Source of the DNA: Halobacteriovoraceae bacterium
Lineage (GTDB): Bacteria > Bdellovibrionota > Bacteriovoracia > Bacteriovoracales > Bacteriovoracaceae
Assembly (NCBI GenBank): GCA_002711995.1
Contig: PASN01000014.1
Coordinates: 248,001 to 312,000 of the forward strand
DNA length: 64,000 nucleotides
Direction: 5' to 3'
The translations under genes were made by a program, and so were the position numbers. The first letter of the stretch is position 1; every line of letters begins with the position of its first letter. This document shows positions 1-64,000 of the stretch, in pieces. The notes beneath the pieces are model-generated. The model was not told the DNA's origin. It made no database searches and saw only the letters and a list, made by a program, of their open reading frames with translations.

Positions 1-1
1 A

Positions 2-712
2 AAAACCAATGCATCTGATAAAGAGCACCAGATGGGAGAGGCCGACCTTCTATTAAAATTGGATAACAATGCCAATGCCTATGTCAGTGTAAAGCTTTCC
101 AAGGCCGGAGCTTTTGTAAACACTAAGAGTGCTGGAATAAAAAGCTTTTTAGGCAAATATTTTTCAAATTGTGAGGGAGTTGACCAGGCTCAAGCAAAAT
201 TTAGCGAATACTTTGACAAGCGCTACCAAGAGATGGCATTTGAGCTATGTGAGAAGGCCGGAGTTGCCCCCAGTGAAACCTTCGAAGAGTGGAAAGAAAG
301 TGGTTTTTCAGAGCTTCCAGGGGAGCTGTCTCCCGAACTAAGAACCGTATTTTTGAAAAGTCTGTATGACGTAAGCAATTTTCTTTTTGAAATTCTAAAC
401 GATCTAAATAAATCCGACTCTGAGCTATTTAAGAAGTCTCTTTTGCCTTTAATAGGGTACTCAAGGTCTGATATGGTTCAGGCCACCACCTTTTATAAGA
501 ATACCAATGATTCATACAAACTAGAATGTCACAGAGTTGAGAATGATCCTGAAAATTCAATGGGAGAGTTGCAACTCAAAGAACTTATTAATCGTCCTGA
601 AACTTCAAGTTTTGATATTGTTTTTGAGGATCGAGTTCTTCAGGTTAGAGTCAAGGCCATGAACAAGTTCACTGGCAAAGGCTTCAAAGTAAACTGTGCT
701 GTAAAAAACTAA
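2..712 (+). CDS. Unidentified protein, 5' end outside window (possible nuclease-like fold)
   Basis: The reading frame is open from the first bases of the window, so the gene begins upstream; the ATG at 32 is only an internal candidate. At least 236 residues are visible, ending in TAA. I do not recognise the family with certainty. The visible start reads GEADLLLKLDNNANAYVSVK, and the following stretch (Lys-Ser-Ala-Gly-Ile near residue 45) recalls the 'D...xVSxK' core seen in some restriction-type nucleases of the PD-(D/E)XK fold. The canonical Asp/Glu before the Lys is replaced by Ser-Val, so this is a weak suggestion. No signal peptide or membrane segment is visible in this part. The C-terminus is basic and ends CAVKN. 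Its upstream neighbours are unseen. Confidence 0.6.
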   Translation, partial: KTNASDKEHQMGEADLLLKLDNNANAYVSVKLSKAGAFVNTKSAGIKSFLGKYFSNCEGVDQAQAKFSEYFDKRYQEMAFELCEKAGVAPSETFEEWKESGFSELPGELSPELRTVFLKSLYDVSNFLFEILNDLNKSDSELFKKSLLPLIGYSRSDMVQATTFYKNTNDSYKLECHRVENDPENSMGELQLKELINRPETSSFDIVFEDRVLQVRVKAMNKFTGKGFKVNCAVKN

Positions 713-720
713 ATCTTCTA

Positions 721-839
721 TGTGCCAATTTTTCTTGGCGAAACTAATGAAATAAGACCAATTGTCGATAAGGTTAGTGCGATATCTCTAAGGTTTATAA
801 CTCCTTAGTAGTTAAGCGTATAATTGGTCTTTAAAGACC
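721..839 (+). promoter_or_regulatory. Structured intergenic region with mutually exclusive hairpins
   Basis: This gap between two forward genes contains nested inverted repeats. GCCAA at 724-728 pairs with TTGGC at 735-739. AAGACCAATT at 754-763 pairs exactly with AATTGGTCTT at 822-831 and encloses CTAAGG (788-793) paired with CCTTAG (803-808). GGTCTTTAAAGACC at 826-839 is a perfect palindrome that uses the same bases as the 3' arm of the long stem and is followed by TTGTTT. The two folds cannot coexist, which is the layout of an attenuator or riboswitch-type leader just upstream of the lipoprotein gene at 848. I match it to no known riboswitch class. It could also be a decayed terminator. 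Confidence 0.4.
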
Positions 840-847
840 TTGTTTAA

Positions 848-3712
848 TTGGAGTCTGTTTTGGCACAACTAAGTGAATGCTCACGTTTATTTTTTTTAGC
901 TTTGTTGCTCTTAGGTTTTAGTGGTTGCAGCAAGCGCGCGAAAGGAGTTGCTGAGTTATCTCAAAGTGGAGATCCAGGAAACACCAGTACAAGGGTGGGA
1001 CAAAATAGGTTTAATCACAATTTGGATAAGGCAGACCTCGTTCATGTTAGAGGGAATCACCTCTACGCTGGGTCCAAGCTCATTAAGCTAATTGATGTCA
1101 CCACTCCATCAAGTCCTCAAACTCTTTCAACCATTACTTTTCAAAGTCAGGTAAAAGCTATTGTAGAACAAAATGGCCAAGCCCTGTTTATCTCTGGAAC
1201 CGGCCTTTATATTTACGACGTATCTAATTTTAGCAACCCTGTACTGGTGGGAAGTCTAGACTTATGGGCCGTGACACCAATCAAAATGACTGCTGATGGG
1301 ACGACCGCTTATATTGCTGCTGATGACTCTGGAGTGTTGATTGTTGATATATCAAACCCTGCGGCGCCCACTCTTCTTTCAAGTTTTGATACTGTTGGTC
1401 GCGCAAAGGATATAGCTTTTTATAACGGCCATCTACTTATTGCGGACTTTGGCAACGGTTTAGTTGTATTAGACGTATCAAATCCTTCAACGCCTGGCCT
1501 TGTCACCACATATGCAAGCACGGTTGGCTATGTTTATGGGCTTTCCCTAAACGGGGATGTCCTGGTTTTAGATGGTGAGAGTGAGTTTGAATTCGTTGAT
1601 ATAGCGACTCCGGGCACTCCTGCAACAATAGCCGACTTAGATTTGGATTATCAATACCTTGATAGGGTAAGTGTAGCGAGTGATGATGTTTTATACGTGA
1701 GCGCAGAGGAGAGAGGTGTTTTCTTATATGACATTTCAGATCCAGTAAATCCCGTTCATCTGGGGTCTTACAATACAAATGGTTCGGTTCAAGACCTTTC
1801 ATATGAAAATAATTATCTATATGTAGCTGATGGTTCAGGGGTTTCAGTACTAGATGTTGCGGACAAGCAAAGTGTCTTGGCCCTGTCCAAAGCAAGTTTG
1901 CCTACCACCAATCCGGAATACAGTGTTAAAAGTGGAAATTTCCTGTACGTAGCCACCAGAAACGATTTCTTACATGTGTTTGACGTTAGCACTAGCACAA
2001 ACCCTGTTCTCAGAGGCTCATTGGACTTGGGTGGAAGGCCTACATTTCTAGAGTTTTATAACGGTTACGTTTTTGTAACGAGATGGACTGTTGACGACTT
2101 ATTAATAATAGATGTGTCTGACCCTGACAATCCAGTTCAGGCGTCTCAAATTACAGGACGTTTTGAAATTAGGGGAGCAAGCCAGATTTTGGATGATCAC
2201 CTTTATACCATTAGCTCCGACACGAATCCAACGACTTTAGATATTTATGATATATCCTCTCCATTATCTCCCTCCTTGATAAGCTCAACCAGTATGACTC
2301 AGCCTGGGTATTCAACACATCAAGAAATTGGTGTTAAGGTTAAGGGAAACTATGCCTATATAGGTAAAGAGAGAGATCCTGTTGTGGTCTACGACATCTC
2401 TGATAAGTCCAACCCTGTTCTTGTTCCAACAACAAGGAAATCATATATGAAAAGCGATGCATGGAGGATGTGGCAAAGAGGTGACCATTTATTCTTCAGA
2501 GAAGATTCAGATGGTTTGACTATCGTGAATATTGCAAATCCTAGCTCTCCACATTTAGTTAACAATATAGAAAACTGGTGGGGAGATTTTTATGATGTAG
2601 AACTTAGTGGGACCATGTTGACCACTATATCGAACAGGCAAGGGATAGAGTTTTGGGATTTTTCAAATGATAAAGTTATTAAATCGTTGGGTGGATTTAA
2701 TCATCTCACGGATGGAAGTTATGGAACTATCTTTATTGATGGCAACACGGCCTATGTCACAAGTAGTAGTGAACTACACATCCTAGATATCTCAGATAAG
2801 GAGAGTGTAGTCGAAGTTGCATATATTCAAGAAGGATTTGCAGATTATGTAGAGGGCACCGTTTATAAAAATGGATATTACTATGTCGTTAATGACTTTG
2901 GTAATTTACATATTTGGGATGTGTCTAATGGATTGGGGGGAGAGTTCATTAAAAGCATGAAAACTTCAAATAATAGTACTTATTCGATTGGAAAAGGCCC
3001 TGGTGATACCCTTTTATTAGAAACAGAGGCTGGAGGAATCGTTTTAGATGTTTCCAACCCCACAAACCCTGTTGAGGTCACAAGAGGGTTTAGGCTGTTC
3101 AGTTGTGATGAAAATAGTGGTCAAGAAGGAAGTACTTATTACTGCTTCAGCTATGGAGGATTGCATCTTTATGATGTCACAAACCCAAGCTCACCTACTA
3201 TCATAAGCACTCAGAAAGAGTATGGAGTAAAAGGTGGGGCCCACATAAATGGGGATGCTTTTGCTTATAAAAATGATGGAATTTACTATATTGATACTTC
3301 TGATTTGAACTTGCTAACATACACGAAGGTTTATTCTCCACCTACGGAAACAAGGGACATTGCCACAAAGGATGGATTCCTTTATGTTTTTAACAATAGC
3401 GATGGGTTTGAGATTTTGGATGTTTCCTCACCTTTATCTGCTTCAACTGTTTTTACTTACTCTGGTTCATCCGGAGAGAAGTTTCGCTATAGCACTATAA
3501 TTGATGACGTTATGATTACTCCTACTAATGACGGAAGTATATCTATTTTCGACGTTGGGAATGCTAGCACTCCGGCCTTGATTGAAAAGCAGAGTGTTGA
3601 AAATTCCTTTCAAACAATAAGTAATCATGAGGGGAGCTTGTATCTTAGAGACTCAGAGGGATTTTCGCCAATACAAGTGAGACCTGACAAAACTGTGGAT
3701 TTTGGGTGGTAA
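848..3712 (+). CDS. Large LVIVD-repeat beta-propeller lipoprotein
   Basis: This 954-residue protein is predicted to be a secreted lipoprotein: a hydrophobic stretch (LFFLALLLLGF) precedes an F-S-G-C lipobox near residue 27. The rest is about 20 imperfect repeats of roughly 40 residues, each centred on a motif of the type 'LIVDISNPxxPxLLSS' (examples: VVLDVSNPSTPGLV, FLYDISDPVNPVHLG, HLYDVTNPSSPTII). This is the LVIVD repeat, which folds as beta-propeller blades; such proteins are surface or periplasmic and probably bind other proteins or glycans. No start ATG exists: the frame opens with TTG at 848. TTG at 860 is better placed after GGAG (850-853) and would give a protein four residues shorter. 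Several repeats in the middle (around residues 590-680) are degenerate. Function unknown. Confidence 0.85.
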   Translation: MESVLAQLSECSRLFFLALLLLGFSGCSKRAKGVAELSQSGDPGNTSTRVGQNRFNHNLDKADLVHVRGNHLYAGSKLIKLIDVTTPSSPQTLSTITFQSQVKAIVEQNGQALFISGTGLYIYDVSNFSNPVLVGSLDLWAVTPIKMTADGTTAYIAADDSGVLIVDISNPAAPTLLSSFDTVGRAKDIAFYNGHLLIADFGNGLVVLDVSNPSTPGLVTTYASTVGYVYGLSLNGDVLVLDGESEFEFVDIATPGTPATIADLDLDYQYLDRVSVASDDVLYVSAEERGVFLYDISDPVNPVHLGSYNTNGSVQDLSYENNYLYVADGSGVSVLDVADKQSVLALSKASLPTTNPEYSVKSGNFLYVATRNDFLHVFDVSTSTNPVLRGSLDLGGRPTFLEFYNGYVFVTRWTVDDLLIIDVSDPDNPVQASQITGRFEIRGASQILDDHLYTISSDTNPTTLDIYDISSPLSPSLISSTSMTQPGYSTHQEIGVKVKGNYAYIGKERDPVVVYDISDKSNPVLVPTTRKSYMKSDAWRMWQRGDHLFFREDSDGLTIVNIANPSSPHLVNNIENWWGDFYDVELSGTMLTTISNRQGIEFWDFSNDKVIKSLGGFNHLTDGSYGTIFIDGNTAYVTSSSELHILDISDKESVVEVAYIQEGFADYVEGTVYKNGYYYVVNDFGNLHIWDVSNGLGGEFIKSMKTSNNSTYSIGKGPGDTLLLETEAGGIVLDVSNPTNPVEVTRGFRLFSCDENSGQEGSTYYCFSYGGLHLYDVTNPSSPTIISTQKEYGVKGGAHINGDAFAYKNDGIYYIDTSDLNLLTYTKVYSPPTETRDIATKDGFLYVFNNSDGFEILDVSSPLSASTVFTYSGSSGEKFRYSTIIDDVMITPTNDGSISIFDVGNASTPALIEKQSVENSFQTISNHEGSLYLRDSEGFSPIQVRPDKTVDFGW

Positions 3713-3730
3713 AGATTCAGACCTAAAAAG

Positions 3731-4393
3731 TTAACTGGCCTTCTTTAAATATGGGAATTTCTTTTGTGGAGTTAATGGACTTGCTTGAAGTTGATTTCTG
3801 CATTTAGAGAAACTACCATTTTCTTTTTTGCATACCCAATGGGTGGCAATGTCTAGCCACTTTTCCTTGGTTGCAGGACTAAGAAATACCTTTCTATTGT
3901 TATGCGAGCTTTCAAATTCCAATGCTGCCTTCACCAGCTTGAGAGTGTCATTGCAAATAAGCCTGTCTGGGGAATCCATGAAAATGTATTCGGATGCGGA
4001 AAGAATTGTTTTCCCGATCCCTACAAGCTTTTTCTCTTCGCATGTGAGGTCTTTAACTATTCTGTTTATACAGTCAGTTTCCTTAATTAAGTCTTTAAGG
4101 TGAGGATTTTTTAGGTTGTCAGACGTATGCCTGAAGTTGTCTTCACTGTTTTTGATCAACGAGGTTGGAACCGCGTCCAGTATGTAGTTGTCTTTAATGC
4201 TTAGATTCTGATGAAGTCCATCCTCAGCGGATGAAAAGGAAAAGTTGATGAGTCCTTTCTTTCCTGTGAACTTAATATAGTAAATAAAGTCCTTAAGCAC
4301 GTTAGCGCTGAATGATTTTTGCTCTGAATTGAACAAGTATATCTCTGGTGAATGTAGAACTTTTAAATCAGTCATTGTGATACTTGTCGTCAT
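3731..4393 (-). CDS. ABC-ATPase-like protein lacking Walker A
   Basis: A 220-residue cytoplasmic protein with no signal peptide. Residues around 117-147 align without gaps to the signature and Walker B part of ABC transporter ATPases: L-T-C-E-E-K stands where LSGGE(K/Q) is expected, then V-G-I-G-K-T-I-L, then YIFMDSP where the consensus is (I/L)LLLDEP. The catalytic Glu after the Walker B Asp is Ser, and no P-loop (GxxGxGKS/T) exists anywhere in the protein. A stretch NLSIKDNYIL upstream resembles the segment following the Q-loop. So it appears to be an ABC nucleotide-binding domain that has lost ATP binding and hydrolysis. It is divergent from the mnmA-like gene at 4454, with 60 bp between start codons, and convergent with the LVIVD gene (18 bp apart). 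Its partner and role are unknown. Confidence 0.7.
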   Translation of the reverse strand: MTTSITMTDLKVLHSPEIYLFNSEQKSFSANVLKDFIYYIKFTGKKGLINFSFSSAEDGLHQNLSIKDNYILDAVPTSLIKNSEDNFRHTSDNLKNPHLKDLIKETDCINRIVKDLTCEEKKLVGIGKTILSASEYIFMDSPDRLICNDTLKLVKAALEFESSHNNRKVFLSPATKEKWLDIATHWVCKKENGSFSKCRNQLQASPLTPQKKFPYLKKAS

Positions 4394-4453
4394 ATTTTCC
4401 CATTTCCTTGAGTGCGGGCTTTAAGGCATAATATATCTGGAGCAAATAATTTT

Positions 4454-5671
4454 ATGGATAGTCGATCAGATTTGACAGGTAAGAAGGTCGTCGTGGGAAT
4501 GACCGGAAGGATGGATTCCGCCATGGCAGCGTTTCTGCTTAAAAAGCAGGGCATGCAGGTTATTGGGCTTTCTATCGTCACTGTAAGCGAAGACATTGTT
4601 GAAAAGGACAAGTACCTGCCAGCATGCCACATAAATGATCTAGACCAGGTTCAAAAGCTCTGTAAGTTCTTAAATATCCCATTTTATGCCACAAATGCTC
4701 GTCCCAGATTTGAAGAAGAGGTCTTGGACAAGCTTGTTTCAAATAAGCTTTTAGGAAAGGCCAATAGCTCATGTTTTGACTGTGCTAGAGCAAGAATGAA
4801 GATTCTCCATAGTAAAATGGAGGAATTGGGCGCTGACTTTATTGCAACTGGGCACTATGCAAAGGTAAGAATAAACCTTCGCTCAAAGAATTACTACCTC
4901 TGCTCATCTGGTGAGGAGAGTTCGGATCAATCTTTTCTTTTGGCCGGCACGCCCAATTATGTTTTGGAAAAGCTACTTCTGCCCCTTGGTGAGTTAAGCA
5001 AGAAGGAAGTTTTAAAATATGTGAAGCACTTTGCGCTGCCTGTGGCAAACTCTATCCCTTTGGATGGGTTTTGCTTCCAGTCTAGAAAGGCCTCAAAAAA
5101 GGTTATAGGCGACAGGGTGCCAAAGTCTCTTAAAAGGCCAGGAAATGCCATAAATGTTGAAACTGGTACCACCATTGGTGAACACGAAGGAATGGCCAAC
5201 CACTACATTACTGAAAAAGAGCCTTTCTTGAAAGGCGCAAGTCATATTGACAAAGAATTAGAGGTGGTGGCCTTTGATTATCCCACAGCCTCCCTGCTTA
5301 TTGGAAGGCCTTCAAGGTTAAAGTTTTCTGGTGTGCAGCTCTCCAGGCTTAACACAATGGAAGGCCTTGACCGCTCCAGACCAATGCAGTGTTTTGTTAA
5401 ATTCAAATATTCCAAAAAGTTTTCTAAAGCTGATCTATTCTTTAAAAATAACGAATCCGCCTTTCTAGAATTTCATGAACCTGTTTATCCATTGGTTGAA
5501 AATGAATCCATCGTTCTCTATGAAAGCGCTTCAAACAACAGTAAGGTCGTAGGTTGGGGGCTTCTCGGAGTAAGAGGGGACTTTGAGCTTTTAAACCGTG
5601 TGGAAAGCTTTGAAGACGAAGAAGTTGATGAAGATCAACCTAAGGCCGCACCGACCTTATTTAGATTCTAA
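4454..5671 (+). CDS. MnmA-like tRNA 2-thiouridylase paralogue with altered PP-loop
   Basis: About 405 residues with the full MnmA architecture: ATP-pyrophosphatase domain, central domain and C-terminal barrel. The two active-site cysteines of MnmA appear to be kept (FDCARARMK for the nucleophile region, DGFCF for the second Cys), as does GADFIATGHYAK. The PP-loop that binds ATP, SGGVDS in MnmA, reads TGRMDS here, and the central 'YTIGQRKGL' motif is replaced by HYITEKEPFL. The protein ends with an acidic tail of about 20 residues. I chose the ATG at 4454 because alignment with MnmA starts just after it and GGAG lies at 4439-4442; a GTG at 4412 would add 14 residues. It is followed 58 bp later by a canonical mnmA. 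It may thiolate a different substrate, act as a partner of MnmA, or be inactive. Confidence 0.8.
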   Translation: MDSRSDLTGKKVVVGMTGRMDSAMAAFLLKKQGMQVIGLSIVTVSEDIVEKDKYLPACHINDLDQVQKLCKFLNIPFYATNARPRFEEEVLDKLVSNKLLGKANSSCFDCARARMKILHSKMEELGADFIATGHYAKVRINLRSKNYYLCSSGEESSDQSFLLAGTPNYVLEKLLLPLGELSKKEVLKYVKHFALPVANSIPLDGFCFQSRKASKKVIGDRVPKSLKRPGNAINVETGTTIGEHEGMANHYITEKEPFLKGASHIDKELEVVAFDYPTASLLIGRPSRLKFSGVQLSRLNTMEGLDRSRPMQCFVKFKYSKKFSKADLFFKNNESAFLEFHEPVYPLVENESIVLYESASNNSKVVGWGLLGVRGDFELLNRVESFEDEEVDEDQPKAAPTLFRF

Positions 5672-5729
5672 ATCGCTAAATTCTTTACCAAAACCTTGTA
5701 ATCCCTGTTCCTGGCGAGTATAAAAGGCC

Positions 5730-6896
5730 ATGGACTTTGAACAATCTAAGAAGAAGCTTGAAAAGTACGGTATCGAGCTGACGCTTGAACAGTACAAACA
5801 TAATCAAAACAAGACAGTAATCTGCGGCATGAGCGGGGGAGTGGATTCCTATGTGAGCGTGCTTGTTTTGAAACTTCAAGGCTACAACACTTTTGGTCTT
5901 TTCATGAGAAACTGGGAAGAAAACGATGAGAATGGAGTCTGTGCCGCTGAGGAAGATTTTAAGGACGTGATCAAGGTTTGTGAGAAAATTGACGTCCCTT
6001 ATTACTCTGTGGACTTTACCAAAGAGTACTGGGACAAGGTCTTCTCAAACTTTTTAGAAGAGTATAAAGAAGGACATACGCCGAATCCCGACATCCTTTG
6101 CAATAAAGAAATCAAATTTAACGTATTTTTCCAGAAGGCCAAAGAGCTTGGCGCTGATTATCTTGCCACTGGCCACTACTGCAGAAAGGTTGTGGAAGGT
6201 GGACGCTCCTGTTTAGTTAAAGGTGTGGATAAAGGTAAAGACCAAACCTACTTCCTTTATACCATGCAAGAGAAAGTGCTTGATGAAGTGCTCTTTCCTG
6301 TTGGAGATCTTCCTAAAAAGGTGGTTAGAGAGATCGCGGCGGACTTTGAACTGGCGACCAGCGCTAAGAAAGACAGCACTGGAATATGTTTTATCGGTGA
6401 GCGAAACTTCAAAGAGTTTCTATCGAACTATATTAAGTCTCAGGCCGGCGAATTTGTTAATCTAGAAAACAATCAAAAAATGGGCGCACACTCCGGATAC
6501 TGCTTTTATACAATCGGCCAAAGAAAAGGCCTTGGGATCGGCGGTCCAGGCGGTCCTTGGTTTGTTGCCGGAAAAGACGTGGAAACTAATACCGTCTATG
6601 TGGTTGAGGGTGAAAAACATCCTGCTCTTTACTCCCAAACACTGTGGTTTAACGAGCCTAGCTGGGTGGGTGACGAACCTAACTTTCCAATTAAATGTAA
6701 GGCCAAAGCTAGATATAGACAACCAGATCAAGACTGTACGGTCTATAAGGAAGGCGATCTTTACCGAGTAGAGTTTGAGGTCCCTCAAAGAGCAATTGCT
6801 CTTAGGCAATCAGTGGTTTTTTATGACGGGGAAATTTGCCTGGGTGGCGGCGTTATTCATAAGACTGGGCCAACATTGTTTGAACAGAAGGCCTAG
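5730..6896 (+). CDS. mnmA: tRNA-specific 2-thiouridylase MnmA
   Basis: MnmA installs the 2-thio group on wobble uridine 34 of tRNA-Lys, -Glu and -Gln, using ATP to adenylate the base and sulfur passed from the IscS/Tus relay. The 388-residue product has a canonical PP-loop (GMSGGVDS, about residues 33-40), the catalytic Cys in PNPDILCNKE (near residue 128), GADYLATGHYCR, and the second cysteine in DSTGICFIGE. The YTIGQRKGLGIGG motif of the central domain and the GGGVI end of the C-terminal barrel are also present. Length is typical. It follows its paralogue closely on the same strand and may be co-transcribed with it. Its stop codon overlaps the stop of the convergent small gene on the other strand. 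Confidence 0.96.
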   Translation: MDFEQSKKKLEKYGIELTLEQYKHNQNKTVICGMSGGVDSYVSVLVLKLQGYNTFGLFMRNWEENDENGVCAAEEDFKDVIKVCEKIDVPYYSVDFTKEYWDKVFSNFLEEYKEGHTPNPDILCNKEIKFNVFFQKAKELGADYLATGHYCRKVVEGGRSCLVKGVDKGKDQTYFLYTMQEKVLDEVLFPVGDLPKKVVREIAADFELATSAKKDSTGICFIGERNFKEFLSNYIKSQAGEFVNLENNQKMGAHSGYCFYTIGQRKGLGIGGPGGPWFVAGKDVETNTVYVVEGEKHPALYSQTLWFNEPSWVGDEPNFPIKCKAKARYRQPDQDCTVYKEGDLYRVEFEVPQRAIALRQSVVFYDGEICLGGGVIHKTGPTLFEQKA

Positions 6897-7111
6897 GCCT
6901 CCCAGTACCTTGGATCATTTAAGTCTTTTTTCTTTTTTTCTTTCTCTCTGTCTTTGAGCTCAAAGCCAAGACAGTCCTGTCCACTGTTTGCATTTCTAAT
7001 AACCTGCAGCGGAGAAGAAGCGCTCTGAATGCCATAGGCCCTGCAGCCTCGTGGCACATCTTGATTAAAAGTAATGTAGTAATGTTTGCATTTTGAGCAG
7101 TTCGGTTTCAT
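6893..7111 (-). CDS. Small Cys-rich conserved protein
   Basis: About 72 residues starting at ATG 7111 (MKPNCSKCKHYY). The upstream frame continues to 7174 but the added 21 residues look unlike coding sequence and would overlap the neighbouring gene. Cysteines occur as CSKC near the N-terminus, then one in RGCRAYGI and one in GQDCLGF, a spacing that could bind one zinc ion as a small zinc-ribbon. The tail is highly charged (KDREKEKKKKD). I recall similar tiny proteins in other proteobacteria, but without an established function. It is convergent with mnmA, with which it shares a 4-bp stop overlap. Confidence 0.7.
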   Translation of the reverse strand: MKPNCSKCKHYYITFNQDVPRGCRAYGIQSASSPLQVIRNANSGQDCLGFELKDREKEKKKKDLNDPRYWEA

Positions 7112-7163
7112 GAATTTATTTTGCCATAAACAAAAAATAAATGTTTGGGCCGGGAAAAATTGT

Positions 7164-8489
7164 CTAGGCCGCATTGTTTAGGTCAACGCGGTCGCCTTTT
7201 CTCTTATTGTAGGTTTCCTTGAACTTTTCACCAAGGTCGGGATACTTGGCAACAACCTCTAAAAAGTCTTTCTTTTTGAAGGTGTAGAGGTCGCAGTATG
7301 CTTTGGCCATGACATCTGCCGAGCGGATTGTGTCCTCTAAAAGCGCTATTTCACCAAAGAACTGGCCGGCCTTTAGCTGTGCAATGACTTTCTCTCCCAT
7401 GGAGACCTCCACCTCTCCATGTCCTATAATGAACATCTCTTCTCCCACTTCACCTTTTTTTACGATGTACTCGTGAGGAGAAAGATAAGTTTGCTCAAGC
7501 TTTTGAGCAATCATTTTCAAACATGGAGTGGAGCACTCTTTAAATATGTGAACATTTTTAATGAGCTTTATTTTCATATATACAGCAAGCTCGTTTTGAA
7601 GGGCCTGTGGCAGCTCATTAATGATTCTTGTATCCTGCTCGGAAATGTTTTGCGTTATCAGGTGGGTGTAAAAAGAAAAAACCTGCCTTTGTAGACTGGC
7701 AGGGATGTTGTAAAACTTTAAAAACTGGTTGAGTCCGGCCATTTTTTCTTTTCTTTCTTCTCTGTACCTGTCGGCCAACATGATCATTCTGGAGAAATTA
7801 CCAATAATCACACCATAGGTGGCAACACCTATTAGCATTACTCCCATTGTAAAGATTCTTGCCATATTGGTCTGAGGGACAATATCTCCATAGCCCACAG
7901 TGGTGAGAGTGGTGATCGTCCAATAAAGAGAAATATTGTAATAAGACACTGGGTCTAAGTCTGTTCTTGGGTTTAGAAGCATCCATCCGCAAGATATAAA
8001 GTGGATGGCCAAAAAGATTCCTGTAATGAAGATTACTGCCCTTAGCGACTTTGGTAGATGATCCATAAGCCCTGCAAGATCCCGCGCCCGTCCAAGCCTA
8101 GCAAGCCTTGCAAGCCTTAAAGCTCCGAATACCCCCAAGGGAAGCCCTGGGGCAAGAAAGTGGGCGATTATATCCAATGGTAGAGAAGTAACTATATCCA
8201 ATGGAAACCATATCGACTTTAAATATGGCCTTGGCTCATCTATTTCTGGAGAGTCCCATTTAAGGTTCTCAGGAAGTTTTAAATTACCTTTTAGCCTAAG
8301 GATGAGGTCGACTGTAAATATAAGACTTAAAAGTCCATCCATGACCAAATTTGTGGTTGTGGGTGTGTACTCCAGCACAAAGCTTAGAGGAGCTTCCACG
8401 GCCGTCCATACGACTCCTATGAAGACCACAGAGAGCCATAAGATTGTAGGAATGTTTTCTTTGTCTTTAGGGTTGTAACTGTACAACAT
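7164..8489 (-). CDS. Cyclic-nucleotide-gated potassium channel homologue
   Basis: A 441-residue inner-membrane channel of the voltage-gated type. Hydrophobic segments span roughly residues 15-225. An S4-like helix has regularly spaced arginines (RLARLARLGRARDL), a reentrant pore follows, and the selectivity filter TVGYGD marks potassium selectivity. After the last helix comes a C-linker and a cyclic-nucleotide-binding domain (about residues 300-425) with IVKKGEVGEEMFIIGHGEVE and the phosphate-binding cassette GQFFGEIALLEDTIRSADV, in which the Arg contacting cyclic nucleotide phosphate is conserved. This is the HCN/CNG architecture, as in the bacterial channels MlotiK1 and SthK, though those differ in length. 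It would let cAMP or cGMP gate potassium flux. It is transcribed alone. Confidence 0.88.
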   Translation of the reverse strand: MLYSYNPKDKENIPTILWLSVVFIGVVWTAVEAPLSFVLEYTPTTTNLVMDGLLSLIFTVDLILRLKGNLKLPENLKWDSPEIDEPRPYLKSIWFPLDIVTSLPLDIIAHFLAPGLPLGVFGALRLARLARLGRARDLAGLMDHLPKSLRAVIFITGIFLAIHFISCGWMLLNPRTDLDPVSYYNISLYWTITTLTTVGYGDIVPQTNMARIFTMGVMLIGVATYGVIIGNFSRMIMLADRYREERKEKMAGLNQFLKFYNIPASLQRQVFSFYTHLITQNISEQDTRIINELPQALQNELAVYMKIKLIKNVHIFKECSTPCLKMIAQKLEQTYLSPHEYIVKKGEVGEEMFIIGHGEVEVSMGEKVIAQLKAGQFFGEIALLEDTIRSADVMAKAYCDLYTFKKKDFLEVVAKYPDLGEKFKETYNKRKGDRVDLNNAA

Positions 8490-8703
8490 AATTTATTACC
8501 GCCATAAAGTTTATCGGAGTATTGAGCCGGAAATTAAGTATGCAGAGGCTAAAGTTTAAGTATTTTCTGAACAATTAAAAATATTTAGTGATTATTAATT
8601 TTTCATAAGGATAATATTTACACTCAAAACGTTTGAAGGTGGCGCTGCGTTAGAGAATTGTTTAACATTATTAAGAACTCAGGCTTGCCTGGAATTAAAC
8701 TTA
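8490..8703. other. Divergent intergenic region
   Basis: A 214-bp gap between the channel gene and the acidic-protein gene. It is AT-rich and should hold promoters for both. I see no hairpin, repeat or additional reading frame worth naming. Confidence 0.5.
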
Positions 8704-9060
8704 ATGGAGAAGCAATTTAAGATGAAGAACGCTACAACAGTTGAAGATGAAAATGTGATAAAAGTGAGCTTTGGGGAGACTCCTAATGAGATTTCCCATC
8801 CAGCAAGCAAGAACTTTCCAGAAGAGCTAGAAGACGACCCTCTGGCACAGCTACTCGCTGAAGGTGAGTTGGACGATCTATTTGAGGACGAAGATCTTGA
8901 GGAAGACTACATTCACGCACACTCAAGGCCATGGGATTTCACATCCAGTTATTTAGACAGTCCTATGGAGTTGGCCGAAAATATTCAAAAACAGATAAAA
9001 AGACTTAAAGATGACTCAAAAAGAATGAAGTATTATTTGGATGAGTTGAATATTGATTAG
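8704..9060 (+). CDS. Small acidic protein of unknown function
   Basis: A 118-residue soluble protein I do not recognise. The middle is strongly acidic (EDDPLAQLLAEGELDDLFED and a following run of Asp/Glu), and the C-terminal 30 residues form a probable amphipathic or coiled-coil helix (IQKQIKRLKDDSKRMKYYLDEL). There is no signal peptide or membrane segment. The start could be the ATG at 8704 or the one at 8722; neither has a strong ribosome binding site. It lies in the divergent region opposite the channel gene and 120 bp upstream of the histidine kinase on the same strand. Codon use matches its neighbours, so I consider it a real gene. Confidence 0.65.
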   Translation: MEKQFKMKNATTVEDENVIKVSFGETPNEISHPASKNFPEELEDDPLAQLLAEGELDDLFEDEDLEEDYIHAHSRPWDFTSSYLDSPMELAENIQKQIKRLKDDSKRMKYYLDELNID

Positions 9061-9180
9061 CTAACAATATAAATAATTCTTGTCTATTTGATGTCAAGCA
9101 TCAAAGCATAGCGCCCAAACCTTTAATGTAATAAGCACTACTGAAATTTTTCTAAAGTTGGAAAAAGTAAGAGTAGGCTT

Positions 9181-10713
9181 ATGAAACAAAATTTTTTAAT
9201 ACCTCAAAACAGAGTGCCTCTTCAACACCAAGGTGTTTTCGAAAGTGTTAACGAACCTATTGTCATTATCGAAAACACTGGCGAGGTGTGCGATGCAAAT
9301 CCCGCCGCAGATGAGCTCTTTGAAGTTCCAAGATTTAATGATCTAAACTTCTTTAGTCTCTTTGATGAAAATGAGTCTCGCAAACTCTTGAACGCTGTAA
9401 ACCTAAGCATAGGTGAGGGTAGAGAGGTTCGTTTTAAAACCTGTTTCAGGTCCAATACTGGGGAAACTCTGAAGCTTCTACTTAGGGCGAGGCCATGGGT
9501 TGATTTCTCAGGCCCCGCAAACAGATCAGGATGCGCTCTTTTTATCAAAGATCTTACTCAGCAAATTAAGCTCACTGAGGCCATAAAAAAATTTAAAATG
9601 GAGGCCGAGGCGGCCAGAATTGCAAAATCTCAATTTTTAGCAAACATATCCCACGAAATCAAAACACCCCTTAACATCGTGATGGGGTACGCAGGATTAA
9701 TGAAGAACAACGACTTTGATGAGGAGTCTAAGAGGGAGCTCTATGAGGGTATTCAAAGCCATGGTGATTCTTTAAAAAAACTAGTGGAAGGACTTCTTGA
9801 AATGAGTAAAGTCGAAGCGAACGCTGTGAAAACCCATGAAGAAACCTTCGCCCTATACCCTTTAATTGAGGAAGTGCTATCAGACGCAAGAGATCTCGCA
9901 ATGGGTAAAAACATTGAGTTAGGCCTGGAGTTTAAGGCCTTAAAAACTCAGAGCTTGAAAACGGATCCACAGAAGTTAAAGCAAATTTTGATGAATCTCC
10001 TTCAAAATTCAGTGAAGTTCACAGATCGAGGCAAGATTTTGCTCAAGGTGTATTATTCGAAAGATAAACGGTTGGCGTTCAAAATCTTGGACTCCGGCGT
10101 TGGCATTCCCTCAGGGGAGTGGAAAAGAGTGTTTGACCCCTTCTCCCAGGCCGATGAATCTATGACGAGAGCTCATGGAGGCGGCGGCCTGGGGTTGGCG
10201 GTTTCCAAGGGACTGGCCAAAGCGCTTGGGGGAGATTTAAGCTTGGTCAACTCTGTCCCTGGCAAAGGGTCTATATTTGAACTGTGGCTCCCAGAGAGAG
10301 CGGTAATGGCCCAAACCTCCCAAGAGAAGTACCCCAATCTTAGAAGGGCAAAGATATTGCTGGTTGAAGATATTATAGAGAACCAAACATTAATAAAACT
10401 CTATTTAAAGAGCATTGATTGTGACTTGGATTTCGCCGAAGATGGCCTCGAAGCACTAAACAAATTAAAAATTAAAAACTACGATTTAATTTTGATGGAC
10501 TTGCAAATGCCGCGTGTGGACGGATTTGAGGCCACTGAGAAACTAAGAAAAGCTGGTATTCAAACGCCTGTTATCGCATTGAGCGCGCACAATATGAAAG
10601 AGGATATCGAAAGATGCAAGAGGGTTGGCTTCAATGACCACTTGGCAAAGCCTGTGCAATCAAAAGATCTACTTCATAAGATAAACTATGAAATTGCACA
10701 GGCGAGAATCTAA
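9181..10713 (+). CDS. Cytosolic PAS hybrid histidine kinase with receiver domain
   Basis: A 510-residue hybrid sensor kinase with no membrane segments, so it senses an internal signal. Order: a PAS domain (about residues 16-130), a short coiled coil, a HisKA domain with the phospho-acceptor His near residue 158 (FLANISHEIKTPLN), a HATPase domain with N-box LMNLLQNSVKF, G1 DSGVGIP and G2 GGGGLGLAVSKGLA, and a C-terminal receiver (ILLVEDIIENQ ... LILMDLQMPRVDG, acceptor Asp near 440; conserved Lys in HLAKPVQ). The receiver lacks an output domain, so the phosphate presumably passes to an HPt or acts inside the kinase. It ends one base before the stop of the convergent MscS gene. Confidence 0.92.
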   Translation: MKQNFLIPQNRVPLQHQGVFESVNEPIVIIENTGEVCDANPAADELFEVPRFNDLNFFSLFDENESRKLLNAVNLSIGEGREVRFKTCFRSNTGETLKLLLRARPWVDFSGPANRSGCALFIKDLTQQIKLTEAIKKFKMEAEAARIAKSQFLANISHEIKTPLNIVMGYAGLMKNNDFDEESKRELYEGIQSHGDSLKKLVEGLLEMSKVEANAVKTHEETFALYPLIEEVLSDARDLAMGKNIELGLEFKALKTQSLKTDPQKLKQILMNLLQNSVKFTDRGKILLKVYYSKDKRLAFKILDSGVGIPSGEWKRVFDPFSQADESMTRAHGGGGLGLAVSKGLAKALGGDLSLVNSVPGKGSIFELWLPERAVMAQTSQEKYPNLRRAKILLVEDIIENQTLIKLYLKSIDCDLDFAEDGLEALNKLKIKNYDLILMDLQMPRVDGFEATEKLRKAGIQTPVIALSAHNMKEDIERCKRVGFNDHLAKPVQSKDLLHKINYEIAQARI

Positions 10714-11625
10714 TTAGGCCTCTTTGTTTATCGAGACATTGAACGGAGCGGATGCTTCGCCAAAGTAAATCGATTGATGAGGAAAAGGTATTTCGATATT
10801 CTCTCTATCGAAGTCTTCTTTAATAATTTTTCTGTACTCCCTTCCAACTGCCCATTGTTCAAGTGGAGTAGTTTTTATTCTTGCTTTAATAACAAGGGCA
10901 GAGTCGCCAAAACTATCAAGTCCAAATATCTCAATATCTTCAAGTATCTTTTGGCCAAACTCATCATTGGATCTAAGCTTATCGAAGGACTGCTTCATAA
11001 CGTCCATTACTTTATTAAGATCTTCTTTGTAGGCCACACCAATTTCAAAGACCATTGCGGACCAACCCTTAGTCATGTTCGCCACTGTGTTGATAGAGCC
11101 ATTTCTAAAGTAATGAACCGTTCCAGACATGTCTCTTAGAACGATAGTTCTGAAATTGATCTGTTCAACCAAACCGCCTTGGCCATTAATCACTGCAACA
11201 TCTCCTTCGCGCACTTGATCTTCAAATAGAAGAAAAAATCCAGAAATGACATCTTGAACCATGTTTTGAGCTCCAAAACCTACGGCCAAACCAAGAACAC
11301 CTGCGGAGGCCAGAAGTGGGCCAATACTTACACCTACGGTTTGAAGGCCAACAAGTATGGCAACGCATATGACTAAGATATTGAGGCCTTTTTTCACCAA
11401 ATTGGTTATTGTCTCCAGCCTTTTCTCTTTCTCCATATCTGTTTCATCTGGGTGCGCCGCTGACCTCTTAGCGGTGAGTCTTTCTTTCCAGCGATCAATG
11501 ACAAATTTTACAACCCTTAATAGGACGACTGCTAATATAAAAACTAAAACAAGCTGCATTGCGCTGCTTGCTATTGTTAAGAGAAAGTCCTCAGTCATAT
11601 ACTCTTTCAGATCTTCGATGTTCAC
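10714..11625 (-). CDS. mscS: Small-conductance mechanosensitive channel, MscS family
   Basis: The 303-residue protein has the length and layout of the basic MscS channel: three hydrophobic helices within the first 135 residues, the pore-lining TM3 being rich in Gly and Ala (LGLAVGFGAQNMVQDVISGF), then the cytoplasmic beta and alpha/beta domains. The conserved sequence INGQGGLVEQINFRTIVLRD is the beta-domain signature. Such channels open under membrane tension and release solutes during osmotic downshock. It is the last of a reverse-strand group with an EamA transporter and a PLD-family enzyme, 68 bp downstream of the transporter. Confidence 0.93.
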   Translation of the reverse strand: MNIEDLKEYMTEDFLLTIASSAMQLVLVFILAVVLLRVVKFVIDRWKERLTAKRSAAHPDETDMEKEKRLETITNLVKKGLNILVICVAILVGLQTVGVSIGPLLASAGVLGLAVGFGAQNMVQDVISGFFLLFEDQVREGDVAVINGQGGLVEQINFRTIVLRDMSGTVHYFRNGSINTVANMTKGWSAMVFEIGVAYKEDLNKVMDVMKQSFDKLRSNDEFGQKILEDIEIFGLDSFGDSALVIKARIKTTPLEQWAVGREYRKIIKEDFDRENIEIPFPHQSIYFGEASAPFNVSINKEA

Positions 11626-11693
11626 AGTGCTCCTTTGAAATTTAATTTGAGTATAAGTTAGCGCCTGATGCGTTTTGTTTCAATAGACAGGGC

Positions 11694-12581
11694 CTAGACA
11701 TTCTCTTGAGCGGTTTTCGAGGAAAGAACCATAAGGCCGCTAATTAAGATTCCTGCGTATATGAGCCAAGACTGGAAGGCCGGGATTGTCCCATGCATAA
11801 AGAAGGTTGCTAGTGAGGCAATTATAGGTTGAAGGTATATGAAAAATGTTACCTTGGTGACGTCAAGGTGTTTAAGAGTCCAGATATTTAAAAGATAGGC
11901 GACAGAAGTTGAGATAAGAATTTCGAAAGTCACATAAAGAAATTCTTTTAGGCCTAGTGCGGAGTAGGTGGGAATGTCCACCATTCTTTCTTTGGCCATA
12001 AAAAGCATGAGAAGTCCGCCACCTAAAAGCATTTTTCCGGCCAAAAGCTCAAATGGAAAATCCTTATTTAAGAGTCTTTTCCCAATGATAAAAGCTGCGC
12101 AAAATGCTAGAACATTTAAAAGGATTAATGTGTTTCCAAGATTTATAAACTCGACGCTAGTTGCCTTGGATTTCTGAAGAATCAGGTAGCAGATAAGTAA
12201 AAATGATATAATAACACCTGTTACCTTTTTAGGTGTGGCCCTTTCCTGTTCTGTGATTAATGCAATTATTAATGAGATTATAGGGAGTGTGTTCGACAGA
12301 AGCGCAACATTTACTGTGCTTGTCAGTTGAAGGCCCTTCATGAAAAAAATCTGGTTAATAAAAAAACCTAAAAACGCTACAAGAAGAAGAGGTACAAAGT
12401 TTGTTTTGATATGCCTAAGTTCGAGTTTGTTTCGAAAATAAAAGAGTATGAGGGCTCCGCCAACGATGCCCCTCCATGAGGAAAGGGCATAAGGGGAGAC
12501 GCCCGAATCAAGAATCTCACGCGCAATTGCATAATGTAGAGCGAAAATAGCGCTTACCAGAGCACACCCTGCAAGCGCCAT
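11694..12581 (-). CDS. EamA/DMT-family metabolite transporter
   Basis: A 295-residue inner-membrane protein with about ten hydrophobic helices in two homologous halves, the EamA repeat of the drug/metabolite transporter superfamily. The first half contains the typical segment SSWRGIVGGALILFYF and the second half ends with the LQPIIASLATFFMHG(T)IP pattern found in EamA repeats. Members move small metabolites such as amino acids or purines, usually outward; the substrate cannot be read from sequence. It lies 36 bp after the PLD-family gene and 68 bp before mscS on the same strand, so the three could be one transcript. Confidence 0.9.
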   Translation of the reverse strand: MALAGCALVSAIFALHYAIAREILDSGVSPYALSSWRGIVGGALILFYFRNKLELRHIKTNFVPLLLVAFLGFFINQIFFMKGLQLTSTVNVALLSNTLPIISLIIALITEQERATPKKVTGVIISFLLICYLILQKSKATSVEFINLGNTLILLNVLAFCAAFIIGKRLLNKDFPFELLAGKMLLGGGLLMLFMAKERMVDIPTYSALGLKEFLYVTFEILISTSVAYLLNIWTLKHLDVTKVTFFIYLQPIIASLATFFMHGTIPAFQSWLIYAGILISGLMVLSSKTAQENV

Positions 12582-12617
12582 GTTTTTATGTTTTATAGCA
12601 GTAATTTTAAAACCTTT

Positions 12618-14174
12618 TTAGAGCAAAAGATTCAAAAGCCATGATGGCAAGGCCATCAAGAGCATCTTAGGCAGTTTGCTTCTGTCAGCTCCAAAGACGC
12701 TCACACGGTCGCCATTTTTATCAGTGGCAGTAAAGTTCTCGTGGATTAAATAGCCTTCATCCATTCTAGAAACAACGTTGCCCTTTACTTCATTGAAGAG
12801 TTCTTGGCTGCCTTGGCAGAAGATGGCCATCTCGGAATTGTAATGGTTAGACCTGTTGTCTACATTATAGGTTCCTATCATGAACTCATTTTTATTTGGG
12901 TCGTTATATTCATAGATCTGGGTCTTTGAATGGGTGCCCCATGCCGCCCCTTCCACAGACTGATCCAGCACTTCATTTTCATCAATGTACTCGCCAGAGT
13001 GAATGTAGGTTTTTATTTCCTGACCGGCCCAAGAGAAGACTGATCTATAAAGGTTTGCTGCAACATACAGAGCGTCGGTAGAGGCCATAGAGTTTGTGTA
13101 CAGGGAAACATCCATGCCTTTTGCTATAAGCTTTGCATATATCTCAAGAGACTTTGGACTGTTAATCATATAGGGGGAACTTATTATAACTGCCTTGTCA
13201 GCGCTTATTAGCTTGTCAAAAAGTGTTTTTCTAAGAAACCTGTAATCGTCGCCGTAGTCATCAACTAAACGAGTTAAAAAATCACCACCTGGAGCGTCTG
13301 TTGAAAAAGTCGTCACTGGACACTCATGAAGCTTTTTCTTAGCTAGGATCTTTGATCCAATATTGGCGGCCATGTCTGCTTTTTGCTTTGCTGCCTTATT
13401 TAGAGTTAAAAATGCTTGGGCCTTCTTAATTCTTTCCTTGTGCTCTTTAATGGCCTTTGTGTTTGGCACTTCTATTCTTTGCCAGTAGGCGGAACCAGGC
13501 TCTTTATATCGCTTTAGGACTGTGGCCGGGGGCGCTTTGGGTGCGGATGGAGTCACAGAGATGTCATGTTCGAAATATTTGTCGAAACTCTTTCTCATTG
13601 TTGCAACAATATTGCCTTCCACATAAACGTCTCTGTCAAGAAAGTTAAACTCACTTGAGAAGTCATAGTAGTCATCTTCCACATTTCTTCCGCCTGTAAT
13701 TGCGAAGGTGTCATCCACGCTTAAAAGCTTTCTATGATTTCTAAAATTTATCGAACTTACCCTAATTGTTGCGGCGTCATTATAGTACTTAACTTCTATG
13801 CCTTCATTTTTTAGTGCCTGGGCGTAGTATTCATCTAATTGAAAGATGGTTGATGACTTATCAACAAGTATCCTAACTCTAACACCACGTTTGGCGGCCT
13901 TGACCAACTCTGCTGTTAGGATATTAGAAGATTCGTCCAGAGCGTATATAAAGTATTCAACTTCAATGTGCTTTTTGGCCTTCCTTATGATCTCCAGTCG
14001 CTTCTCTAAAGAGGCAATTCCACTATTTAAAATCATCATTTTGTTGGTATGGCCTTCTGAGGACTTCTGAACCTCATAGTATGGATAGGGAATACTGTCA
14101 GACAATAGAGATGCTTGAGCTGCAGAAGTGGATAAAACCGCCACTGCTGAGACGGCAAAGACCAAATTTTTCAT
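12618..14174 (-). CDS. Secreted phospholipase D / cardiolipin synthase-like protein
   Basis: A 518-residue protein with a signal peptide (MKNLVFAVSAVAVLSTSAAQA) and two PLD catalytic motifs. The first is HRKLLSVDDTFAITGGRN near residue 145, the second HSKTQIYEYNDPNKNEFMIG near residue 415 with the Asn-rich block TYNVDNRSNHYNSE after it. Both histidines and lysines are present, so it is probably active on phosphodiester bonds, as a phospholipase D, cardiolipin synthase-like or nuclease activity. Export makes it a periplasmic or extracellular enzyme. It is the first gene of the probable reverse-strand unit with the EamA and MscS genes. The long middle segment between the two motifs (about residues 215-330) is Lys-rich and helical. 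Confidence 0.88.
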   Translation of the reverse strand: MKNLVFAVSAVAVLSTSAAQASLLSDSIPYPYYEVQKSSEGHTNKMMILNSGIASLEKRLEIIRKAKKHIEVEYFIYALDESSNILTAELVKAAKRGVRVRILVDKSSTIFQLDEYYAQALKNEGIEVKYYNDAATIRVSSINFRNHRKLLSVDDTFAITGGRNVEDDYYDFSSEFNFLDRDVYVEGNIVATMRKSFDKYFEHDISVTPSAPKAPPATVLKRYKEPGSAYWQRIEVPNTKAIKEHKERIKKAQAFLTLNKAAKQKADMAANIGSKILAKKKLHECPVTTFSTDAPGGDFLTRLVDDYGDDYRFLRKTLFDKLISADKAVIISSPYMINSPKSLEIYAKLIAKGMDVSLYTNSMASTDALYVAANLYRSVFSWAGQEIKTYIHSGEYIDENEVLDQSVEGAAWGTHSKTQIYEYNDPNKNEFMIGTYNVDNRSNHYNSEMAIFCQGSQELFNEVKGNVVSRMDEGYLIHENFTATDKNGDRVSVFGADRSKLPKMLLMALPSWLLNLLL

Positions 14175-14402
14175 ACTATTCCTTATGTTAAGTTCAGCAT
14201 GAATTATTCCATGATAAATGATTCATCCAAATAGACATTGAAGTAAATATTCATGTGTCAAAAATATAGACAGTTTGTGGTTTCTAAAATGAGTATTTTG
14301 TAAACACTTCATTTGAGGTGTGTGTAAAGTTTTCAGAGAGATTGAGAAACGTCACAAATGGAGATTTAATTAGTCTATAACCAACACGTAAAGGAAAATA
14401 TT
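14175..14402. other. AT-rich intergenic region
   Basis: This 228-bp divergent gap between the PLD-family gene and the first exported-protein gene must hold two promoters. I see only a weak inverted repeat (ACACTTCA/TGAGGTGT with one G-T pair) near 14304-14325 and no recognisable operator or gene. Confidence 0.5.
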
Positions 14403-14900
14403 ATGAAAAGAATTTTTGCATTACTACTTTCTCTATCTTCTGTAGCTGCATTTGCTGGCGATACATTTACTATTAACGTTCAAGATAACTCAAATAGCGT
14501 TACACTAAATAAGTATCAAGCTGTTTACAGTTCTTCCGCAGGTATGTTCTGTGGTAAATTGCACAATGGGTCTTTTGTTTCTAAGAAGGATTTTGAACCT
14601 GATGCACCCGGAAGAATTCCATCTACAGGAAAGATTGTTGTTGATAAAGAAGTTAAAAATGGTTTTTGTACGTACAAGCTTTCAGATGTGATTCTTTGGG
14701 GACCAAACCATGGGAACCATCCTATTGAGTTTGTTTCAATTCCTGTTCTAAATGAATACAGCCATGTAAGCCTAGGAAGACAACCGGTTGCTGAGCAATT
14801 CAACTATACATGTAAAGATAATACATGGAAGTGTAAAGGACAGGGTGATATCGCATCCATTGAAAGCGATGAAATTTTTATTTATGTAGATGACAAATAA
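14403..14900 (+). CDS. Exported protein of unknown function
   Basis: A 165-residue protein with a clear signal peptide (MKRIFALLLSLSSVAAFAG). The mature part has five cysteines, which suggests disulfides in the periplasm or outside the cell, and is probably beta-rich. I recognise no family. A good ribosome site (AAAGGA) precedes the ATG. The 228-bp gap upstream is AT-rich and probably carries its promoter, though I could not pick clear boxes. The gene is followed 30 bp later by another small exported protein on the same strand, and the pair ends at a strong terminator, so they form a two-gene unit. Confidence 0.75.
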   Translation: MKRIFALLLSLSSVAAFAGDTFTINVQDNSNSVTLNKYQAVYSSSAGMFCGKLHNGSFVSKKDFEPDAPGRIPSTGKIVVDKEVKNGFCTYKLSDVILWGPNHGNHPIEFVSIPVLNEYSHVSLGRQPVAEQFNYTCKDNTWKCKGQGDIASIESDEIFIYVDDK

Positions 14901-14930
14901 TTAAAGCGCTAAAGCGTAAAAGGATTAAAC

Positions 14931-15317
14931 ATGAAAAACATTATTTTTTTAATCGCTCTATGTACATCTTTTTTAGCAAATGCTGAAAGAATCAAATTGC
15001 CACAAAATGAACAGGCAATGAAAGCTGTAAGTAAGCTTAAAATTTATAAAAAAGAAATGAAGGAAATCGAGAAACTATCTGGTGGGCAAGTGGAGCTAAT
15101 TCACATCACTTCAAAGGAAAAAGGCATAAGAGAAGATCTTGGAATTAGTGAAGAGCATAACAGTGGCATGAAGCACAAATTTATGTTTGAATCTAGTGAT
15201 GGTTCCCTATATTGTGACTTTGCTATTTATGTAATTTATCAAAATACAGTACGGATGTCTATTAATGAAAAATACTCGGAAGTTACAAGTAAAGCATATT
15301 GCGAAGAACTGAATTAA
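14931..15317 (+). CDS. Small exported protein of unknown function
   Basis: A 128-residue protein with signal peptide MKNIIFLIALCTSFLANA. The mature protein is Lys/Glu-rich and mostly helical in its first half. It ends with a segment carrying two cysteines (LYCDFA and AYCEEL) that could pair with each other. The sequence recalls short exported proteins found in many copies in predatory bacteria, but I cannot name a family. It follows its neighbour by 30 bp with an AAAGGA ribosome site and is closed by the terminator hairpin that starts 13 bp after its stop. Confidence 0.72.
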   Translation: MKNIIFLIALCTSFLANAERIKLPQNEQAMKAVSKLKIYKKEMKEIEKLSGGQVELIHITSKEKGIREDLGISEEHNSGMKHKFMFESSDGSLYCDFAIYVIYQNTVRMSINEKYSEVTSKAYCEELN

Positions 15318-15329
15318 AATAAAATTGAG

Positions 15330-15357
15330 CGAGGAAGCACTAGTGCTTCCTCGTTTT
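15330..15357. terminator. Bidirectional intrinsic terminator
   Basis: CGAGGAAGCAC is followed by TA and its exact reverse complement GTGCTTCCTCG (15330-15353), then TTTT. The 11-bp stem serves the forward pair of exported-protein genes. The stop codon of the convergent reverse-strand lipoprotein gene lies inside the hairpin, so the same structure probably also ends that transcript, with an A-rich stretch on the forward strand (AATAAAATTG) giving the U-tract. Confidence 0.85.
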
Positions 15358-16587
15358 AAAGCTCCTGTCACCGCTATTGATATCAATTTCTAAAATCCCC
15401 TCAACTGCAGAACCCGTATCCACAACATAAACACTTTCTTCCGATGAACCTAGCTCAATACCTAGGGCAACCACAATATTTGGGCCACTACCGGCGGAAA
15501 CTTTGTCTGAGATAGTCTTTCTGTCACCAGTTACCAAATTAACTTCTGTGATAGAGTCATTGTTTGAGTTATTGATGTAAGCTTTGGTGTCGTTAAAGTT
15601 TACTCTTAATCCGTGGGGCTTGTTAAGGCCTGGTCCTGAGCCTGTGCTGCCATCTGAGATTACCACTCTGTTGCCACTGGCGATATCTATCTCAAGTAGA
15701 GCATTTGCATCTCTATCTGCAAGGAACAGTTTATCGTCAGTACTGTTGATTTGAAGTCCATAGGGAATGTCCATCGTAGGACCAGTACCAACAGAATTGC
15801 TTGAAATTAGTGTTCTGTCACCGGTGCTTAAGTCAACCTCCACAACATTTCGACTTCCATCTCTCTCACAGTAGTAGGCCTTGTCTTCAGCGTTATTTAA
15901 AACAACCCTAGTAGGGTAGCTAATTGTGGGGCCTGACCCGACAGAGTTGCTTGAAACTATAGTTCTATCTCCTGTGGCAATATCTATTTCAAAAACGGCG
16001 TCTACATTGCTATCAACAACATAAAGCTTCGTTTGAGCACTATTTAAGAAAACACCCGTAGGGTTGGTAATATTTGTGCCTTTGCCTCTTGAAGCGCTTG
16101 ATACGGTTGTGGTCACCCCTGTGTCCAAGTCAACAGATACGATAGCGTCTAGTTTCGTATCAGCAATATAGGCCGTTTTTATGTCGTCTGTAATTACAAT
16201 GTCAAAAGGGCCATCCATTTGAACGTCATTGGAATTATCAATTAAAATGGGAAAAGACTTGGCGCCAAGATAATCAAGCACAAGGTTTCCATTTCCAGAA
16301 CAGTTGGCCAGTGTAATGGATGGTGTAGCTGTTGAGGCATTTGAAATAGAAACATCACAAGCTGCGGAACCCGAAGTGGACTGGGCAATGTTGCTCTCTT
16401 TTAGCGCCCCTTCTCCTTCAACTCTTGAAAGATTAAAGGTTATGGAATCTGTGCCATATGCATAGTACTTGTCTGGAAGGGAGAAAGAAAATTTAGAGTT
16501 CTCTGTTAAACTCGTTTCCGCCTGAGGGTCGCCGTTTAAACAGCCTGTTAGCAAAGTAGATAATGTTAATAGCGTTAATACCTTCAT
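15340..16587 (-). CDS. YncE/NHL-like beta-propeller lipoprotein
   Basis: About 415 residues from the ATG at 16587, chosen because AAGGA lies six bases upstream; the frame can be extended to 16638. The N-terminus (MKVLTLLTLSTLLTGC) is a lipoprotein signal with an ideal LTGC lipobox. After a domain of about 100 residues the protein has six or so repeats of roughly 42 residues of the type 'GVFLNSAQTKLYVVDSNVDA' followed by 'VFEIDIATGDRTIVSSNS', which resemble NHL or YncE beta-propeller blades. Such domains bind proteins or ligands; no catalytic motif is evident. Unlike the LVIVD lipoprotein at 848, its blades are nearly identical, suggesting recent repeat duplication. Confidence 0.82.
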   Translation of the reverse strand: MKVLTLLTLSTLLTGCLNGDPQAETSLTENSKFSFSLPDKYYAYGTDSITFNLSRVEGEGALKESNIAQSTSGSAACDVSISNASTATPSITLANCSGNGNLVLDYLGAKSFPILIDNSNDVQMDGPFDIVITDDIKTAYIADTKLDAIVSVDLDTGVTTTVSSASRGKGTNITNPTGVFLNSAQTKLYVVDSNVDAVFEIDIATGDRTIVSSNSVGSGPTISYPTRVVLNNAEDKAYYCERDGSRNVVEVDLSTGDRTLISSNSVGTGPTMDIPYGLQINSTDDKLFLADRDANALLEIDIASGNRVVISDGSTGSGPGLNKPHGLRVNFNDTKAYINNSNNDSITEVNLVTGDRKTISDKVSAGSGPNIVVALGIELGSSEESVYVVDTGSAVEGILEIDINSGDRSFKTRKH

Positions 16588-16809
16588 AGTCATTCCTTTC
16601 GTTAAGAAAACTTTAAAATAAGTTAGGTAAAAACACACCTACCTTTGTGATATTAACTATTTAGGTCCTATCGGATTTTTATTAAAAAGTGTTAATGCCA
16701 TGAAACATAGGCGATCTGAGCCTTTAGGGAACAAAATTAATGACTTAGATCAAAGTAGGGCTGTAAGTAAATGATACTTGGATATGTTTATAGCTATGCC
16801 TAGGATGTA

Positions 16810-17487
16810 GTGATGAACTATTTAATCACACTAATTCTGATATTTAGCACGGCCTCAAGCATGGCCTCTTTTAAAAACTTTGATGATAAGAGTTTAGGAA
16901 GAACCACTAAGCATCCAGTTATTTCAAAAAGGGTATTTCAGCGAACTGTTGAAAAAATGGGGATTGAGTTTTCCTACCTTGCTGACTCTTTCAACGAAAA
17001 GCTTTTAACTTATGCAGGGTGGGTTGACCCAACCTATGACCAAGCATTGGCCAGAAGGTGGGACACTGCCCAGGTTCTTGTATACAGAGGCATGGCACAC
17101 AGAAGAGAATTAGATCATGATGCCTTGGCCCTAGTGGTATGCCATGAACTTGGACACCTCTATGCAGGACATCCCCTCAAGAATGAGAATGACTTCATTG
17201 CAGCAGAGGGACAAGCAGACTACTTTGCCACAAAACATTGTATAAGAAAGGCCCTTGCTATCTTTGATGAGAACAATTTAGAGGAAAGGGCCATAGAGGC
17301 TGCAAAAGCTGTGGGAAAATTTCTAGCAAACAATTGGGGATATAAACATCCGCGAGTTGACACACCAGATGACTCTGTAGTCGAAGCAACCAACCTTAGC
17401 TACCCAACACCTCAATGTCGTTTTGATACTTATATGGCCGGGCTAAAAGGGGAGTTGCGCCCTAGATGTTGGTATGCAGAAGACTAG
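16810..17487 (+). CDS. Secreted zinc metallopeptidase (gluzincin-like)
   Basis: A 225-residue protein with a short signal peptide (first 20 residues, ending SSMAS). The zinc site is complete: HELGH (HExxH) near residue 115, followed about 20 residues later by AAEGQADYF, whose Glu would be the third ligand as in M48-like peptidases. Two cysteine pairs could form disulfides in the envelope. Substrate unknown. Its stop is adjacent to the stop of the convergent DUF2945 gene. The 170 bp upstream hold a probable promoter but no element I could define. Confidence 0.75.
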   Translation: MMNYLITLILIFSTASSMASFKNFDDKSLGRTTKHPVISKRVFQRTVEKMGIEFSYLADSFNEKLLTYAGWVDPTYDQALARRWDTAQVLVYRGMAHRRELDHDALALVVCHELGHLYAGHPLKNENDFIAAEGQADYFATKHCIRKALAIFDENNLEERAIEAAKAVGKFLANNWGYKHPRVDTPDDSVVEATNLSYPTPQCRFDTYMAGLKGELRPRCWYAED

Positions 17488-17700
17488 TCAGTCTGCTCTT
17501 TGTATTTCGGATTTGCTTTTAATAACCCTTTGGCCATCACTTTGTATAATCAAATAGCTAGGATAATCCTTAGAGGCCTTTCTTGAAACTTTCTCTCCAT
17601 CGATTGTTTTTTCGACGTCATGGTGAAAAACTTCTTCAACCTTCCCAGTGCCTTTTCCATTGCCCCAGTTCCATTGAACTTCTGTTCCTTCTTTTATCAT
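17488..17700 (-). CDS. DUF2945 / Tudor-like small protein
   Basis: A 70-residue soluble protein beginning MIKEGTEVQWNWGNGKGTGK, with the pattern of the DUF2945 family (also called the hypervirulence-associated protein Tudor domain): a Gly-rich first strand, KVEEVFHHDV, then SRKASKDYPSYLIIQSDG ending in a Lys-rich motif. These form a small beta barrel. Their function in bacteria is not established. ATG is preceded by AGGAG. It is convergent with the metallopeptidase gene. Confidence 0.8.
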   Translation of the reverse strand: MIKEGTEVQWNWGNGKGTGKVEEVFHHDVEKTIDGEKVSRKASKDYPSYLIIQSDGQRVIKSKSEIQRAD

Positions 17701-17811
17701 AATAAGTTTCTCCTGCTTAGGTTTCTTGGGAATAGATACAATATAGAGGCCAACCTTAGTTGATCGGAGAAGGTTAAAGAATCAAAAATTTCTGGATTGT
17801 TTAGGAATAAG

Positions 17812-17897
17812 TGGTGCACGGAGAGGGACTTGAGCCCTCACAGGCTTGCGCCCACATGGCCCTCAACCATGCGTGTCTACCATTCCACCACCCGTGC
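17812..17897 (-). tRNA. tRNA-Leu (anticodon GAG)
   Basis: Read on the reverse strand, GCACGGG at 17897-17891 pairs with the 3' end before an encoded CCA at 17814-17812. The D arm contains GGTAGACACGC. The anticodon stem CATGG/CCATG holds the loop TTGAGGG, so the anticodon is GAG, reading CUC and CUU leucine codons. A long variable arm and a T-arm with GGCTCAAGTCCC follow, as expected of a class II Leu tRNA of 86 nucleotides. Confidence 0.95.
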
Positions 17898-17906
17898 ATT
17901 CCGTAA

Positions 17907-17935
17907 ATTTAATAACTTAAGGACTTAATTGTCAA
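17907..17935 (-). promoter_or_regulatory. Sigma-70 promoter of tRNA-Leu
   Basis: On the reverse strand a perfect -35 box TTGACA (17935-17930) is followed after 17 bases by TTAAAT (17912-17907), which matches the -10 consensus at four of six positions. This places the start site within about ten bases of the mature tRNA 5' end at 17897. This is inferred from sequence only. Confidence 0.6.
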
Positions 17936-18009
17936 TCCAGAATTGCCTATTCGCTGAAATTTGCTTTAGAGGCGTGTTTCAATGTAAAATGTTTAGGTAA
18001 GGAGAAATA

Positions 18010-18516
18010 ATGAAAGCACTTGTTCTGGACGCTACTTATTTCCCAGTTAAGATCATTGATTGGAAAAAGGCCATGACTCTTTTCTTTACCGAAAGGGCAG
18101 AGGTTGTTGACTATCACGATGATGTTGAAATCCGATCCCCCTCAAGTTCATTCAAACTTCCAAAAGTTCTAAGGCTGTATAAAAAAGTTAACTCTATTGG
18201 GCAGGTGAAGTTCAACAGATCGAATGTGTTCTACCGTGATAAATTCAAATGTCAGTATTGTTATAAAAAGTTTTTGGCGGTCGATCTCACTCTAGATCAT
18301 GTCTTTCCTAAAAGCAGAGGTGGAGAAACAAGTTGGACCAACATTGTTGCCTGTTGTGGAAAATGCAATAGCAAAAAAGCAGACCGCACCCCAGAAGAGT
18401 GCGGCATCAAGCTTCTTAAAACTCCAAAAATGCCTGCCTGGTCTCCATTTTTATCTTTTAAACTTTCCAAAGCTGAACAAAAGATATTTGGCAGCTGGTT
18501 CAGCTTGCCCAGGTAA
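18010..18516 (+). CDS. HNH endonuclease
   Basis: A 168-residue cytosolic protein with a C-terminal HNH domain. The zinc cysteines are FKCQYC and CCGKCNSKKADR; between them is the catalytic block LTLDHVFPKSRGGETSW(T)N, with the His of DHV and the Asn of TNIV. The N-terminal 75 residues carry the sequence usual for free-standing chromosomal HNH proteins (KALVLDATYFPVKIIDW-type start). Such proteins occur in many bacteria outside restriction systems and have no agreed role. No methyltransferase is directly adjacent (the m5C enzyme is about 930 bp away with two genes between). Its end abuts the convergent oxidase gene. Confidence 0.88.
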   Translation: MKALVLDATYFPVKIIDWKKAMTLFFTERAEVVDYHDDVEIRSPSSSFKLPKVLRLYKKVNSIGQVKFNRSNVFYRDKFKCQYCYKKFLAVDLTLDHVFPKSRGGETSWTNIVACCGKCNSKKADRTPEECGIKLLKTPKMPAWSPFLSFKLSKAEQKIFGSWFSLPR

Positions 18517-18996
18517 TTACATTCTGCCGTGCTGGCCCATATCGGCTCTTTCTCCTTGAGACATGGCCCTCGCCATTTCGAAGAGCTTGGACATCGTTCC
18601 TTTTTCTGAGTCCCAGAATTCGCATTCTTTTACGTCAATTTTCATAAGTGCCAAGTGAGGATCGTCTTTGCCCTCAGGAAAATAGGCCTTTAAAGATGTG
18701 TCCCAGAATTTGTCTATGAGGGTTTTATCTCTTGTAAGGTTGGCGTCTCCTGAGACTGAAACAAATGTCTGATCTTCAGGGGAAGCGAATGAAACTCCAA
18801 CTTCATGATCGTGATTTATTTCTTCTACTTTATGAGTGTCGTCTTTGGTAAAAAAGTAGATGCTTCCATCAAATTCATTTTGAGTTAGCGCCATAGGACG
18901 GGATCGCAGCCTTCCTTGGTCAATTGTTGTTAACATTCCGTATTTGAGTGGCTTAATCATATCCCATAATTTTTCATGTTCAGCAGGGTGCAACAT
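18517..18996 (-). CDS. Pyridoxamine 5'-phosphate oxidase-family protein
   Basis: A 159-residue protein of the split-barrel flavin-binding family, close to the general stress protein 26 group. The features are YGMLTTIDQGRLRSRPM near residue 20, SIYFFTKDDTHKVEEI, and EVGVSFASPEDQTFVSVSG, the standard FMN-contact strands. It probably binds FMN or F420 and reduces or oxidises an unknown small substrate; it is not PdxH. It is transcribed away from the DUF167 gene, whose start lies close by. Confidence 0.85.
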   Translation of the reverse strand: MLHPAEHEKLWDMIKPLKYGMLTTIDQGRLRSRPMALTQNEFDGSIYFFTKDDTHKVEEINHDHEVGVSFASPEDQTFVSVSGDANLTRDKTLIDKFWDTSLKAYFPEGKDDPHLALMKIDVKECEFWDSEKGTMSKLFEMARAMSQGERADMGQHGRM

Positions 18997-19064
18997 TGTT
19001 TCTCCTTTTGTTTAATTTATCCTATTATTTAAGCAAAAACTGTTCCAAGGCAGGTGCAATAAAC

Positions 19065-19361
19065 ATGGCTGAAGAAGATTGGTATAGCCCTATTGGCGAG
19101 AATGAAGTGGTCATTCATCTAAAAGTCATTCCTGGCGCATCCAAAAATGAGGTAGTAGGGCCTTATGACGGAATGCTTAAGGTTAAGCTTTGCGCACCTC
19201 CGGTGGATGGAAAGGCAAATAAAGAACTCATAAAGTATTTATCAAAAATTACGCATAGCTCCAGGGGGGACTTTAAAATTTTAAGTGGATTGAAGTCTAA
19301 AACTAAAAAGATTCAGTGCAGGAGCAGTGTGGTGCCTTTTATTTCCGACTGTTTTGCATAA
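19065..19361 (+). CDS. YggU/DUF167-family protein
   Basis: About 98 residues from the ATG at 19065. The family motif V-I-P-G-A-S-K-N-E-V-V-G is followed by LKVKLCAPPVDGKANKELIKYL and then GLKSKTKKIQ, matching the conserved DUF167 fold (YggU). These small proteins are widespread and of unknown function. An upstream extension to 18996 is possible but adds sequence that does not resemble the family. The C-terminus is slightly longer than usual, with a hydrophobic tail VVPFISDCFA. Confidence 0.85.
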   Translation: MAEEDWYSPIGENEVVIHLKVIPGASKNEVVGPYDGMLKVKLCAPPVDGKANKELIKYLSKITHSSRGDFKILSGLKSKTKKIQCRSSVVPFISDCFA

Positions 19362-19445
19362 ATATATGGACAGAAGATTTCAAGGAAAGCTAGAATAATC
19401 AAAGACTTATCTTAAATAAATATGATTGAGAACAGAGGCCTATAA

Positions 19446-20552
19446 GTGAATAAAGAGAGCTTTAATTTTATTGATTTGTTCAGCGGTTGCGGTGGTTTTT
19501 CCAATGGACTTGAACTTGCTGGACATAAATGTCTTCTCGGAGTGGATATTGACAAGGACGCTATTGAGTCCTTTAAAGTGAACCATCCCAACGCCCAAGG
19601 GCATGTGATGGACATCCACAAGTTGACCAAACCTGTCCTTGAAAAGATCCTTGATGGCCAACAGGTTGATATGGTTGTTGGTGGCCCACCTTGCCAAGGC
19701 TTTAGCACTGTTGGAAGAGGGGATGCTGAAGATACAAGAAACTCCCTTTTTAAACAATTTGTAAGAGTTGTTAAAATTACCCAGCCAAAAGTTGTACTTT
19801 TTGAAAACGTGACAGGGATTCTCGCGAAGAAAAACGAACAGACCTTGAAAGCAATTTTCAAATCATTCGAAAGACTTGGCTACAACATGGACGCTAGAGT
19901 GATGTCCGCAGATGAATACAATGTCCCTTCCAAAAGAAGAAGGACCATTATTATGGGTGTGAAAGGTGGTCTTCCACAGTATCCTGAAGCGGCCAAGGGT
20001 CCGAAAGTGACTGTTGATCAGGTCCTTAAAAAATTAAGTAAAAGAAAGAAAGTTCATAATCATGAAGTGGAGAAAGCACAACTTGCCAATGAGCTGGATA
20101 AAAAAAGATTGAAGCATATTCCTGCAGGGGCTGGAATTCGTTATGAAAGAGATGAGCTAAAATACCTTCCAAAGAGACTTCGCTTTGATGTTAACTGGAA
20201 AGAGATTTCTGAGGGAAGATTTCGTCAAACAAAGCTTCAAAGACTAGCTTTAGATGCTCCTGCTCCTACTATTCTTACATCAAGAACCATGTATTACCAT
20301 CCAGTTGAGTGTAGATACCTTACAGTCAGGGAAGCGGCACTATGCCAAAGCTTTCCAATGAACTTTATTTTTAAAGGCTCTCAAACAGCTCAATTTAGAC
20401 AGATAGGGAATGCTGTCCCACCACTACTAGCAAAACACATTGGTGAAGAAATCAAAAAAATTGATTTTAGCAAAAAACAAAAAGTTGTCTTTGATAGAGA
20501 CAAGCTAGCTAAGTCCGCGTTCTCTTACAGAGAAAAACGACAATATGCTTAA
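19446..20552 (+). CDS. DNA (cytosine-5) methyltransferase, orphan
   Basis: A 368-residue enzyme that methylates cytosine C5 in DNA. Motif I is DLFSGCGGFSNGLELAG, motif IV is GGPPCQGFST with the catalytic Cys near residue 82, motif VI is VLFENVTG, and motifs IX and X are RYLTVREAALCQSFP and QIGNAVPP. The variable target-recognition region between about residues 190 and 275 is short, and the target cannot be read from it. Start is GTG at 19446. No restriction endonuclease lies next to it, so it is an orphan, likely regulatory or a defence remnant. Its last 8 bp overlap the start of the AmpG-like gene, implying translational coupling. Confidence 0.93.
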   Translation: MNKESFNFIDLFSGCGGFSNGLELAGHKCLLGVDIDKDAIESFKVNHPNAQGHVMDIHKLTKPVLEKILDGQQVDMVVGGPPCQGFSTVGRGDAEDTRNSLFKQFVRVVKITQPKVVLFENVTGILAKKNEQTLKAIFKSFERLGYNMDARVMSADEYNVPSKRRRTIIMGVKGGLPQYPEAAKGPKVTVDQVLKKLSKRKKVHNHEVEKAQLANELDKKRLKHIPAGAGIRYERDELKYLPKRLRFDVNWKEISEGRFRQTKLQRLALDAPAPTILTSRTMYYHPVECRYLTVREAALCQSFPMNFIFKGSQTAQFRQIGNAVPPLLAKHIGEEIKKIDFSKKQKVVFDRDKLAKSAFSYREKRQYA

Positions 20553-21768
20553 GCAGATTCTAAATGTAAAAATGCTAACGACACTCCTTCAAGGGGTGTC
20601 TGCAGGGCTTCCTCTTCTTCTCGCTGGCTCCACTCTTCAGGCGTGGATGAGGGAGTCTGACGTAAGTCTTGCCACGATAGGTGTCTTTGCTTTGGCCGGG
20701 CTTCCATACAGTCTAAAGTTTCTATGGTCTCCGTTAATAGACAGATATGCCCTGCCTTTTTTGACACGAAGGCGTGCCTATATATTTCTTTTTCAGGTAT
20801 TGCTTTTGGCCATGTTCTTTTCTATTGGGGTGCTAGATCCTAAAACACAAACAGGGCTATTCGCATTGTTCGTGGTTGTGATTACTTTCTTTAGCGCTTC
20901 TCAAGACATCGTTATTGACGCCTACAGAAGAGAGGCATTGACTGACGAAGAATTAGGTCTTGGGTCATCTCTTTATGTGACTGGCTACAGGGGAGCTTTG
21001 TGGATTTCAGGGGGCTTTGCTCTTTGGCTTGCCGATTTTATTTCATGGGGACAAGTGTACTGGGTCATGGGCTCTTTGATGGGACTTATGGCCATATCGA
21101 CGTTGTTTGCGCCTATAGAGGCAAAGGGAGAGGTTGCTCCTAAATCCCTTAAGGAAGCTGTCATAGAGCCTTTAATTGAGTTTTTTCAAAGAAAAGAAGC
21201 TTTAATAATTCTTCTTTTCGTTCTTTTATACAAGTTGGGCGATTCCATGGCAGCACACATGAGCATGCCTTTGTATATTGATCTTGGTTTTGACAAAACC
21301 CAGATTGCAGGGGTGGTTAAAACATTTGGAATTGCGGCCACAATTGGCGGTGGCCTCCTAGGGGGCGTTGCCATGCTTAAGCTTGGCATTGGAAAGTCAC
21401 TATGGATTTTTGGCCTACTACAAATGGTATCCACCGTGGGGTTCTCACTACTGGCCATGGCCGGAAGTAATTTATTGGTTCTTACTGGTGTTATTGCTTT
21501 TGAAAATCTTGCTTCCGGAATGGGCACGACTGCCTATATGGCCTACATGGCGAGCATAACAAATAGAAAGTTCACTGCCACCCAATACGCTCTTCTCACT
21601 TCTCTAATGGCACTACCAAGAACTCTTTTCTCTGCCGTTACAGGGGTCATGGTAGAGGGAATGGGCTATGTATGGTTTTTTGCTTTTTGCGCTTTTATAG
21701 CGCTCCCTGGGATGCTTTTGCTGTTTAAGGTTTCGCCTTGGGTGTCTAATACTGAAAGCAATGCATAA
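20545..21768 (+). CDS. ampG: AmpG-like MFS muropeptide permease
   Basis: A 407-residue inner-membrane protein with about twelve hydrophobic helices. The start carries the AmpG pattern: GVSAGLPLLLAGSTLQAW, then ALAGLPYSLKFLWSPLIDRY and TRRRAYIFLFQ. The later helix with ASQDIVIDAYRREAL is also typical. AmpG imports anhydro-muropeptides from the periplasm for cell-wall recycling, and in a predator would also take up prey wall fragments (inference). It overlaps the methyltransferase gene by 8 bp. Its last 23 bp overlap the end of the convergent ankyrin lipoprotein gene. Confidence 0.88.
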   Translation: MLKQILNVKMLTTLLQGVSAGLPLLLAGSTLQAWMRESDVSLATIGVFALAGLPYSLKFLWSPLIDRYALPFLTRRRAYIFLFQVLLLAMFFSIGVLDPKTQTGLFALFVVVITFFSASQDIVIDAYRREALTDEELGLGSSLYVTGYRGALWISGGFALWLADFISWGQVYWVMGSLMGLMAISTLFAPIEAKGEVAPKSLKEAVIEPLIEFFQRKEALIILLFVLLYKLGDSMAAHMSMPLYIDLGFDKTQIAGVVKTFGIAATIGGGLLGGVAMLKLGIGKSLWIFGLLQMVSTVGFSLLAMAGSNLLVLTGVIAFENLASGMGTTAYMAYMASITNRKFTATQYALLTSLMALPRTLFSAVTGVMVEGMGYVWFFAFCAFIALPGMLLLFKVSPWVSNTESNA

Positions 21769-22885
21769 GCTCTATCAGCTCATACCTTCTTTGGCTCTCT
21801 TCATTGTTTAAGCGTCTAAAAAAGAAACTTCCTGTATCAGGCAATACTGAACAAGCGTCGTAGACATTGTTATTTTGTTTGAAGGTTACTTGGGCGTTGT
21901 AGCCTCTGATTAAAAGATTTGCCATCGAATAGAATAGCTTGTTGGAGGCGTGCATAAGGGGTGTTTTACCTTTATCATCCACAAAGTTTGGGTCCGCCCC
22001 CGCATGCAATAGGGCTGCGGCCGCCTGAAGGTCATTGTTTTTTACGGCCTTTAGGATTGGAAGTGAGGTGTCTTGTTTTTCACCATTAGGACTCATTCCA
22101 TAAGAAAGCATAAGTTTAAGGAGTTTAGACCTCTGGACGTCGTTTTCAATGTCCAAGGCAAGATCAATGAGATTCATGCCGTTTGCTTTTTTGAGCAAAG
22201 AGCGGTTTTCAAAAAGATAGCTTAATAAGGAGCTGTTGTTGGCTGTGACGACCTCTTTTACTAAATCTCGATCAAGCTCCCTGTTTCGTATTTTTTTAAT
22301 GTCTTGAATAAGTTTTGACACAGCCTCAAGCCTAGCGCCTCTTGCGATAATTAGTTCTGGACAGTAAGAGTGGGTGCTTTCTAAGCACTGCAGTTTCGCA
22401 CCTTTTATAATTAGCTCTATGGCACTTGATTCGTCATGAAGTTCAATTGCTTTTATGAGGGCAGAGTCTCCAGTGTTGTCTTCAATATCAAGGTCAGGGC
22501 CAGCTCTCAACATCAGGGTGACTCTTGCCTTGCTCTTGCTCTCCAAGGCCAAGTGAAGAGGGGCCTCACCGAATTTATTCTTCAGGTTGAGATCTGGATT
22601 GTTTTCCAGGATTTCCTTTAAAATATATAGTTTGTTGTTTTTGAGGGCGTAGGTCAGTGGTGTTTCTCCGCCTGGCAAAATTGAGTCGATTGGAGTTGAT
22701 TTAAGGGCCTCTCTCACCATTAGAGATTCATTTGCCTCCAGGGCATTCAATAGAGATTGAGACTCCGAAACAGTCTCAGCTTTATGGAAAGAGTGAGAAG
22801 ACTTAGGTTTGTCTTGGTTCTCAACTTCTTTTCCGCAAGAAATAAGTAAGGCCATCATGGCCGCAGCAGCTATAACTTTAATCAA
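21746..22885 (-). CDS. Ankyrin-repeat lipoprotein
   Basis: A 379-residue lipoprotein: signal MIKVIAAAAMMALLISC ends in a LISC lipobox. Two ankyrin blocks follow. The first (about residues 65-165) includes GETPLTYALKNNKLYILKEI, FGEAPLHLALESKSKARVTL and GDSALIKAIELHDESS; the second (residues 265-335) includes LQAAAALLHAGADPNFVDDK and KTPLMHASNKLF. The region between is helical but less regular. Ankyrin repeats mediate protein binding, here in the periplasm or at the outer membrane. It is downstream of another lipoprotein gene, with a hairpin between them. Confidence 0.87.
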   Translation of the reverse strand: MIKVIAAAAMMALLISCGKEVENQDKPKSSHSFHKAETVSESQSLLNALEANESLMVREALKSTPIDSILPGGETPLTYALKNNKLYILKEILENNPDLNLKNKFGEAPLHLALESKSKARVTLMLRAGPDLDIEDNTGDSALIKAIELHDESSAIELIIKGAKLQCLESTHSYCPELIIARGARLEAVSKLIQDIKKIRNRELDRDLVKEVVTANNSSLLSYLFENRSLLKKANGMNLIDLALDIENDVQRSKLLKLMLSYGMSPNGEKQDTSLPILKAVKNNDLQAAAALLHAGADPNFVDDKGKTPLMHASNKLFYSMANLLIRGYNAQVTFKQNNNVYDACSVLPDTGSFFFRRLNNEESQRRYELIELMHCFQY

Positions 22886-22995
22886 TTCAACCTCACAATA
22901 GTAGTCTAAATTATAAGTGTTTTAGATATCGTGAGCTATAAGATTGTAAAAGTTATAGAGGTGTTAACGTGTTGATAATATTGAGTTTTAGAAGA

Positions 22996-23016
22996 CCAGG
23001 AAGGCATGCTTCCTGG
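22996..23016 (-). terminator. Probable terminator between two lipoprotein genes
   Basis: CCAGGAAG and CTTCCTGG form an 8-bp stem around GCATG. Read on the reverse strand the hairpin is followed by TCTTCTAAAA, a weak U-tract. It lies just downstream of the reverse-strand lipoprotein gene ending at 23032. Confidence 0.6.
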
Positions 23017-23031
23017 CCATTTAAGGGTGTT

Positions 23032-23682
23032 TTAAAATACTTTTGATTTATATCTTTTTGAATGCTTAAGCAGAGTTTTGAATTCTGGGTTGTCCTGAAT
23101 TTGTTTCATCGTAAGCATTAGAACTACTCCTGAGCCTTCGCCTTCATGGTTTGTTCTGATGTATGAGACAATGCCAATTTGCTTTCCATTCATTCTAAGT
23201 CTGAAAGGGATATCAAAAGGGATGTCCATTCCATCTGGAAGGCTAACAGGTATGAAAAAGCCAAAAACAGCATTTGAAGCATAAAAGGTGGTGTCCAAAA
23301 GTTTAGGCACATTTAACGCCAAGGCCGGTAGGGTTCCATCCATCGTAAAAGGAAATGGTCTTCCGTCTGGGAGAGTTTCCGCTGGAACAACTCTGAAATG
23401 ATCGCTTTCCACATCTCTTGGATCGAAAGCAACTTTAATAATCGTGCCTCCAAACTGAGCTGGTGAAATAGTGGCGCTCGAATACTGCATCTTTGGTATT
23501 GCCAAAGAAATTCCTGCGGCAATATCGACTTTTTCAAGCCCTACAGAGAGTACAATTTGTCCGTTTTGAACATTTAGTTTAGGCCCATCAACTCCAGGAA
23601 TTTTTGGAAGTTTTCCTTGGTTAAGGCATGAGGTTGAGATGAATAGCGCGAGGCCAAAAAGTAAGTAGTGAAGCTGTTTCAT
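23032..23682 (-). CDS. Lipoprotein of unknown function
   Basis: A 216-residue protein with a lipoprotein signal (MKQLHYLLFGLALFISTSC; S-T-S-C lipobox). The mature region is Pro/Gly-rich and alternates short hydrophobic strands, so it is probably a beta-sandwich. Motifs include LPDGMDIPFDIPFRLRMNGKQ and GIVSYIRTNHEGEGSGVVLM. I do not recognise the family. It stands alone with a terminator downstream. Confidence 0.75.
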   Translation of the reverse strand: MKQLHYLLFGLALFISTSCLNQGKLPKIPGVDGPKLNVQNGQIVLSVGLEKVDIAAGISLAIPKMQYSSATISPAQFGGTIIKVAFDPRDVESDHFRVVPAETLPDGRPFPFTMDGTLPALALNVPKLLDTTFYASNAVFGFFIPVSLPDGMDIPFDIPFRLRMNGKQIGIVSYIRTNHEGEGSGVVLMLTMKQIQDNPEFKTLLKHSKRYKSKVF

Positions 23683-23844
23683 ACGAATTCCCTTTCGAAA
23701 AAGTTTCTGTTGCTATTCCTATCGGCGTGTTCGAGTAAAGCTGTAGGCAAAAAGTCGATCAATAAAGGCTTTGCGCGATTTGTGGTTTCAGTATATATGG
23801 AAATTTTTATTGGTGACGTGGGTCATAGGCTAAAACCGTGAAAA

Positions 23845-23896
23845 AGCGCTATATTTTCGCTATATCTTCAAACAAATTTAGGTTGGTTAACCGACC
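23845..23896 (+). promoter_or_regulatory. Repeats upstream of the cytochrome oxidase operon
   Basis: In the 229-bp gap before the cytochrome c gene, CGCTATAT occurs twice in direct orientation (23848-23855 and 23859-23866, an 11-base period). Immediately before the AGGAGG ribosome site is GGTTGGTTAACCGACC (23881-23896), a near-perfect palindrome. These could be operators for the respiratory operon; nothing identifies the regulator. The rest of the gap shows no gene. Confidence 0.25.
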
Positions 23897-23911
23897 CTTT
23901 TAGGAGGAAAA

Positions 23912-24304
23912 ATGAAAATATCTCTAGTTATAGCAATGCTTTTTTCAGCAGCTTCAGCAATGGCCTTTGATGCCAAAAAAGAGTTTAGCACAAACTGTGC
24001 TGTTTGCCACAGCATCGGTGGTGGGGACAAAACTGGTCCTGACTTGGCTGGCGTTACAGAGAGAAGAGACGAGAAGTGGCTTATTAAATTTATTCAATAC
24101 GCTCCTGGAATGATTGATGGTGATCCAGAGGATGAGGAATATAAGACTCCAGACCCACTTGCCGTTAAAATATACAAAAAATACAAGCCAATTAAAATGA
24201 CCGAGCAAATGCTTGAGCCAGAACAAATCAAAAAGCTTTTAGCTTATATTAAAGAACAATCTAAAGGCAAAACTGCCAAGGGTAAGATTCTTGAAGTTAA
24301 GTAA
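23912..24304 (+). CDS. Small periplasmic cytochrome c
   Basis: A 130-residue class I cytochrome c with signal peptide MKISLVIAMLFSAASAMA. The heme site CAVCH is near residue 30, GPDLAGVTERRDEKWLI follows, and the axial Met is probably in PIKMTEQML near residue 95. The C-terminal helix is LLAYIKEQSK. It opens the caa3 oxidase operon behind a strong AGGAGG site and probably carries electrons to the oxidase. Its stop overlaps the ctaA start codon by 1 bp. Confidence 0.9.
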   Translation: MKISLVIAMLFSAASAMAFDAKKEFSTNCAVCHSIGGGDKTGPDLAGVTERRDEKWLIKFIQYAPGMIDGDPEDEEYKTPDPLAVKIYKKYKPIKMTEQMLEPEQIKKLLAYIKEQSKGKTAKGKILEVK

Positions 24305-25386
24305 TGGAAGATCTCTCTAAAGACACTAAGAGACAGGTAACAATCTGGCTGGGGGTGACCCTGGCCATGGTTCTTTGTATGGTGTTTATTGGCGGTGTGA
24401 CCCGCCTCACAGACTCCAGCCTTTCTATGGTTCAATGGCGACCGCTTCTTGGGGCCATTCCACCAATGAATGAGCAGGAGTGGTTGGAAGTATTTAAACA
24501 GTATCAACAATTCCCAGAATATAAGATTGTTAACAATAGGATGAACCTAGAAGAGTTTAAATTTATCTTTTTCTGGGAATACTTTCACCGCCTTTTTGGA
24601 AGACTGATTGGTTTGGTTTTTATCCTGCCTTATCTCTACTTCTTGGTTAGGAAAAAATTAAACAAGAAATGGAATCGTAAGCTTTTATTGGCCCTTGTGC
24701 TGGGTGGATCTCAAGGACTTCTTGGATGGTTCATGGTCAAAAGTGGACTTGTTGACAGGCCAGATGTTTCGCATTTTCGACTCGCTGCTCACTTTGGTTT
24801 GGCCTTGGTGATAATGGCATACATTTACTGGCTCATGCTTGAGTTAAAAAATAAGTCCTACGAGCTTTCTAAAAACATAGCTATAAAAGCTCGAAAGCTT
24901 ATGAGCTTTTTCGGACTGACAGTTGTTCTTCAAGTCATTTATGGGGCATTCGTCGCAGGACTGGATGCAGGAATTGGTTATAACACTTTCCCTAAAATGG
25001 GGAGGCATTGGATACCAACAGGTTTGAACTCCTACGATAGTTTCTGGCAATTCGCATTGGAGAGTAATACTGGGGTTCAGTTTATCCATAGATGTATCGG
25101 TTGGGTTCTATTTGCCTTCTGTATTTACTTTTTAATCTTTGCCTCCCGCAGTATAAAGAATGAAGTAATTAAAAGGGACTTCTACCTCTTGAGTGGAATG
25201 ATATTTGTTCAGTTCTGTCTTGGAGTGTTCACTATTTTAAGTAGAGTTGAGCTTTCCTTGGCGAGTGCCCACCAAATGGGAGCTTGTATTTTGGTTCTTC
25301 TGACAGTGAAGACCATTTTTGATTTGACCCAAGTCAATAAAACTGAAGACGTAGTCATAGAAAGCGCAAATAAAACAACTGCTTAG
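24304..25386 (+). CDS. ctaA: Heme A synthase (CtaA/COX15)
   Basis: CtaA hydroxylates the methyl group of heme O to the formyl group of heme A, in the inner membrane, for the aa3 oxidase. The 360-residue protein has about eight transmembrane helices. The first loop is the COX15 type: GGVTRLTDSSLSMVQWRPLL, then FFWEYFHRLFGRLIGLVF with a conserved His. The second half repeats the layout (VQFIHRCIGWVLF, ASAHQMGACILVLL). The long N-terminal loop with SGLS-type motif is as in alphaproteobacteria and mitochondria rather than Bacillus. It lies between cytochrome c and sco, in the oxidase operon. Confidence 0.92.
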   Translation: MEDLSKDTKRQVTIWLGVTLAMVLCMVFIGGVTRLTDSSLSMVQWRPLLGAIPPMNEQEWLEVFKQYQQFPEYKIVNNRMNLEEFKFIFFWEYFHRLFGRLIGLVFILPYLYFLVRKKLNKKWNRKLLLALVLGGSQGLLGWFMVKSGLVDRPDVSHFRLAAHFGLALVIMAYIYWLMLELKNKSYELSKNIAIKARKLMSFFGLTVVLQVIYGAFVAGLDAGIGYNTFPKMGRHWIPTGLNSYDSFWQFALESNTGVQFIHRCIGWVLFAFCIYFLIFASRSIKNEVIKRDFYLLSGMIFVQFCLGVFTILSRVELSLASAHQMGACILVLLTVKTIFDLTQVNKTEDVVIESANKTTA

Positions 25387-25502
25387 CGCAATTTATACTT
25401 GCCTGATTAACTTTTTAAAATCATAATCTGGGCAAGACAGAAACATTAAAATAGCCGTAATTTCATGATGGAATCGTGAACGCGACTATATGTGGAATAA
25501 AT

Positions 25503-26333
25503 ATGAATTTTAAACTGTTGAATATAATGTTTTTTGTCTGCTCTATGGCCTTTGCTATAGGGGGGAAAGGTCCTTTGGAGCTTTACAAAACTGGGCTGAA
25601 AAATGAAAAGCCACATTACCTTGATGATATAGGAATCGAAGAGCATCTAGGTGAGAAGGTTGATTTAGGCCTAGAATTCAAAGATTCTGATGGACGTACG
25701 GTTAAGTTAGGAAAATACTTTGCCGAAAAGCCAGTTTTTTTGATGCTGGCGTATTATAACTGCCCAACTCTTTGTAGTTTGCACTTTAGTTCTCTAATGA
25801 AGAGCTTTCGTGGATTCGATTGGAATGTTGGAGAGAAGTTTGAGTTTGTTGTTGTGTCGATCGATCCACGCGAGGGTCCAAAAGACGCAAAAGACGCTAA
25901 AAATCTGTACCTGAGTGAATATAATCGTCCAGGCTCAGAGAAAGGGTGGCACTTTTTAACAGGTGAGGAAGAAACCATTAAAAAGTTGGCGTCACAAGTC
26001 GGGTTCAAATACGTTTGGGACTCGAATATGGAGCAATATGCCCACGCAGCTGCGGCATACGCTCTGACCCCAAATGGGGTTCTGTCTTATTATCACTACG
26101 GTCTGAATATCGACCCTAAAGTGATGAGACTTTCATTGGTTGAGGCCAGTGAGAATAAAATTGGGAACATCGTTGATAGGCTAGTTTTGTTTTGCCTTCA
26201 ATATGATCCCAATAAAAAAACTTATGCTTTCTATGCTTATAATATAATGCGTGTCGCAGCATCGTTGGCAGCCCTTGTTTTGATCTTTTTCTTGGCAAGG
26301 TTCTGGCTTCGAGAACGCGGCAACGAAGTTTAA
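25503..26333 (+). CDS. Sco1/SenC copper chaperone for cytochrome oxidase
   Basis: About 276 residues from ATG 25503; a GTG at 25476 would add nine. Signal or anchor at the N-terminus (LLNIMFFVCSMAFAIGG), a thioredoxin-like domain with the copper site YYNCPTLCSLHF (CxxxC) near residue 85, and the third ligand His in QYAHAAAAYAL near residue 180. A C-terminal transmembrane helix (VAASLAALVLIFFLARFW) ends in positive charges, so the domain is tethered to the inner membrane with its copper site in the periplasm. Sco delivers copper to the CuA centre of CoxB. Order in the operon (ctaA-sco-coxB) fits that job. Confidence 0.9.
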   Translation: MNFKLLNIMFFVCSMAFAIGGKGPLELYKTGLKNEKPHYLDDIGIEEHLGEKVDLGLEFKDSDGRTVKLGKYFAEKPVFLMLAYYNCPTLCSLHFSSLMKSFRGFDWNVGEKFEFVVVSIDPREGPKDAKDAKNLYLSEYNRPGSEKGWHFLTGEEETIKKLASQVGFKYVWDSNMEQYAHAAAAYALTPNGVLSYYHYGLNIDPKVMRLSLVEASENKIGNIVDRLVLFCLQYDPNKKTYAFYAYNIMRVAASLAALVLIFFLARFWLRERGNEV

Positions 26334-26345
26334 AGGGAATGTGAT

Positions 26346-27314
26346 ATGGGATTCATCAGTGAAATTTTGGCGTTGCTGTTCGGGTTTACTTTACCTGATA
26401 GAGCGGCAAAGCAGGCGTACTTAATCGATGATTTGTACAACTCGGTCATGTTGTTGAGTGTTATTGGCTTTTTTGGCTTGATGGCCGTGATGGTATTTTT
26501 TGTAATTAGATACCACCGCAGTCAAAACGACAAATCTGCTTATATTCCTCACAACGCTTTAGCGGAAACACTTTGGACTGTTATACCGACAATTATCTTT
26601 ATCGGTATCGCTGTTTGGGGTGTGTGGGCCTTCTATGAAAGAGAGACTGTGCCTGAAGACGCTATGGTAGTTAAGGTTACTGGTAAGCAGTGGCTTTGGG
26701 AGTACACCTACGAAAAAGGTGGCAAAGAGTTTAGCACTTTGGAGACAATGTACTTGCCAGTTAATAAGCCAGTCGTTCTTGATATGACTTCTGTGGACGT
26801 TATTCACAGTTTCTACGTTCCAAGCTTTAGAACTAAAAGAGATACAGTTCCAGGCATGAAGACAAGCTACAGCTTCACTCCAACTATGAAAGGCGACTTT
26901 AAAGTTTTTTGTGCTGAATACTGCGGTACAAAGCACTCAAAAATGATTGGTACAGTTAGAGTCGTTTCAGAAGAAAGGTTTAATAAGTGGCTCGATCGTC
27001 AAATTAAAGAGGCCAATATTACTGATCCTGTTGAGCTTGGCTCAAGACTTTTCTCAAGAAAAGGCTGTACTACGTGTCATAGCGTTGGTGGTGAAAGAAT
27101 CATTGGGCCACCACTTAATGGATTTGTTGGCACAGAAAGAGAATTCGCTGATGGCACAACAGCTGTTGCGAATGCTGAATATATTAGAGAATCAATTCTT
27201 AAACCAAACGCTAAGGTTGTGAAAGGTTATCCTGCTAGAATGAATTCATTTGCTGGGCAGCTTTCTGAAAAAGAAATTGATTACATTATTGAATACTTAA
27301 AAACACTAAAATAG
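26346..27314 (+). CDS. coxB: Cytochrome c oxidase subunit II with fused cytochrome c
   Basis: CoxB holds the CuA electron-entry site of the oxidase. Two transmembrane helices (about residues 28-55 and 75-92) precede the cupredoxin domain, with [17 protein letters not shown] and the binuclear copper ligands [13 protein letters not shown] cytochrome c domain is fused at the C-terminus ([10 protein letters not shown] near residue 242 and an axial Met in PARMNSFAG), which defines the caa3 type. The 322 residues match this class. Electrons would pass from soluble cytochrome c through the fused heme to CuA. Confidence 0.96.
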
Positions 27315-27324
27315 GGGGCTCGAA

Positions 27325-28944
27325 GTGGCTGATACAAAAACTGTAGATAGCGCGCAATCGCATGATTCACATGACGGCGTTAACTACTTGAATGAAACAA
27401 GTGGTTTGTGGTCTTGGTTAACAACCGTAGATCATAAGCGTATTGGTGTTATGTATATCTACACCATTATTGCTTTTTTTATTGTTGGTGGGCTTTTCGC
27501 ACTTGCTCTTAGACTTGAGCTAATGACTGCTGAAAAGCTATTTATGACTGCAGATGTTTATAACCAAGTTATGACATTTCACGGATCCATAATGGTCTTT
27601 ATGGTTATCGTTCCTGGTGTCCCTGCGATGTTGGGTAACTTTATAATGCCAATCATGATCGGTGCAAAGGACGTTGCCTTTCCAAAGCTGAACTTGGCAA
27701 GTTGGTACTGTCTAATTATTGGTGCGGCCATTGCTGTAGCTTCCCTGTTTTTTGGCGGCGTTGATACTGGTTGGACTTTCTACACACCATACTCGTCTCA
27801 AACTGCAACTGCGGTAACTATGGTTGTTTTTGGCGCATTTGTTATGGGCTTCTCTTCCATTCTTACTGGGCTTAACTTTATCGTTACAATCCATAAGCTT
27901 AGATGCGAAGGCATGACAATGATGAGAATGCCACTCTTTGTATGGTCTGTTTATGCAACAGCTATCCTTCAAGTAATTGCAACTCCGGTTTTGGGGATTA
28001 CACTTCTACTACTTGTTGCTGAGAGAATCTTCGGTGTTGGTATCTTTGATCCAAACTTAGGTGGAGATCCGGTATTGTTCCAACACTTTTTCTGGTTCTA
28101 TTCTCACCCTGCGGTTTATATTATGATCGTTCCTGCTTTTGGGATAATTTCAGAGATTATTAGTACTTTCTCTCAGAAGACAATCTTTGGTTATAAGGCC
28201 ATTGCATTTTCTTCTTTAGCAATTACTTTCCTTTCCTTCTTGGTTTGGGGACACCATATGTTCGTTTCTGGGCAGTCTCCAGTTGCGGGTACAATCTTTA
28301 CGATCCTAACAATGCTTGTAGGTGTACCAACAGCTATTAAGCTATTTAACTGGGTAGCGACTCTTTATAAAGGTCAGATATCTCTAACAACTCCGATGAT
28401 CTATGCATTGTCTTTTCTTTGCTTGTTCACAATTGGAGGTCTTACAGGGCTATTCCTTGGAGCATTTGCTGTAGATATTCACTTACACGATACATACTTC
28501 GTAGTAGCTCACTTCCACTATGTAATGCTAGGTGGAGCAATTGTTGCTATGTTTGGTGGCCTATTCTATTGGATGCCAAAAATTTCAGGAAAGATGTACG
28601 ATGAGTTCTTGGGTAAAGTTTCAGCAGTTCTAGTATTTGTTGGCTTTAACGTTACTTTCCTTCCTCAGTTCATCATGGGCTCACTAGGAATGCCTAGAAG
28701 ATATGCAACATATGACGGGATCTACTCTGGATACCATGTTCTATCTACTTTGGGCTCTTGGATTTTGGCCCTTGGTTTTGGGATTGCTATCTACGCTTTA
28801 ATCAAAGCTGCGATTAAAGGTGAAAAAGCTCCACAGGACCCGTTTAACGGGACTACTTTAGAGTGGACTATTCCATCTCCGCCAATTCATACTAACTTTG
28901 AACAATCGCCTAAAGTATCAGGGAGGCCTTATGAGTACAGGTAA
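27325..28944 (+). CDS. coxA: Cytochrome c oxidase subunit I
   Basis: The catalytic subunit of the heme-copper oxidase: 539 residues with twelve helices. Heme a ligand His is in [15 protein letters not shown]; CuB ligands are in [17 protein letters not shown] and GHHMFVSG; and [17 protein letters not shown] provides the heme a3 ligand. The His-Tyr cross-link pair is present (HPAVY). The Glu of the A1-type D channel (HPEVY) is Ala, and the preceding Tyr-Ser fits the A2 subclass, as in Thermus caa3. The start is GTG at 27325. Its end overlaps the coxC start by 14 bp. Confidence 0.97.
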
Positions 28945-29581
28945 AGTAGACAGAAGAGTAGAACCCTCTCATCACTTTGATTCCATGATTCAAGAGCATG
29001 AGGCGGGCAAGCAAGGCGTTTGGTTGTTCATGGCCACAGAGCTTATGATGTTTGGCGCTTTGTTCGCCGGGTACTTCATTTATAGAATGAAGTACTATGA
29101 TGCTTGGGTTGAAGGTGGCTCACTTCTAGACTGGAAACTTGGAGCATTTAACACAATTGTTCTTCTTTTGAGCTCTTTTACAATGGCACAGGCCGTTACT
29201 GACAGTATGCAAGGGAATAACAAAAAGGCATTTAGAAATGTTGTTATAACCACGGCATGTGCCTTCATCTTTATGATTGTTAAGTACTTCGAGTACTCAG
29301 GTAAGATTCACCATGGACTTTTCCCAGGTTTAGGAGTTTGGAATCCGGAAGCAGTTGAAGTCGCTGAAACTAAGCTATTCATGACATTTTACTTTGTTAT
29401 GACTGGTCTTCACGGAATTCACATCCTTATTGGTATTGGTTTGATGGCATGGTTGTTGAAAAGGTTGAAAAATGATGAGTTTAGCAAAGACTACTATACT
29501 TCAGTAGAAGGTGTTGGTCTTTACTGGCACATCGTTGATATTATTTGGATCTTCCTTTTCCCTTTAATGTATTTAATTTAA
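28931..29581 (+). CDS. coxC: Cytochrome c oxidase subunit III
   Basis: From ATG 28931 the product is about 216 residues with five hydrophobic helices. The family pattern is clear: [20 protein letters not shown] at the N-terminus and [19 protein letters not shown] with [20 protein letters not shown] near the end. It packs against CoxA in the inner membrane. The gene begins inside the last 14 bp of coxA, indicating coupled translation. A frame extension to 28898 would lie wholly within coxA. Confidence 0.95.
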
Positions 29582-29593
29582 TTGGAGTCAGAT

Positions 29594-29878
29594 ATGAGCG
29601 GACATCACGTTGTTCCATTTAAAACGAACTTGATTACATTTATTACTTTAGTGGTGCTTACTGTGATTACAGTGTTAACTGCTAAGTATGTTGATCTTGG
29701 AGAGTTTAACTTAACACTTGCCATGGTAATCGCTACATTTAAGGCCACTGTGGTTGCACTTTGGTTTATGCCCCTTAAGTATGATACCTGGATGAACAGG
29801 ACAATTATGTTGTCTTCAATAGCTTTCGTTTCACTGCTATTTGTTATTTCAGCTGTGGACTTGTTCACTAGAGCCTAG
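29594..29878 (+). CDS. coxD: Cytochrome c oxidase subunit IV (caa3 type)
   Basis: About 94 residues from ATG 29594, after GGAG at 29584-29587. Three hydrophobic helices with the motifs TFITLVVLTVITVLTAKYVD and MVIATFKATVVALWFMPLKY match the prokaryotic subunit IV family (COX4_pro). It completes the four-subunit oxidase. Six bases separate its stop from the ctaB start, so the operon continues. Confidence 0.9.
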   Translation: MSGHHVVPFKTNLITFITLVVLTVITVLTAKYVDLGEFNLTLAMVIATFKATVVALWFMPLKYDTWMNRTIMLSSIAFVSLLFVISAVDLFTRA

Positions 29879-29883
29879 TCTCA

Positions 29884-30771
29884 ATGTATAAAAAGCTAAA
29901 AACACTTTTTAAATCCGGAATTGTTTTCTTTGTCGTAATCAGTGCAGTCGCTGGTTACGGCATCGGTTTTCCTGTTGAGGAGAGTTTTAGCTTTCTACAC
30001 TTTTTCGCCATGGTTTTGGGGACTACCCTGATTTCTTCGGGAAGTCTTGCTTTAAACCAAATTCAAGAAATTAACAGAGATAAAAAGATGGAGCGGACTA
30101 AAAACCGTCCTCTTGTAAGTGGTGAGATGTCAAGGCCTATGGCCTTGGGGATCAGCTGTTTCAATATGATTGTTGGTAGTCTGGTTCTTTATTGGGTTAA
30201 CCCAATTACCTGCTATATAGGCATTTTTATTATTGTTTTATATAACGGACTGTACACTCTTCACTGGAAGCCTAAGTGGATGTTTGCCGCAGTGCCAGGG
30301 GCCGTGCCAGGAGCTTTACCTGGAGTTTTGGGCTTTAGCGCTGTTAATAACGATATCTTGTCTCCGGCCTCAGTCTACCTCTTTTTAGTAATGTTCTTGT
30401 GGCAGATGCCTCACTTTTGGACCTTGGCCATTCGCTTTAAGGACGACTACGCAAGGGGTGAGTTTCCAATTTTGCCAGTTGTGGTTGGAAAGGATAGAAC
30501 AATCTATCATATCTCGTTCTATGTGTTTGCGTATGCTTTACTAGCGATAATGGCGCCATTTTTTGTAAGTTATTATTTTCTCTACTTTTTACTCATGATT
30601 CCATTCGCTTTAGTTGTGGTTTATGAGTTTTTCAAATATGCAAAAAGCAAAGAAGAAAAGGCCTGGCTTCCATTCTTTCTTTGGACAAACTTTTCTTTGC
30701 TAATATTCCTATACGTTCCATTGGCCGATAAGTGGATACGCTTGTATATGGACGTCTTTCGCTACCAATAA
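29884..30771 (+). CDS. ctaB: Protoheme IX farnesyltransferase (heme O synthase)
   Basis: CtaB adds a farnesyl chain to protoheme, making heme O, the substrate of CtaA encoded in the same operon. The 295-residue UbiA-superfamily membrane protein has the first Asp-rich site as NQIQEINRDKKMERTKNRPL (Mg-diphosphate binding) and the second as IRFKDDYARGEFPILPV. Several helices (about nine) follow. The loop MPHFWTLAIRFKDDYA is typical of heme O synthases. It ends the cox operon; no strong terminator is visible after it. Confidence 0.93.
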   Translation: MYKKLKTLFKSGIVFFVVISAVAGYGIGFPVEESFSFLHFFAMVLGTTLISSGSLALNQIQEINRDKKMERTKNRPLVSGEMSRPMALGISCFNMIVGSLVLYWVNPITCYIGIFIIVLYNGLYTLHWKPKWMFAAVPGAVPGALPGVLGFSAVNNDILSPASVYLFLVMFLWQMPHFWTLAIRFKDDYARGEFPILPVVVGKDRTIYHISFYVFAYALLAIMAPFFVSYYFLYFLLMIPFALVVVYEFFKYAKSKEEKAWLPFFLWTNFSLLIFLYVPLADKWIRLYMDVFRYQ

Positions 30772-30875
30772 TATAGGCCTTGTTAAAGCCTGAAGACCTT
30801 TCATTTAGTTAAACTATTAACATTGCTAAGCTTGGCCGTTACAATTTCCTCAAAATTCAATAAAGAGGAAGTTTC

Positions 30876-33458
30876 ATGAGCACATCTAAAGAAATATTTT
30901 TAAAAGATTATAAAGAGCCTAATTTTTGGATCGATAAGACTGACCTTGTCTTTGATATAGAGGCTGAGCGAACTATTGTTGAAAGTGAGCTGAAAATACG
31001 TAGAAACGGTGAGCATTCAGAAGAGCTTGTTTTGGATGGAGTCGATCTAAAGCTTTTGGAGTTAAAAATTGATGGCGAAGTCTTAAATGAAGATCAATAT
31101 GTAGTCGGTGTTAAGACACTCTCTGTAAAGACTCAAAAAGATGAGTTCACTCTGTACTCTAAGGTAAAAATTAATCCAAAAAATAACTTCTCATGTGAAG
31201 GACTGTATAAATCTGGAGACATCTTTTGCACCCAAAACGAGGCGCAGGGCTTTAGAAAAATTACTTACTTTCTAGATCGTCCGGATGTGATGAGTCAGTA
31301 CACTACGATCTTGAAGGCAAAGAAAGATCTATTCCCAGTTTTGCTTTCCAACGGAAACAAAGTATCTGAAAAAGAAGAGAATGGATTGCTGGAAGTTGTT
31401 TGGAACGATCCACATCCAAAACCTTCCTATTTGTTTGCAGTTGTTGCGGGTGATCTTGGCAAAGTAGAGGACACTTTTACAACTAAAAGTGGACGTGAAG
31501 TTAAGCTTGAGATCTATGTTGATCATGGAAATGAAGACAAGTGCGGACATGCCATGCTTTCACTTAAAAACTCTATGAAGTGGGATGAAGAGAAGTTTGG
31601 CCTTGAGTATGATCTTGATATCTACATGATTGTTGCAGTTGATTCATTTAATATGGGTGCAATGGAAAATAAAGGCCTTAATATATTCAATTCGGCCTAT
31701 GTTCTGGCCAAAAAAGAAACGGCCACTGATGCAAACTTTGCGGGAATTGAGGCGGTAATAGGACATGAGTCCTTTCATAACTGGACTGGGAATAGAGTTA
31801 CTTGTAGAGACTGGTTCCAATTAACCCTTAAGGAAGGACTCACTGTTTTTAGAGATCAGGAGTTTTCATCCGACATGCTCTCTAGGCCTGTTAAAAGAAT
31901 TGATGACGTGATTATGCTTAGAAGACATCAGTTCCCTGAGGACCAAGGACCTATGAGTCATCCGATTCAGCCAAAGTCGTATATTGAAATTAATAACTTT
32001 TATACAGCAACAGTTTATGAGAAGGGCGCAGAATTCATTCGAATGATTCATACACTTCTTGGCGAGAATAACTTTAGAAAAGGCATGGATCTCTACTTTG
32101 AGCGCCATGATGGCCAGGCCGTAACCACTGATGACTTTGTCAATGCAATGGCCGACGCAAGTGGAGTGAATCTTGATCACTTTAAAATGTGGTATCACCA
32201 AAGTGGAACACCGAAACTTAAGGTCGTTGAAAGCTTCAATGCCGAGGATAAGATTCTTGAACTGACTTTTGAGCAGAACGCTAAAATCGAAAGTTCAGAA
32301 TACGATAGTCTTCATATGCCATTTCATGTTGGATTGATTGACTCCAGCGGGAAGGATCTTCCAATTGATGGCAAACTCGAAATCAATAAGAAGAAGCAAA
32401 CATTCAGATTTGAAAACTTAAATGAAAGACCTGTTGTTTCTTACAATCGTGGATTTAGCGCCCCAGTTATTCTGGAAAAGGAAACAAAAGAAGATGAACT
32501 TATTCATCTAATGGCCTTTGACACCGACACTTTTGCTCGCTACGAGGCGGCGCAAGAGCTTTATAAAAGCGAACTAAGAAAGTTTGTTCAGGCCTATCAA
32601 ACTTCCACAGAGTATGAGGCCAGTGAGTCTTTTTTCAAAGCGTATGAGAAGCTATTAAACAATGAAGAGCTTGAAAAGGCCTATCTAGCTTACGCTCTGG
32701 CGCTTCCTACAGTTAAAGAAATAGATGAGGACTTCGAAGTCTACACAGTGGAGGCCGCATACCACTCTCGTAAGAATTTCGCTAAGCAAATCTCTGATAG
32801 GTTCAAAGACCATTTTGAAAAGATATACAATTCCCTTGAGCGCAAAGATTTCGACTTAAGCGCGAAGTCTATGGGGGAGAGATCGCTTCGACAGGTATGC
32901 TTAGGCTATCTGACTCTTCAAGATAATGAGAAGTATATGAAGTTGGCGGTTAACCAATTTGAGGCCGCAAGCAATATGACAGAGGAGTTTGCCGCTCTAA
33001 GTTACCTAGTTAATAATTACTATGAGCAATGTGATGAATACTCTCAAAAGTTTTACAGTAAGTGGAAAGACGAGACGCTTGTAATGCAGAAGTGGTTTGC
33101 TCTCCACTCAGGCAATTCTCAAGTTACTATAGAAAAGCTTGAAGAGCTTTCCCAAAACGAAGCCTATGATAAAAAAGTTCCCAATCTACTTAGAAGCTTG
33201 ATCGGCGGGTTCGCAATGAACAATCACCTTCGCTTTAATGATCCAAGTGGCGATGGGTACAAGTTTATTGCTGACAAGATTATAGAGATTGACTCTTACA
33301 ACCCTCAAGTCGCTTCTAGATTGGCAAAAAGCATGAATCACTTAAAGCGATTGGATGAAAAAAGAAAAGGTCTATTAGCTGCTGAGCTTAAAAGGATTCT
33401 TGATCATAAGCTTTCTGATGACACTTACGAGGTTGTGAATAAAAACTTGAATGGTTAA
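30876..33458 (+). CDS. pepN: Aminopeptidase N (M1 family)
   Basis: A cytosolic zinc aminopeptidase of 860 residues, the length of E. coli-type PepN. The substrate-binding motif is GAMENKGLN, followed by the zinc site HESFHNWTGNRVTCRDWF (HExxH) with the third ligand Glu in LKEGLTVFRDQEF. The C-terminal half is helical and matches the proteobacterial PepN subfamily. It trims N-terminal residues from peptides and would serve protein degradation. Its own promoter lies in the 104-bp gap after ctaB, since a strong GAGGAAG ribosome site precedes the ATG. It is convergent with the flippase gene, 8 bp apart. Confidence 0.95.
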   Translation: MSTSKEIFLKDYKEPNFWIDKTDLVFDIEAERTIVESELKIRRNGEHSEELVLDGVDLKLLELKIDGEVLNEDQYVVGVKTLSVKTQKDEFTLYSKVKINPKNNFSCEGLYKSGDIFCTQNEAQGFRKITYFLDRPDVMSQYTTILKAKKDLFPVLLSNGNKVSEKEENGLLEVVWNDPHPKPSYLFAVVAGDLGKVEDTFTTKSGREVKLEIYVDHGNEDKCGHAMLSLKNSMKWDEEKFGLEYDLDIYMIVAVDSFNMGAMENKGLNIFNSAYVLAKKETATDANFAGIEAVIGHESFHNWTGNRVTCRDWFQLTLKEGLTVFRDQEFSSDMLSRPVKRIDDVIMLRRHQFPEDQGPMSHPIQPKSYIEINNFYTATVYEKGAEFIRMIHTLLGENNFRKGMDLYFERHDGQAVTTDDFVNAMADASGVNLDHFKMWYHQSGTPKLKVVESFNAEDKILELTFEQNAKIESSEYDSLHMPFHVGLIDSSGKDLPIDGKLEINKKKQTFRFENLNERPVVSYNRGFSAPVILEKETKEDELIHLMAFDTDTFARYEAAQELYKSELRKFVQAYQTSTEYEASESFFKAYEKLLNNEELEKAYLAYALALPTVKEIDEDFEVYTVEAAYHSRKNFAKQISDRFKDHFEKIYNSLERKDFDLSAKSMGERSLRQVCLGYLTLQDNEKYMKLAVNQFEAASNMTEEFAALSYLVNNYYEQCDEYSQKFYSKWKDETLVMQKWFALHSGNSQVTIEKLEELSQNEAYDKKVPNLLRSLIGGFAMNNHLRFNDPSGDGYKFIADKIIEIDSYNPQVASRLAKSMNHLKRLDEKRKGLLAAELKRILDHKLSDDTYEVVNKNLNG

Positions 33459-33466
33459 GAAGGTCT

Positions 33467-34477
33467 TTAACTTAGGCCTTCCTGGACAACCTCGGCCCTT
33501 TTTCCTTTAGGAAAACTAAAGTAGCTTGCGCCGCCTGCCAATAGATCTGGAATAAGGGCGGCCAAGTGAATTATAACCGAAGCGGACACAAAGTTTGTGT
33601 TTGAGGTAAAGTCCTCACCAAGAGTCTGTCCGCTAGCAACAGCTAACACACTATAGACAGTGAAGTGAAAAAGACCAATATTTGCTGGGGCCGAAGGCAT
33701 TGCCAATGAAACACCTAATGTTCCAACAAGCAGCATTGATATCTGAAAGCTTTGTAAATCACTTGGCAGCTCTATTGCCATTAGTGCAAACCAGACTGCA
33801 CCTATGTTAAGTAGCCAGTACAGAATTGAAAGCAGCAATATCTTAAGAGACTTTAACTTATTTAGTCTCCGGGTGCCTTGTGAGAATTCGATTATTATTG
33901 ATTCTACTTTTTTAAATACGGGATCTGGTAAAAACTTGCTCAGAAGGTTTGTAATCGGGCCTTGGCAATAATAGGTCGCTGCTAGAAGGCCGGCAACTAA
34001 TGAGTACAACACTAGACAGGCAAGCCCAGCAGCAATTGTTGTGTTTGTGTCTATAAGCTCAGCACTTAAATAAACAATACCCCCTCCTAAACAACCAAGT
34101 ATTAGAAGGCCATCGAAAACTCTTTCTATTAAGCAGGTCGCCAGAATATTTGAATAAGAAATATTAGTTGTCCTCTTTAGGAAAAGGGGCCTAATTAGTT
34201 CACCGGACTTGCTTGGGAGCAAAGCGTTAAACATGTGACCTATCACCACAGTTTTAAGAATTGTGAACAGATCAGTTCCAGGCTCAGAAAAAAACACCTT
34301 CCACCGCATTGCGTGAATGAGATATGAAAAACAGGTAAAAGAGATTGCGACGAAAAATAAAGTTAAGTTTGTTTGCTGAAAAGAAGTTGAAAGTTGTTGC
34401 CAGTCGAGTTGCCAAAAAAGCCCGAACAGGAGTCCGAAACTAAGAGTGTAAATGGCAAGGTTTTTCATAAAAGTCAT
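33467..34477 (-). CDS. Lysylphosphatidylglycerol-synthase-type membrane protein (flippase-like)
   Basis: A 336-residue inner-membrane protein with seven or eight helices. It matches the LPG_synthase_TM family: HAMRWKVFFSE in the first loop, then GHMFNALLPSKSGELIRPLF, a conserved block with the Gly-Glu pair, and CLIERVFDGLLILGCLG. MprF homologues use this module to flip lipids; stand-alone members are frequent next to polysaccharide genes and probably flip a lipid-linked sugar. It is divergent from the glycosyltransferase cluster that begins at 34567, which fits that role. The start could also be the ATG three codons in. Confidence 0.85.
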   Translation of the reverse strand: MTFMKNLAIYTLSFGLLFGLFWQLDWQQLSTSFQQTNLTLFFVAISFTCFSYLIHAMRWKVFFSEPGTDLFTILKTVVIGHMFNALLPSKSGELIRPLFLKRTTNISYSNILATCLIERVFDGLLILGCLGGGIVYLSAELIDTNTTIAAGLACLVLYSLVAGLLAATYYCQGPITNLLSKFLPDPVFKKVESIIIEFSQGTRRLNKLKSLKILLLSILYWLLNIGAVWFALMAIELPSDLQSFQISMLLVGTLGVSLAMPSAPANIGLFHFTVYSVLAVASGQTLGEDFTSNTNFVSASVIIHLAALIPDLLAGGASYFSFPKGKRAEVVQEGLS

Positions 34478-34566
34478 AAATTAATTGCTGTTGCATTACC
34501 CTAAATTATTCCGTCTATGATACACTAAATTAAAATAATAAAACATAAACATAAATATTTTCAGCT

Positions 34567-36495
34567 ATGAGAAACTCCTTGATTGGCATTCTACACGGAT
34601 ACCTTCTGCTTTTTTTAGTGGGTACGACGTATGTGCTTTTTAAGTTTCGATACCATGCCGACGAACTGTTCTATTACCACCTTTTTGTTTTGGCCGGTGG
34701 AACGTTTGCATCAATTTACAGTTTACGGTTCTCTAAAACAACAAATGAAAAACCAAGCGATCGGCTTTGGCCTTCCATAGTAACCATTTTCGCCGGTCTC
34801 TTGTTTTATGGGCTCAATACATGGCAAAGTTATGCAGATACTCATTTATGGCTCGATGAGTACTCTCAAATAATGAACTCTGGTAGAACCATTTATGCTG
34901 ATATCTTTGGGTCCGCTACAAATGAACAACAACCAGCAGGTGGTTATATCGTTACCGCCTTATTAGGCGATTTAATTGGGCATGGCAAACTTAGCGCAAA
35001 ACTTATGGGATTTATCCCAATGTTAATCAGTCTTGCTATCTTTCAACTTGTATTCTTTAGAACTAAAGGCTTTTTTTACTTTTCTGTACTACTCAGTCTT
35101 TTTTACACTTTTGATTATGATGTAAGGTATTTGTCCATGGAAGGTCGTCCCGTTGGTTTGGCCGTAATGGCCTTAAGCTTTTGCGCTTTGGCCTTAAAGA
35201 TGTACCTTCTAGACCATTCTAAGAAGGCGTTAATAACCTTTGGATTGTGTGTTTATCTCTTTTTATTTTCTGTAGGCATGCAACCGGTCTTTTTAATGTT
35301 TTGTTTTGGTCTTGCTTCAGTGATTCTTGTTGTTAAAGATCATAAAAAACATAAGGAGGCATTTTGGATTGGTTTAGCAATTCTAGTTCCTACGTTGTTC
35401 TTTCTTCCAATACAATTATATATTTTTGAGGCCGCCGAAGCTTTAGGTCAGATAAAAGGTGATAGATCACAGGCCTTTAACAATTGGGTGAATAACTGGA
35501 GCTTGAAAAACTATCTGTACTTCTTTTACAGTAATACTATGGGCGGAGTGTGGTCCCTAGGAGTATTTATTCTTGCTCTTATTTTTTCCTTTAAAGATCT
35601 CAAAAATAAAAGCACATTGTTTAAAGTCATCTTTTTGGGTCTTATAATATGGATTCCTGCTTTTGAATCTTTTTATAATCTTACTGTGGCGTGGGGGCTG
35701 CGACGTTGGTACTTCTCATGTTTTTATATTCTCTCCACTGTATTGGCGCTTTATTTAATTTGCAGACAAAGCAATAAGTGGTTTAAGTACTTCACCGTAG
35801 TGCTGGCCCTAGTTATGCTATTTAAAGGCAATACAGCATGGTTGTACCATAAAGAAACAAAGTATCGTCAAGACTGGCAAGGGCTCTATCATAGATTTGT
35901 AAAAGAGCATAATCCTGACAGGATCTATGTCTTTGGGCAATGTGACTTATATTCTTTTTGGTGTTGGGATATTTTTGTTGGAGCAGGTCTTTTTGATAAG
36001 CATGAAAATAATTATCGAACAAGAGTGTATGCGGATCTTAAGAAGACTCCTTTTGGCCAAGTACAGGACAATGGATTTGTATATGACACTCTCAAAGTTG
36101 AACAAAATTTAAGGGTGTCCGCCGTTATTCCCTCTAACAAGAATGTTTGTCCAGAGAGTAGAGTGAAAGGGCCTGAGAATGAGCTAGAGATTCAATGTGA
36201 GTGGTGGAATAAATTTACAATGATTACCAGCCAAAGGAAAATTAACCTCAAGGATGAAGGCGGGCAATTTTTAGAATACTTATACACGGCCGGTGACGCT
36301 CTTCATTCGAAATTTTTCATAAATATTATGTTGGTTAATTATTACTCCACGATCGGCAGGATGTATGAAGCTAAAAAGTGGTACGCTATTTTGAAAGAAA
36401 AGTCCGAAGTACTGCAAAAGGTAAAAAGAGGAGAGTTGGGTCATCAGTTTTTTCGGGATATTGAACGACTGGTAAAGCACGGGAGGCAAAAATGA
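34567..36495 (+). CDS. GT-C membrane glycosyltransferase (PMT/ArnT-like)
   Basis: A 642-residue polytopic protein with about ten or eleven helices and a soluble C-terminal part of roughly 190 residues. The motif LWLDEYSQIMNSGRT in the first periplasmic loop resembles the Asp-Glu site of GT-C enzymes that take sugar from a polyprenyl-phosphate donor. The second loop has EGRPVGLAV, also typical. It probably transfers a sugar to a glycan or lipid in the periplasm; donor and acceptor unknown. The last 4 bp overlap the dehydrogenase start (ATGA), so the two are translationally coupled. A GT2 polyprenyl-phosphate sugar synthase homologue downstream could supply its donor. Confidence 0.82.
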   Translation: MRNSLIGILHGYLLLFLVGTTYVLFKFRYHADELFYYHLFVLAGGTFASIYSLRFSKTTNEKPSDRLWPSIVTIFAGLLFYGLNTWQSYADTHLWLDEYSQIMNSGRTIYADIFGSATNEQQPAGGYIVTALLGDLIGHGKLSAKLMGFIPMLISLAIFQLVFFRTKGFFYFSVLLSLFYTFDYDVRYLSMEGRPVGLAVMALSFCALALKMYLLDHSKKALITFGLCVYLFLFSVGMQPVFLMFCFGLASVILVVKDHKKHKEAFWIGLAILVPTLFFLPIQLYIFEAAEALGQIKGDRSQAFNNWVNNWSLKNYLYFFYSNTMGGVWSLGVFILALIFSFKDLKNKSTLFKVIFLGLIIWIPAFESFYNLTVAWGLRRWYFSCFYILSTVLALYLICRQSNKWFKYFTVVLALVMLFKGNTAWLYHKETKYRQDWQGLYHRFVKEHNPDRIYVFGQCDLYSFWCWDIFVGAGLFDKHENNYRTRVYADLKKTPFGQVQDNGFVYDTLKVEQNLRVSAVIPSNKNVCPESRVKGPENELEIQCEWWNKFTMITSQRKINLKDEGGQFLEYLYTAGDALHSKFFINIMLVNYYSTIGRMYEAKKWYAILKEKSEVLQKVKRGELGHQFFRDIERLVKHGRQK

Positions 36496-37766
36496 AAATA
36501 GCGGTCTTTGGGCTTGGTAATGTGGGACTTGTTGCCGCCTTAGGTTTTTGCGAGAGAGGGCACGAGGTTGTAGGTGTTGAAATTAGCGAGACGAAAGTTG
36601 AAAAACTTAAGTCTAAAAGCTTGTATATTGAGGAAGCAGGGCTGCCCGAACTTTTAGATAAGCACCAAAATCGTATCCAGTTCACTACTACGCTAACCTC
36701 TTTAGAGAGTATTGATGCTGTAGTTGTGTGTGTGGGAACACCAACGCAGTTGGACGGAAGTGTTTACTTAGGTCAGGTCAAGGAAACTATCCAATATATC
36801 TCCAGTTTAGTAGGTGAGCGCAAGGTCAGCTTGGTGCTTAGAAGCACTATTCCCCCTGGCACAATAAGAAGATATATAACTCCTATTTTGGAAAACAAAG
36901 AGAACCTTGTCTTTTTTTACCACCCTGAGTTTTTAAGAGAGGGTAGTGCCGTTCAAGATTTTCTTCAGCCTAACATGCATGTGGTTGGGGTTGATGATCC
37001 TGCCCAAGATTTAGGGTCTCGGGAGATTTTCTTTGGAACAGATAATATTAAGGTTGTTCAATACGAATCCGCTGAAATGCTTAAGTATTTAAACAACAGC
37101 TTTCACGCCTTGAAGGTTGCCTATATTAATGAAATTGCCTCTGTTGCCAGCAGTTATGATGTTAACGTTAATGAGCTTGTGGATTGTTTCTTGTCAGACA
37201 CCAAACTTAATATTTCCGAAAAATACCTAAGGCCTGGTTTTGCTTTTGGTGGCCCTTGCCTAACCAAAGATGTAAGTGCCTTGGACTATTTGGCAAAAGA
37301 AAAACATATTGAAGCTCCAATTCTTAGCTCCATCATTCCGAGCAATAACCGTCACTTGTTTCGAAGCTTTAGCGCAATTGAAAAAATGAACCCGAAGAGT
37401 ATTGTCTTTTTTGGAGCAAGCTTTAAGGAGGGGACAAATGATTTGCGCTCAAGTCCAATGATGGATTTAATTAACATGCTTCAGAAAAGACCATCATATA
37501 TTCCAAAGAAAGAAATCTATGTGAGGGACAATTTTGTGGCCCTAAATGAATTAAAGGGTAGAGAGGTTTGTAAGGCGGCCTTTGAAGTGTCAGAGCTTCC
37601 TGAGAAGTGTGACCTAATAGTCCTTGGCGCTATGGAGTTAAGCGAAGAGGATTTAGCATATATTGCTCGTCACGAAGGCAACATATTAGATTTGGGCTTT
37701 AATAAAACCTATTCAATTCCAAGTAACAAAAGGCCACGCACGGCCTATGATTTTGAATTATTTTAA
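36492..37766 (+). CDS. Nucleotide-sugar 6-dehydrogenase (GDP-mannose/UDP-glucose type)
   Basis: A 424-residue NAD-dependent enzyme oxidising C6 of a nucleotide sugar to a uronic acid. The Rossmann motif GLGNVGLVAALGFCERGHEV is at the N-terminus, and the catalytic Cys is in RPGFAFGGPCLTKDVSALDY near residue 250. The wording of that segment (LRPGFAFGG-C) is closer to GDP-mannose 6-dehydrogenase (AlgD) than to Ugd, but the choice of substrate is uncertain. Lys and Asn catalytic residues are in LKYLNNSFHALKVAYINE. It is coupled to the glycosyltransferases on both sides. Its product would feed the amidotransferases downstream (inference). Confidence 0.92.
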   Translation: MKIAVFGLGNVGLVAALGFCERGHEVVGVEISETKVEKLKSKSLYIEEAGLPELLDKHQNRIQFTTTLTSLESIDAVVVCVGTPTQLDGSVYLGQVKETIQYISSLVGERKVSLVLRSTIPPGTIRRYITPILENKENLVFFYHPEFLREGSAVQDFLQPNMHVVGVDDPAQDLGSREIFFGTDNIKVVQYESAEMLKYLNNSFHALKVAYINEIASVASSYDVNVNELVDCFLSDTKLNISEKYLRPGFAFGGPCLTKDVSALDYLAKEKHIEAPILSSIIPSNNRHLFRSFSAIEKMNPKSIVFFGASFKEGTNDLRSSPMMDLINMLQKRPSYIPKKEIYVRDNFVALNELKGREVCKAAFEVSELPEKCDLIVLGAMELSEEDLAYIARHEGNILDLGFNKTYSIPSNKRPRTAYDFELF

Positions 37767-37776
37767 GGATAAAAAA

Positions 37777-38688
37777 ATGTCAAAAAAAGTTTCGTTTGTA
37801 ATCCCCACAAAGAATGAGGCCTCAACCATTGGTCAGGTCATAGGCGATATCAAAAAAGTTTGTGAAGAGAATCAAATAGATATTCATGAAATTGTTATCA
37901 CTGATGATTCTTCTGACGATACCAGGAAAATAGCTAGTGAAAATGGAGCCCGCATTGTTGTGGGTGGGGGCAAAGGCCTAGGCACCGCAATGCTAAAAGG
38001 GCTTAAGTCTGCGGCAAGGTCCAACCCTGATCTAATCATATCTATCGATGCAGACGGACAAGTGGACCTAAACGAAATTCCTGTCTTTATCGAGGCGAAG
38101 GACAAAGAAGGGGCCGATATGGTTCTTGGCTCCAGGTTCAAGGAAAAGGGACTTATTGACTACCACTATCGCTTTATAAATAGGTTTGGAACCATTGTTC
38201 TCAGCTGGATTCTTAGAAGGTTTACAAAGCTTCCTCTTACAGACAGCCACGGTGGCATCAGAGCGGTTACTCCTGATGTTGTGAGAGAGCTTGAGCTACT
38301 TGGAACTCACACCTATGTTCAGGAGAGTATTATAGATGCTGCTGAGAATGGGTTTAAAATTGTGGAGATCCCATCAAAGTGGTTAAAAAGAGAACATGGT
38401 AAATCAAGGGTCGTATTGTCGATTCCTAAGTATGTTTTTTACACACTGCCTGTTCTTATCCTTAGATCTGGAAAACACATTAGTTATCTGTTTGGAGCTG
38501 GTGTGGCCCTTATTTTGCTCGCGATGCTTCATGTTTCAATTGTTTTAGTGCAGACAAAGTTTTCGCTGCCTGAAATGATTGAGAGACAATCCTTTGTTTT
38601 GTTTTTTGTTCTTCTATCCACAGGCGCCAACTTATTCTTTTTTGGCGTTATCCTAGAGCTTCTCGCTCAGGTGAAGAGAAAGAATTAA
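37777..38688 (+). CDS. GT2 glycosyltransferase, dolichyl/polyprenyl-phosphate sugar synthase-like
   Basis: About 303 residues from ATG 37777, preceded by AAGGA; the frame extends to 37747. It has an N-terminal GT-A domain starting VSFVIPTKNEASTIGQVIGD, the acidic sites VITDDSSDDT and SIDADGQVDLNEI, then SRFKEKGLIDYHYRFINRFG. Two C-terminal transmembrane helices follow (residues about 245-265 and 280-300). This is the architecture of DPM1-like enzymes that load a sugar on polyprenyl phosphate. It may feed the GT-C enzyme two genes upstream. Its stop touches the next start (TAAATG). Confidence 0.88.
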   Translation: MSKKVSFVIPTKNEASTIGQVIGDIKKVCEENQIDIHEIVITDDSSDDTRKIASENGARIVVGGGKGLGTAMLKGLKSAARSNPDLIISIDADGQVDLNEIPVFIEAKDKEGADMVLGSRFKEKGLIDYHYRFINRFGTIVLSWILRRFTKLPLTDSHGGIRAVTPDVVRELELLGTHTYVQESIIDAAENGFKIVEIPSKWLKREHGKSRVVLSIPKYVFYTLPVLILRSGKHISYLFGAGVALILLAMLHVSIVLVQTKFSLPEMIERQSFVLFFVLLSTGANLFFFGVILELLAQVKRKN

Positions 38689-40308
38689 ATGCAAAGCCCT
38701 TACCTTGCCGACATTCTTCTTTCATCTAGACGAGTTTTAACTTTAATGAATCGAAATCCATTCGATTCTACTTCAGGAAGCTTCGATAGAGGGCACTGGC
38801 ACTTTAAAACATCGGACTTCACCTCGGCGACCTTTCAAATGGGGGTTGGGATCTTGGCCAAACTGTGGGCGTTGGAAGGCAGTGAGTACTTTAAAAATAA
38901 AACATTGTTAGACTGGATCGAGCTGGGAATTTCTCATTTAGAAAGAATCCAACATTCAGATGGCTCTTTTGATGAGTGGTATGTGAATGAGAGGGGCTGG
39001 GCCGGGCCAACAGGGTATATTATGAATGCCTGCTTGGACTGTTATGAACTGGTTGGCCTTGAGATTTCTTCTAATGCCAAAAACACTCTTGAGAAGGTGA
39101 TTAATAGAGGCGTTGATTTTCTTAAATACTCCAATGAGGGACATATGATTGCCAATCATGTGGCCATTGTTTATTTGCCACTTGTTCAGGCCATGCATCT
39201 ATTAAAACGAACAGACCTTGATGAGCGTGTTAACGAGCTCAAGGACGTTTTAGTAGAAAGCTGGAATGAGGATGAGGGATGGTCCCTTGAATATGATGGT
39301 GCAGATCCTGGCTATCAATCTGGAACCATGAGTTTTTTGGCTAAGACTTTAAAATATGATGACAGGCCTGAGATAAGAAATATCTGTGAGCGCTCTTTAG
39401 ACTTTATCTCATATTTTGCTTTTCCATCTGGAGCCGTAGGAGGAGCATTGGGAAGCAGGCACACTGTTACCTTTTTCTGTGCAGGCATTGAGGCCTTAAA
39501 AAGTGTCCCTCTTGGCGCCCGGTTGTCTCGCTATGTTAGAGATGGCCTTCTGACCGGGAATCAGGTTTTAAGCTCCGATTTAGATGATCATTACTTGATT
39601 TATAGATTGTATGAGTTTCTTGATGCTCACTTTTATTGGAGTTCAGTTAAGGCCTCGGAGGAAGGAGAGCTTCCTTTTGAAAAAGGCATTAATGCCTCTT
39701 TCGAGAAGACCTTTAATTCAGCCAATTTGTTCATTAAGGCCAATAAGGATTACTACATTGGAATGGCGCTTAACAAGGGTGGCGCAATAAGGATTGAGCG
39801 CCCTTCTGATGGCGAAATTTTACTTGTTGACGGTGGTGTGCTCGCTAAAAAAGACGGGAAAGTGTTCTCAAGTCTTGCCTGCGCAGAGACTCAGTGGAAA
39901 GTGGAAAGCGAAAGTGTGCAAGTTCAAGGGCAGTTGGTAGATGTTACTTCAAAAGAGTTTTCTCCATTAAAATTTATTCTTTTTAGGCTGTTTATGATGA
40001 TCTTTGGCCTGAATCACAATGTTGCCCAAAAACTTAAGAAGGCCATAAAGTCCATTCTGATTTTTCACACAAAAAGGGGAGACCACTTCTCTCGCATGGT
40101 AAGCTTCGATGGTGGCAAAGTTGTTGTAGAGACTAGAGTTCAGGCAACACAAAGCTATGAAGCTGTTCAGGTTGGTGGTGAATTTTGGACTCGCTATGTT
40201 CCTCAGTCCAGGCATTACCTGGGTGAGCATTTAAAATTCTCTGCGCCATACTTTAGTAAAAATAGTGTCTCAGGAGAGATTCAAGCTTTCGTTGACGTGG
40301 GTGGGTAA
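38689..40308 (+). CDS. Uncharacterised polysaccharide-cluster protein, alpha-toroid-like
   Basis: A 539-residue soluble protein I cannot assign firmly. The first 330 residues are helical with Gly/Trp-rich turns (HWHFKTSDFTSATFQMGVG, GWAGPTGYIMNACLDCYEL), as in alpha/alpha-toroid folds of terpene-cyclase-like or glycan lyase-like proteins. The last 200 residues are beta-rich with FHTKRGDHFSRMVSFDGG and resemble the C-terminal half of heparinase II/III-like proteins. A role in editing or degrading the polysaccharide made here is possible but inferred from position. It lies directly between the GT2 and AsnB genes, spacing zero and two bases. Confidence 0.7.
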   Translation: MQSPYLADILLSSRRVLTLMNRNPFDSTSGSFDRGHWHFKTSDFTSATFQMGVGILAKLWALEGSEYFKNKTLLDWIELGISHLERIQHSDGSFDEWYVNERGWAGPTGYIMNACLDCYELVGLEISSNAKNTLEKVINRGVDFLKYSNEGHMIANHVAIVYLPLVQAMHLLKRTDLDERVNELKDVLVESWNEDEGWSLEYDGADPGYQSGTMSFLAKTLKYDDRPEIRNICERSLDFISYFAFPSGAVGGALGSRHTVTFFCAGIEALKSVPLGARLSRYVRDGLLTGNQVLSSDLDDHYLIYRLYEFLDAHFYWSSVKASEEGELPFEKGINASFEKTFNSANLFIKANKDYYIGMALNKGGAIRIERPSDGEILLVDGGVLAKKDGKVFSSLACAETQWKVESESVQVQGQLVDVTSKEFSPLKFILFRLFMMIFGLNHNVAQKLKKAIKSILIFHTKRGDHFSRMVSFDGGKVVVETRVQATQSYEAVQVGGEFWTRYVPQSRHYLGEHLKFSAPYFSKNSVSGEIQAFVDVGG

Positions 40309-40310
40309 AC

Positions 40311-42185
40311 ATGTGTGGGATATTTTGCGTTGTTAAGAATAGAAACATCTCTTTCTCCTCGGAGACTCAAAGCGAAACTCTTTCATCTCTGCACCACCGT
40401 GGACCAGACAGTAGTGGTAGCTTCCAAGATGACAATGTTTTGCTTTTGCACACCAGACTAAAAATTGTTGATCTTTCAAGCACCTCTGATCAGCCATTTT
40501 TCTCACAAGATAAAAAATACGCTATGATCTACAATGGTGAATGCTACAACTATAAAAGCATTCGTTCCCAGCTTGAATCACTTGGTCACTCTTTTCGCAC
40601 TGAAGGGGACACTGAAGTTCTTCTTAGTGCTTTTATAGAGTGGGGGCCGTCTTTTATCGAAAGAGTCGCGGGAATGTTTGCCCTTGTGATTTATGAAGTG
40701 GCCTCAGGGAAAACACATGTTTTCCGAGACCGAATGGGTATTAAGCCTCTCTATGTAGCAAAAAACGATGACGGAATCTTTTTGTCTTCAGAAATAAGGC
40801 CGCTATTAAAGTTCTTTAAGGCCAAACTCAACCAAAGTGCCTTGTGGAGTTACTTCAACCTGCGATTTACTCAAGGTGAGCAAACCTTATTTGAAGGCAT
40901 AAAAGAAGTCCCTCCTGGAAGCTACACCTTGATTGACAGGGGTGGGACTCAAAGCAAGCAATATTGGGATGCAAGATCCATAGAGGCCACAGAAGACCAG
41001 CTGGATGTTGTGAGTTTTAACAATCTTTTTGCAAAGGTCGTCTCTGAACACAATATTGGGGACACTTCCGTTGCGGCCCTACTCTCAGGTGGGGTGGACA
41101 GCGCTTCCATTGTGGCGCAATCTCATAAGTGTGGGTTTAATTTAGACACCTATACGTTTTCCACCGAAGTGAAGGATGACGAGCTAAATAAGGCCAAACA
41201 GATTGCAGCAAACTTTGGGCTTGCCAACACAAAGTGCACCCTGAAAGAGAGATCACTTGATGACTACAGGCAGGCGATAAGCTCACTTGAGGACCCTCTG
41301 GGAGACTCCATTATTTTACCCACCATGCTGCTTGCCAAGGAAGTTTCAAAAGATCATAAAGTGGTTTTGGCCGGAGAGGGGGCCGATGAGATTTTTTCAG
41401 GCTATATTCATCATCAGATAATGAATCTTGAAAACCGTATGGCCAAATTTTTGCCTTCTTCCTTTTGGCAGGTTTGTTCCAGGCTGTTTGGCGCAGTTCC
41501 CCAATCAGCTCTTGAGGCACTCTTTCCATACCCTGCAAAACTTGGCACCAGCGGAAAGTTGAAGCTTCAAGGTCACATAAAACAAATTGGCAATGAATTT
41601 GAACGTTATATGTCCCTGGCCGGGGTTTTTTATGATCCAATTTCAAGTCAAATCTTCAATGAAAGCGTGGTACGTCCTAGGGAGCTGAAAGAATATTGGG
41701 ATTCAATGAATGGATTTGAATTTGGAGACCGGCTCAAACGTTTTGATCTAAGGTATTGGGCCAGAAACTATACTTTGCATCGACTCGAAAGGCTCTCCAT
41801 GAAAAACTCACTGGAAGGGAGAGTGCCTTTCTTTGATCATAGAATTGTAGAGTTTGTATTGAAGGTTAAAAGCAAAAAACTTTACAATCTCAGAGATCCC
41901 AAAAAACGTTTTAGATCGTCTCTAAAGGATGCCGATCTTGGTCTCGCGAAAGAAGTTATTGAACGTAAAAAACAGGCCTTTTACCTTCCCACCGAAGCGG
42001 TGTTTAGCAGTGAAATTATTAAACTAGGGAAAGAGATGGTCTTGGATAACGCGGATAAGAGAGGAATCTACAACTATAGGAAACTTGAAAGCCTTCTTCA
42101 CAAAAACAAGCTGGAGCTATTGGACTCGAAGCAATTTCAGTGTCTATATAATTTTGAGCTGTGGTGCCAAGAGTTTTTAGACTAA
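40311..42185 (+). CDS. asnB: Glutamine-dependent asparagine synthase family amidotransferase
   Basis: A 624-residue enzyme starting MCGIFCVVKN, so Cys2 is the N-terminal nucleophile of the glutaminase domain. LHHRGPDSSGSF and the NGECYNYKSIRSQLE segment follow. The synthetase domain has the PP-loop LLSGGVDSASIVAQ near residue 255 and the AGEGADEIFSGY block. It could make asparagine, but members of this family in polysaccharide clusters (such as WbpS) amidate uronic acids. Location two bases after a polysaccharide gene, and in the same unit as a sugar 6-dehydrogenase, favours that second role. The assignment of substrate is inference. Confidence 0.9.
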   Translation: MCGIFCVVKNRNISFSSETQSETLSSLHHRGPDSSGSFQDDNVLLLHTRLKIVDLSSTSDQPFFSQDKKYAMIYNGECYNYKSIRSQLESLGHSFRTEGDTEVLLSAFIEWGPSFIERVAGMFALVIYEVASGKTHVFRDRMGIKPLYVAKNDDGIFLSSEIRPLLKFFKAKLNQSALWSYFNLRFTQGEQTLFEGIKEVPPGSYTLIDRGGTQSKQYWDARSIEATEDQLDVVSFNNLFAKVVSEHNIGDTSVAALLSGGVDSASIVAQSHKCGFNLDTYTFSTEVKDDELNKAKQIAANFGLANTKCTLKERSLDDYRQAISSLEDPLGDSIILPTMLLAKEVSKDHKVVLAGEGADEIFSGYIHHQIMNLENRMAKFLPSSFWQVCSRLFGAVPQSALEALFPYPAKLGTSGKLKLQGHIKQIGNEFERYMSLAGVFYDPISSQIFNESVVRPRELKEYWDSMNGFEFGDRLKRFDLRYWARNYTLHRLERLSMKNSLEGRVPFFDHRIVEFVLKVKSKKLYNLRDPKKRFRSSLKDADLGLAKEVIERKKQAFYLPTEAVFSSEIIKLGKEMVLDNADKRGIYNYRKLESLLHKNKLELLDSKQFQCLYNFELWCQEFLD

Positions 42186-42191
42186 AGGCCA

Positions 42192-44087
42192 TTAACCTTT
42201 AAGAACCTCTTCTAAAGGCCTTTTCGTAAAGTTCTCATCCATAAAGCCTTTATCCAAGACGTATAAACACCAGATCTCAAGACTAAGAAGAGTGAATATT
42301 CTATATCCATGGTGTTTAAGCTCAAGAAGCTCATACTCTTTGGCCTCTTGTTGTTTAAAGCCTTCAAATAGTTCGTCCAAAGCTTCTTCCTCGAACCAGC
42401 CTCTACTTTTTAGTCTTTCTTTAAGGGCCTCAAGAACATCTTCTCTTGGCCTTAAGATATTATACCAAGGGATGTCGAATGATCTGTTGTAGATCTCATC
42501 TTGTCTAAGGTGTCTGGCCAGCGCCTTTTTATGCAGGCGTCTATTTATGGACTTGTGATTCATAAGGCGGTGGAAGGTAGTTCCTCCATTGACCCACTGA
42601 TATGGCAGGTCTGTTATGAACTGAATAACGTCTTTTTGTATTGTAGGGAAACAAAGGTCCAAACCAAAATATTCCATACTGTTGTAGGTGTGAAAGGACT
42701 GATAAGTGTAAAAAGCGTTAAAGAGCTTTCCTTCGATGAGAGCGTCTCTAAAGTTCTCTTTTGTAAAAGGTATTTCTTTAGAGCTTTTAGGAATAGGGTT
42801 GTTGAAGACTTCTGGGCGCAGAAGCTCTTTTTGATAAGAGTCACTAAAATGGCGATAAGTGCAGAGCTTTCTCATGAAGTCTTCATAGTAGTTATCTTCA
42901 ACAAAAAGCTTGGACACATGCTCCAGTTCCCAAAATCTCTCCCAATCTGTAAGCTTCACAAGTCCTTTTGAAACCTTGTGCGCAAGGGATCTCAGTGATT
43001 TTGGCAGGTTTTTTACATATCTGTGGTATTCAGCAACAGGGTAGTATTCGCCCCAAAGCGTATCTCCGCCGTCGCCACCAAACATGACTTCATGGCCATC
43101 CTGTTTTGCCTTTTTGGCAATCATATGAAGGGGAAGGGATGATCCAACCACCGGCTCCTCGTTTGCAGCAATCAATTCGCTCACTTCATCTATGTCTTTT
43201 GCTTCAAAGGGAATTGGGTGAAACTTTGCTCCAAACTTTTCGCTAATATTTTTTGCAAAGCTTTCTTCGTTCCACGCCCAGCCGGGAAAAGTGGCAGTGT
43301 AAGCGTGAATGTCCTTGTCATACACCTCGCTTAGATTTGCTAGAACGAATGAGGTGTCGTTTCCACCACTCAAAAGCGTGGCGACCTTCTTGGGAGCGTG
43401 AACATCCAAATAATTATTTAACCCCTGCTTATAAAGGTTAATATATTGGTCAATCGACTCTTCCATATTTTTCTTGGGGGATCGGTTGAAATGAATCTCC
43501 TCATCCCAGTAATCATTTAACTCGAAGCCTTCGGCAGTCATTTCACAAATATAGGTGGGCAATAGCTTTTTAATGCCTTCAATCTGGGTCTGATCTGCAA
43601 TGGTGAAGCCGTTAGAAAGAAAAGAGCGGACAGCGCCCATATGAGGCCTTGGAGATTTAAGAAAGTGTTTAATAATGGTTGTAATCTTGTCACTAAAGAT
43701 CAATCTTTTGGAATCTTGGTAATAATAAATGCTGTGACAGGTGTATCTATTGTTGTGGATCGAAACCGAGTTGGTGCGGCCGTCTAATAAGATTATATAA
43801 AAAACTCCATCCAAGTACTTAGAAAAGTCTTTGCCATCTTTTAGGTAGCGCTCGATGAGAAATTCCTCTTGAGAGTCGCTCGGAACTTGGCAGTTGTGCT
43901 CACTTGGGTTTTCTTTAGGGAAAGTTTTAGTGATTTTGCCTTTTAAAATAACGGTTATGTCGCCAACAGTTACAGGAAGCAAGTCTGAGAAAACATTGCA
44001 ACACTTGTGAGAGCTTTTGTTGGCAAACTGTTGTTCGGCCTTATCAATAGCAAAGAAGGCATTATCAAAAATGTATTCACCTATCAT
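42192..44087 (-). CDS. Asparagine-synthase-like protein without glutaminase cysteine
   Basis: A 631-residue relative of AsnB. The N-terminal domain keeps the fold (YLDGVFYIILLDGRTNSVSI, KRLIFSDKITTII) but begins MIGEY, not MCG, so the catalytic Cys is absent. The synthetase domain has an intact PP-loop, LLSGGNDTSFVLAN near residue 235, and the later MFGGDGGDTLWGEYYP block. It should therefore adenylate a substrate but not hydrolyse glutamine, using free ammonia or another nucleophile, like beta-lactam synthetase or the lasso-peptide cyclase branch. It is convergent with asnB (6 bp apart) and divergent from amt. Ribosome site AAAGGGA precedes the ATG. Confidence 0.85.
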   Translation of the reverse strand: MIGEYIFDNAFFAIDKAEQQFANKSSHKCCNVFSDLLPVTVGDITVILKGKITKTFPKENPSEHNCQVPSDSQEEFLIERYLKDGKDFSKYLDGVFYIILLDGRTNSVSIHNNRYTCHSIYYYQDSKRLIFSDKITTIIKHFLKSPRPHMGAVRSFLSNGFTIADQTQIEGIKKLLPTYICEMTAEGFELNDYWDEEIHFNRSPKKNMEESIDQYINLYKQGLNNYLDVHAPKKVATLLSGGNDTSFVLANLSEVYDKDIHAYTATFPGWAWNEESFAKNISEKFGAKFHPIPFEAKDIDEVSELIAANEEPVVGSSLPLHMIAKKAKQDGHEVMFGGDGGDTLWGEYYPVAEYHRYVKNLPKSLRSLAHKVSKGLVKLTDWERFWELEHVSKLFVEDNYYEDFMRKLCTYRHFSDSYQKELLRPEVFNNPIPKSSKEIPFTKENFRDALIEGKLFNAFYTYQSFHTYNSMEYFGLDLCFPTIQKDVIQFITDLPYQWVNGGTTFHRLMNHKSINRRLHKKALARHLRQDEIYNRSFDIPWYNILRPREDVLEALKERLKSRGWFEEEALDELFEGFKQQEAKEYELLELKHHGYRIFTLLSLEIWCLYVLDKGFMDENFTKRPLEEVLKG

Positions 44088-44171
44088 TTAAATCCCTTTA
44101 CAATGATTTGGTCTCGAAAAATATATAGATGAATAAACCTTACATAAATTTCAATAAGATGGGAACAGTAA

Positions 44172-45311
44172 ATGGAAATTTGGTTATTGGTGTCAATTAC
44201 TCTTTTACTTCTTATGGCCGTAGGAATCGCTCTTGTTTATAGTGGAAGTGTTCGATTTAAAAATGCCCTAACCTGCCTTTGCTTCTCCGCGCTACTTTTG
44301 CCTCTTTCTTATGGCCTTTGGCTTTTGCTGGGTGAGAGGATTATCTTTGGTGAACTCGACTCCTTACTTAAGGTGCCTGAAAGCTACTCCGGGGATGTGA
44401 ATCCATCCTCATTTTATTTGTTTCAATACCTTTTCAGTTATATCAGTCTTCTTGTTTTGTGGGGCAGCACTTTAGAGAGAGTTTCAATGCGCTTCTACGC
44501 CTTATTCTCCTCATTATGGTTGCTTGTTGTGTATTATCCTGTCAGTAGATGGCTTTTGAATGATAGTGGCTGGCTTGCAGAGATTGGCGCCCTTGACTTT
44601 GCTGGGGGATTCACTGTTCATGTCACTTCAGGCTTTTCTGCGCTGGTGCTGGCCAATTGTGTTGGTAGAAGACTTGATTACTTTCAGCTTATAAATAAAT
44701 TTAACCAGCCGCTAATTTTTCTAGGCACCATCTTCATTCTAATAGGATGGTTTGGATTCAATGCTGGAAGTAGCATTGTCTTCAATGAGAGCTCCGTTGT
44801 GGCCTTTGAGAACACCTTTGCGGCAGGAGTTGTATCCTTAGGAGTGTGGTGCCTGCTGGATTTTATTCACACACCTAATAGGGTTTCAATGATCGGGATA
44901 AGCTTAGGTCTTGTCTCTGGACTCGTTGCAATTACACCTGCCGCAGGGTTTGTGTCATTAAATTATAGTTTGATAATTGGATTCGCCTCAGGCATTGTGT
45001 GCAACTATGCGTCACGCTATATGCATAAAGTATTCAAGGTGGATGACACTGTTGATGTTTTTCCTTCCCACGGAGTTGGAGCGGTTGTTGGCGCAGTTGC
45101 CACAGGAATTTTAGTACTTGATTCTGGAGAGTCAGTGCATTTAAGGCCAAACTTAATCGCGAGTGCTGTGGTTGCAACCTACTCAATGTTTGCCACATGG
45201 ATTCTTGTTAAAATTTTGCGATCATTCATGAGCATAAGGATTAGCAAGAAGGCCGAGGAAGAGGGAAGTGATGTTAGAATCTTTGGGGAGAATATTTTAA
45301 ATCTAAAATAG
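44172..45311 (+). CDS. amt: Ammonium transporter Amt
   Basis: An inner-membrane channel for ammonium/ammonia, 379 residues with about eleven helices. Both pore histidines are there: DFAGGFTVHVTSGFSALVL (first His) and DVFPSHGVGAVVGAVATG (second His). The block LIGWFGFNAGSSIVFN is conserved. The N-terminus lacks a signal peptide and starts directly in TM1. No GlnK/GlnB gene is adjacent, which is unusual for amt, and the neighbour at 42192 is an amide-forming enzyme, so the transporter may serve amide synthesis (inference). It ends at a strong bidirectional terminator. Confidence 0.92.
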   Translation: MEIWLLVSITLLLLMAVGIALVYSGSVRFKNALTCLCFSALLLPLSYGLWLLLGERIIFGELDSLLKVPESYSGDVNPSSFYLFQYLFSYISLLVLWGSTLERVSMRFYALFSSLWLLVVYYPVSRWLLNDSGWLAEIGALDFAGGFTVHVTSGFSALVLANCVGRRLDYFQLINKFNQPLIFLGTIFILIGWFGFNAGSSIVFNESSVVAFENTFAAGVVSLGVWCLLDFIHTPNRVSMIGISLGLVSGLVAITPAAGFVSLNYSLIIGFASGIVCNYASRYMHKVFKVDDTVDVFPSHGVGAVVGAVATGILVLDSGESVHLRPNLIASAVVATYSMFATWILVKILRSFMSIRISKKAEEEGSDVRIFGENILNLK

Positions 45312-45320
45312 TCGGGTAAT

Positions 45321-45357
45321 AAATCATCCCGCTCAATTAAGAGCGGGTTATGATTTT
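45321..45357. terminator. Bidirectional intrinsic terminator after amt
   Basis: AAATCATCCCGCTC (45321-45334) pairs with GAGCGGG (45341-45347) and, after TT, ATGATTT (45350-45356), around loop AATTAA. The 14 pairs with A- and T-rich flanks on both sides suit termination from amt (forward) and from the small gene at 45379 (reverse). Confidence 0.85.
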
Positions 45358-45378
45358 AAGTGAATTTCAAATTGATTT

Positions 45379-45504
45379 CTAGCGTTTCTTGTTGGCCGGT
45401 ATTTTTACTTCAGCTTTTTTCAATTTTTTTTCTGAAGCAGACTTTATTGCTAAAGCGGTTAGTCCAAGAATTGCTGCAGTCAATGTGGTTAGTAGTAAAG
45501 TCAT
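45379..45504 (-). CDS. 41-residue single-helix membrane protein
   Basis: A short gene below usual length cut-offs. Read on the reverse strand from ATG 45504, 41 codons end in TAG at 45379. AAGGAGG (45516-45510) sits five bases before the ATG, one of the best ribosome sites in the window. The product has a hydrophobic N-terminal helix (MTLLLTTLTAAILGLTALAI) followed by a basic, Lys-rich tail (KKLKKAEVKIPANKKR). A promoter with a perfect TATAAT -10 box lies upstream (45548-45543). It is closed by the terminator shared with amt. It could be a subunit or regulator of a membrane complex such as Amt, or a toxin-like peptide; nothing in the sequence decides this. No homologue recognised. Confidence 0.7.
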   Translation of the reverse strand: MTLLLTTLTAAILGLTALAIKSASEKKLKKAEVKIPANKKR

Positions 45505-45542
45505 GATGACCTCCTTATGGAGTTATCGGTCAATCACGTATT

Positions 45543-45574
45543 ATTATAACTCGATTTTGTTAAAATTTGTAAAC
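45543..45574 (-). promoter_or_regulatory. Probable promoter of the 41-residue gene
   Basis: On the reverse strand a perfect -10 box TATAAT lies at 45548-45543, with TTTACA (45574-45569) as a candidate -35 about 20 bases upstream, longer than the ideal 17. The -10 is about 35 bases before the AAGGAGG site. The spacing makes the -35 uncertain. Confidence 0.45.
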
Positions 45575-45655
45575 AAAATGTTTTCATTTACTAGAATTAA
45601 TCCATGGTTTATCATCTATCCATAGATTTCAATTACTTATATTAGGATACTTATA

Positions 45656-47068
45656 ATGAAGCCTGTTTTAACTACTCAACAAAAAGCTTTAAAAATAAAC
45701 CTCAATCCCTCCATTTATGGAACCTTTGCTGAGATTGGCGCCGGACAGGATGTTGCCGGAAACTTCTTTAAGGCAGGGGCCGCAAGTGGAACTGTCGCCA
45801 AGTCTATAAGCGCCTACGATATGGTTGTAAGCGACACTATTTATGGGAAGGAGCAAAGCAAGCGCTACGTTTGCAAGTCTCGTTTGGAGAAGATGTTAAA
45901 ATATGAGCACGAACTTTTAATCGAGCGTCTATCTTCTTCAACTCCAGAAAGAAGTTATTTTGCTTTTGCAAACACTGTTGCCGCCAGAAATTATCATGGA
46001 ACCAATGAGGCTCATGGCTGGCTTGGTCTAAGGTTTGGAGCTTCGAAAGAGGAGTGTAGTGAAGTTATTATCCACGTAAGGATGGGAGACAATACTGCGC
46101 AACTTCAACAACAGGCCATAGGAATTCTTGGAGTTAATCTTACTTACGCCGCCTTTTATCATGAGAACAATCTTGAAGAGTTTGTTTCGATGCTAATGCA
46201 CAACTTAAGCAGAGAGCGAATTGAAATCGACATGATTAGCACCAAAGGCACCAATTTCAAAGAGTATGACAACAGGCTTTTAAACTTAGAACTTGTGAAG
46301 ACAGATCTTACCGACGCCATAATGTTTGATTGCGATGGACAAATCACACTAGCCTCTGATGAGTTGTACAAAAAGGAAATCCTAGTTGCTAGAGGCTCTT
46401 ACAGGCCACCAACAAAGGTGAATCTAGATATATTAAAGACAGGTGTGGAGAACTTTAAAAAGGACACTGGCGCAAGTGAGGTGGTGCCTTTTTGTGAGAT
46501 CACGATACACAACCTTAGATCTCAAGGAGAGCTTGCAAAAGAAGATTTTCTGGCAAGAGTTGATCTACTCACAAGCATTAACTATAGAGTGTTGATCACT
46601 AACTTTCCTCAATACTTCAAACTAACCAACTACCTATCCCGTTTTAAGGCGAAGCACTTGGCCATTGTGTTGGGCGCGTACAACTTCAAGCAAATTTTCG
46701 ATGATGACTACAATCAAGTTCCAGGTGGAATGCTTGAAGCATTGGGAAGGCTGTTCATGGAGAATGTCCAAGTATATCTCTACCCATATCGAGAAGAGCT
46801 TTCAACTGACGAGCTTATTTCTCTTAAAAACATGCCAGTGCCAGAGAAGGCCAAGCACCTTGTTGAGTACATCAAGGCGCAAGGGCAAGTAAAGGACTTG
46901 GAAGGTTATGATGATAGCATCCTTCATATCTATTCTAGAAAGGTCCTTAAAATGATTGTTAATAATGAGCAAGGCTGGGAGGATTTTGTTCCTGCTCCTA
47001 TTGCTAAGACAATTAATGACAAATGCCTTTTCGGACACCCTTGCTTTTATGGGCCAAAAGACAGTTAG
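45656..47068 (+). CDS. Conserved protein of unknown function
   Basis: A 470-residue soluble protein. The N-terminal block NLNPSIYGTFAEIGAGQDVAG is distinctive, and recurring elements include SYFAFANTVAARNYHGTNEA and HGWLGLRFGASKEECSEV. I recall a widespread bacterial family with this beginning but know of no established biochemical role. No signal peptide, no membrane helix. ATG is preceded by AGGA. It is a single gene between the small membrane protein and a convergent lipoprotein gene, with which it overlaps by 4 bp. The residues are well spread in composition and look strongly conserved, so it is likely functional. Confidence 0.8.
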   Translation: MKPVLTTQQKALKINLNPSIYGTFAEIGAGQDVAGNFFKAGAASGTVAKSISAYDMVVSDTIYGKEQSKRYVCKSRLEKMLKYEHELLIERLSSSTPERSYFAFANTVAARNYHGTNEAHGWLGLRFGASKEECSEVIIHVRMGDNTAQLQQQAIGILGVNLTYAAFYHENNLEEFVSMLMHNLSRERIEIDMISTKGTNFKEYDNRLLNLELVKTDLTDAIMFDCDGQITLASDELYKKEILVARGSYRPPTKVNLDILKTGVENFKKDTGASEVVPFCEITIHNLRSQGELAKEDFLARVDLLTSINYRVLITNFPQYFKLTNYLSRFKAKHLAIVLGAYNFKQIFDDDYNQVPGGMLEALGRLFMENVQVYLYPYREELSTDELISLKNMPVPEKAKHLVEYIKAQGQVKDLEGYDDSILHIYSRKVLKMIVNNEQGWEDFVPAPIAKTINDKCLFGHPCFYGPKDS

Positions 47069-48210
47069 AAAGTTTTTTCTGAAGCAATCTTTCTATCTTG
47101 AACCAGAGACTTTTGAAGAGATCTTTTCACGAAGATCTCTTTTTGGTTAAGAAAATTTTTGTTCTCGCTGATTGAGGCCCAAGCGTCAAAGTAAACAGAG
47201 GTCTTTTTTCTTCTTAGTTTTTTCATACAAGAGAGATACTTAAGTGTGGAGCTGTTGGCACATGCACTTCTCCAGCTTTGCGCCAATTCCTGAAGTCCTG
47301 TTTCAAAGCTGTTAAACTTTGACTCAAATGCTTTGAGAGCTTTTTTATTTAGTTTCTTAGCTATATCTTTTTGAGCTAAAAGTTCGTAGCACATGTTTTC
47401 TATAGTGATTTGATTAGAAACTTTGGCCTGCGCAGTTGTGCCTTTAAGTGTGTGCGCCTTTGAAATGCAAGATGCCTTTGCTTGGAGAAATGTTTCAGAA
47501 TCCTCCATCCAAGAGTGATCTTTTGCCATTTTCAATTTTAATTTTCTTAGATTGTTTCTAAAGGTGATTTTTGCGCTTTTTTTTTTCCTAATTTTGATCT
47601 CTTGATGAGCGCTTGCTAACTTTCTTTGAAGCTTCTTTTTGATTTTATCTTTTAGGAATAGGTATTCATGCCCATTGATTTGGGCGTTGCCGCTTTGGTA
47701 GGCATTTAGGATTTCAAAAGTCTCTTTTTTAAGGTACTGACTTAAACAACGGTCCATGTAAAGGCTTGAGTTTTCTTCACAGAAGCGTACTCTTTTCTCC
47801 ACGGTGGTGTTTATTTTTGGGCCTATCGCCATAAATACTTGGTCTATCGCTTTGTTCGCTTGGGACTCGGCGTTCTCAAAGTTGAGCGTTTTTTCGTAAT
47901 TTGCCAACTCTGCCTTAGAGGCCTTAGTTTTAATTGAAAACTGAGCTAAGGCGCTTTTTAAGTGGCGCTCATAGCACTTTTTAGCGTTCATATCGTTAAC
48001 TTTGCAATAAACATAGATTTGTTTAGGGTCTTGATAGTCTTGGAATTTTGCAGTAGCGCTTGCGGGAACTCTTGAATTTTCCTTCACTAGGGAAGTTAAA
48101 AAACCTTTCTTACTAATAGCAGTTTTTTGACATCCGGCCAAAATTGAACCGAATATTAAAAGGCCTAAACCATTCGCTAAAGTTAAAGAAAGTATTTTAG
48201 GATATTTCAT
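47065..48210 (-). CDS. Basic helical lipoprotein of unknown function
   Basis: A 381-residue protein with a lipoprotein signal ending LAGC (residues about 8-27). The mature protein is extremely Lys-rich and predicted helical throughout, with repeated cysteines in ‘C-x-K’ type contexts (VNDMNAKKCYERHLK, YMDRCLSQYLK, ENMCYELLAQKDIAKK), so several intramolecular disulfides between helices are possible. No family recognised. It overlaps the convergent gene at 45656 by 4 bp and is divergent from lplA. Confidence 0.75.
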   Translation of the reverse strand: MKYPKILSLTLANGLGLLIFGSILAGCQKTAISKKGFLTSLVKENSRVPASATAKFQDYQDPKQIYVYCKVNDMNAKKCYERHLKSALAQFSIKTKASKAELANYEKTLNFENAESQANKAIDQVFMAIGPKINTTVEKRVRFCEENSSLYMDRCLSQYLKKETFEILNAYQSGNAQINGHEYLFLKDKIKKKLQRKLASAHQEIKIRKKKSAKITFRNNLRKLKLKMAKDHSWMEDSETFLQAKASCISKAHTLKGTTAQAKVSNQITIENMCYELLAQKDIAKKLNKKALKAFESKFNSFETGLQELAQSWRSACANSSTLKYLSCMKKLRRKKTSVYFDAWASISENKNFLNQKEIFVKRSLQKSLVQDRKIASEKTF

Positions 48211-48331
48211 TTGTTGCCCTCATTAAACTTACAAATCTACTCGGCTATGAGGCTGAAAACTTTAGCGAAAAAGTCGGTAAAGCGTGAAAAATTATGTCTT
48301 TTAGTGTAAGCTTTGGAAATTAGGAGCACTT

Positions 48332-49336
48332 TTGGAAGTCCACATTATTGAATCAAATGACATTTATCTAAACCTCGCCATGGAACAAGCGCTTTTTCTG
48401 GAATTGCCGGAAAACAGCAGAAGATTGCTGATTTGGAAAAGCTCCCCTTGCGTGGTTATGGGTAGGTTTCAAAATCCTTGGGTCGAGTGCGATCTTGAGG
48501 GGATGAGAAAAGACGGGGTTGCTCTGGCCCGCAGACAAAGTGGGGGTGGCACTGTTTATCATGACAGTGGCAATATGAATGTCTCCTTCATGGACTGGAA
48601 TGAATCCTATGACAAAGACGTTAATAACCGGATCATGATCAAAACGTTAGAAGAACACGGGCATAGGGCATTCAGCTCCGGCAGAAGTGATGTCCAGATA
48701 ATTACTCCTGAGGGAAACAAGAAAGTCTCAGGCGCAGCTTTCAAAAAAAAGCGTGATAGATCCTTTCATCACGCAACAATGCTTTTAAATTCAAATCTGG
48801 ACAACCTCAACAAGTATCTAGTTCCAAAGATTGGAGAAGAACGTGTCCAAACCAAGGCAATTTCCTCTGTGCGATCAAAAGTTGCAAATACCCATATAAG
48901 CGAAGAGGAGTTTGTGCGAGATTTAGTTAAAAACTACGAACTCGAACATAAAGGCAAGGCCAGAATAAGGATATGGACTGAAGAAGAGGTTCAAGAAAAA
49001 GTGCATATGGACCCTAAATATCTTCATGAGCTAAAAAGCTGGAAATGGATTTGTGGAGAAACACCGCTTTTTAAAACAAAGTTGCAAGTGAGCGGGTGGG
49101 AAGTTGATATATCCATTAAAAAGGGAGTCATTCAAGAAGTTGAATTACATCATGATGACGTACATCCAGGGTTTTTAGCTGAGCTAAGTGAGGTGCTTAC
49201 CAAAATGTCTCTTAGGAAGGAGGCGTTGGAGGCCCAATTTAATCTTCCAGAGGTTGAAACCTACAGTGAGCAGGCATTATTGCTCAAAGAGCTGTTGAGT
49301 GCATACTTTATAAAGGATTTTGAGCACTTAGATTAG
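48332..49336 (+). CDS. lplA: Lipoate-protein ligase A
   Basis: LplA attaches exogenous lipoate to E2 and H proteins by way of lipoyl-AMP. The 334-residue product has the signature RRQSGGGTVYHDSGNMNVSF (substrate and ATP binding) near residue 67 and the catalytic Lys in GNKKVSGAAFKKKRDRSF near residue 125. A C-terminal accessory domain of about 90 residues follows. It starts with TTG at 48332; AGGAGC lies just upstream, and the preceding frame is closed. It scavenges lipoate, which fits a host- or prey-dependent lifestyle. It overlaps the end of the convergent small gene by 4 bp. Confidence 0.9.
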   Translation: MEVHIIESNDIYLNLAMEQALFLELPENSRRLLIWKSSPCVVMGRFQNPWVECDLEGMRKDGVALARRQSGGGTVYHDSGNMNVSFMDWNESYDKDVNNRIMIKTLEEHGHRAFSSGRSDVQIITPEGNKKVSGAAFKKKRDRSFHHATMLLNSNLDNLNKYLVPKIGEERVQTKAISSVRSKVANTHISEEEFVRDLVKNYELEHKGKARIRIWTEEEVQEKVHMDPKYLHELKSWKWICGETPLFKTKLQVSGWEVDISIKKGVIQEVELHHDDVHPGFLAELSEVLTKMSLRKEALEAQFNLPEVETYSEQALLLKELLSAYFIKDFEHLD

Positions 49337-49611
49337 TGTGCTACGCAAGTAGAGCATCCCCCGGACTTAGCAGGCCTGGTGGCGTCATTGACTTCCCATA
49401 TATTCGAATATTTAGCGTTGATGTGCTCACAGGCCTTCTCAATAGTTGAAAACTCCTTTTGGAAAACCTCGTTATTATCTTCATCAAGCACAGTTACGTA
49501 ATATACAAAAGAATCATCTAGAATGTCTGGGCTGGCCCCAAAGGTTATGATGGCCTTGAGGTTCTCGTGGGAGAATGAGCAAAATGTCCAGTTTTCGGGT
49601 GTGATCTTCAT
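49333..49611 (-). CDS. Small protein with C-terminal CxxC
   Basis: A 92-residue soluble protein beginning MKITPENWTFCSFSH and ending SGGCSTCVAH. The middle reads as an alpha/beta domain (FVYYVTVLDEDNNEVFQKEF). The Cys pair at the end could bind a metal or be redox-active. I do not recognise it. It is convergent with lplA (4-bp overlap) and divergent from rpmG, whose promoter region lies in the 104 bp between. Confidence 0.7.
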   Translation of the reverse strand: MKITPENWTFCSFSHENLKAIITFGASPDILDDSFVYYVTVLDEDNNEVFQKEFSTIEKACEHINAKYSNIWEVNDATRPAKSGGCSTCVAH

Positions 49612-49647
49612 ATTTTTAGCTAAATCCTTAATATTAGAAAATTTATC

Positions 49648-49677
49648 TTGTCAAACATAGCAATTTGCGTGTAAGTT
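49648..49677 (+). promoter_or_regulatory. Candidate promoter of rpmG
   Basis: TTGTCA at 49648-49653 and TAAGTT at 49672-49677 are separated by 18 bases. The -35 is close to consensus but the -10 is poor, and the promoter is proposed mainly by position 39 bp before the rpmG start. Confidence 0.35.
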
Positions 49678-49715
49678 AGCAATCTTTAAAGATAAGAGAA
49701 ACTAATGGAGGACAT

Positions 49716-49892
49716 ATGGCAAAGGGGCCAAGAGTTATTATCACTTTGGAATGTACTGAAGCTAGAAAAATTGGGAAAAGCCCATCTAGATACACAACTA
49801 CAAAGAACAAAAAGACTCATCCGGAAAGATTGGAACTTAAAAAGTACAATCCTGCTTTAAGAAAGCATACTGTTCACAAAGAAATCAAGTAA
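49716..49892 (+). CDS. rpmG: 50S ribosomal protein L33
   Basis: The 58-codon gene encodes the large-subunit protein L33, recognised by the sequence [20 protein letters not shown] and the following [16 protein letters not shown]. Only one cysteine remains, so this is the zinc-independent form of L33, lacking the two CxxC pairs of the zinc form. It starts at ATG 49716, preceded by GGAGG. It is below the length cut-off often used for gene finding. The downstream gap to the methyltransferase is 50 bp. Confidence 0.95.
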
Positions 49893-49942
49893 TTGCCGGT
49901 TTATTTTGGTCGCTCTCCTGAGCGGCCAAACGGGCATAACTT

Positions 49943-50605
49943 ATGAAAGACTATTCATTTTCTTTTGAAGAGCTCGATCGCTTTTCTAATTCCGATCCAT
50001 ACAATTTCGTACCAAAACACTACTCATCTCTTCTTAGAGAATTGAATCATTGCGAGAAATCTTTAAATTTTCCCGCCATCAAAAATGATGTAGGCCAGCT
50101 CTTGGCATTTTTCTTTTCAGTGCAGAGACCTAAGCGAGTGTTTGAAATGGGATCAGGCTATGGGCATAGTGCTTTTTGGTATTTTTTAGGTGCCAACGAA
50201 ACTCTTGAAGAAGTAATTCTCACCGAAAAAAGAACTGACTTGGAGAGTGTTTTTAATCAGCTCCCTTGGCCTGTAAACTGGAAAAACAGAATGAGCTATA
50301 TTCAAGGAGATGCTTTTAATGCCTTGGATGAGCTTAATAGGCCTGCTGACTTTTTTCTCGTGGATGGAGTTAAGGCAGACTACCTTAGATTTATAAAGCT
50401 TGCTCTTCCTAAACTTTCTTCAGATGGTTTAATTGCTATTGATAATAGTTATTGGCGTGGTAGCTTTTTGAATGCAAGTGTAAGGGCCAAAAAGAAAAGT
50501 GCCCAAAGTATTCATGAATTGCATACTTGGATTGGAAACCAAAAAAATCTTAAATCCATCTTTGTGCCTTTCCTTGATGGACTTACTCTAATTAAGAAAT
50601 TATAA
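49943..50605 (+). CDS. Class I O-methyltransferase family 3-like
   Basis: A 220-residue SAM-dependent enzyme. Motif I is VFEMGSGYGHSAFWYFLG near residue 60, the acidic strand is VILTEKRTDLE, and a later DFFLVDGVKADYLRF with LIAIDNSYWRGSF gives the metal-binding residues of the catechol/caffeoyl-CoA O-methyltransferase group. Substrate unknown. It lies downstream of rpmG on the same strand, 50 bp away with a hairpin between, so it may be read through from the rpmG promoter. Confidence 0.82.
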   Translation: MKDYSFSFEELDRFSNSDPYNFVPKHYSSLLRELNHCEKSLNFPAIKNDVGQLLAFFFSVQRPKRVFEMGSGYGHSAFWYFLGANETLEEVILTEKRTDLESVFNQLPWPVNWKNRMSYIQGDAFNALDELNRPADFFLVDGVKADYLRFIKLALPKLSSDGLIAIDNSYWRGSFLNASVRAKKKSAQSIHELHTWIGNQKNLKSIFVPFLDGLTLIKKL

Positions 50606-50671
50606 TTGCGCTGATTTTTAGCAAGGATTAGCTTTATTCATTTACACAAGTCTCTCTACATTTTAAGAGCT

Positions 50672-50998
50672 TTGGCCTACTCGTATTTTATAGTAGTGCT
50701 GTTTTATTTGTGCTCATTGGCCGGGGTTAATGTATACCTTGGCAATGCCTCCCAATATGTTGATCATTACAACTTCACTGAGAGCCTGACATCTAGTAAA
50801 CTTTCTCGCTCGCACGGCAGTGATAAGAATCTAGGTTGTATTCGGCCGTTTGAATTAAACAATTACCAATCCGTTGTATTTTTTAAAGTTCCAAATGTTT
50901 GGCGTATCGAGCTTGAAAGGGTTCGAAGAGCTCCTGTGGTTTGGAGAACTCCCTATAATATAAGAGGGCCGCCAGTCTTCTTTAGTACTCCCTCTTAG
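50672..50998 (+). CDS. Small exported protein upstream of Met-rich outer-membrane protein
   Basis: A 108-residue open frame that starts with TTG (50672) and has a hydrophobic N-terminus (YFIVVLFYLCSLAGVNVY) compatible with a signal or anchor. The rest is unremarkable except for the C-terminal Arg/Pro-rich end (RRAPVVWRTPYNIRGPP). The start is uncertain and codon support modest. Its 34-bp distance to the next gene suggests co-transcription. It could be non-coding. Confidence 0.4.
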   Translation: MAYSYFIVVLFYLCSLAGVNVYLGNASQYVDHYNFTESLTSSKLSRSHGSDKNLGCIRPFELNNYQSVVFFKVPNVWRIELERVRRAPVVWRTPYNIRGPPVFFSTPS

Positions 50999-51032
50999 AA
51001 AATTAACAATAGCTTATTAAAAGGAAACAAAT

Positions 51033-52007
51033 ATGCGTTTATACGTAACTCTATTACTATTATCCACTGCTGTATTCAGCGATCATAAAAACATTGCAGA
51101 CCGTCACGCCCCAATAGGTGTGATGAAGGACCATATACATAAGCCAGGAGAGTTTATGTTCTCATTCAGGGCCATCAATATGGAAATGAATGATCTTATT
51201 AACGGCAACTCAGAAAAGAGCATTCTAGACTATAAGGATGCTAACAACAAATCCATGATCCCAACTAATATGAATATGAAAATGTATATGGTTGGGGCAA
51301 TGTATGGCATTAACGAAAAGATTACTCTTGGTATCATGCAAGGCTTTATGAAGAACACCATGGAAATGGAAATGGCCATGAATGGGATGGAGTCCGAGTC
51401 TGAAACTGAGGGGCTTGGTGACACGAGCTTAAGTGCTCTTTACGGGATTATAGACGAACCTAACCTAAAGCTTGTCGGTAATCTTGGCCTGTCACTTCCT
51501 GTTGGAAGTATAGATGAGGAGAAGAATGGAATGCTTCTAGGTTATCCAATGCAACTAGGAAGCGGAAGTTATGGAGCAAGCTTTGGAGCTACAGGGATAA
51601 AGTATTTTGATATTTATTCTGCGGGTGTGCAGGTTCAGGGAAAGACATTTCTTGGACGCAACGATGAGGGTTATAGACTGGGCAACGAGTACGCTTTTAC
51701 ATCTTGGATTAGCGTTATGCCTATTAATTCCTTGTCCTTTTCTCTTAGATTGGAGAGAAAGCAAATCGAAAGAATTTCGGGCATAAACGAGGACATGCAT
51801 ACTATGATGTCTACAACTCATGACACTAAGTTTAGTCTGAGAAGGTTTGATTCTGTTCTTGTTGGAGCAAACTACGTATTTAGATCTGGGGCCTTGAAAG
51901 GGCACAGGCTGGCCTTTGAGTATGGCAAGCTTGCAGCTTTCGATGTCAACGACTTCCAACTGGCGCCTAATGAACAATTGATGCTTGGATGGCAAAAAGC
52001 TTTTTAA
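51033..52007 (+). CDS. Met/His-rich outer-membrane protein, possibly copper-related
   Basis: A 324-residue exported protein: short signal peptide (MRLYVTLLLLSTAVFS), then a His-rich start (DRHAPIGVMKDHIHKPGEFM) and a Met-rich segment (residues about 75-130, with NMNMKMYMVGAMYG and NTMEMEMAMNGMESES). The second half alternates short beta strands, ending in Phe as outer-membrane barrels do. The sequence HKPGEFMFSFRAINMEMN recalls a barrel family found near copper-resistance genes, but I cannot confirm it. Met and His clusters fit Cu(I)/Ag(I) binding. The gene is closed by a strong terminator. Confidence 0.75.
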   Translation: MRLYVTLLLLSTAVFSDHKNIADRHAPIGVMKDHIHKPGEFMFSFRAINMEMNDLINGNSEKSILDYKDANNKSMIPTNMNMKMYMVGAMYGINEKITLGIMQGFMKNTMEMEMAMNGMESESETEGLGDTSLSALYGIIDEPNLKLVGNLGLSLPVGSIDEEKNGMLLGYPMQLGSGSYGASFGATGIKYFDIYSAGVQVQGKTFLGRNDEGYRLGNEYAFTSWISVMPINSLSFSLRLERKQIERISGINEDMHTMMSTTHDTKFSLRRFDSVLVGANYVFRSGALKGHRLAFEYGKLAAFDVNDFQLAPNEQLMLGWQKAF

Positions 52008-52014
52008 TCAACCT

Positions 52015-52042
52015 GGCCCGCAATTCGCGGGCCTTTTTATTT
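52015..52042 (+). terminator. Intrinsic terminator
   Basis: GGCCCGC (52015-52021) and GCGGGCC (52027-52033) pair around AATTC, followed by TTTTTATTT. It ends the Met-rich membrane-protein gene. Confidence 0.85.
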
Positions 52043-53035
52043 AAGGTGTTTGTAGCGAATTTTAAAACGTTCCAAGTAATCTTTGTGAATCAAGTGGGGG
52101 TATGCTCTAGAGCTGGACTTCATTAGAAAATACTGTTTCTTTTCTATTTTTAAATCAGGAACAGAGTTTACCAGGGCAGAGATTGTGTAGGTTGTGCTTT
52201 TTCCGTCTAGAGTTTTTATCTGAAGCCTATAAAGAGGGTTTTCAAGGTAATTTTGAATATAGTTTTTTAGCTTTTCGTTTTTACTATCCACAATCATATG
52301 GCTTTTAACATCGAGGATGTTTGCTAGTTTTTGTTCCACAGATTTATCACTAATGCTTCTGTATCTTTTGCTTATCCATCCTGATGGAGTTCTTGATAGG
52401 GTGTTGGATGTGTCTTTATTTTTGTAGCGATAGAGGTCAAACCTTTTTATCTCGCTCAGCTTTTCGCCAAAAATCCTTGCATCAATAAAGTCGCTTAAGC
52501 TCAACAACAACATGTTGTGTTTAAGAGTGTTGACTTGGTAGATGATGTCATGGTTGGAAAAAGTCATATAGGACGTGTTGTCGATTGGGTTTCGAAGGCC
52601 AATCTTTACCTCTATGTGCTCATCAAGCTTAGTATACAAGTCCAATATTGCCACGGGTGTGTCTAGAGAAAAGCTTTTAAGATTTATAGGCTCTTTTTGG
52701 TGAAGGGTGTGAATGGACACGTTTTTAAGGGAGCTAATTATTTTCTGTATTGTTTCTGCGGGTGCAGGCATTTTTCTTGGCTCTTTAAGCATCCATTGAT
52801 TGTTCTCGTCAATGCTAACAACAAATTTGCCAAGTCTGTTTTTAAGTCTAATCGTTTCAAGATTTGCCAAAATGTCGGACTTAATAGGAGTGGAGTAGAG
52901 CTCAAAGCCTGAATCTTTACTGACAACGTTTTGAAACACTTCAGAGAAAACGAGCAAGCTTAGTAGGCCAAAAATAAAAAGGACCAGCAGCCAAGTAGAA
53001 ATATAGTTTTTAAGGCCTTGCTTTATTGATTCCAT
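52037..53035 (-). CDS. DUF4340-family membrane-anchored protein
   Basis: A 332-residue protein with one N-terminal transmembrane helix (residues about 14-34, TWLLVLFIFGLLSLLVF) and a long periplasmic region. The repeated alpha/beta layout (IRLKNRLGKFVVSIDENNQ WMLKEP, then SLDTPVAILDLY and IGLRNP) matches DUF4340, whose members often sit with gliding-type ABC transporter genes, though none is seen here. The gene begins directly at the stop of the PilZ-like gene (TAAATG), so they are translationally coupled. Function unknown. Confidence 0.8.
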   Translation of the reverse strand: MESIKQGLKNYISTWLLVLFIFGLLSLLVFSEVFQNVVSKDSGFELYSTPIKSDILANLETIRLKNRLGKFVVSIDENNQWMLKEPRKMPAPAETIQKIISSLKNVSIHTLHQKEPINLKSFSLDTPVAILDLYTKLDEHIEVKIGLRNPIDNTSYMTFSNHDIIYQVNTLKHNMLLLSLSDFIDARIFGEKLSEIKRFDLYRYKNKDTSNTLSRTPSGWISKRYRSISDKSVEQKLANILDVKSHMIVDSKNEKLKNYIQNYLENPLYRLQIKTLDGKSTTYTISALVNSVPDLKIEKKQYFLMKSSSRAYPHLIHKDYLERFKIRYKHLK

Positions 53036-53863
53036 TTAAAAGCCCAAGTCGTCGAATTCATCCTCATCATCGTCCTCTTCCTCGGCCTTCTTCAATTTCT
53101 TAGGCGGTGGTGGGATGTCCGGTTCTATTGATTTTAGGAATTGTCTTAAAGTCTCTCTTTCTCCATCAAATAAGAAAGTGGTCGCGCACTGAACTCGGTG
53201 AGTAGGGCTTGTTTCACTAATAATCTTAGACTTTCTTTCAATAGATATACAGTTAATAACTTCTGTTGAAATGGAAAAGCGATTTGGAATCATAAACTCC
53301 ACAATGATGCTCTGGCCCTTGGTGTAGTTTCTTTTGCTAAACAATAGAATTTGATCCATGTGCACTTCTGAAAGAAACGCAAAACCTGGAATCATTTTTG
53401 ATTCATCCGGACGAACCCTTTCAAAGGGAGGTGTATCTTCTTTCTCTTCTTTCGTTTCTTCATTTTGATCGCCTAGCATTTCGGCAGCAAGATCGTTTGC
53501 GGCATCATCGGACTCATCTTCAGAGTCTTCGCCTTTGTCGCCTGATTCTTCCTGCTCGGCCTCCGCCATTGCCGCGGCCATTTCATTCATGGCATCATCA
53601 GGAATGTCTTCCTCATTTAACTCAGAGGTGTCTTCGATGCCTGGCTGAACGTTCATATCATCTTCAGCATCTGCGGCCGTAACAGGTCTTGGCACTAAGG
53701 AAGAGTAGTATTTTTGAATGTCTTCTATTTGGACGTTTTCAAGGCCATGTTCTTCAACACGCTTTTGAATAACGGCTTCAATCTCATCCCTAAGAGTCCA
53801 GATGCGAACATTTATTTTTTTGATGTATACGGGATGGTTGCTTTTATTAATAAGAGTTGTCAT
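53036..53863 (-). CDS. PilZ-like protein with acidic linker and LGF tail
   Basis: A 275-residue cytosolic protein. The first 55 residues form an ordered region; then comes a disordered acidic linker (residues about 65-150, mainly Asp, Glu and Ala). A C-terminal domain of about 95 residues (FAFLSEVHMDQILLFSKRNY, then GQSIIVEFMIPNRF) is reminiscent of PilZ. The arginines and D/NxSxxG that bind c-di-GMP are not apparent. The protein ends in DEDEFDDLGF, similar to the CheY-binding tail of CheZ (DDLLDSLGF). It lies between cheY/HPt genes and a DUF4340 gene, all reverse. Confidence 0.65.
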   Translation of the reverse strand: MTTLINKSNHPVYIKKINVRIWTLRDEIEAVIQKRVEEHGLENVQIEDIQKYYSSLVPRPVTAADAEDDMNVQPGIEDTSELNEEDIPDDAMNEMAAAMAEAEQEESGDKGEDSEDESDDAANDLAAEMLGDQNEETKEEKEDTPPFERVRPDESKMIPGFAFLSEVHMDQILLFSKRNYTKGQSIIVEFMIPNRFSISTEVINCISIERKSKIISETSPTHRVQCATTFLFDGERETLRQFLKSIEPDIPPPPKKLKKAEEEDDDEDEFDDLGF

Positions 53864-53936
53864 AGACTCATGTTCTCTTATTTTATTAGAAATTTCTAGT
53901 AGTTACTTTGTTCCTGAGCGAATTTGAAAGGTATTG

Positions 53937-53958
53937 ACCGAAGGCGGAAACCTTCGGT
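53937..53958. terminator. Hairpin between the cheY unit and the PilZ-like gene
   Basis: ACCGAAGG and CCTTCGGT form an 8-bp stem around CGGAAA. A T-run follows on the forward strand only, although the transcripts here run in reverse, so its role as terminator of the cheY unit is uncertain. Confidence 0.45.
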
Positions 53959-53971
53959 ATTTTTTAAAAAT

Positions 53972-54478
53972 TTAAAGTCCTAAGTCAGCAAGAAGAGCGT
54001 CGATAGACTCTTGCTTATTATTTGGCTCATCTTCTTGAATGGAGACGGAGGCCCTCTCTACGTGAGAGAACTTTTCTTGCAGCCACTTTAATCTATCTGC
54101 AAAAGCTTCTAGATTTATGCCATCGACTTTTTCTTCTCCATCCTTTTCGATGTTTTCAAGAAGGGAGTTAAGAATGTCCAGAGTGTCAAAAAGAACGGCT
54201 GTTACAATTTCTAAAAGCTTCATGTCATCAGTTTGGCTGGCCTTGTAACTAACAATTTTTCCAAGCTCACAAAAGTTACCCGTCTTGGTGGCGTCTATAC
54301 TTTTTGCCGCGCCCATGATTCTGTCTATGATTTGACCGAACTGTTCTAGAAGAGCGATTTTGCCGGGATTCTCTTCGTACTCGTCGAGAATCTCCTCTAA
54401 TTGTTGGCACAATTCGTTGGACTCTTCACAAAAGCCATCAACGATTTCTTTCATTTCAGGATCTTTTAACATGCTCAT
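53972..54478 (-). CDS. Degenerate HPt-like protein with CheZ-type C-terminal tail
   Basis: A 168-residue all-helical cytosolic protein. The first 80 residues resemble an HPt domain, but where the motif FRxxHxLKGS should lie it reads IIDRIMGAAKSIDATK, with no phospho-accepting His. The last 13 residues, KQESIDALLADLGL, closely match the C-terminal CheY-binding peptide of CheZ (QDQVDDLLDSLGF). It is the gene downstream of cheY, with a 4-bp overlap, so the two are co-translated. It may bind phospho-CheY and either dephosphorylate it or hold it (inference). It is not a CheZ itself by sequence. Confidence 0.7.
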   Translation of the reverse strand: MSMLKDPEMKEIVDGFCEESNELCQQLEEILDEYEENPGKIALLEQFGQIIDRIMGAAKSIDATKTGNFCELGKIVSYKASQTDDMKLLEIVTAVLFDTLDILNSLLENIEKDGEEKVDGINLEAFADRLKWLQEKFSHVERASVSIQEDEPNNKQESIDALLADLGL

Positions 54479-54870
54479 TTGAAAATCTTCTCAATTTTGC
54501 CCTGTAGAGTGGCCTGGTTAAATGGTTTAACAATGAAGTTGCTTACACCTGCTTTAACGGCCGTAACAACATTTGATTGTTCACCCTCTGCAGTGATCAT
54601 TAGAAATGGGAGCTTTTTAAAACGTTCATCGGCCCTAACATTTTTTAAAAGATCCAGGCCGGTCATTCCTGGCATGTTCCAATCAGATAGAATGAATTCG
54701 AATGGAGCTCCAGATGCGTAGGCTTCTTGAATCTTTTCCCAAGCAGGTTTTCCATCGTCAGCTTCAACAATGTTTGTGCAACCCATTTTTACCAACATGT
54801 TCTTAATAATTTTTCTCATCGTGGACATATCGTCGACAACTAGTATTTTTTGCTTTGGATCAAAGGCCAT
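54475..54870 (-). CDS. cheY: Chemotaxis response regulator CheY
   Basis: A stand-alone receiver domain of 131 residues. The acidic pair is VVDDMST near residue 12, the phosphorylated Asp is in FILSDWNMPGMTGLD near residue 61, the switch Thr in MITAEGE, and the conserved Lys in VKPFNQ. It most resembles the CheY type that binds the flagellar switch. It is in a small reverse-strand unit with the HPt-like protein, opposite the HD-domain gene. GAGGAAG precedes the ATG. Confidence 0.93.
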   Translation of the reverse strand: MAFDPKQKILVVDDMSTMRKIIKNMLVKMGCTNIVEADDGKPAWEKIQEAYASGAPFEFILSDWNMPGMTGLDLLKNVRADERFKKLPFLMITAEGEQSNVVTAVKAGVSNFIVKPFNQATLQGKIEKIFK

Positions 54871-54947
54871 AATTACTTCCTCTTTTTCTTTTTTGCATTT
54901 GTTATAGTCTATAGTAAAATAACCTTAAAAAAAGTTAATTTTTTATT

Positions 54948-55901
54948 ATGAAATATGTTCCAGTACGCTTAACCACATTAAAAAGTCAGATACCTTTCAC
55001 TTTTGACGTGTACGTCAAGCTTCCTCACAAGTATCTATTATACGTCAGAAACGGTGATGATATTGAGAGTGAAAGCAAAAAAAGATTGAAAAAAAAGAAA
55101 GTTAAGAAGCTATATATCGAAGATTCCGACGAAGAGGCCTATCAGCAGTACCTGGATAAGTGTTTAGAGTCCTATATGGACGATCCAAACGCTTCTGTTG
55201 ATGATAAAGCAAGCTTTGGCTCTGGTGTTGCCGAGAATGCCAGTGATGATGTTTACGATAAGCCTCAGACAGAAGAGAGTTACAATAAAGCTAAGCGAGC
55301 ATCCAACACTCTTGTGAAGATGCTTTCATCAAATGATGAAGTTTTGAAAACAATTCTATCCAGAGCCGAGCAAGGTGAAGGAACAAACCTCGATAAACTT
55401 AAGGCCCATGCTGTTAACTCAAGTTCATTGGCAATTCGGTTTGGCGAGTATATGGGGTTGGGCGCAAAACAACTAGAGGAGCTTGGCACTGCCGCTCTTT
55501 ATCACGACATTGGTTACACCGAAACTAGCGAAGAAGGGCAAAAGTTATTCTTTCAAAGTATAGAGGGAGCAGATGTGGCCTCGCTTAGCGCTTATAAAGA
55601 ACACCCTAGAAAAGGCGCTGAGATGCTTCAGGATAAGCCTTTTGCTGATGAAGTTGTGCTTGATCTTATTCTTACACATGAAGAGAAACTTCAAGGTGGC
55701 GGGTTTCCGCAAAAGCTTGAAAAACTCACCCTTATGCAAGAAATCCATAGTCTCTGCTGTTATTATGATCGAAGAATTACTTTGTTGGGAGCAACATCTG
55801 ATGAGGTCTTGGAAGATATAATGGTGGAGCAGTTAGGCGCATATAGCCTTGAAACAATGAAGAAGTTTAAAAAGTTCCTTCAAGGTCTCAAGGCCGCATA
55901 A
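54948..55901 (+). CDS. HD-domain phosphohydrolase, HD-GYP-related
   Basis: A 317-residue protein. The first 85 residues are a beta-rich N-terminal domain (VPVRLTTLKSQIPFTFDVYV), also found before HD-GYP domains of related bacteria. An HD domain follows, with YHDIGYTE near residue 185 (metal site), KEHPRKGAEML, and the end motif ILTHEEKLQGGGFP, which is a divergent form of HHExxDGxGYP. It could cleave c-di-GMP, but the altered GYP motif makes activity uncertain. It is divergent from cheY and convergent with cheX. Confidence 0.8.
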   Translation: MKYVPVRLTTLKSQIPFTFDVYVKLPHKYLLYVRNGDDIESESKKRLKKKKVKKLYIEDSDEEAYQQYLDKCLESYMDDPNASVDDKASFGSGVAENASDDVYDKPQTEESYNKAKRASNTLVKMLSSNDEVLKTILSRAEQGEGTNLDKLKAHAVNSSSLAIRFGEYMGLGAKQLEELGTAALYHDIGYTETSEEGQKLFFQSIEGADVASLSAYKEHPRKGAEMLQDKPFADEVVLDLILTHEEKLQGGGFPQKLEKLTLMQEIHSLCCYYDRRITLLGATSDEVLEDIMVEQLGAYSLETMKKFKKFLQGLKAA

Positions 55902-56411
55902 TCAAACTTCTTGGTAGCAAATTTCTAAAATCATAGATCCTAAGTCGCAGTCCAGAGTCGTTTCAATCGTCGTTGTGGCCTTTGGATATTTAATTTCAAC
56001 ATTTAGTCCTCTTATAGTAGATGGTGTTGCCATCTCTATATTATATCCACTAGGACTTAAGGCCTTTTTAGCGTTGCCCATAACAATGTTTACTATTTCA
56101 GCTGCGGTGTCGGCTATGTCCTCACAGTATTCAGTATATTCTTCCATTAGCATATTGGAGGCAACTTTCAAGAAAACATCCATATTCATAGACAGGCCGA
56201 TCAAACCTCTAAAGTTTTTTGACTCACCATCTTTCTCTACTTTTCCATTCATTCCAATAATGGAGGTAAATTCACCTTTAGTAAGGTTATGATCCTTTAT
56301 TTTAGGAGAGTGAGCCTTTAGCTCGGTTTGAACCATTACGCTAAATGTCTCTTTTAGTCCGTCAACAAAGGGTTTTGAAAATTCAATAAAGTTCTTATTT
56401 ACATCGCTCAT
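55902..56411 (-). CDS. cheX: CheX-like chemotaxis phosphatase
   Basis: From ATG 56411 about 169 residues; the TTG at 56444 would add 11. The CheC/CheX/FliY active-site pattern is DIADTAAEIVNIVMGNAKKAL (E, then N after two residues), where the acidic and Asn residues attack phospho-CheY. A GLIGLSMNMDVFLKVASNML helix lies upstream. It would dephosphorylate CheY and shorten the signal. It is convergent with the HD-domain gene and divergent from cheA. Confidence 0.85.
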   Translation of the reverse strand: MSDVNKNFIEFSKPFVDGLKETFSVMVQTELKAHSPKIKDHNLTKGEFTSIIGMNGKVEKDGESKNFRGLIGLSMNMDVFLKVASNMLMEEYTEYCEDIADTAAEIVNIVMGNAKKALSPSGYNIEMATPSTIRGLNVEIKYPKATTTIETTLDCDLGSMILEICYQEV

Positions 56412-56516
56412 ACCAAGCAAGTCCTTGTTATTAGTTTGTATCAAGATTGTTTTTCACAATACGATTTATACCTTCGGATAGAATACCAGAAACCCAAGCA
56501 TTTTTTAAAAAAAAGG

Positions 56517-56545
56517 TTTAATTTTCTTAATGCAAAAGCCGAATA
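56517..56545 (+). promoter_or_regulatory. Possible sigma-28 promoter of the che operon
   Basis: GCCGAATA at 56538-56545 matches the sigma-28 -10 consensus GCCGATAA at six of eight positions, with TTTAA at about 56517-56521 in place of TAAA. It lies 28 bp before cheA. Weak evidence. Confidence 0.3.
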
Positions 56546-56572
56546 TATTAAGAGACTTTTAAAGGACTGAAT

Positions 56573-58498
56573 ATGGAAGATTTTGAACAAGAATTAAAGA
56601 TGGACTTTCTTGAAGAGGCCGAAGACCTTCTTACCGCCGCTGAGAGTGCTTTCCTTAGGCTTGAGGAAGACAGAGAAGACTCTGAGCTTCTTAATGAGAT
56701 TTTTAGAGTTGCCCATAATTTAAAGGGAACTTCAAAGGCCGTTGGTTTTGATCAAATGGCCCAACTTACTCACATTGCAGAAAACCTTATCCTTAAATTG
56801 AAGGAAGGGGAGCTCGAAGTTTCAGATGCAATTGTGTCAGGGCTCCTTGAATTTAAGGATAAAGTTGAGTCCATGATCTCAGGCCTTCAAGATGATCTGA
56901 ATGCTGAGTTTGAAACTGCTGATGTTATTCAAAAACTTGAAAGTCTAACAAACGGCGAAGGCGAAAGTGAAGGAGCCGAAGTTGCAGAAGAGACTGAGAC
57001 TTTTGAGGAAGAAGCATTTGACGAAGAACCTGTTTTAGCTGATGAAGTTCCTGATGCTGCGATGTTTGATGAAGCGCCTGGTGATGTGGAAGTTAATGAC
57101 GCTGCACTTGAGTCGCTTAGAGAGTTGGGATTTGATACTGATGAGTTTGACGCCGCTCCTGTTGAAGCGAGCAAAGATGAGGCGCTAAGTTTTGAAAATG
57201 TCGAAAAGCTTCCGGAAGTTAAACAGGAAGCAGCTCCGGAAGAAGTTCAAAGGCCTACAGCTGAAAAGGCAGAAAAGAAAGAAGTAAAAAAAGAAAGCGG
57301 TCAAAAGGACGAGAGTATTCGAGTGAATCTTTCTCGTATTGACAACATTAATAACATTATTGGAGAGCTTGTAATTCTTCAAACTGTTTTGTCTCAAAGA
57401 AGATATGTAAACATCAAAGACGAGCTTTCAAATAAGAGCATCTCTATGATGAGCAAGCTATTTAAAGAGGTGCAGGAAGTTGCCATGTCATTGAGAATGT
57501 TGCCGCTTAAAGGCGCATTCCAAAAGATGAATAGAATTGTTAGAGATACTTCCAAGGCCTTAGGCAAAGATACAAAACTTATTATGGTGGGTGAGGAAAC
57601 TGAGGTTGATAAAACAGTCCTTGAAAGAATTTCTGATCCATTGGTTCATATCGTTAGAAACGCTGTTGATCATGGGCTTGAATCCAATGAGGAAAGGGCG
57701 GCAAAAGGGAAAGGCAAAGGTGAAATTCACCTAAAGGCCTTTCACGAAGGCAGCAACCTTGCCATTGAAGTTATAGACAACGGTGGTGGCATTGACCATG
57801 AAGTTATTAAGGCAAAGGCGATTGAAAAGAAAATTATAACTCCGTCTTCAACACTGGCGCCAAATGAAATAATACAACTTATTTTTCACCCAGGCTTCTC
57901 AACTAAAGAACAGGTTACTGAAGTATCTGGCAGAGGCGTGGGCATGGATGTTGTAAAAACCAACATTGAAGCACTTGGTGGACAGGTTAAAGTTACTAGT
58001 AAAATAGGTGAAGGCTCAACATTTAAGATCCTTATTCCCCTTACTCTTGCGATTATTGAGGGACTTGTTATCACTGCTGATAAAGAAAAGTTTGTTATTC
58101 CTCTTTCTCAGGTCCACGAACTTACGCAAGTTCACGAGTCCGACATTGAAAAGTTCACTGGTTCAGCTGAACTTTTCAAACTAAGAGGTGAGGTTATGCC
58201 ACTATTCCATATCAATAAGAAACTTGGTGCCAAGGTCACTGAGCGAAAAAGCAATATCGTTGTAGTAGTAAAAGGTCTTGGACGTTCATTTGGAGTTGCT
58301 GTGGATGACGTTCTAATTCAGCAACAGATTGTAATTAAGAAATTGGGTGAAGATCTTAAAGGCAAGCAAGGAATTATGGGCTCTGCCATTATGAGCGACG
58401 GCATGCCTTCACTAATTGTTGATTTATTTGAACTATTTAAAAATGATCTAAGCGCAAGCAAAGCGCACAAAGATTTTAAAGAGGCCCAAGCGGCGTAA
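56573..58498 (+). CDS. cheA: Chemotaxis histidine kinase CheA
   Basis: A 641-residue CheA. The HPt domain has the phospho-acceptor His48 in IFRVAHNLKGTSKAVGF. An acidic linker of about 110 residues (130-240) stands where the CheY-binding P2 domain normally lies. The dimerisation helices start DESIRVNLSRIDNINNIIGE. The ATPase has N-box IVRNAVDHGLES, G1 DNGGGID and G2 GRGVGMDVV. A CheW-like domain ends the protein. It starts the forward chemotaxis operon, 17 bp before cheW. The lack of P2 means CheY must be recruited directly by HPt or by other parts. Confidence 0.95.
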   Translation: MEDFEQELKMDFLEEAEDLLTAAESAFLRLEEDREDSELLNEIFRVAHNLKGTSKAVGFDQMAQLTHIAENLILKLKEGELEVSDAIVSGLLEFKDKVESMISGLQDDLNAEFETADVIQKLESLTNGEGESEGAEVAEETETFEEEAFDEEPVLADEVPDAAMFDEAPGDVEVNDAALESLRELGFDTDEFDAAPVEASKDEALSFENVEKLPEVKQEAAPEEVQRPTAEKAEKKEVKKESGQKDESIRVNLSRIDNINNIIGELVILQTVLSQRRYVNIKDELSNKSISMMSKLFKEVQEVAMSLRMLPLKGAFQKMNRIVRDTSKALGKDTKLIMVGEETEVDKTVLERISDPLVHIVRNAVDHGLESNEERAAKGKGKGEIHLKAFHEGSNLAIEVIDNGGGIDHEVIKAKAIEKKIITPSSTLAPNEIIQLIFHPGFSTKEQVTEVSGRGVGMDVVKTNIEALGGQVKVTSKIGEGSTFKILIPLTLAIIEGLVITADKEKFVIPLSQVHELTQVHESDIEKFTGSAELFKLRGEVMPLFHINKKLGAKVTERKSNIVVVVKGLGRSFGVAVDDVLIQQQIVIKKLGEDLKGKQGIMGSAIMSDGMPSLIVDLFELFKNDLSASKAHKDFKEAQAA

Positions 58499-58515
58499 TA
58501 AGATAAGAGGTTTTT

Positions 58516-59001
58516 ATGAGTTTTGAAGACAAGATAGATAATGAAGTAGAGAAGTCTCAAAGGTATTTACAGTTTGACTTGGGCAGTGAAAGTTACGCAA
58601 TCGCATTGTTGAATGTTAAAGAAGTTATTCCCGTTCCGGAGACAACTCCTTTGCCAAACGCCCCAAGTTATTACATAGGAATTATGAACTTGAGGGGACA
58701 AATCATTTCCATCGTGGATTTAAGAAAAAGACTTAAAATTAACAAAAAAGAGGATGCGGAAGAGGCAGTTATCATAGTTGATTTTGCAGGGGTTTCAATT
58801 GGGCTGGTTGTGGATTCGATCAACTACGTTTTAAACGTCGCCACAAGTGAAATCACTGAAGTTCCGGAAATAAGGTCTCAAGTGAACGCACAATATGTTC
58901 AAGGTGTTCACAGGGGCGAGGAAAAGCTTACGATCATGCTTGATTTGGCGAAAGCTTTAAATATATCTGAAATCACAGGGCTGCAAAAAAACGCGGCCTA
59001 A
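58516..59001 (+). CDS. cheW: Chemotaxis coupling protein CheW
   Basis: A 161-residue adaptor linking receptors to CheA. CheW motifs are YLQFDLGSESYAIALLNVKE, IPVPETTPLPNAPSYYIGIM and NLRGQIISIVDLRKRL near residue 75. GLVVDSINYVLNV and the terminal helix also fit. It lies 17 bp after cheA, and cheR follows 24 bp later. Confidence 0.95.
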   Translation: MSFEDKIDNEVEKSQRYLQFDLGSESYAIALLNVKEVIPVPETTPLPNAPSYYIGIMNLRGQIISIVDLRKRLKINKKEDAEEAVIIVDFAGVSIGLVVDSINYVLNVATSEITEVPEIRSQVNAQYVQGVHRGEEKLTIMLDLAKALNISEITGLQKNAA

Positions 59002-59025
59002 TAATATATAGAAAGAGAGAAACAT

Positions 59026-60867
59026 ATGAGCATGCCTTTGAATAAGGCCGGTAAGACTTGGTCAATCGAGTCTCTGGCCAATTACGTCTCTGAGATCGTG
59101 GCCAAGGATAGTGGAAATATACTGGGGGATAAACAGCAGTCGATGGTTGTCTCCCGCCTTAGGAAAAGGCTACTTGATTTAGGTGGCATTACTGCCAACG
59201 AGTACGCTGCATACCTTGATAAAAATTACCAAAGAGAAACAAGTTATTTGATTTCTCTTTTAACCACTCACCACACTTTTTTCTTTAGAGAGTTTTCCCA
59301 CTTTGACTTTGTGTTGGAAAACTTGGACAAACTGGTCGAGAGTGTTAAAAGGCGCGGGGATAATAAGATTAGAGTCCTGTCAGCTGCTTGTAGCAAAGGG
59401 CAGGAGGTTTACTCTCTTGCAATGTTTTTTAATTTGCACCTAAAGAAGTATCCAGGAATCGACTTTGAAATCCTCGGAACGGATATCGATCCCGAATGCG
59501 TAAAAATTGGGAATAACGGTGTTTATCAATACCAGGAAGTAAAGTCTGTGCCAAGGGTCTACCTTCAAGGCAATTGGCAAAGAGGCACGGGAAAGATTGC
59601 AAATTTTGTGAAGGTAAAACCACACCTAAAAGAAAGGTGCAAATTTGATGTTATGAACTTAATGTCAGTTACAAAAGCTCTTGGCACAAAGAAGTTTGAT
59701 CTTGTTATGTGTCGAAATGTATTTATTTATTTCAAAAAAGAAGACATCAGAAAGATCGTCAAAGACTTTCAACAACATGTTTATAAAGGTGGCTACTTCA
59801 TAACTGGTCTTAGTGAGTCCATTAAAGAGTTGCAGGTGACCAAACAAAATCTGGCACCTAGTGTGTATAGCTTTGATGAACCGGCCGTTGTTGTGGACAA
59901 GAAAACTGCAGCGCCAAAGAAGGCAGCGCCAGTTGCAAGAACTACCTCTAAACCTTCAGCGCCAAAACCTGTTCGCATGCTTGTCGTTGACGATAGTGCA
60001 AGTGTTGTGAAACTACTAAGCAAGGTGTTCCAGAGCGATCCCGACTTTGAACTGGTTGGGACTGCCACCAACGGTTTGGAAGCTGCTGAGTTTTTGAAAA
60101 ACAACAAGGTTGACGCAATGACTTTGGATATTCATATGCCTGAAATGGATGGTGTGGAGTATCTGAAAAAGCATCATGGGGTCAACCATCCAAAAGTAGT
60201 TGTAGTTTCAAGCGCAAGTAGGGAAGACACTAGGTATGCTCAACAAACGCTTCGCTATGGAGCAAGTGACTTTGTTGAAAAACCTGCTTTGAACAATTTA
60301 AAAGAAAGAGCTGAGGAAATTAAGAACAAGATTAAAATGTCCTTTCTTAATGATGTCTCAGTGGTTGACACAATTGATAAGAGTTTCCAGAAAGATTTTC
60401 AGATTAAAGACCTTGATAAGAAAGCTAGGCTTTTATTCGGAAGCTTCAGCGATATAAAAAAGATCAAGGCCAGTATTACAGAGCTTGAAGGTGACCAGCC
60501 ACCAGTAGTTGTCGTTTTTGAGGGAAATGGCAACTATATGGATATGATCAAGGACGAACTTGGTTCGAGGGTTGGAGCTCAAGTATTTGAGAACGGAATT
60601 AAACTAGAAAAAAATAAAGTCTACATCTGTGATTATTCTTCACAAATCAAAGACCTTCTTTCACAATGTTCTGGAAGAAGAGTAAGTAGCAGTGTTTTCG
60701 GAATTTGCAGCTCAAAGGTTGTCGACTCTCTCATTGGATTGGAGAACGCTCAAATTCTTCTAGAAGACTTGCCTGGCATAAACGCAGATCTTAAAGAGGT
60801 TGCAAGTGACGTTTTTCCGTGGACAAGTTTCCCTCACGTTGGCACGGAGTACTTAGCAAAAGACTAA
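59026..60867 (+). CDS. cheR: CheR methyltransferase-receiver-pseudoCheB fusion
   Basis: A 613-residue fusion. Residues 1-280 are CheR: an N-terminal helical domain (SYLISLLTTHHTFFFREFSH), the SAM-binding motif VLSAACSKGQEVYSLAMFF and the CRNVFIYF motif. After a Lys/Ala/Pro linker comes a receiver domain (about residues 318-440; MLVVDDSASV, acceptor Asp in TLDIHMPEMDG, Lys in FVEKPA). The last 150 residues align with the CheB methylesterase domain by pattern (QPPVVVVFEGNGNYMDMIKD against CheB PPIVIVQHIP...), but lack the Ser-His-Asp triad: no GSSTGG, no QHIP and no GMGKDG. It should methylate receptor glutamates; the tail looks inactive. It lies 24 bp after cheW. Confidence 0.88.
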   Translation: MSMPLNKAGKTWSIESLANYVSEIVAKDSGNILGDKQQSMVVSRLRKRLLDLGGITANEYAAYLDKNYQRETSYLISLLTTHHTFFFREFSHFDFVLENLDKLVESVKRRGDNKIRVLSAACSKGQEVYSLAMFFNLHLKKYPGIDFEILGTDIDPECVKIGNNGVYQYQEVKSVPRVYLQGNWQRGTGKIANFVKVKPHLKERCKFDVMNLMSVTKALGTKKFDLVMCRNVFIYFKKEDIRKIVKDFQQHVYKGGYFITGLSESIKELQVTKQNLAPSVYSFDEPAVVVDKKTAAPKKAAPVARTTSKPSAPKPVRMLVVDDSASVVKLLSKVFQSDPDFELVGTATNGLEAAEFLKNNKVDAMTLDIHMPEMDGVEYLKKHHGVNHPKVVVVSSASREDTRYAQQTLRYGASDFVEKPALNNLKERAEEIKNKIKMSFLNDVSVVDTIDKSFQKDFQIKDLDKKARLLFGSFSDIKKIKASITELEGDQPPVVVVFEGNGNYMDMIKDELGSRVGAQVFENGIKLEKNKVYICDYSSQIKDLLSQCSGRRVSSSVFGICSSKVVDSLIGLENAQILLEDLPGINADLKEVASDVFPWTSFPHVGTEYLAKD

Positions 60868-60870
60868 AAG

Positions 60871-62259
60871 ATGAGTATAAAAAAACTTTCCGGCAATTCC
60901 TCCAAAGAAGTAAAAATTTCCCTCGATCAAACATCGGGGGTTGTTTTAATGCTTCTTGAAAATAATAAGAGAGAGTGCTTCTTGCTTAGAGGTCCATCTC
61001 TTGAGGAGTGTCAAAAACTTTCAGAAATTAAAGATGTGAAAAGTGCTAGGTATGTTGGATCATCAGCATGCATTAATCTTTTGAAAGACTTGGATGTTCC
61101 ATGGGTGAACTTTGAAAGGGAAGTTGTTGATAATGGGCCAGGGACTGTTGTCTACTGCCCTAGTTCTGTAAAAGTTAAGATAAAAAAAATTACACCTACA
61201 CACTCTAAAACTGAAAAAACAAATGGGGTTGTTAAGAAAAAGAAGGTTTTAATAATTGATGATAGCTCCACAATCCAAAAGCTTTTAACTAAGATAATCA
61301 ATTCCTCTGACTTCTTGGAGGTTGCAGGTGTGGCCGACAGGCCTAGCATGGCCAAGGAGTTTATTGAAAATGAGGCCCCTGACTTAATTACTCTAGACAT
61401 TCACATGCCGGAAATGAACGGCGTTGAATTTTTAAAACAATATCTAGGAGATAAGAACCTGCCCGTAGTGGTTGTAAGCTCTGTAAGTGTGGCCGAAGGT
61501 CCTCTTGTTATGGAGGCATTGGCAAATGGAGCTCTCTCCTATGTTCAAAAGCCTTCTTTGGATAAAGCAAACACCCTGGCCGGGGACATTCTTAATCAAC
61601 TTGAGGCAATAGCCAGTAAAAACACTTCCGGCACAAAGGCACAGGCCAGTTCGGTGGTGATGCAGGATTTTAAATCAATTGATGGGCTCGTTGCCATCGG
61701 ATCATCCACCGGAGGAACTTCGGCGCTACAGCAGATCTTAACGAGTCTTCCCTCTAGGATTCCACCTATTGTGATTGTTCAACACATACCAGCGGTCTTT
61801 TCCAAAGCTTTGGCGGAGCGCTTGGACAGTTTGTGTCCCTTCACTGTTAAAGAAGCTGAGGATGGTGACAAAATCACTCAAAATACAGTTTATATCGCAC
61901 CAGGCGGATTCCAAATGAAAGTGGCCAAGCATGGTGCTATTAAAAAGATCATTCTTACAGATGACCCTCCAGTAAATAGGTTTAAACCTTCAGTGGATTA
62001 TTTGTTTGATTCAATTCCTTCTTTAAAAGAGAAAAATGTCGTTGCCTCGATTCTTACTGGAATGGGCAAGGATGGAGCTAAAGGTATGCTAAAGCTTAAA
62101 GAGCAAGGGTATGAAACGCTTGCTCAAGATGAGGAGTCTTGTGTTGTCTTTGGCATGCCTAGAGAGGCCTTAAAGATAGGGGCTGCAAACCTTGCCGTTC
62201 CACTGACCGATATGTCTAAAGTTATAGTTCAAAAGATGAACAAATCTTCACAAAGTTAA
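60871..62259 (+). CDS. cheB: Chemotaxis methylesterase CheB with extra N-terminal domain
   Basis: A 462-residue CheB, about 110 residues longer than usual. Those first 110 residues form an extra domain (VSSxVxV-type strands, then VKSARYVGSSACINLLKD) that loosely recalls the C-terminal half of CheD. The receiver follows (VLIIDDSSTIQK near residue 125, acceptor Asp in TLDIHMPEMNG, Lys in VQKPS). The catalytic domain has the full triad: Ser in AIGSSTGGTSA near residue 275, His in VQHIPAVFS, Asp in GMGKDGAKGM. It demethylates and deamidates receptors and is activated by phosphorylation. It follows cheR by 3 bp. Confidence 0.93.
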   Translation: MSIKKLSGNSSKEVKISLDQTSGVVLMLLENNKRECFLLRGPSLEECQKLSEIKDVKSARYVGSSACINLLKDLDVPWVNFEREVVDNGPGTVVYCPSSVKVKIKKITPTHSKTEKTNGVVKKKKVLIIDDSSTIQKLLTKIINSSDFLEVAGVADRPSMAKEFIENEAPDLITLDIHMPEMNGVEFLKQYLGDKNLPVVVVSSVSVAEGPLVMEALANGALSYVQKPSLDKANTLAGDILNQLEAIASKNTSGTKAQASSVVMQDFKSIDGLVAIGSSTGGTSALQQILTSLPSRIPPIVIVQHIPAVFSKALAERLDSLCPFTVKEAEDGDKITQNTVYIAPGGFQMKVAKHGAIKKIILTDDPPVNRFKPSVDYLFDSIPSLKEKNVVASILTGMGKDGAKGMLKLKEQGYETLAQDEESCVVFGMPREALKIGAANLAVPLTDMSKVIVQKMNKSSQS

Positions 62260-62421
62260 GATTAGCCTAATTAATTCAATAGTTTCAAATACTTGACCGC
62301 AGTATTCCTTACTGACTAAGTTTAATTATTAAAAAAAAATTAAAATTCATGTCGCTTTTACATTAAGATTATTAAATGACAGTCGATTAAGCGTTGAATC
62401 GAAAAAAAGAGGAATCTGTTT
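62260..62421 (+). other. Intergenic region before the chemoreceptor gene
   Basis: 162 bp between cheB and the chemoreceptor gene, with a run of nine A at about 62330-62338. It may contain a separate promoter for the receptor, but no clear sigma-70 or sigma-28 boxes stand out. AAAGAGGAA at 62406-62414 is the likely ribosome binding site. Confidence 0.4.
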
Positions 62422-64000
62422 ATGAAGTTTAATTTGTCATTAAAACAAAAATTGCTACTGTCAAATATTGGGCTGATCGTTGTGTTTGGGTTAATTTTAC
62501 TATTTCAGTTCAACAACGCTTTATCTCAACAAAAAGTTGAAATCCGTAATGGTTTTAACAACTCCTCCAGTAAATTGTCTGGCAACCTAAGCCAGAATTT
62601 TTATAAGTTTTATCATAATGTTCAGGCCATTAGTAAAAATGAGTCCCTTAAAGGTGAGGATAAACAAAAGATCTCATTCTTTCTGAACGAGCTAGTAAGT
62701 CTTTATCCAAACTATGATTTTATGGTGCTTACAGACCTTGAGGGAAATTACAAGAGTTCAAGTTTTCTATCACCCACTGGTGATAAGCTAGCTGTTTCAA
62801 ACCTTGAAGGTAAAAACTTCAGTGGGACTGAGTGGTTTAAGGCCACTAAAGATGGAGATCTAACAGAGGACTATGAAAAGAAAATTTACGGTTCACATTT
62901 TTCCGAAATTAAAGACAGTGAAATAGGAAAGCTGCTCTATGGAGAGTCCAAAAAAGGCTTCTACGTAACCACTCCTGTTCAGGATGAGTTCGGAGACTCC
63001 TTGGCCATCCTAACAACCTTTGTTGGGGTTCGCGCAATCAATGAAAGTGTCGCTGAACTTGAGGCCTCTTTAAAAGAAGAAGGAAAGGAAGGAGCTCTTA
63101 TACGGGTTATGGGAGCTAACAAACTAATTTCCTCCAATCAAGAGTCAGAAAAAACTCTCACGCCAAGATCAAGTCTTAAATTTGAAGAGGATGACGACAA
63201 GAAAAATGAAGGCTTTGAGCTTCCATGGGCCAAGTCTCGTCCGTTGGTTGCAGTGGAGAAAATTAATGACAAAAGGTTTTTAAAAGAGCTTGATTGGGAA
63301 GTATACGTTGAAATGGACTCAACAGAAGCATTTCAAGGCATTAACGCATCTAAAAACTTCTTTGGCGTAAGCTTTATAATCAGTTTAATTCTATCCGCCA
63401 TTGTTGCGTTCTTCATGAGTAGGGCCCTGTCTAATAGAATGAGCAAGGCTGCTGAAAGCGTTTCGAGCGGTTCTGATGAAATCAATGAAGCAAGTGGCGA
63501 GATTAGCGATCAGGCCAAGCTTCTTTCAGAGTCTACAAACCAACAGGCATCAAGTCTACACGAGACAGTTTCGTCTCTAAACGAGATTTCTGCAATGGTT
63601 AGCAAGAGTGCTTCACACTCACAAAGTTCAAAAGAGATGTCATCAAGAAGTAGAGAGTCTGCCAATGAAGGCATGAAAACAGTTGAACAAATGCTGGAAG
63701 CGATTGATGAAATTGCTTCTGCCAACTCTGAAATTGTTGAGCAGCTAAACACCAACTCAAAAGAGATGCAAGAAATCACAAACGTAATCAAAGAGATTGA
63801 AGATAAAACAAAAGTTATCAACGATATCGTTTTTCAAACAAAGCTTCTTTCATTCAACGCAAGTGTTGAGGCAGCAAGGGCGGGTGAGCACGGTAAAGGG
63901 TTTGCGGTTGTTGCAGAGGAAGTGGGAACCCTTGCAAAGAGCTCAGGTGACGCAGCGACAGAGATTGAAGACATGCTCGCCAAATCAATTGAAAGTGTTA
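62422..64000 (+). CDS. Methyl-accepting chemotaxis protein, 3' end outside window
   Basis: The frame opens at ATG 62422 and is still open at the window edge, giving at least 526 residues. It has an N-terminal transmembrane helix ([15 protein letters not shown]), a periplasmic Cache-type sensor (about residues 40-300; [17 protein letters not shown], then [15 protein letters not shown]), a second membrane helix ([20 protein letters not shown]), and a cytoplasmic helical bundle. The tip motif is [20 protein letters not shown], where the common consensus has ALNASIEAARAGE. The last residues are beyond the window, so the methylation region on the return helix and any CheR-tether are not seen. The ligand is unknown. 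It belongs to the che operon (162 bp after cheB). Confidence 0.92.

Follow-up and report, generated by a model that had tools for sequence, protein, structure and literature searches.

An MnmA-like paralogue with an altered ATP loop beside mnmA in Bacteriovoracaceae: a candidate partner of D-type MnmA

Two MnmA-like genes lie side by side

We looked at the genes around an MnmA-like paralogue in a stretch of 64,000 nucleotides of DNA, hereafter called the window, from a Halobacteriovoraceae bacterium of the Bdellovibrionota, a relative of predatory bacteria. The paralogue (4454..5671, + strand) encodes 405 aa, its open reading frame running from an ATG at 4454 to a stop at 5671, with GGAGC about 12 bases ahead of the ATG and a GTG at 4412 as a possible longer start. 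Based on the reading frame, Pfam and NCBIfam matches, alignment and an AlphaFold model, it was assigned as a pseudo-MnmA, probably derived from C-type MnmA. The normal mnmA that the initial annotation had described next to it is found immediately downstream on the same strand (5730..6896). According to Pfam, NCBIfam and alignment, this neighbour is a canonical D-type mnmA with the motifs SGGVDS, TPNPDILCN, GICF and YTIGQRKGL, and it reaches 439.8 bits against an NCBIfam cut-off of 284. No other MnmA match was present in the genome, and the two proteins share 25% identity. On the other side, a gene divergent from the paralogue (3731..4393, - strand) encodes a 220-aa protein without a Pfam family; a homologue occupies this position in 45 of 66 loci, and the protein gives a weak ABC-ATPase-like NCBIfam match. 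Further upstream, positions 848-3712 (+) encode a 954-aa LVIVD-repeat beta-propeller protein with a lipoprotein-like start.

To compare the paralogue with MnmA enzymes, domain searches and alignments were used. Pfam detected the HUP domain (132.8 bits) and the C-terminal barrel (22.1 bits), and it gave no match to the central PRC-barrel domain in the paralogue, a domain that was matched in the neighbouring mnmA. The whole protein stays below the curated cut-off of NCBIfam NF001138 for MnmA (193.9 bits vs 284). Alignment bore out the motif changes that had been read from the translation: where MnmA has SGGVDS, the PP loop consists of T17, G18, R19, M20, D21 and S22 (TGRMDS, codons 4502..4519), with three of five fixed positions unchanged: G18, D21 and S22), and HYITEKEPF (residues ~250-258, 5201..5227) stands at the position of YTIGQRKGL. 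Both active-site cysteines are kept, since C110 and C207 (codon 5072..5074) align with Cys102 and Cys199, the catalytic pair of E. coli MnmA. A third cysteine, C107, was absent from the initial description; it forms with C110 a CxxC pair, C107-F-D-C110 (4772..4783), to which C207 is distal. Judged as an MnmA enzyme, the protein thus has the catalytic cysteines and lacks a score above the NF001138 cut-off, SGGxDS and YTxGQR.

The predicted fold is that of MnmA

The AlphaFold model of the paralogue (pLDDT 89.6, pTM 0.86) was compared with known structures by structure alignment with Z scores, and Foldseek was also run. The best matches were MnmA structures (2hma, Z 36.1; 2det, Z 35.2, over 349-350 residues; 2det/2deu, Z about 35). 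The next-best folds were far lower and covered only about 145-160 residues (LarE, Z at most 14.9; NcsA, 14.2). These sulfurtransferases, LarE and TtuA/NcsA, have the PP-loop HUP domain in common with the paralogue, but its C-terminal domains and sequence are those of MnmA. The three-domain MnmA layout is therefore borne out by the predicted fold, although Pfam misses the central domain; we take COG0482-like to be the label for this fold family.

The paralogue is widespread and stays beside mnmA

We defined the distribution of the paralogue by a search of 100 Bacteriovoracaceae genomes. A match of at least 292 bits was found in 86 of them (a hand count; canonical mnmA reaches about 244 bits at most). 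The 14 genomes under this score include G033, G122, G188, G189, G029, G211, G012 and G019, the last of which has a very diverged copy. The first four are all the sampled genomes of one genus without the paralogue, in which a D-type mnmA is present. G024 contains one broken copy in two fragments (<300 aa, broken frame), which were dropped from the alignments and later analyses. Identical sequences were counted once.

Gene order was then compared among 66 distinct loci bearing the paralogue. In 60 of these, mnmA lies on the same stretch, always downstream and on the same strand (60/60). A gene for an M28 peptidase (Pfam) separates the pair in 46 of the 60 loci (for example L181 6201-7343 and L122 6305-7312); the window and 13 further loci lack it there but still have the paralogue and mnmA together.

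Could the paralogue be a decaying relic, a pseudogene in the making? Some observations fit with this: it changes faster than mnmA (dN 0.24 vs 0.14), one genus has lost it and G024 holds only a broken copy. However, the frame of the window's gene is open, and between the window genome and its nearest relative, G001, synonymous change is saturated while nonsynonymous change is low (paralogue, pS 0.875 and pN 0.204; mnmA, pS 0.825 and pN 0.127). With synonymous sites this saturated (pS 0.71-0.88), raw pS, pN and dN are given rather than a dN/dS ratio. These values clearly point to purifying selection on the paralogue, with less constraint than on mnmA. The occurrence in 86 of 100 genomes, the invariant cysteines described below and the confident predicted folds argue in the same direction. 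Decay is thus strongly contradicted and we consider it very improbable; the earlier view that the gene is not merely decaying holds, given the saturated synonymous sites against a pN of 0.20 and the persistence of the gene beside mnmA across the family.

The cysteine site outlasts the ATP loop in the lineage of the window

Motifs were counted in 65 paralogue rows and 147 canonical MnmA rows. An intact SGGxDS was present in 5/65 paralogues vs 145/147 canonical sequences, and YTxGQR in 0/65 vs 143/147. Canonical MnmA has eight Lys/Arg columns with a conservation of 95% or more; in the paralogues these were kept at only 19%, as against 57% for the 49 other columns of the same conservation. In the alignment, all 65 paralogues lack one residue that E. 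coli MnmA has after its DxxC segment, where they have CxxC or its remnant. The triad 107/110/207 is complete in 35 paralogues and wholly absent in 28, and two have C110 alone. Loops of triad-bearing members include SGGINS, TPKIES, RHSLDS and TNSADS.

To follow the site changes, the loop and triad columns and G019 were left out of the alignment before a tree was made. This tree required two changes for C107, two for C207, four for C110 and 12 for the loop Asp. The 35/28/2 split was tried as an independent statistic of co-loss and set aside, since the tree shows just two changes of the triad state, and Fisher values were left unused; for this reason, the argument on the cysteines rests on their invariance. 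In the window's part of the tree, the triad is invariant in 33/33 rows; this part was delimited as what is left once the smallest side that contains every triad-less row is taken away, and is thus partly defined by the result. Only 9 of 405 columns are invariant there (L29, C107, C110, L118, G133, D158, Q159, P177 and C207), over a subtree of 37 substitutions per site with a mean pairwise identity of 0.29. The second loop Gly is found in 15/33 of the same rows and the loop Asp in 23/33. Among the remaining 31 rows, C107, C110 and C207 are kept in 2, 4 and 2, respectively, and in the triad-less part of the family the gene order beside mnmA and the fold persist; the predicted model of one cysteine-less member, L181, has the MnmA fold (pLDDT 90.3). 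These patterns indicate that in the lineage of the window selection guards the cysteine site and not the ATP loop. The initial annotation would have counted it as a refutation if close relatives had lost the cysteines; such loss does occur, but it is confined to a distinct part of the family and does not reach the closest relatives. Members of the same genus keep them.

A protein of this kind might still be a working Fe-S sulfurtransferase in the triad-bearing lineages, with a relaxed ATP loop, acting at another tRNA position or on another substrate. That the triad, D158 and Q159 are invariant in the 33 rows is what would be expected of such an enzyme, and G18, D21 and S22 in the loop, the SGGxDS of 5/65 members and the full predicted fold are compatible with it. 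ATP may still be bound, because those five members keep SGGxDS and TGRMDS holds three of five fixed residues. On the other hand, triad-bearing members carry loops such as SGGINS, TPKIES, RHSLDS and TNSADS, YTxGQR is lost in 65/65, the conserved Lys/Arg are mostly lost, and the gene is also retained elsewhere in the family by members with no triad cysteine. We regard this explanation as rather unlikely. The proposal of the initial annotation that the protein modifies another tRNA is weakened by the loss of most conserved Lys/Arg residues and of YTxGQR, but it stays a live rival.

Sulfur supply and the idea of a carrier

Another proposal was that the paralogue is a sulfur carrier handing persulfide to the adjacent MnmA. 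Searches of the window's genome gave no match to TusE/DsrC or TusA, and among 39 sampled genomes TusE was found in one and TusA in four, though many have a D-type MnmA. Because of these missing matches, the sulfur route to the D-type MnmA of the window probably differs from the E. coli relay, which leaves some room for a sulfur role of the paralogue without requiring one. The missing matches and the triad kept in the window's lineage are in line with a carrier. Contrarily, 28/65 members without any triad cysteine still lie beside mnmA, and TusE is absent in 38/39 genomes including G050, which has a D-type mnmA and in which no paralogue was found, so that no carrier seems needed. As a family-wide role the carrier idea does not stand, since those 28 members, and two with C110 only, keep gene, place and fold; we give it a low probability.

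The paralogue probably descends from a C-type MnmA

MnmA proteins fall into a D-type class (DxxC) and a C-type class (CxxC), and the C-type MnmA of Thermus thermophilus carries a [4Fe-4S] cluster, according to the sections consulted of PMC11784392 and PMC8584467. All canonical MnmA rows from paralogue-bearing loci were D-type (58/58). When scored with the paralogue HMM, CxxC-type MnmAs (those of other families and Clostridial ones) mostly reached about 235-325 bits, and D-type MnmAs about 170-250. A first tree was made of 77 rows, with 18 paralogues (every second of the first 34, plus that of the window) and every third family mnmA, leaving out G005, G013, G019, G101, G147 and G158. In this tree, the family mnmA grouped with E. 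coli MnmA on a starred branch, and the paralogues formed one side of another starred branch, outside the D-type group. When the paralogues were forced together with the family's own mnmA, the tree was worse by 53.6 lnL (AU p 0.04, a borderline value).

The CxxC...C motif, the HMM scores and the tree thus point to C-type descent, and the paralogue may be seen as the relic of an ancient C-type MnmA, a view that the tree taken alone supports, though not strongly. By the same three lines, the paralogue is probably not a diverged copy of the adjacent gene but comes from the other MnmA lineage; a local duplication of the neighbouring mnmA is disfavoured, with the AU p of 0.04 as borderline. The C-type MnmA of T. 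thermophilus, for which Shigi et al. 2020 is reportedly the key paper, has the MnmA fold and the three cysteine positions in common with the paralogue; the latter differs in having TGRMDS, no YTxGQRKG, one residue fewer behind the CxxC segment (65/65 rows) and a D-type MnmA alongside. The D-type MnmA of E. coli has the same fold (Z about 35) but DxxC and an intact SGGVDS, where the paralogue has CxxC and TGRMDS.

In family f8, second C-type MnmA copies are found at other loci (L202, L201, L199, L200, L198 and L042); these range from nearly canonical (G127) to altered (G104, G151), and all three cysteines are present in 6/6 rows. The paralogues join these copies with weak support (53), and long branches underlie their placement with C-type MnmA. 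The f8 copies are possibly intermediate stages of the same history.

A candidate partner of D-type MnmA

What do all members of the family have in common? The scaffold is kept everywhere, and the ATP loop and the cysteines are not, so ATP-dependent thiolation or sulfur transfer would not be the family-wide role. With the scaffold as the sole constant, binding is the role to expect of every member, and the unvarying place of the gene beside mnmA makes MnmA the likely partner. The reading that we favour, held with about as much confidence as doubt, is that the paralogue is a conserved pseudo-MnmA, a non-catalytic partner of D-type MnmA, derived from a displaced C-type MnmA.

Under the scenario that we infer, an ancestor with a resident C-type MnmA (CxxC...C, Fe-S type) would have come to hold an E. 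coli-like D-type MnmA as well, and the newcomer would have taken over the 2-thiolation of U34. The old C-type protein would have been retained, shedding thiolase features (the ATP loop, YTxGQR and the Lys/Arg residues), and turned into an accessory of the D-type MnmA, encoded just upstream of it. It would bind or orient the D-type MnmA, or MnmA together with tRNA, as Ctu2/Ncs2 does for Ctu1/Ncs6, presumably without thiolase activity of its own. In the lineage of the window, an Fe-S cluster or a persulfide is probably still bound by the intact triad, which might serve to supply sulfur, to gate it or to sense oxygen, and another part of the family would have dropped the triad and kept the scaffold. 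A physical partnership with MnmA is what the shared locus would suggest. Against this reading, the invariant triad, D158 and Q159 are also expected of a working sulfurtransferase. Canonical MnmA works alone, and the paralogue appears dispensable in one genus, since all four of its sampled genomes have a D-type mnmA without it.

We also looked at whether evolutionary distances co-vary among the genes of the locus. Over 37 loci, paralogue and mnmA distances co-varied beyond the M28 and divergent genes (partial correlation 0.64, permutation p 0.002), and the other partial correlations were lower (paralogue-M28, 0.25; mnmA-M28, 0.18; mnmA-divergent gene, 0.02). In a set of 43 loci without the divergent gene, the values were 0.57 for paralogue-mnmA and 0.51 for paralogue-M28. 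Because the paralogue-M28 value comes this near, and because co-variation between homologous proteins may have other causes, the correlation is only suggestive of a partnership. The same data bear on a function apart from thiolation, tied to the M28 peptidase or to the divergent gene. The M28 gene between the pair in 46/60 loci, the divergent gene in 45/66 and the 0.51 of the 43-locus set are in its favour; yet 14 loci, that of the window included, have the pair together and no M28 gene in between, and in the 37-locus set the paralogue correlates most highly with mnmA (0.64 vs 0.25 for M28). Such a function seems improbable to us.

The nearest known likeness to the partner reading is Ctu2. In the parts consulted of PMC4014090, the PP loop of Ctu2 is described as loosened to SGGXXS, and in those of PMC10067955, Ctu2 lacks the Fe-S cysteines and is thought to orient tRNA in a heterodimer with Ctu1. 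As far as these excerpts go, Ctu2/Ncs2 resembles the paralogue in being a U34-thiolase paralogue with a loosened PP loop and an intact catalytic Ctu1/Ncs6 alongside; it differs in its PP-loop subfamily and in having lost the Fe-S cysteines, of which the window's protein keeps three. In 28/65 relatives of the paralogue all three are gone, as in Ctu2. The heteromer is known for Ctu1/Ctu2, and the paralogue-MnmA pair is known here from its genes and from models of the paralogue by itself. It is tentatively conceivable, though we find it doubtful in this full form, that Bacteriovoracaceae have a two-subunit thiouridylase made of a catalytic D-type MnmA and an Fe-S-bearing, ATP-loop-degenerate subunit from a displaced C-type MnmA, the cluster being later discarded in some lineages. 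If true, bacteria would have their own counterpart of the Ctu1/Ctu2 split, reached by gene replacement and not by simple duplication.

It is openly disputed whether MnmA works through an Fe-S cluster or through persulfides (PMC11784392, in the sections consulted). The paralogues are a natural set of MnmA relatives: in one part of the tree the triad has outlived an unaltered ATP loop, and in another it is gone. Wherever the stretch read contains both genes, the neighbour is a D-type enzyme. With such a set, the contributions of cluster, ATP site and partner protein could be told apart, and if the partner reading is true, the pseudo-subunit theme of Ctu2 extends to bacterial tRNA thiolation. No description of the paralogue-mnmA pair was found in the literature searched, a body of text with most subscription papers outside its scope. 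The data suggest that a displaced resident enzyme was kept rather than lost.

Minor observations were made at single loci. Locus L106 (G065) has a 633-aa MnmA frame at 686-2584, whose Arg-rich N-terminal part looks like read-through and not like a fusion. A little upstream of the paralogue in L181, a gene at 2925-4073 encodes a C-5 cytosine DNA methylase (Pfam), and the first residues encoded by L133 2957-4099 and L124 3562-4776 resemble those of this methylase gene.

Follow-up and report, generated by a model that had tools for sequence, protein, structure and literature searches.

A chemotaxis methyltransferase joined to a receiver and a degenerate CheB domain in a largely predatory bacterial group

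In the standard scheme of sensory adaptation, phosphorylation by the kinase CheA acts on CheB only, and CheR is unregulated. Why, then, does a chemotaxis gene cluster encode a CheR methyltransferase that carries a receiver and a CheB-like domain of its own? The question is raised by the open reading frame at 59026-60867 (+) of the window, the 64,000-nucleotide stretch of a Halobacteriovoraceae contig analysed here. This frame encodes a protein of 613 aa with, in order, a CheR methyltransferase domain (residues 22-274; 59089..59847, +), a CheB-type receiver domain (residues 315-439; 59968..60342, +), a linker (residues 440-465; 60343..60420, +) and a C-terminal domain, here called X (about residues 466-613; 60421..60864, +). 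A methyltransferase, a receiver and a C-terminal domain had been claimed for this frame from the letters alone, and the ORF call and the Pfam matches to CheR and Response_reg bear this out. The CheR profile PF01739 matched residues 83-274 (E = 2e-43, 148.5 bits against a curated cut-off of 27), and the SAM-binding and catalytic residues R88, E127, D153, R230, N231 and Y235 were kept in all 52 homologs. The CheR part also has an RGTG-type stretch in its loop, resembling the RGRG of an ordinary CheR at another locus (L093). We propose, as part of our best explanation, that the 613-aa protein is the probable working receptor methyltransferase of the local chemotaxis system.

The genes are arranged in the order cheA-cheW-cheR/X-cheB-mcp, and the intervals that separate the che genes are 17, 24 and 3 bases long. 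The CheA kinase (56573..58498, +) and CheW (58516..59001, +) precede the fusion, a true CheB (60871-62259) follows it, and then comes a chemoreceptor gene (62422..63999, +) that continues beyond the window and whose C-terminus, taken from the genome, ends in DDHEWEDL. CheX, an HD-domain gene and CheY lie directly upstream of this cluster. Beside cheY, a 168-aa ORF (53972-54478, −) without a Pfam match may be an unrecognised chemotaxis component. In the window's own genome we found two CheR domains and two CheB domains, and the fusion is the sole non-hybrid CheR. Its one remaining CheR and its one further CheB are both in a 1329-aa hybrid of the CheB-CheR-PAS-histidine-kinase type (L228:6631-10620, contig C4).

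The receiver was matched by Response_reg PF00072 at residues 319-428 (E = 3e-21, 76 bits against a cut-off of 30.2), and its top curated match was the CheB model NF001965, with 101.6 bits over residues 315-439. The acidic pair D322/D323, the predicted phospho-acceptor D368 (codon at 60127..60129, +) and K419 are present in 52 of 52 members, and judging by these residues the receiver looks phosphorylatable. In a tree whose deep forks are weak, the receivers of all 52 X-bearing proteins fell on a single branch (support 100/93), apart from the receivers of the neighbouring CheB proteins.

The identity of X was less evident, since the window domain alone matched nothing in Pfam, including PF01339 (CheB) at its curated cut-off, and the best of 25 family members reached only E = 0.0047 with PF01339, below that cut-off. 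Profile-profile comparison gave a clearer result. With hhalign, 29 X sequences matched the neighbouring CheB sequences with a probability of 90% over 73 columns, and 52 X sequences matched a wider CheB set with 94.4% over 122 columns. As negative controls, CheD, the receiver, CheR and the CheB N-terminal domain each scored below 1% against the 29 sequences, and five other profiles scored 0.2-3% against the 52. In addition, a profile built from X only, when run on 369 Bdellovibrionota genomes, also recovered true CheB domains (E about 1e-7 to 9e-4), the aligned part lying in every case at about positions 11-113 of the query; these domains included the CheD-REC-CheB proteins of one genus and cheB genes adjoining X. 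An X profile also picked CheB proteins of other phyla among the ORFs at loci from a contig scan with the full-length alignment, a scan that was swamped by ordinary CheR and receiver matches and held a sole true full-length relative (L091). An AlphaFold model of X, built from a two-sequence alignment, had a mean pLDDT of 58.7, with most of domain residues 31-110 above 70 and low confidence over domain residues 142-174. With this model, Foldseek placed CheB 1chd first (E = 5.5e-4, probability 1.00) and 6ymz second and third, and VIA-align ranked CheB entries 1-4 (Z 11.0, 10.4, 10.2 and 9.8) ahead of the next unrelated chain at 8.8, a modest margin because the fold is of a common alpha/beta type. 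A sequence profile of X against the PDB found 1chd at rank 14 (E = 0.46) in the correct register, which is too weak to count alone. CheB came first in the hhalign comparison and in both structure comparisons. Taken together, the profile-profile matches, the recovery of CheBs by the X profile and the fold matches agree that X is a degenerate CheB methylesterase domain, its CheB ancestry being well beyond chance.

We then turn to the catalytic residues, for which we take the triad to be Ser164, His190 and Asp286 in Salmonella CheB numbering. In the profile register, LLFGSFSD of the window lies opposite AIGSSTGG, and VVVVFEGN lies opposite VIVQHIPA. The Ser164 position is thereby Ser473 in the window (codon at 60442..60444, +); across the family, 18 of 52 members have Ser there, and the STGG around it (GASTGG) is lost. 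The His190 position is Glu499 (60520..60522, +), with Glu in 34 of 52 members and His in one. The TGMGxDG of CheB is replaced by an FGICSSK-like stretch, and Asp is found at the Asp286 position in at most a few of the 52, in a region where the alignment may slip by one residue. X is also shorter than the CheB domain by about 30 residues, and the RPSVD segment is missing. The sequence-only reading had stated that Ser, His and Asp were all lost; this stands for His and Asp, whereas a Ser is still at its position in the window, though in only 18 of 52 across the family. Since neither the CheB-type triad nor STGG is conserved in X, a CheB-type hydrolase activity is not expected. The profiles, the fold and the residue tallies support that reading's broader view, in which a CheB became joined to CheR and later lost its activity.

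What is conserved in X lies elsewhere. The most conserved stretch is the C-terminal DVFPWTSF (D-x-x-P-x-T-S-F; residues 595-602; 60808..60831, +), in which P598 is kept in 51 and S601 in 52 of 52 members, and E580/D581, P598, T600 and S601 are all near-invariant. These residues could point to a new catalytic activity of X, built for example around Glu499, Glu580/Asp581 or Ser601. We regard such an activity as very improbable: only 34 of 52 members have Glu499, and a pocket around these residues cannot be judged because the model has low confidence over domain residues 142-174.

The loss of the CheB catalytic residues would also be expected if X were a functionless relic of an earlier bifunctional CheR-REC-CheB, inert but tolerated, and the rate at which X changes fits this as well, with a mean pairwise distance of 1.92 versus 0.6-0.8 for CheR or the receivers. 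In close pairs, dN was 0.08-0.24 for X versus 0.05-0.125 for CheR. However, the dN/dS (omega) of X in close pairs was about 0.035-0.054 where dS could be estimated, a rough value with synonymous sites near saturation, and this low omega argues that X is maintained under strong purifying selection. X is also widely kept. In a search of 143 relatives it was found in 29 genomes, the window's own included; the CheR-REC-X layout held in 29 of 29 full proteins, and a CheB gene adjoins most of them, a few lying at a contig end or having the neighbouring gene unresolved. Of the 369 Bdellovibrionota genomes, 120 match the X profile; by our reading, about 100 of these carry X and about 20 match only through a true CheB. 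With this retention in about 100 of the 369 genomes of the phylum and an invariant C-terminal motif, an inert remnant appears improbable.

Outside this group, the X profile was run on 690 genomes from three other phyla. It matched none of the 193 genomes from the phylum that includes Anaeromyxobacter and none of the 299 from the phylum to which a gammaproteobacterium belongs; among the 198 from the phylum of a Desulfobacterales MAG, there was one weak match (E = 5.5e-4), to a 221-aa frame. The CheR-REC-X fusion was not found in these 690 genomes. Searches of viral contigs with the X alignment and with single X sequences gave no match. The group in which the fusion occurs is mostly predatory. 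Because all 52 X receivers share one branch (100/93), CheR-REC-X has a single old origin. We also considered X as a recent duplicate of the adjacent CheB. This is unsupported, since in a tree with weak deep forks the receivers of the X proteins have a branch of their own, to which those of the adjacent CheBs do not belong.

Among the relatives, some depart from the window's arrangement. At one locus (L209:6278-9817), a single 1179-aa ORF joins CheR-REC-X to REC-CheB, in one genome and possibly through an assembly error; this fusion suggests that CheR/X and CheB are able to act as one unit. Other open frames of 1099-1129 aa had also looked like fusions, and the four that were checked proved to be pairs of genes that share a reading frame but are separated by a stop codon, so that L209 is the only true one-ORF fusion. 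At five loci (L207, L208, L224, L225 and L214), X is reduced to about 120-140 aa and only its C-terminal motif is recognisable, which suggests for L207, L208, L224 and L225 that most of the X fold is dispensable there. At L214, the neighbouring CheB is without its N-terminal domain and one receptor is without a tail.

The neighbouring CheB was examined in the same way. Its ORF (60871-62259, 462 aa) starts three bases downstream of the 613-aa ORF and matched CheB_methylest (E = 7e-61) and Response_reg; the receiver and catalytic domain (61237..62259, +) have intact triad motifs (GSSTGG, VQH and TGMGKDG), which confirms the earlier statement that a true CheB is the next gene. Its N-terminal domain (residues 1-106; 60871..61188, +) matched nothing in Pfam and so did not reach the curated cut-off of PF03975 (CheD). 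With hhalign, this domain matched CheD with 82.8% over 113 columns, compared to 0.3-1.4% for the controls, and its AlphaFold model (pLDDT 44) was uninformative and gave no usable fold. It evolves 2-3 times faster than the rest of the neighbouring CheB, and no CheD match was found in the window's own genome. In three relatives of the same family (L229, L230 and L231), an unfused CheR of 290-294 aa lies beside a CheD-REC-CheB whose CheD is matched by the Pfam profile, and the CheB part of these proteins clusters with the CheB of the window (support 89). The N-terminal domain of the neighbouring CheB is therefore likely, from these alignments, to be a degenerate CheD. Both this domain and the conservation of X across the family had been missed by the sequence-only reading.

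The receptors next to X offer a possible target. In X clusters (L032-L226, L236, L237 and L239), their C-termini share a conserved peptide, in most cases [IV]P[SD]xxDxRFED[VIL], and a looser pattern fits 28 of the 31 listed ORFs, the window's own receptor being cut by the window end. An exact DNA pattern for the tail D-x-[RKS]-F-E-D-[IMLV]-stop occurred in 13 of 20 X-bearing genomes and in none of 20 that lack X. By its letters, the peptide resembles a tether of the NWETF type. We do not take the tail as a sign of binding to X, since receptors beside an unfused CheR have the similar tails EWEKL or AWEKL and the loci L207, L208 and L224, with shrunken X, keep the tail. The CheB of E. coli opens when it is phosphorylated, and a receptor-tail site in its receiver/linker region becomes exposed (PMC8609364). 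Given this site, the conserved receptor peptides here and the RGTG-type CheR loop, a docking role for the 613-aa protein at the receptor tail would be plausible by analogy.

Our best explanation, to which we give a probability of about 0.55, is that the protein combines CheR with a CheB-like response regulator whose enzyme domain is a pseudoenzyme, and that the receiver, phosphorylated by CheA, and X serve CheR as a switch or as a docking module. CheA would phosphorylate Asp368; upon phosphorylation, the receiver and the pseudo-CheB would alter their mutual packing, by analogy with CheB; and the altered packing would gate either the activity of CheR or the way in which CheR docks to the receptor, perhaps at the C-terminal peptide of the latter. 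The same CheA would activate the adjacent true CheB. If active CheA were to switch CheR on, the feedback would be positive, and therefore the opposite control of the two enzymes that had been suggested earlier predicts that phosphorylation inhibits CheR; negative feedback would need phosphorylation to restrain CheR. We count in favour of this explanation the practically invariant residues of CheR and of the phospho-site, the selection on X, the CheB fold without its triad, the CheB type and single branch of the receiver, the place of the fusion as the sole non-hybrid CheR, the che cluster and the L209 fusion, and against it the shrinkage of X to about 130 aa at L207, L208, L224 and L225.

Pairwise distances between the domains bear on the same point, in a test that removes shared ancestry only partly. 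The distances of the two receivers, that of the 613-aa protein and that of CheB, correlated when the other domains were controlled (partial r = 0.43, p = 0.001, the strongest correlation among 15 pairs), which fits a shared kinase CheA without proving it. In contrast, the correlation between the receiver and X was not significant (0.09, p = 0.155), which we count against the switch reading, and neither was that between the pseudo-CheB and the CheD-like domain (0.13, p = 0.057). X could instead be a structural scaffold or a domain for docking to the receptor or CheB, with the receiver independent of it, as a phosphate sink or localisation domain, and without control of CheR activity. The near-invariance of D-x-x-P-x-T-S-F alone, while the remaining X drifts or shrinks, would be in keeping with this, and the one-ORF fusion with CheB at L209 suggests a complex. 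We consider it unlikely nonetheless, since the phospho-site is absolutely kept and is joined to X by a CheB-like linker in 52 of 52 members, and since among close relatives conserved residues are distributed through X. Returning to control by the receiver, an extended form of the best explanation can be offered tentatively, and with some doubt: CheA would control CheR through the receiver and the pseudo-CheB, so that both adaptation enzymes are phospho-regulated, and the pseudo-CheB on CheR and the pseudo-CheD on CheB would hold the pair in one adaptation complex.

Taken singly, the parts of this architecture are all familiar, as are fusions of CheR and hybrids of CheB with CheR. The 613-aa protein shares with CheB (PF01339; structures 1chd/1a2o, 3sft and 6ymz) a CheB-type receiver, a linker and the catalytic-domain fold in the same order, and differs from it in that X is without the conserved His and Asp and without STGG, is about 30 residues short, and belongs to a unit that is joined as a whole to CheR. 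Hybrids of the CheB-CheR(-PAS) type, L228 among them, also have the adaptation pair on one chain, but in the order CheB-CheR with no receiver between, whereas the window's fusion is CheR-REC-CheB-like and its CheB part is dead. A 624-aa CheR-REC-CheB of the same phylum (L204:8479-10353, −) has the same domain order as the fusion but differs in its intact CheB (GASTGG, VQH and TGMGxDG) and in its distant CheR and divergent receiver, and on account of the latter two it is probably an independent fusion; its genome also has the pseudo-CheB version (L203). The relatives L229, L230 and L231 belong to the same family and have a related CheB, but have an unfused CheR and a CheD that Pfam recognises. 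In CheR-TPR fusions, which are mostly in clusters for alternative cellular functions, CheR also has an added regulatory domain, with TPR where the window's fusion has the receiver and pseudo-CheB (PMC3447774). CheV, a CheW-receiver fusion, is likewise a chemotaxis component under a receiver (PMC12691637), but it is an adaptor whereas the fusion is a methyltransferase. No report of the CheR-receiver-pseudo-CheB architecture was found in the literature searched, which leaves out most subscription journals.

Chemotaxis is thought to be important for predation in Bdellovibrionota (PMC8067016). The comparisons presented here suggest that in this group the two sides of sensory adaptation may both be under the direct control of the kinase CheA. 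The 613-aa fusion is a natural and testable case of a pseudoenzyme sitting on its own antagonist, and a CheR with its own CheB-type receiver and a dead CheB, if these control it, would be a feedback design for sensory adaptation unlike the standard scheme.
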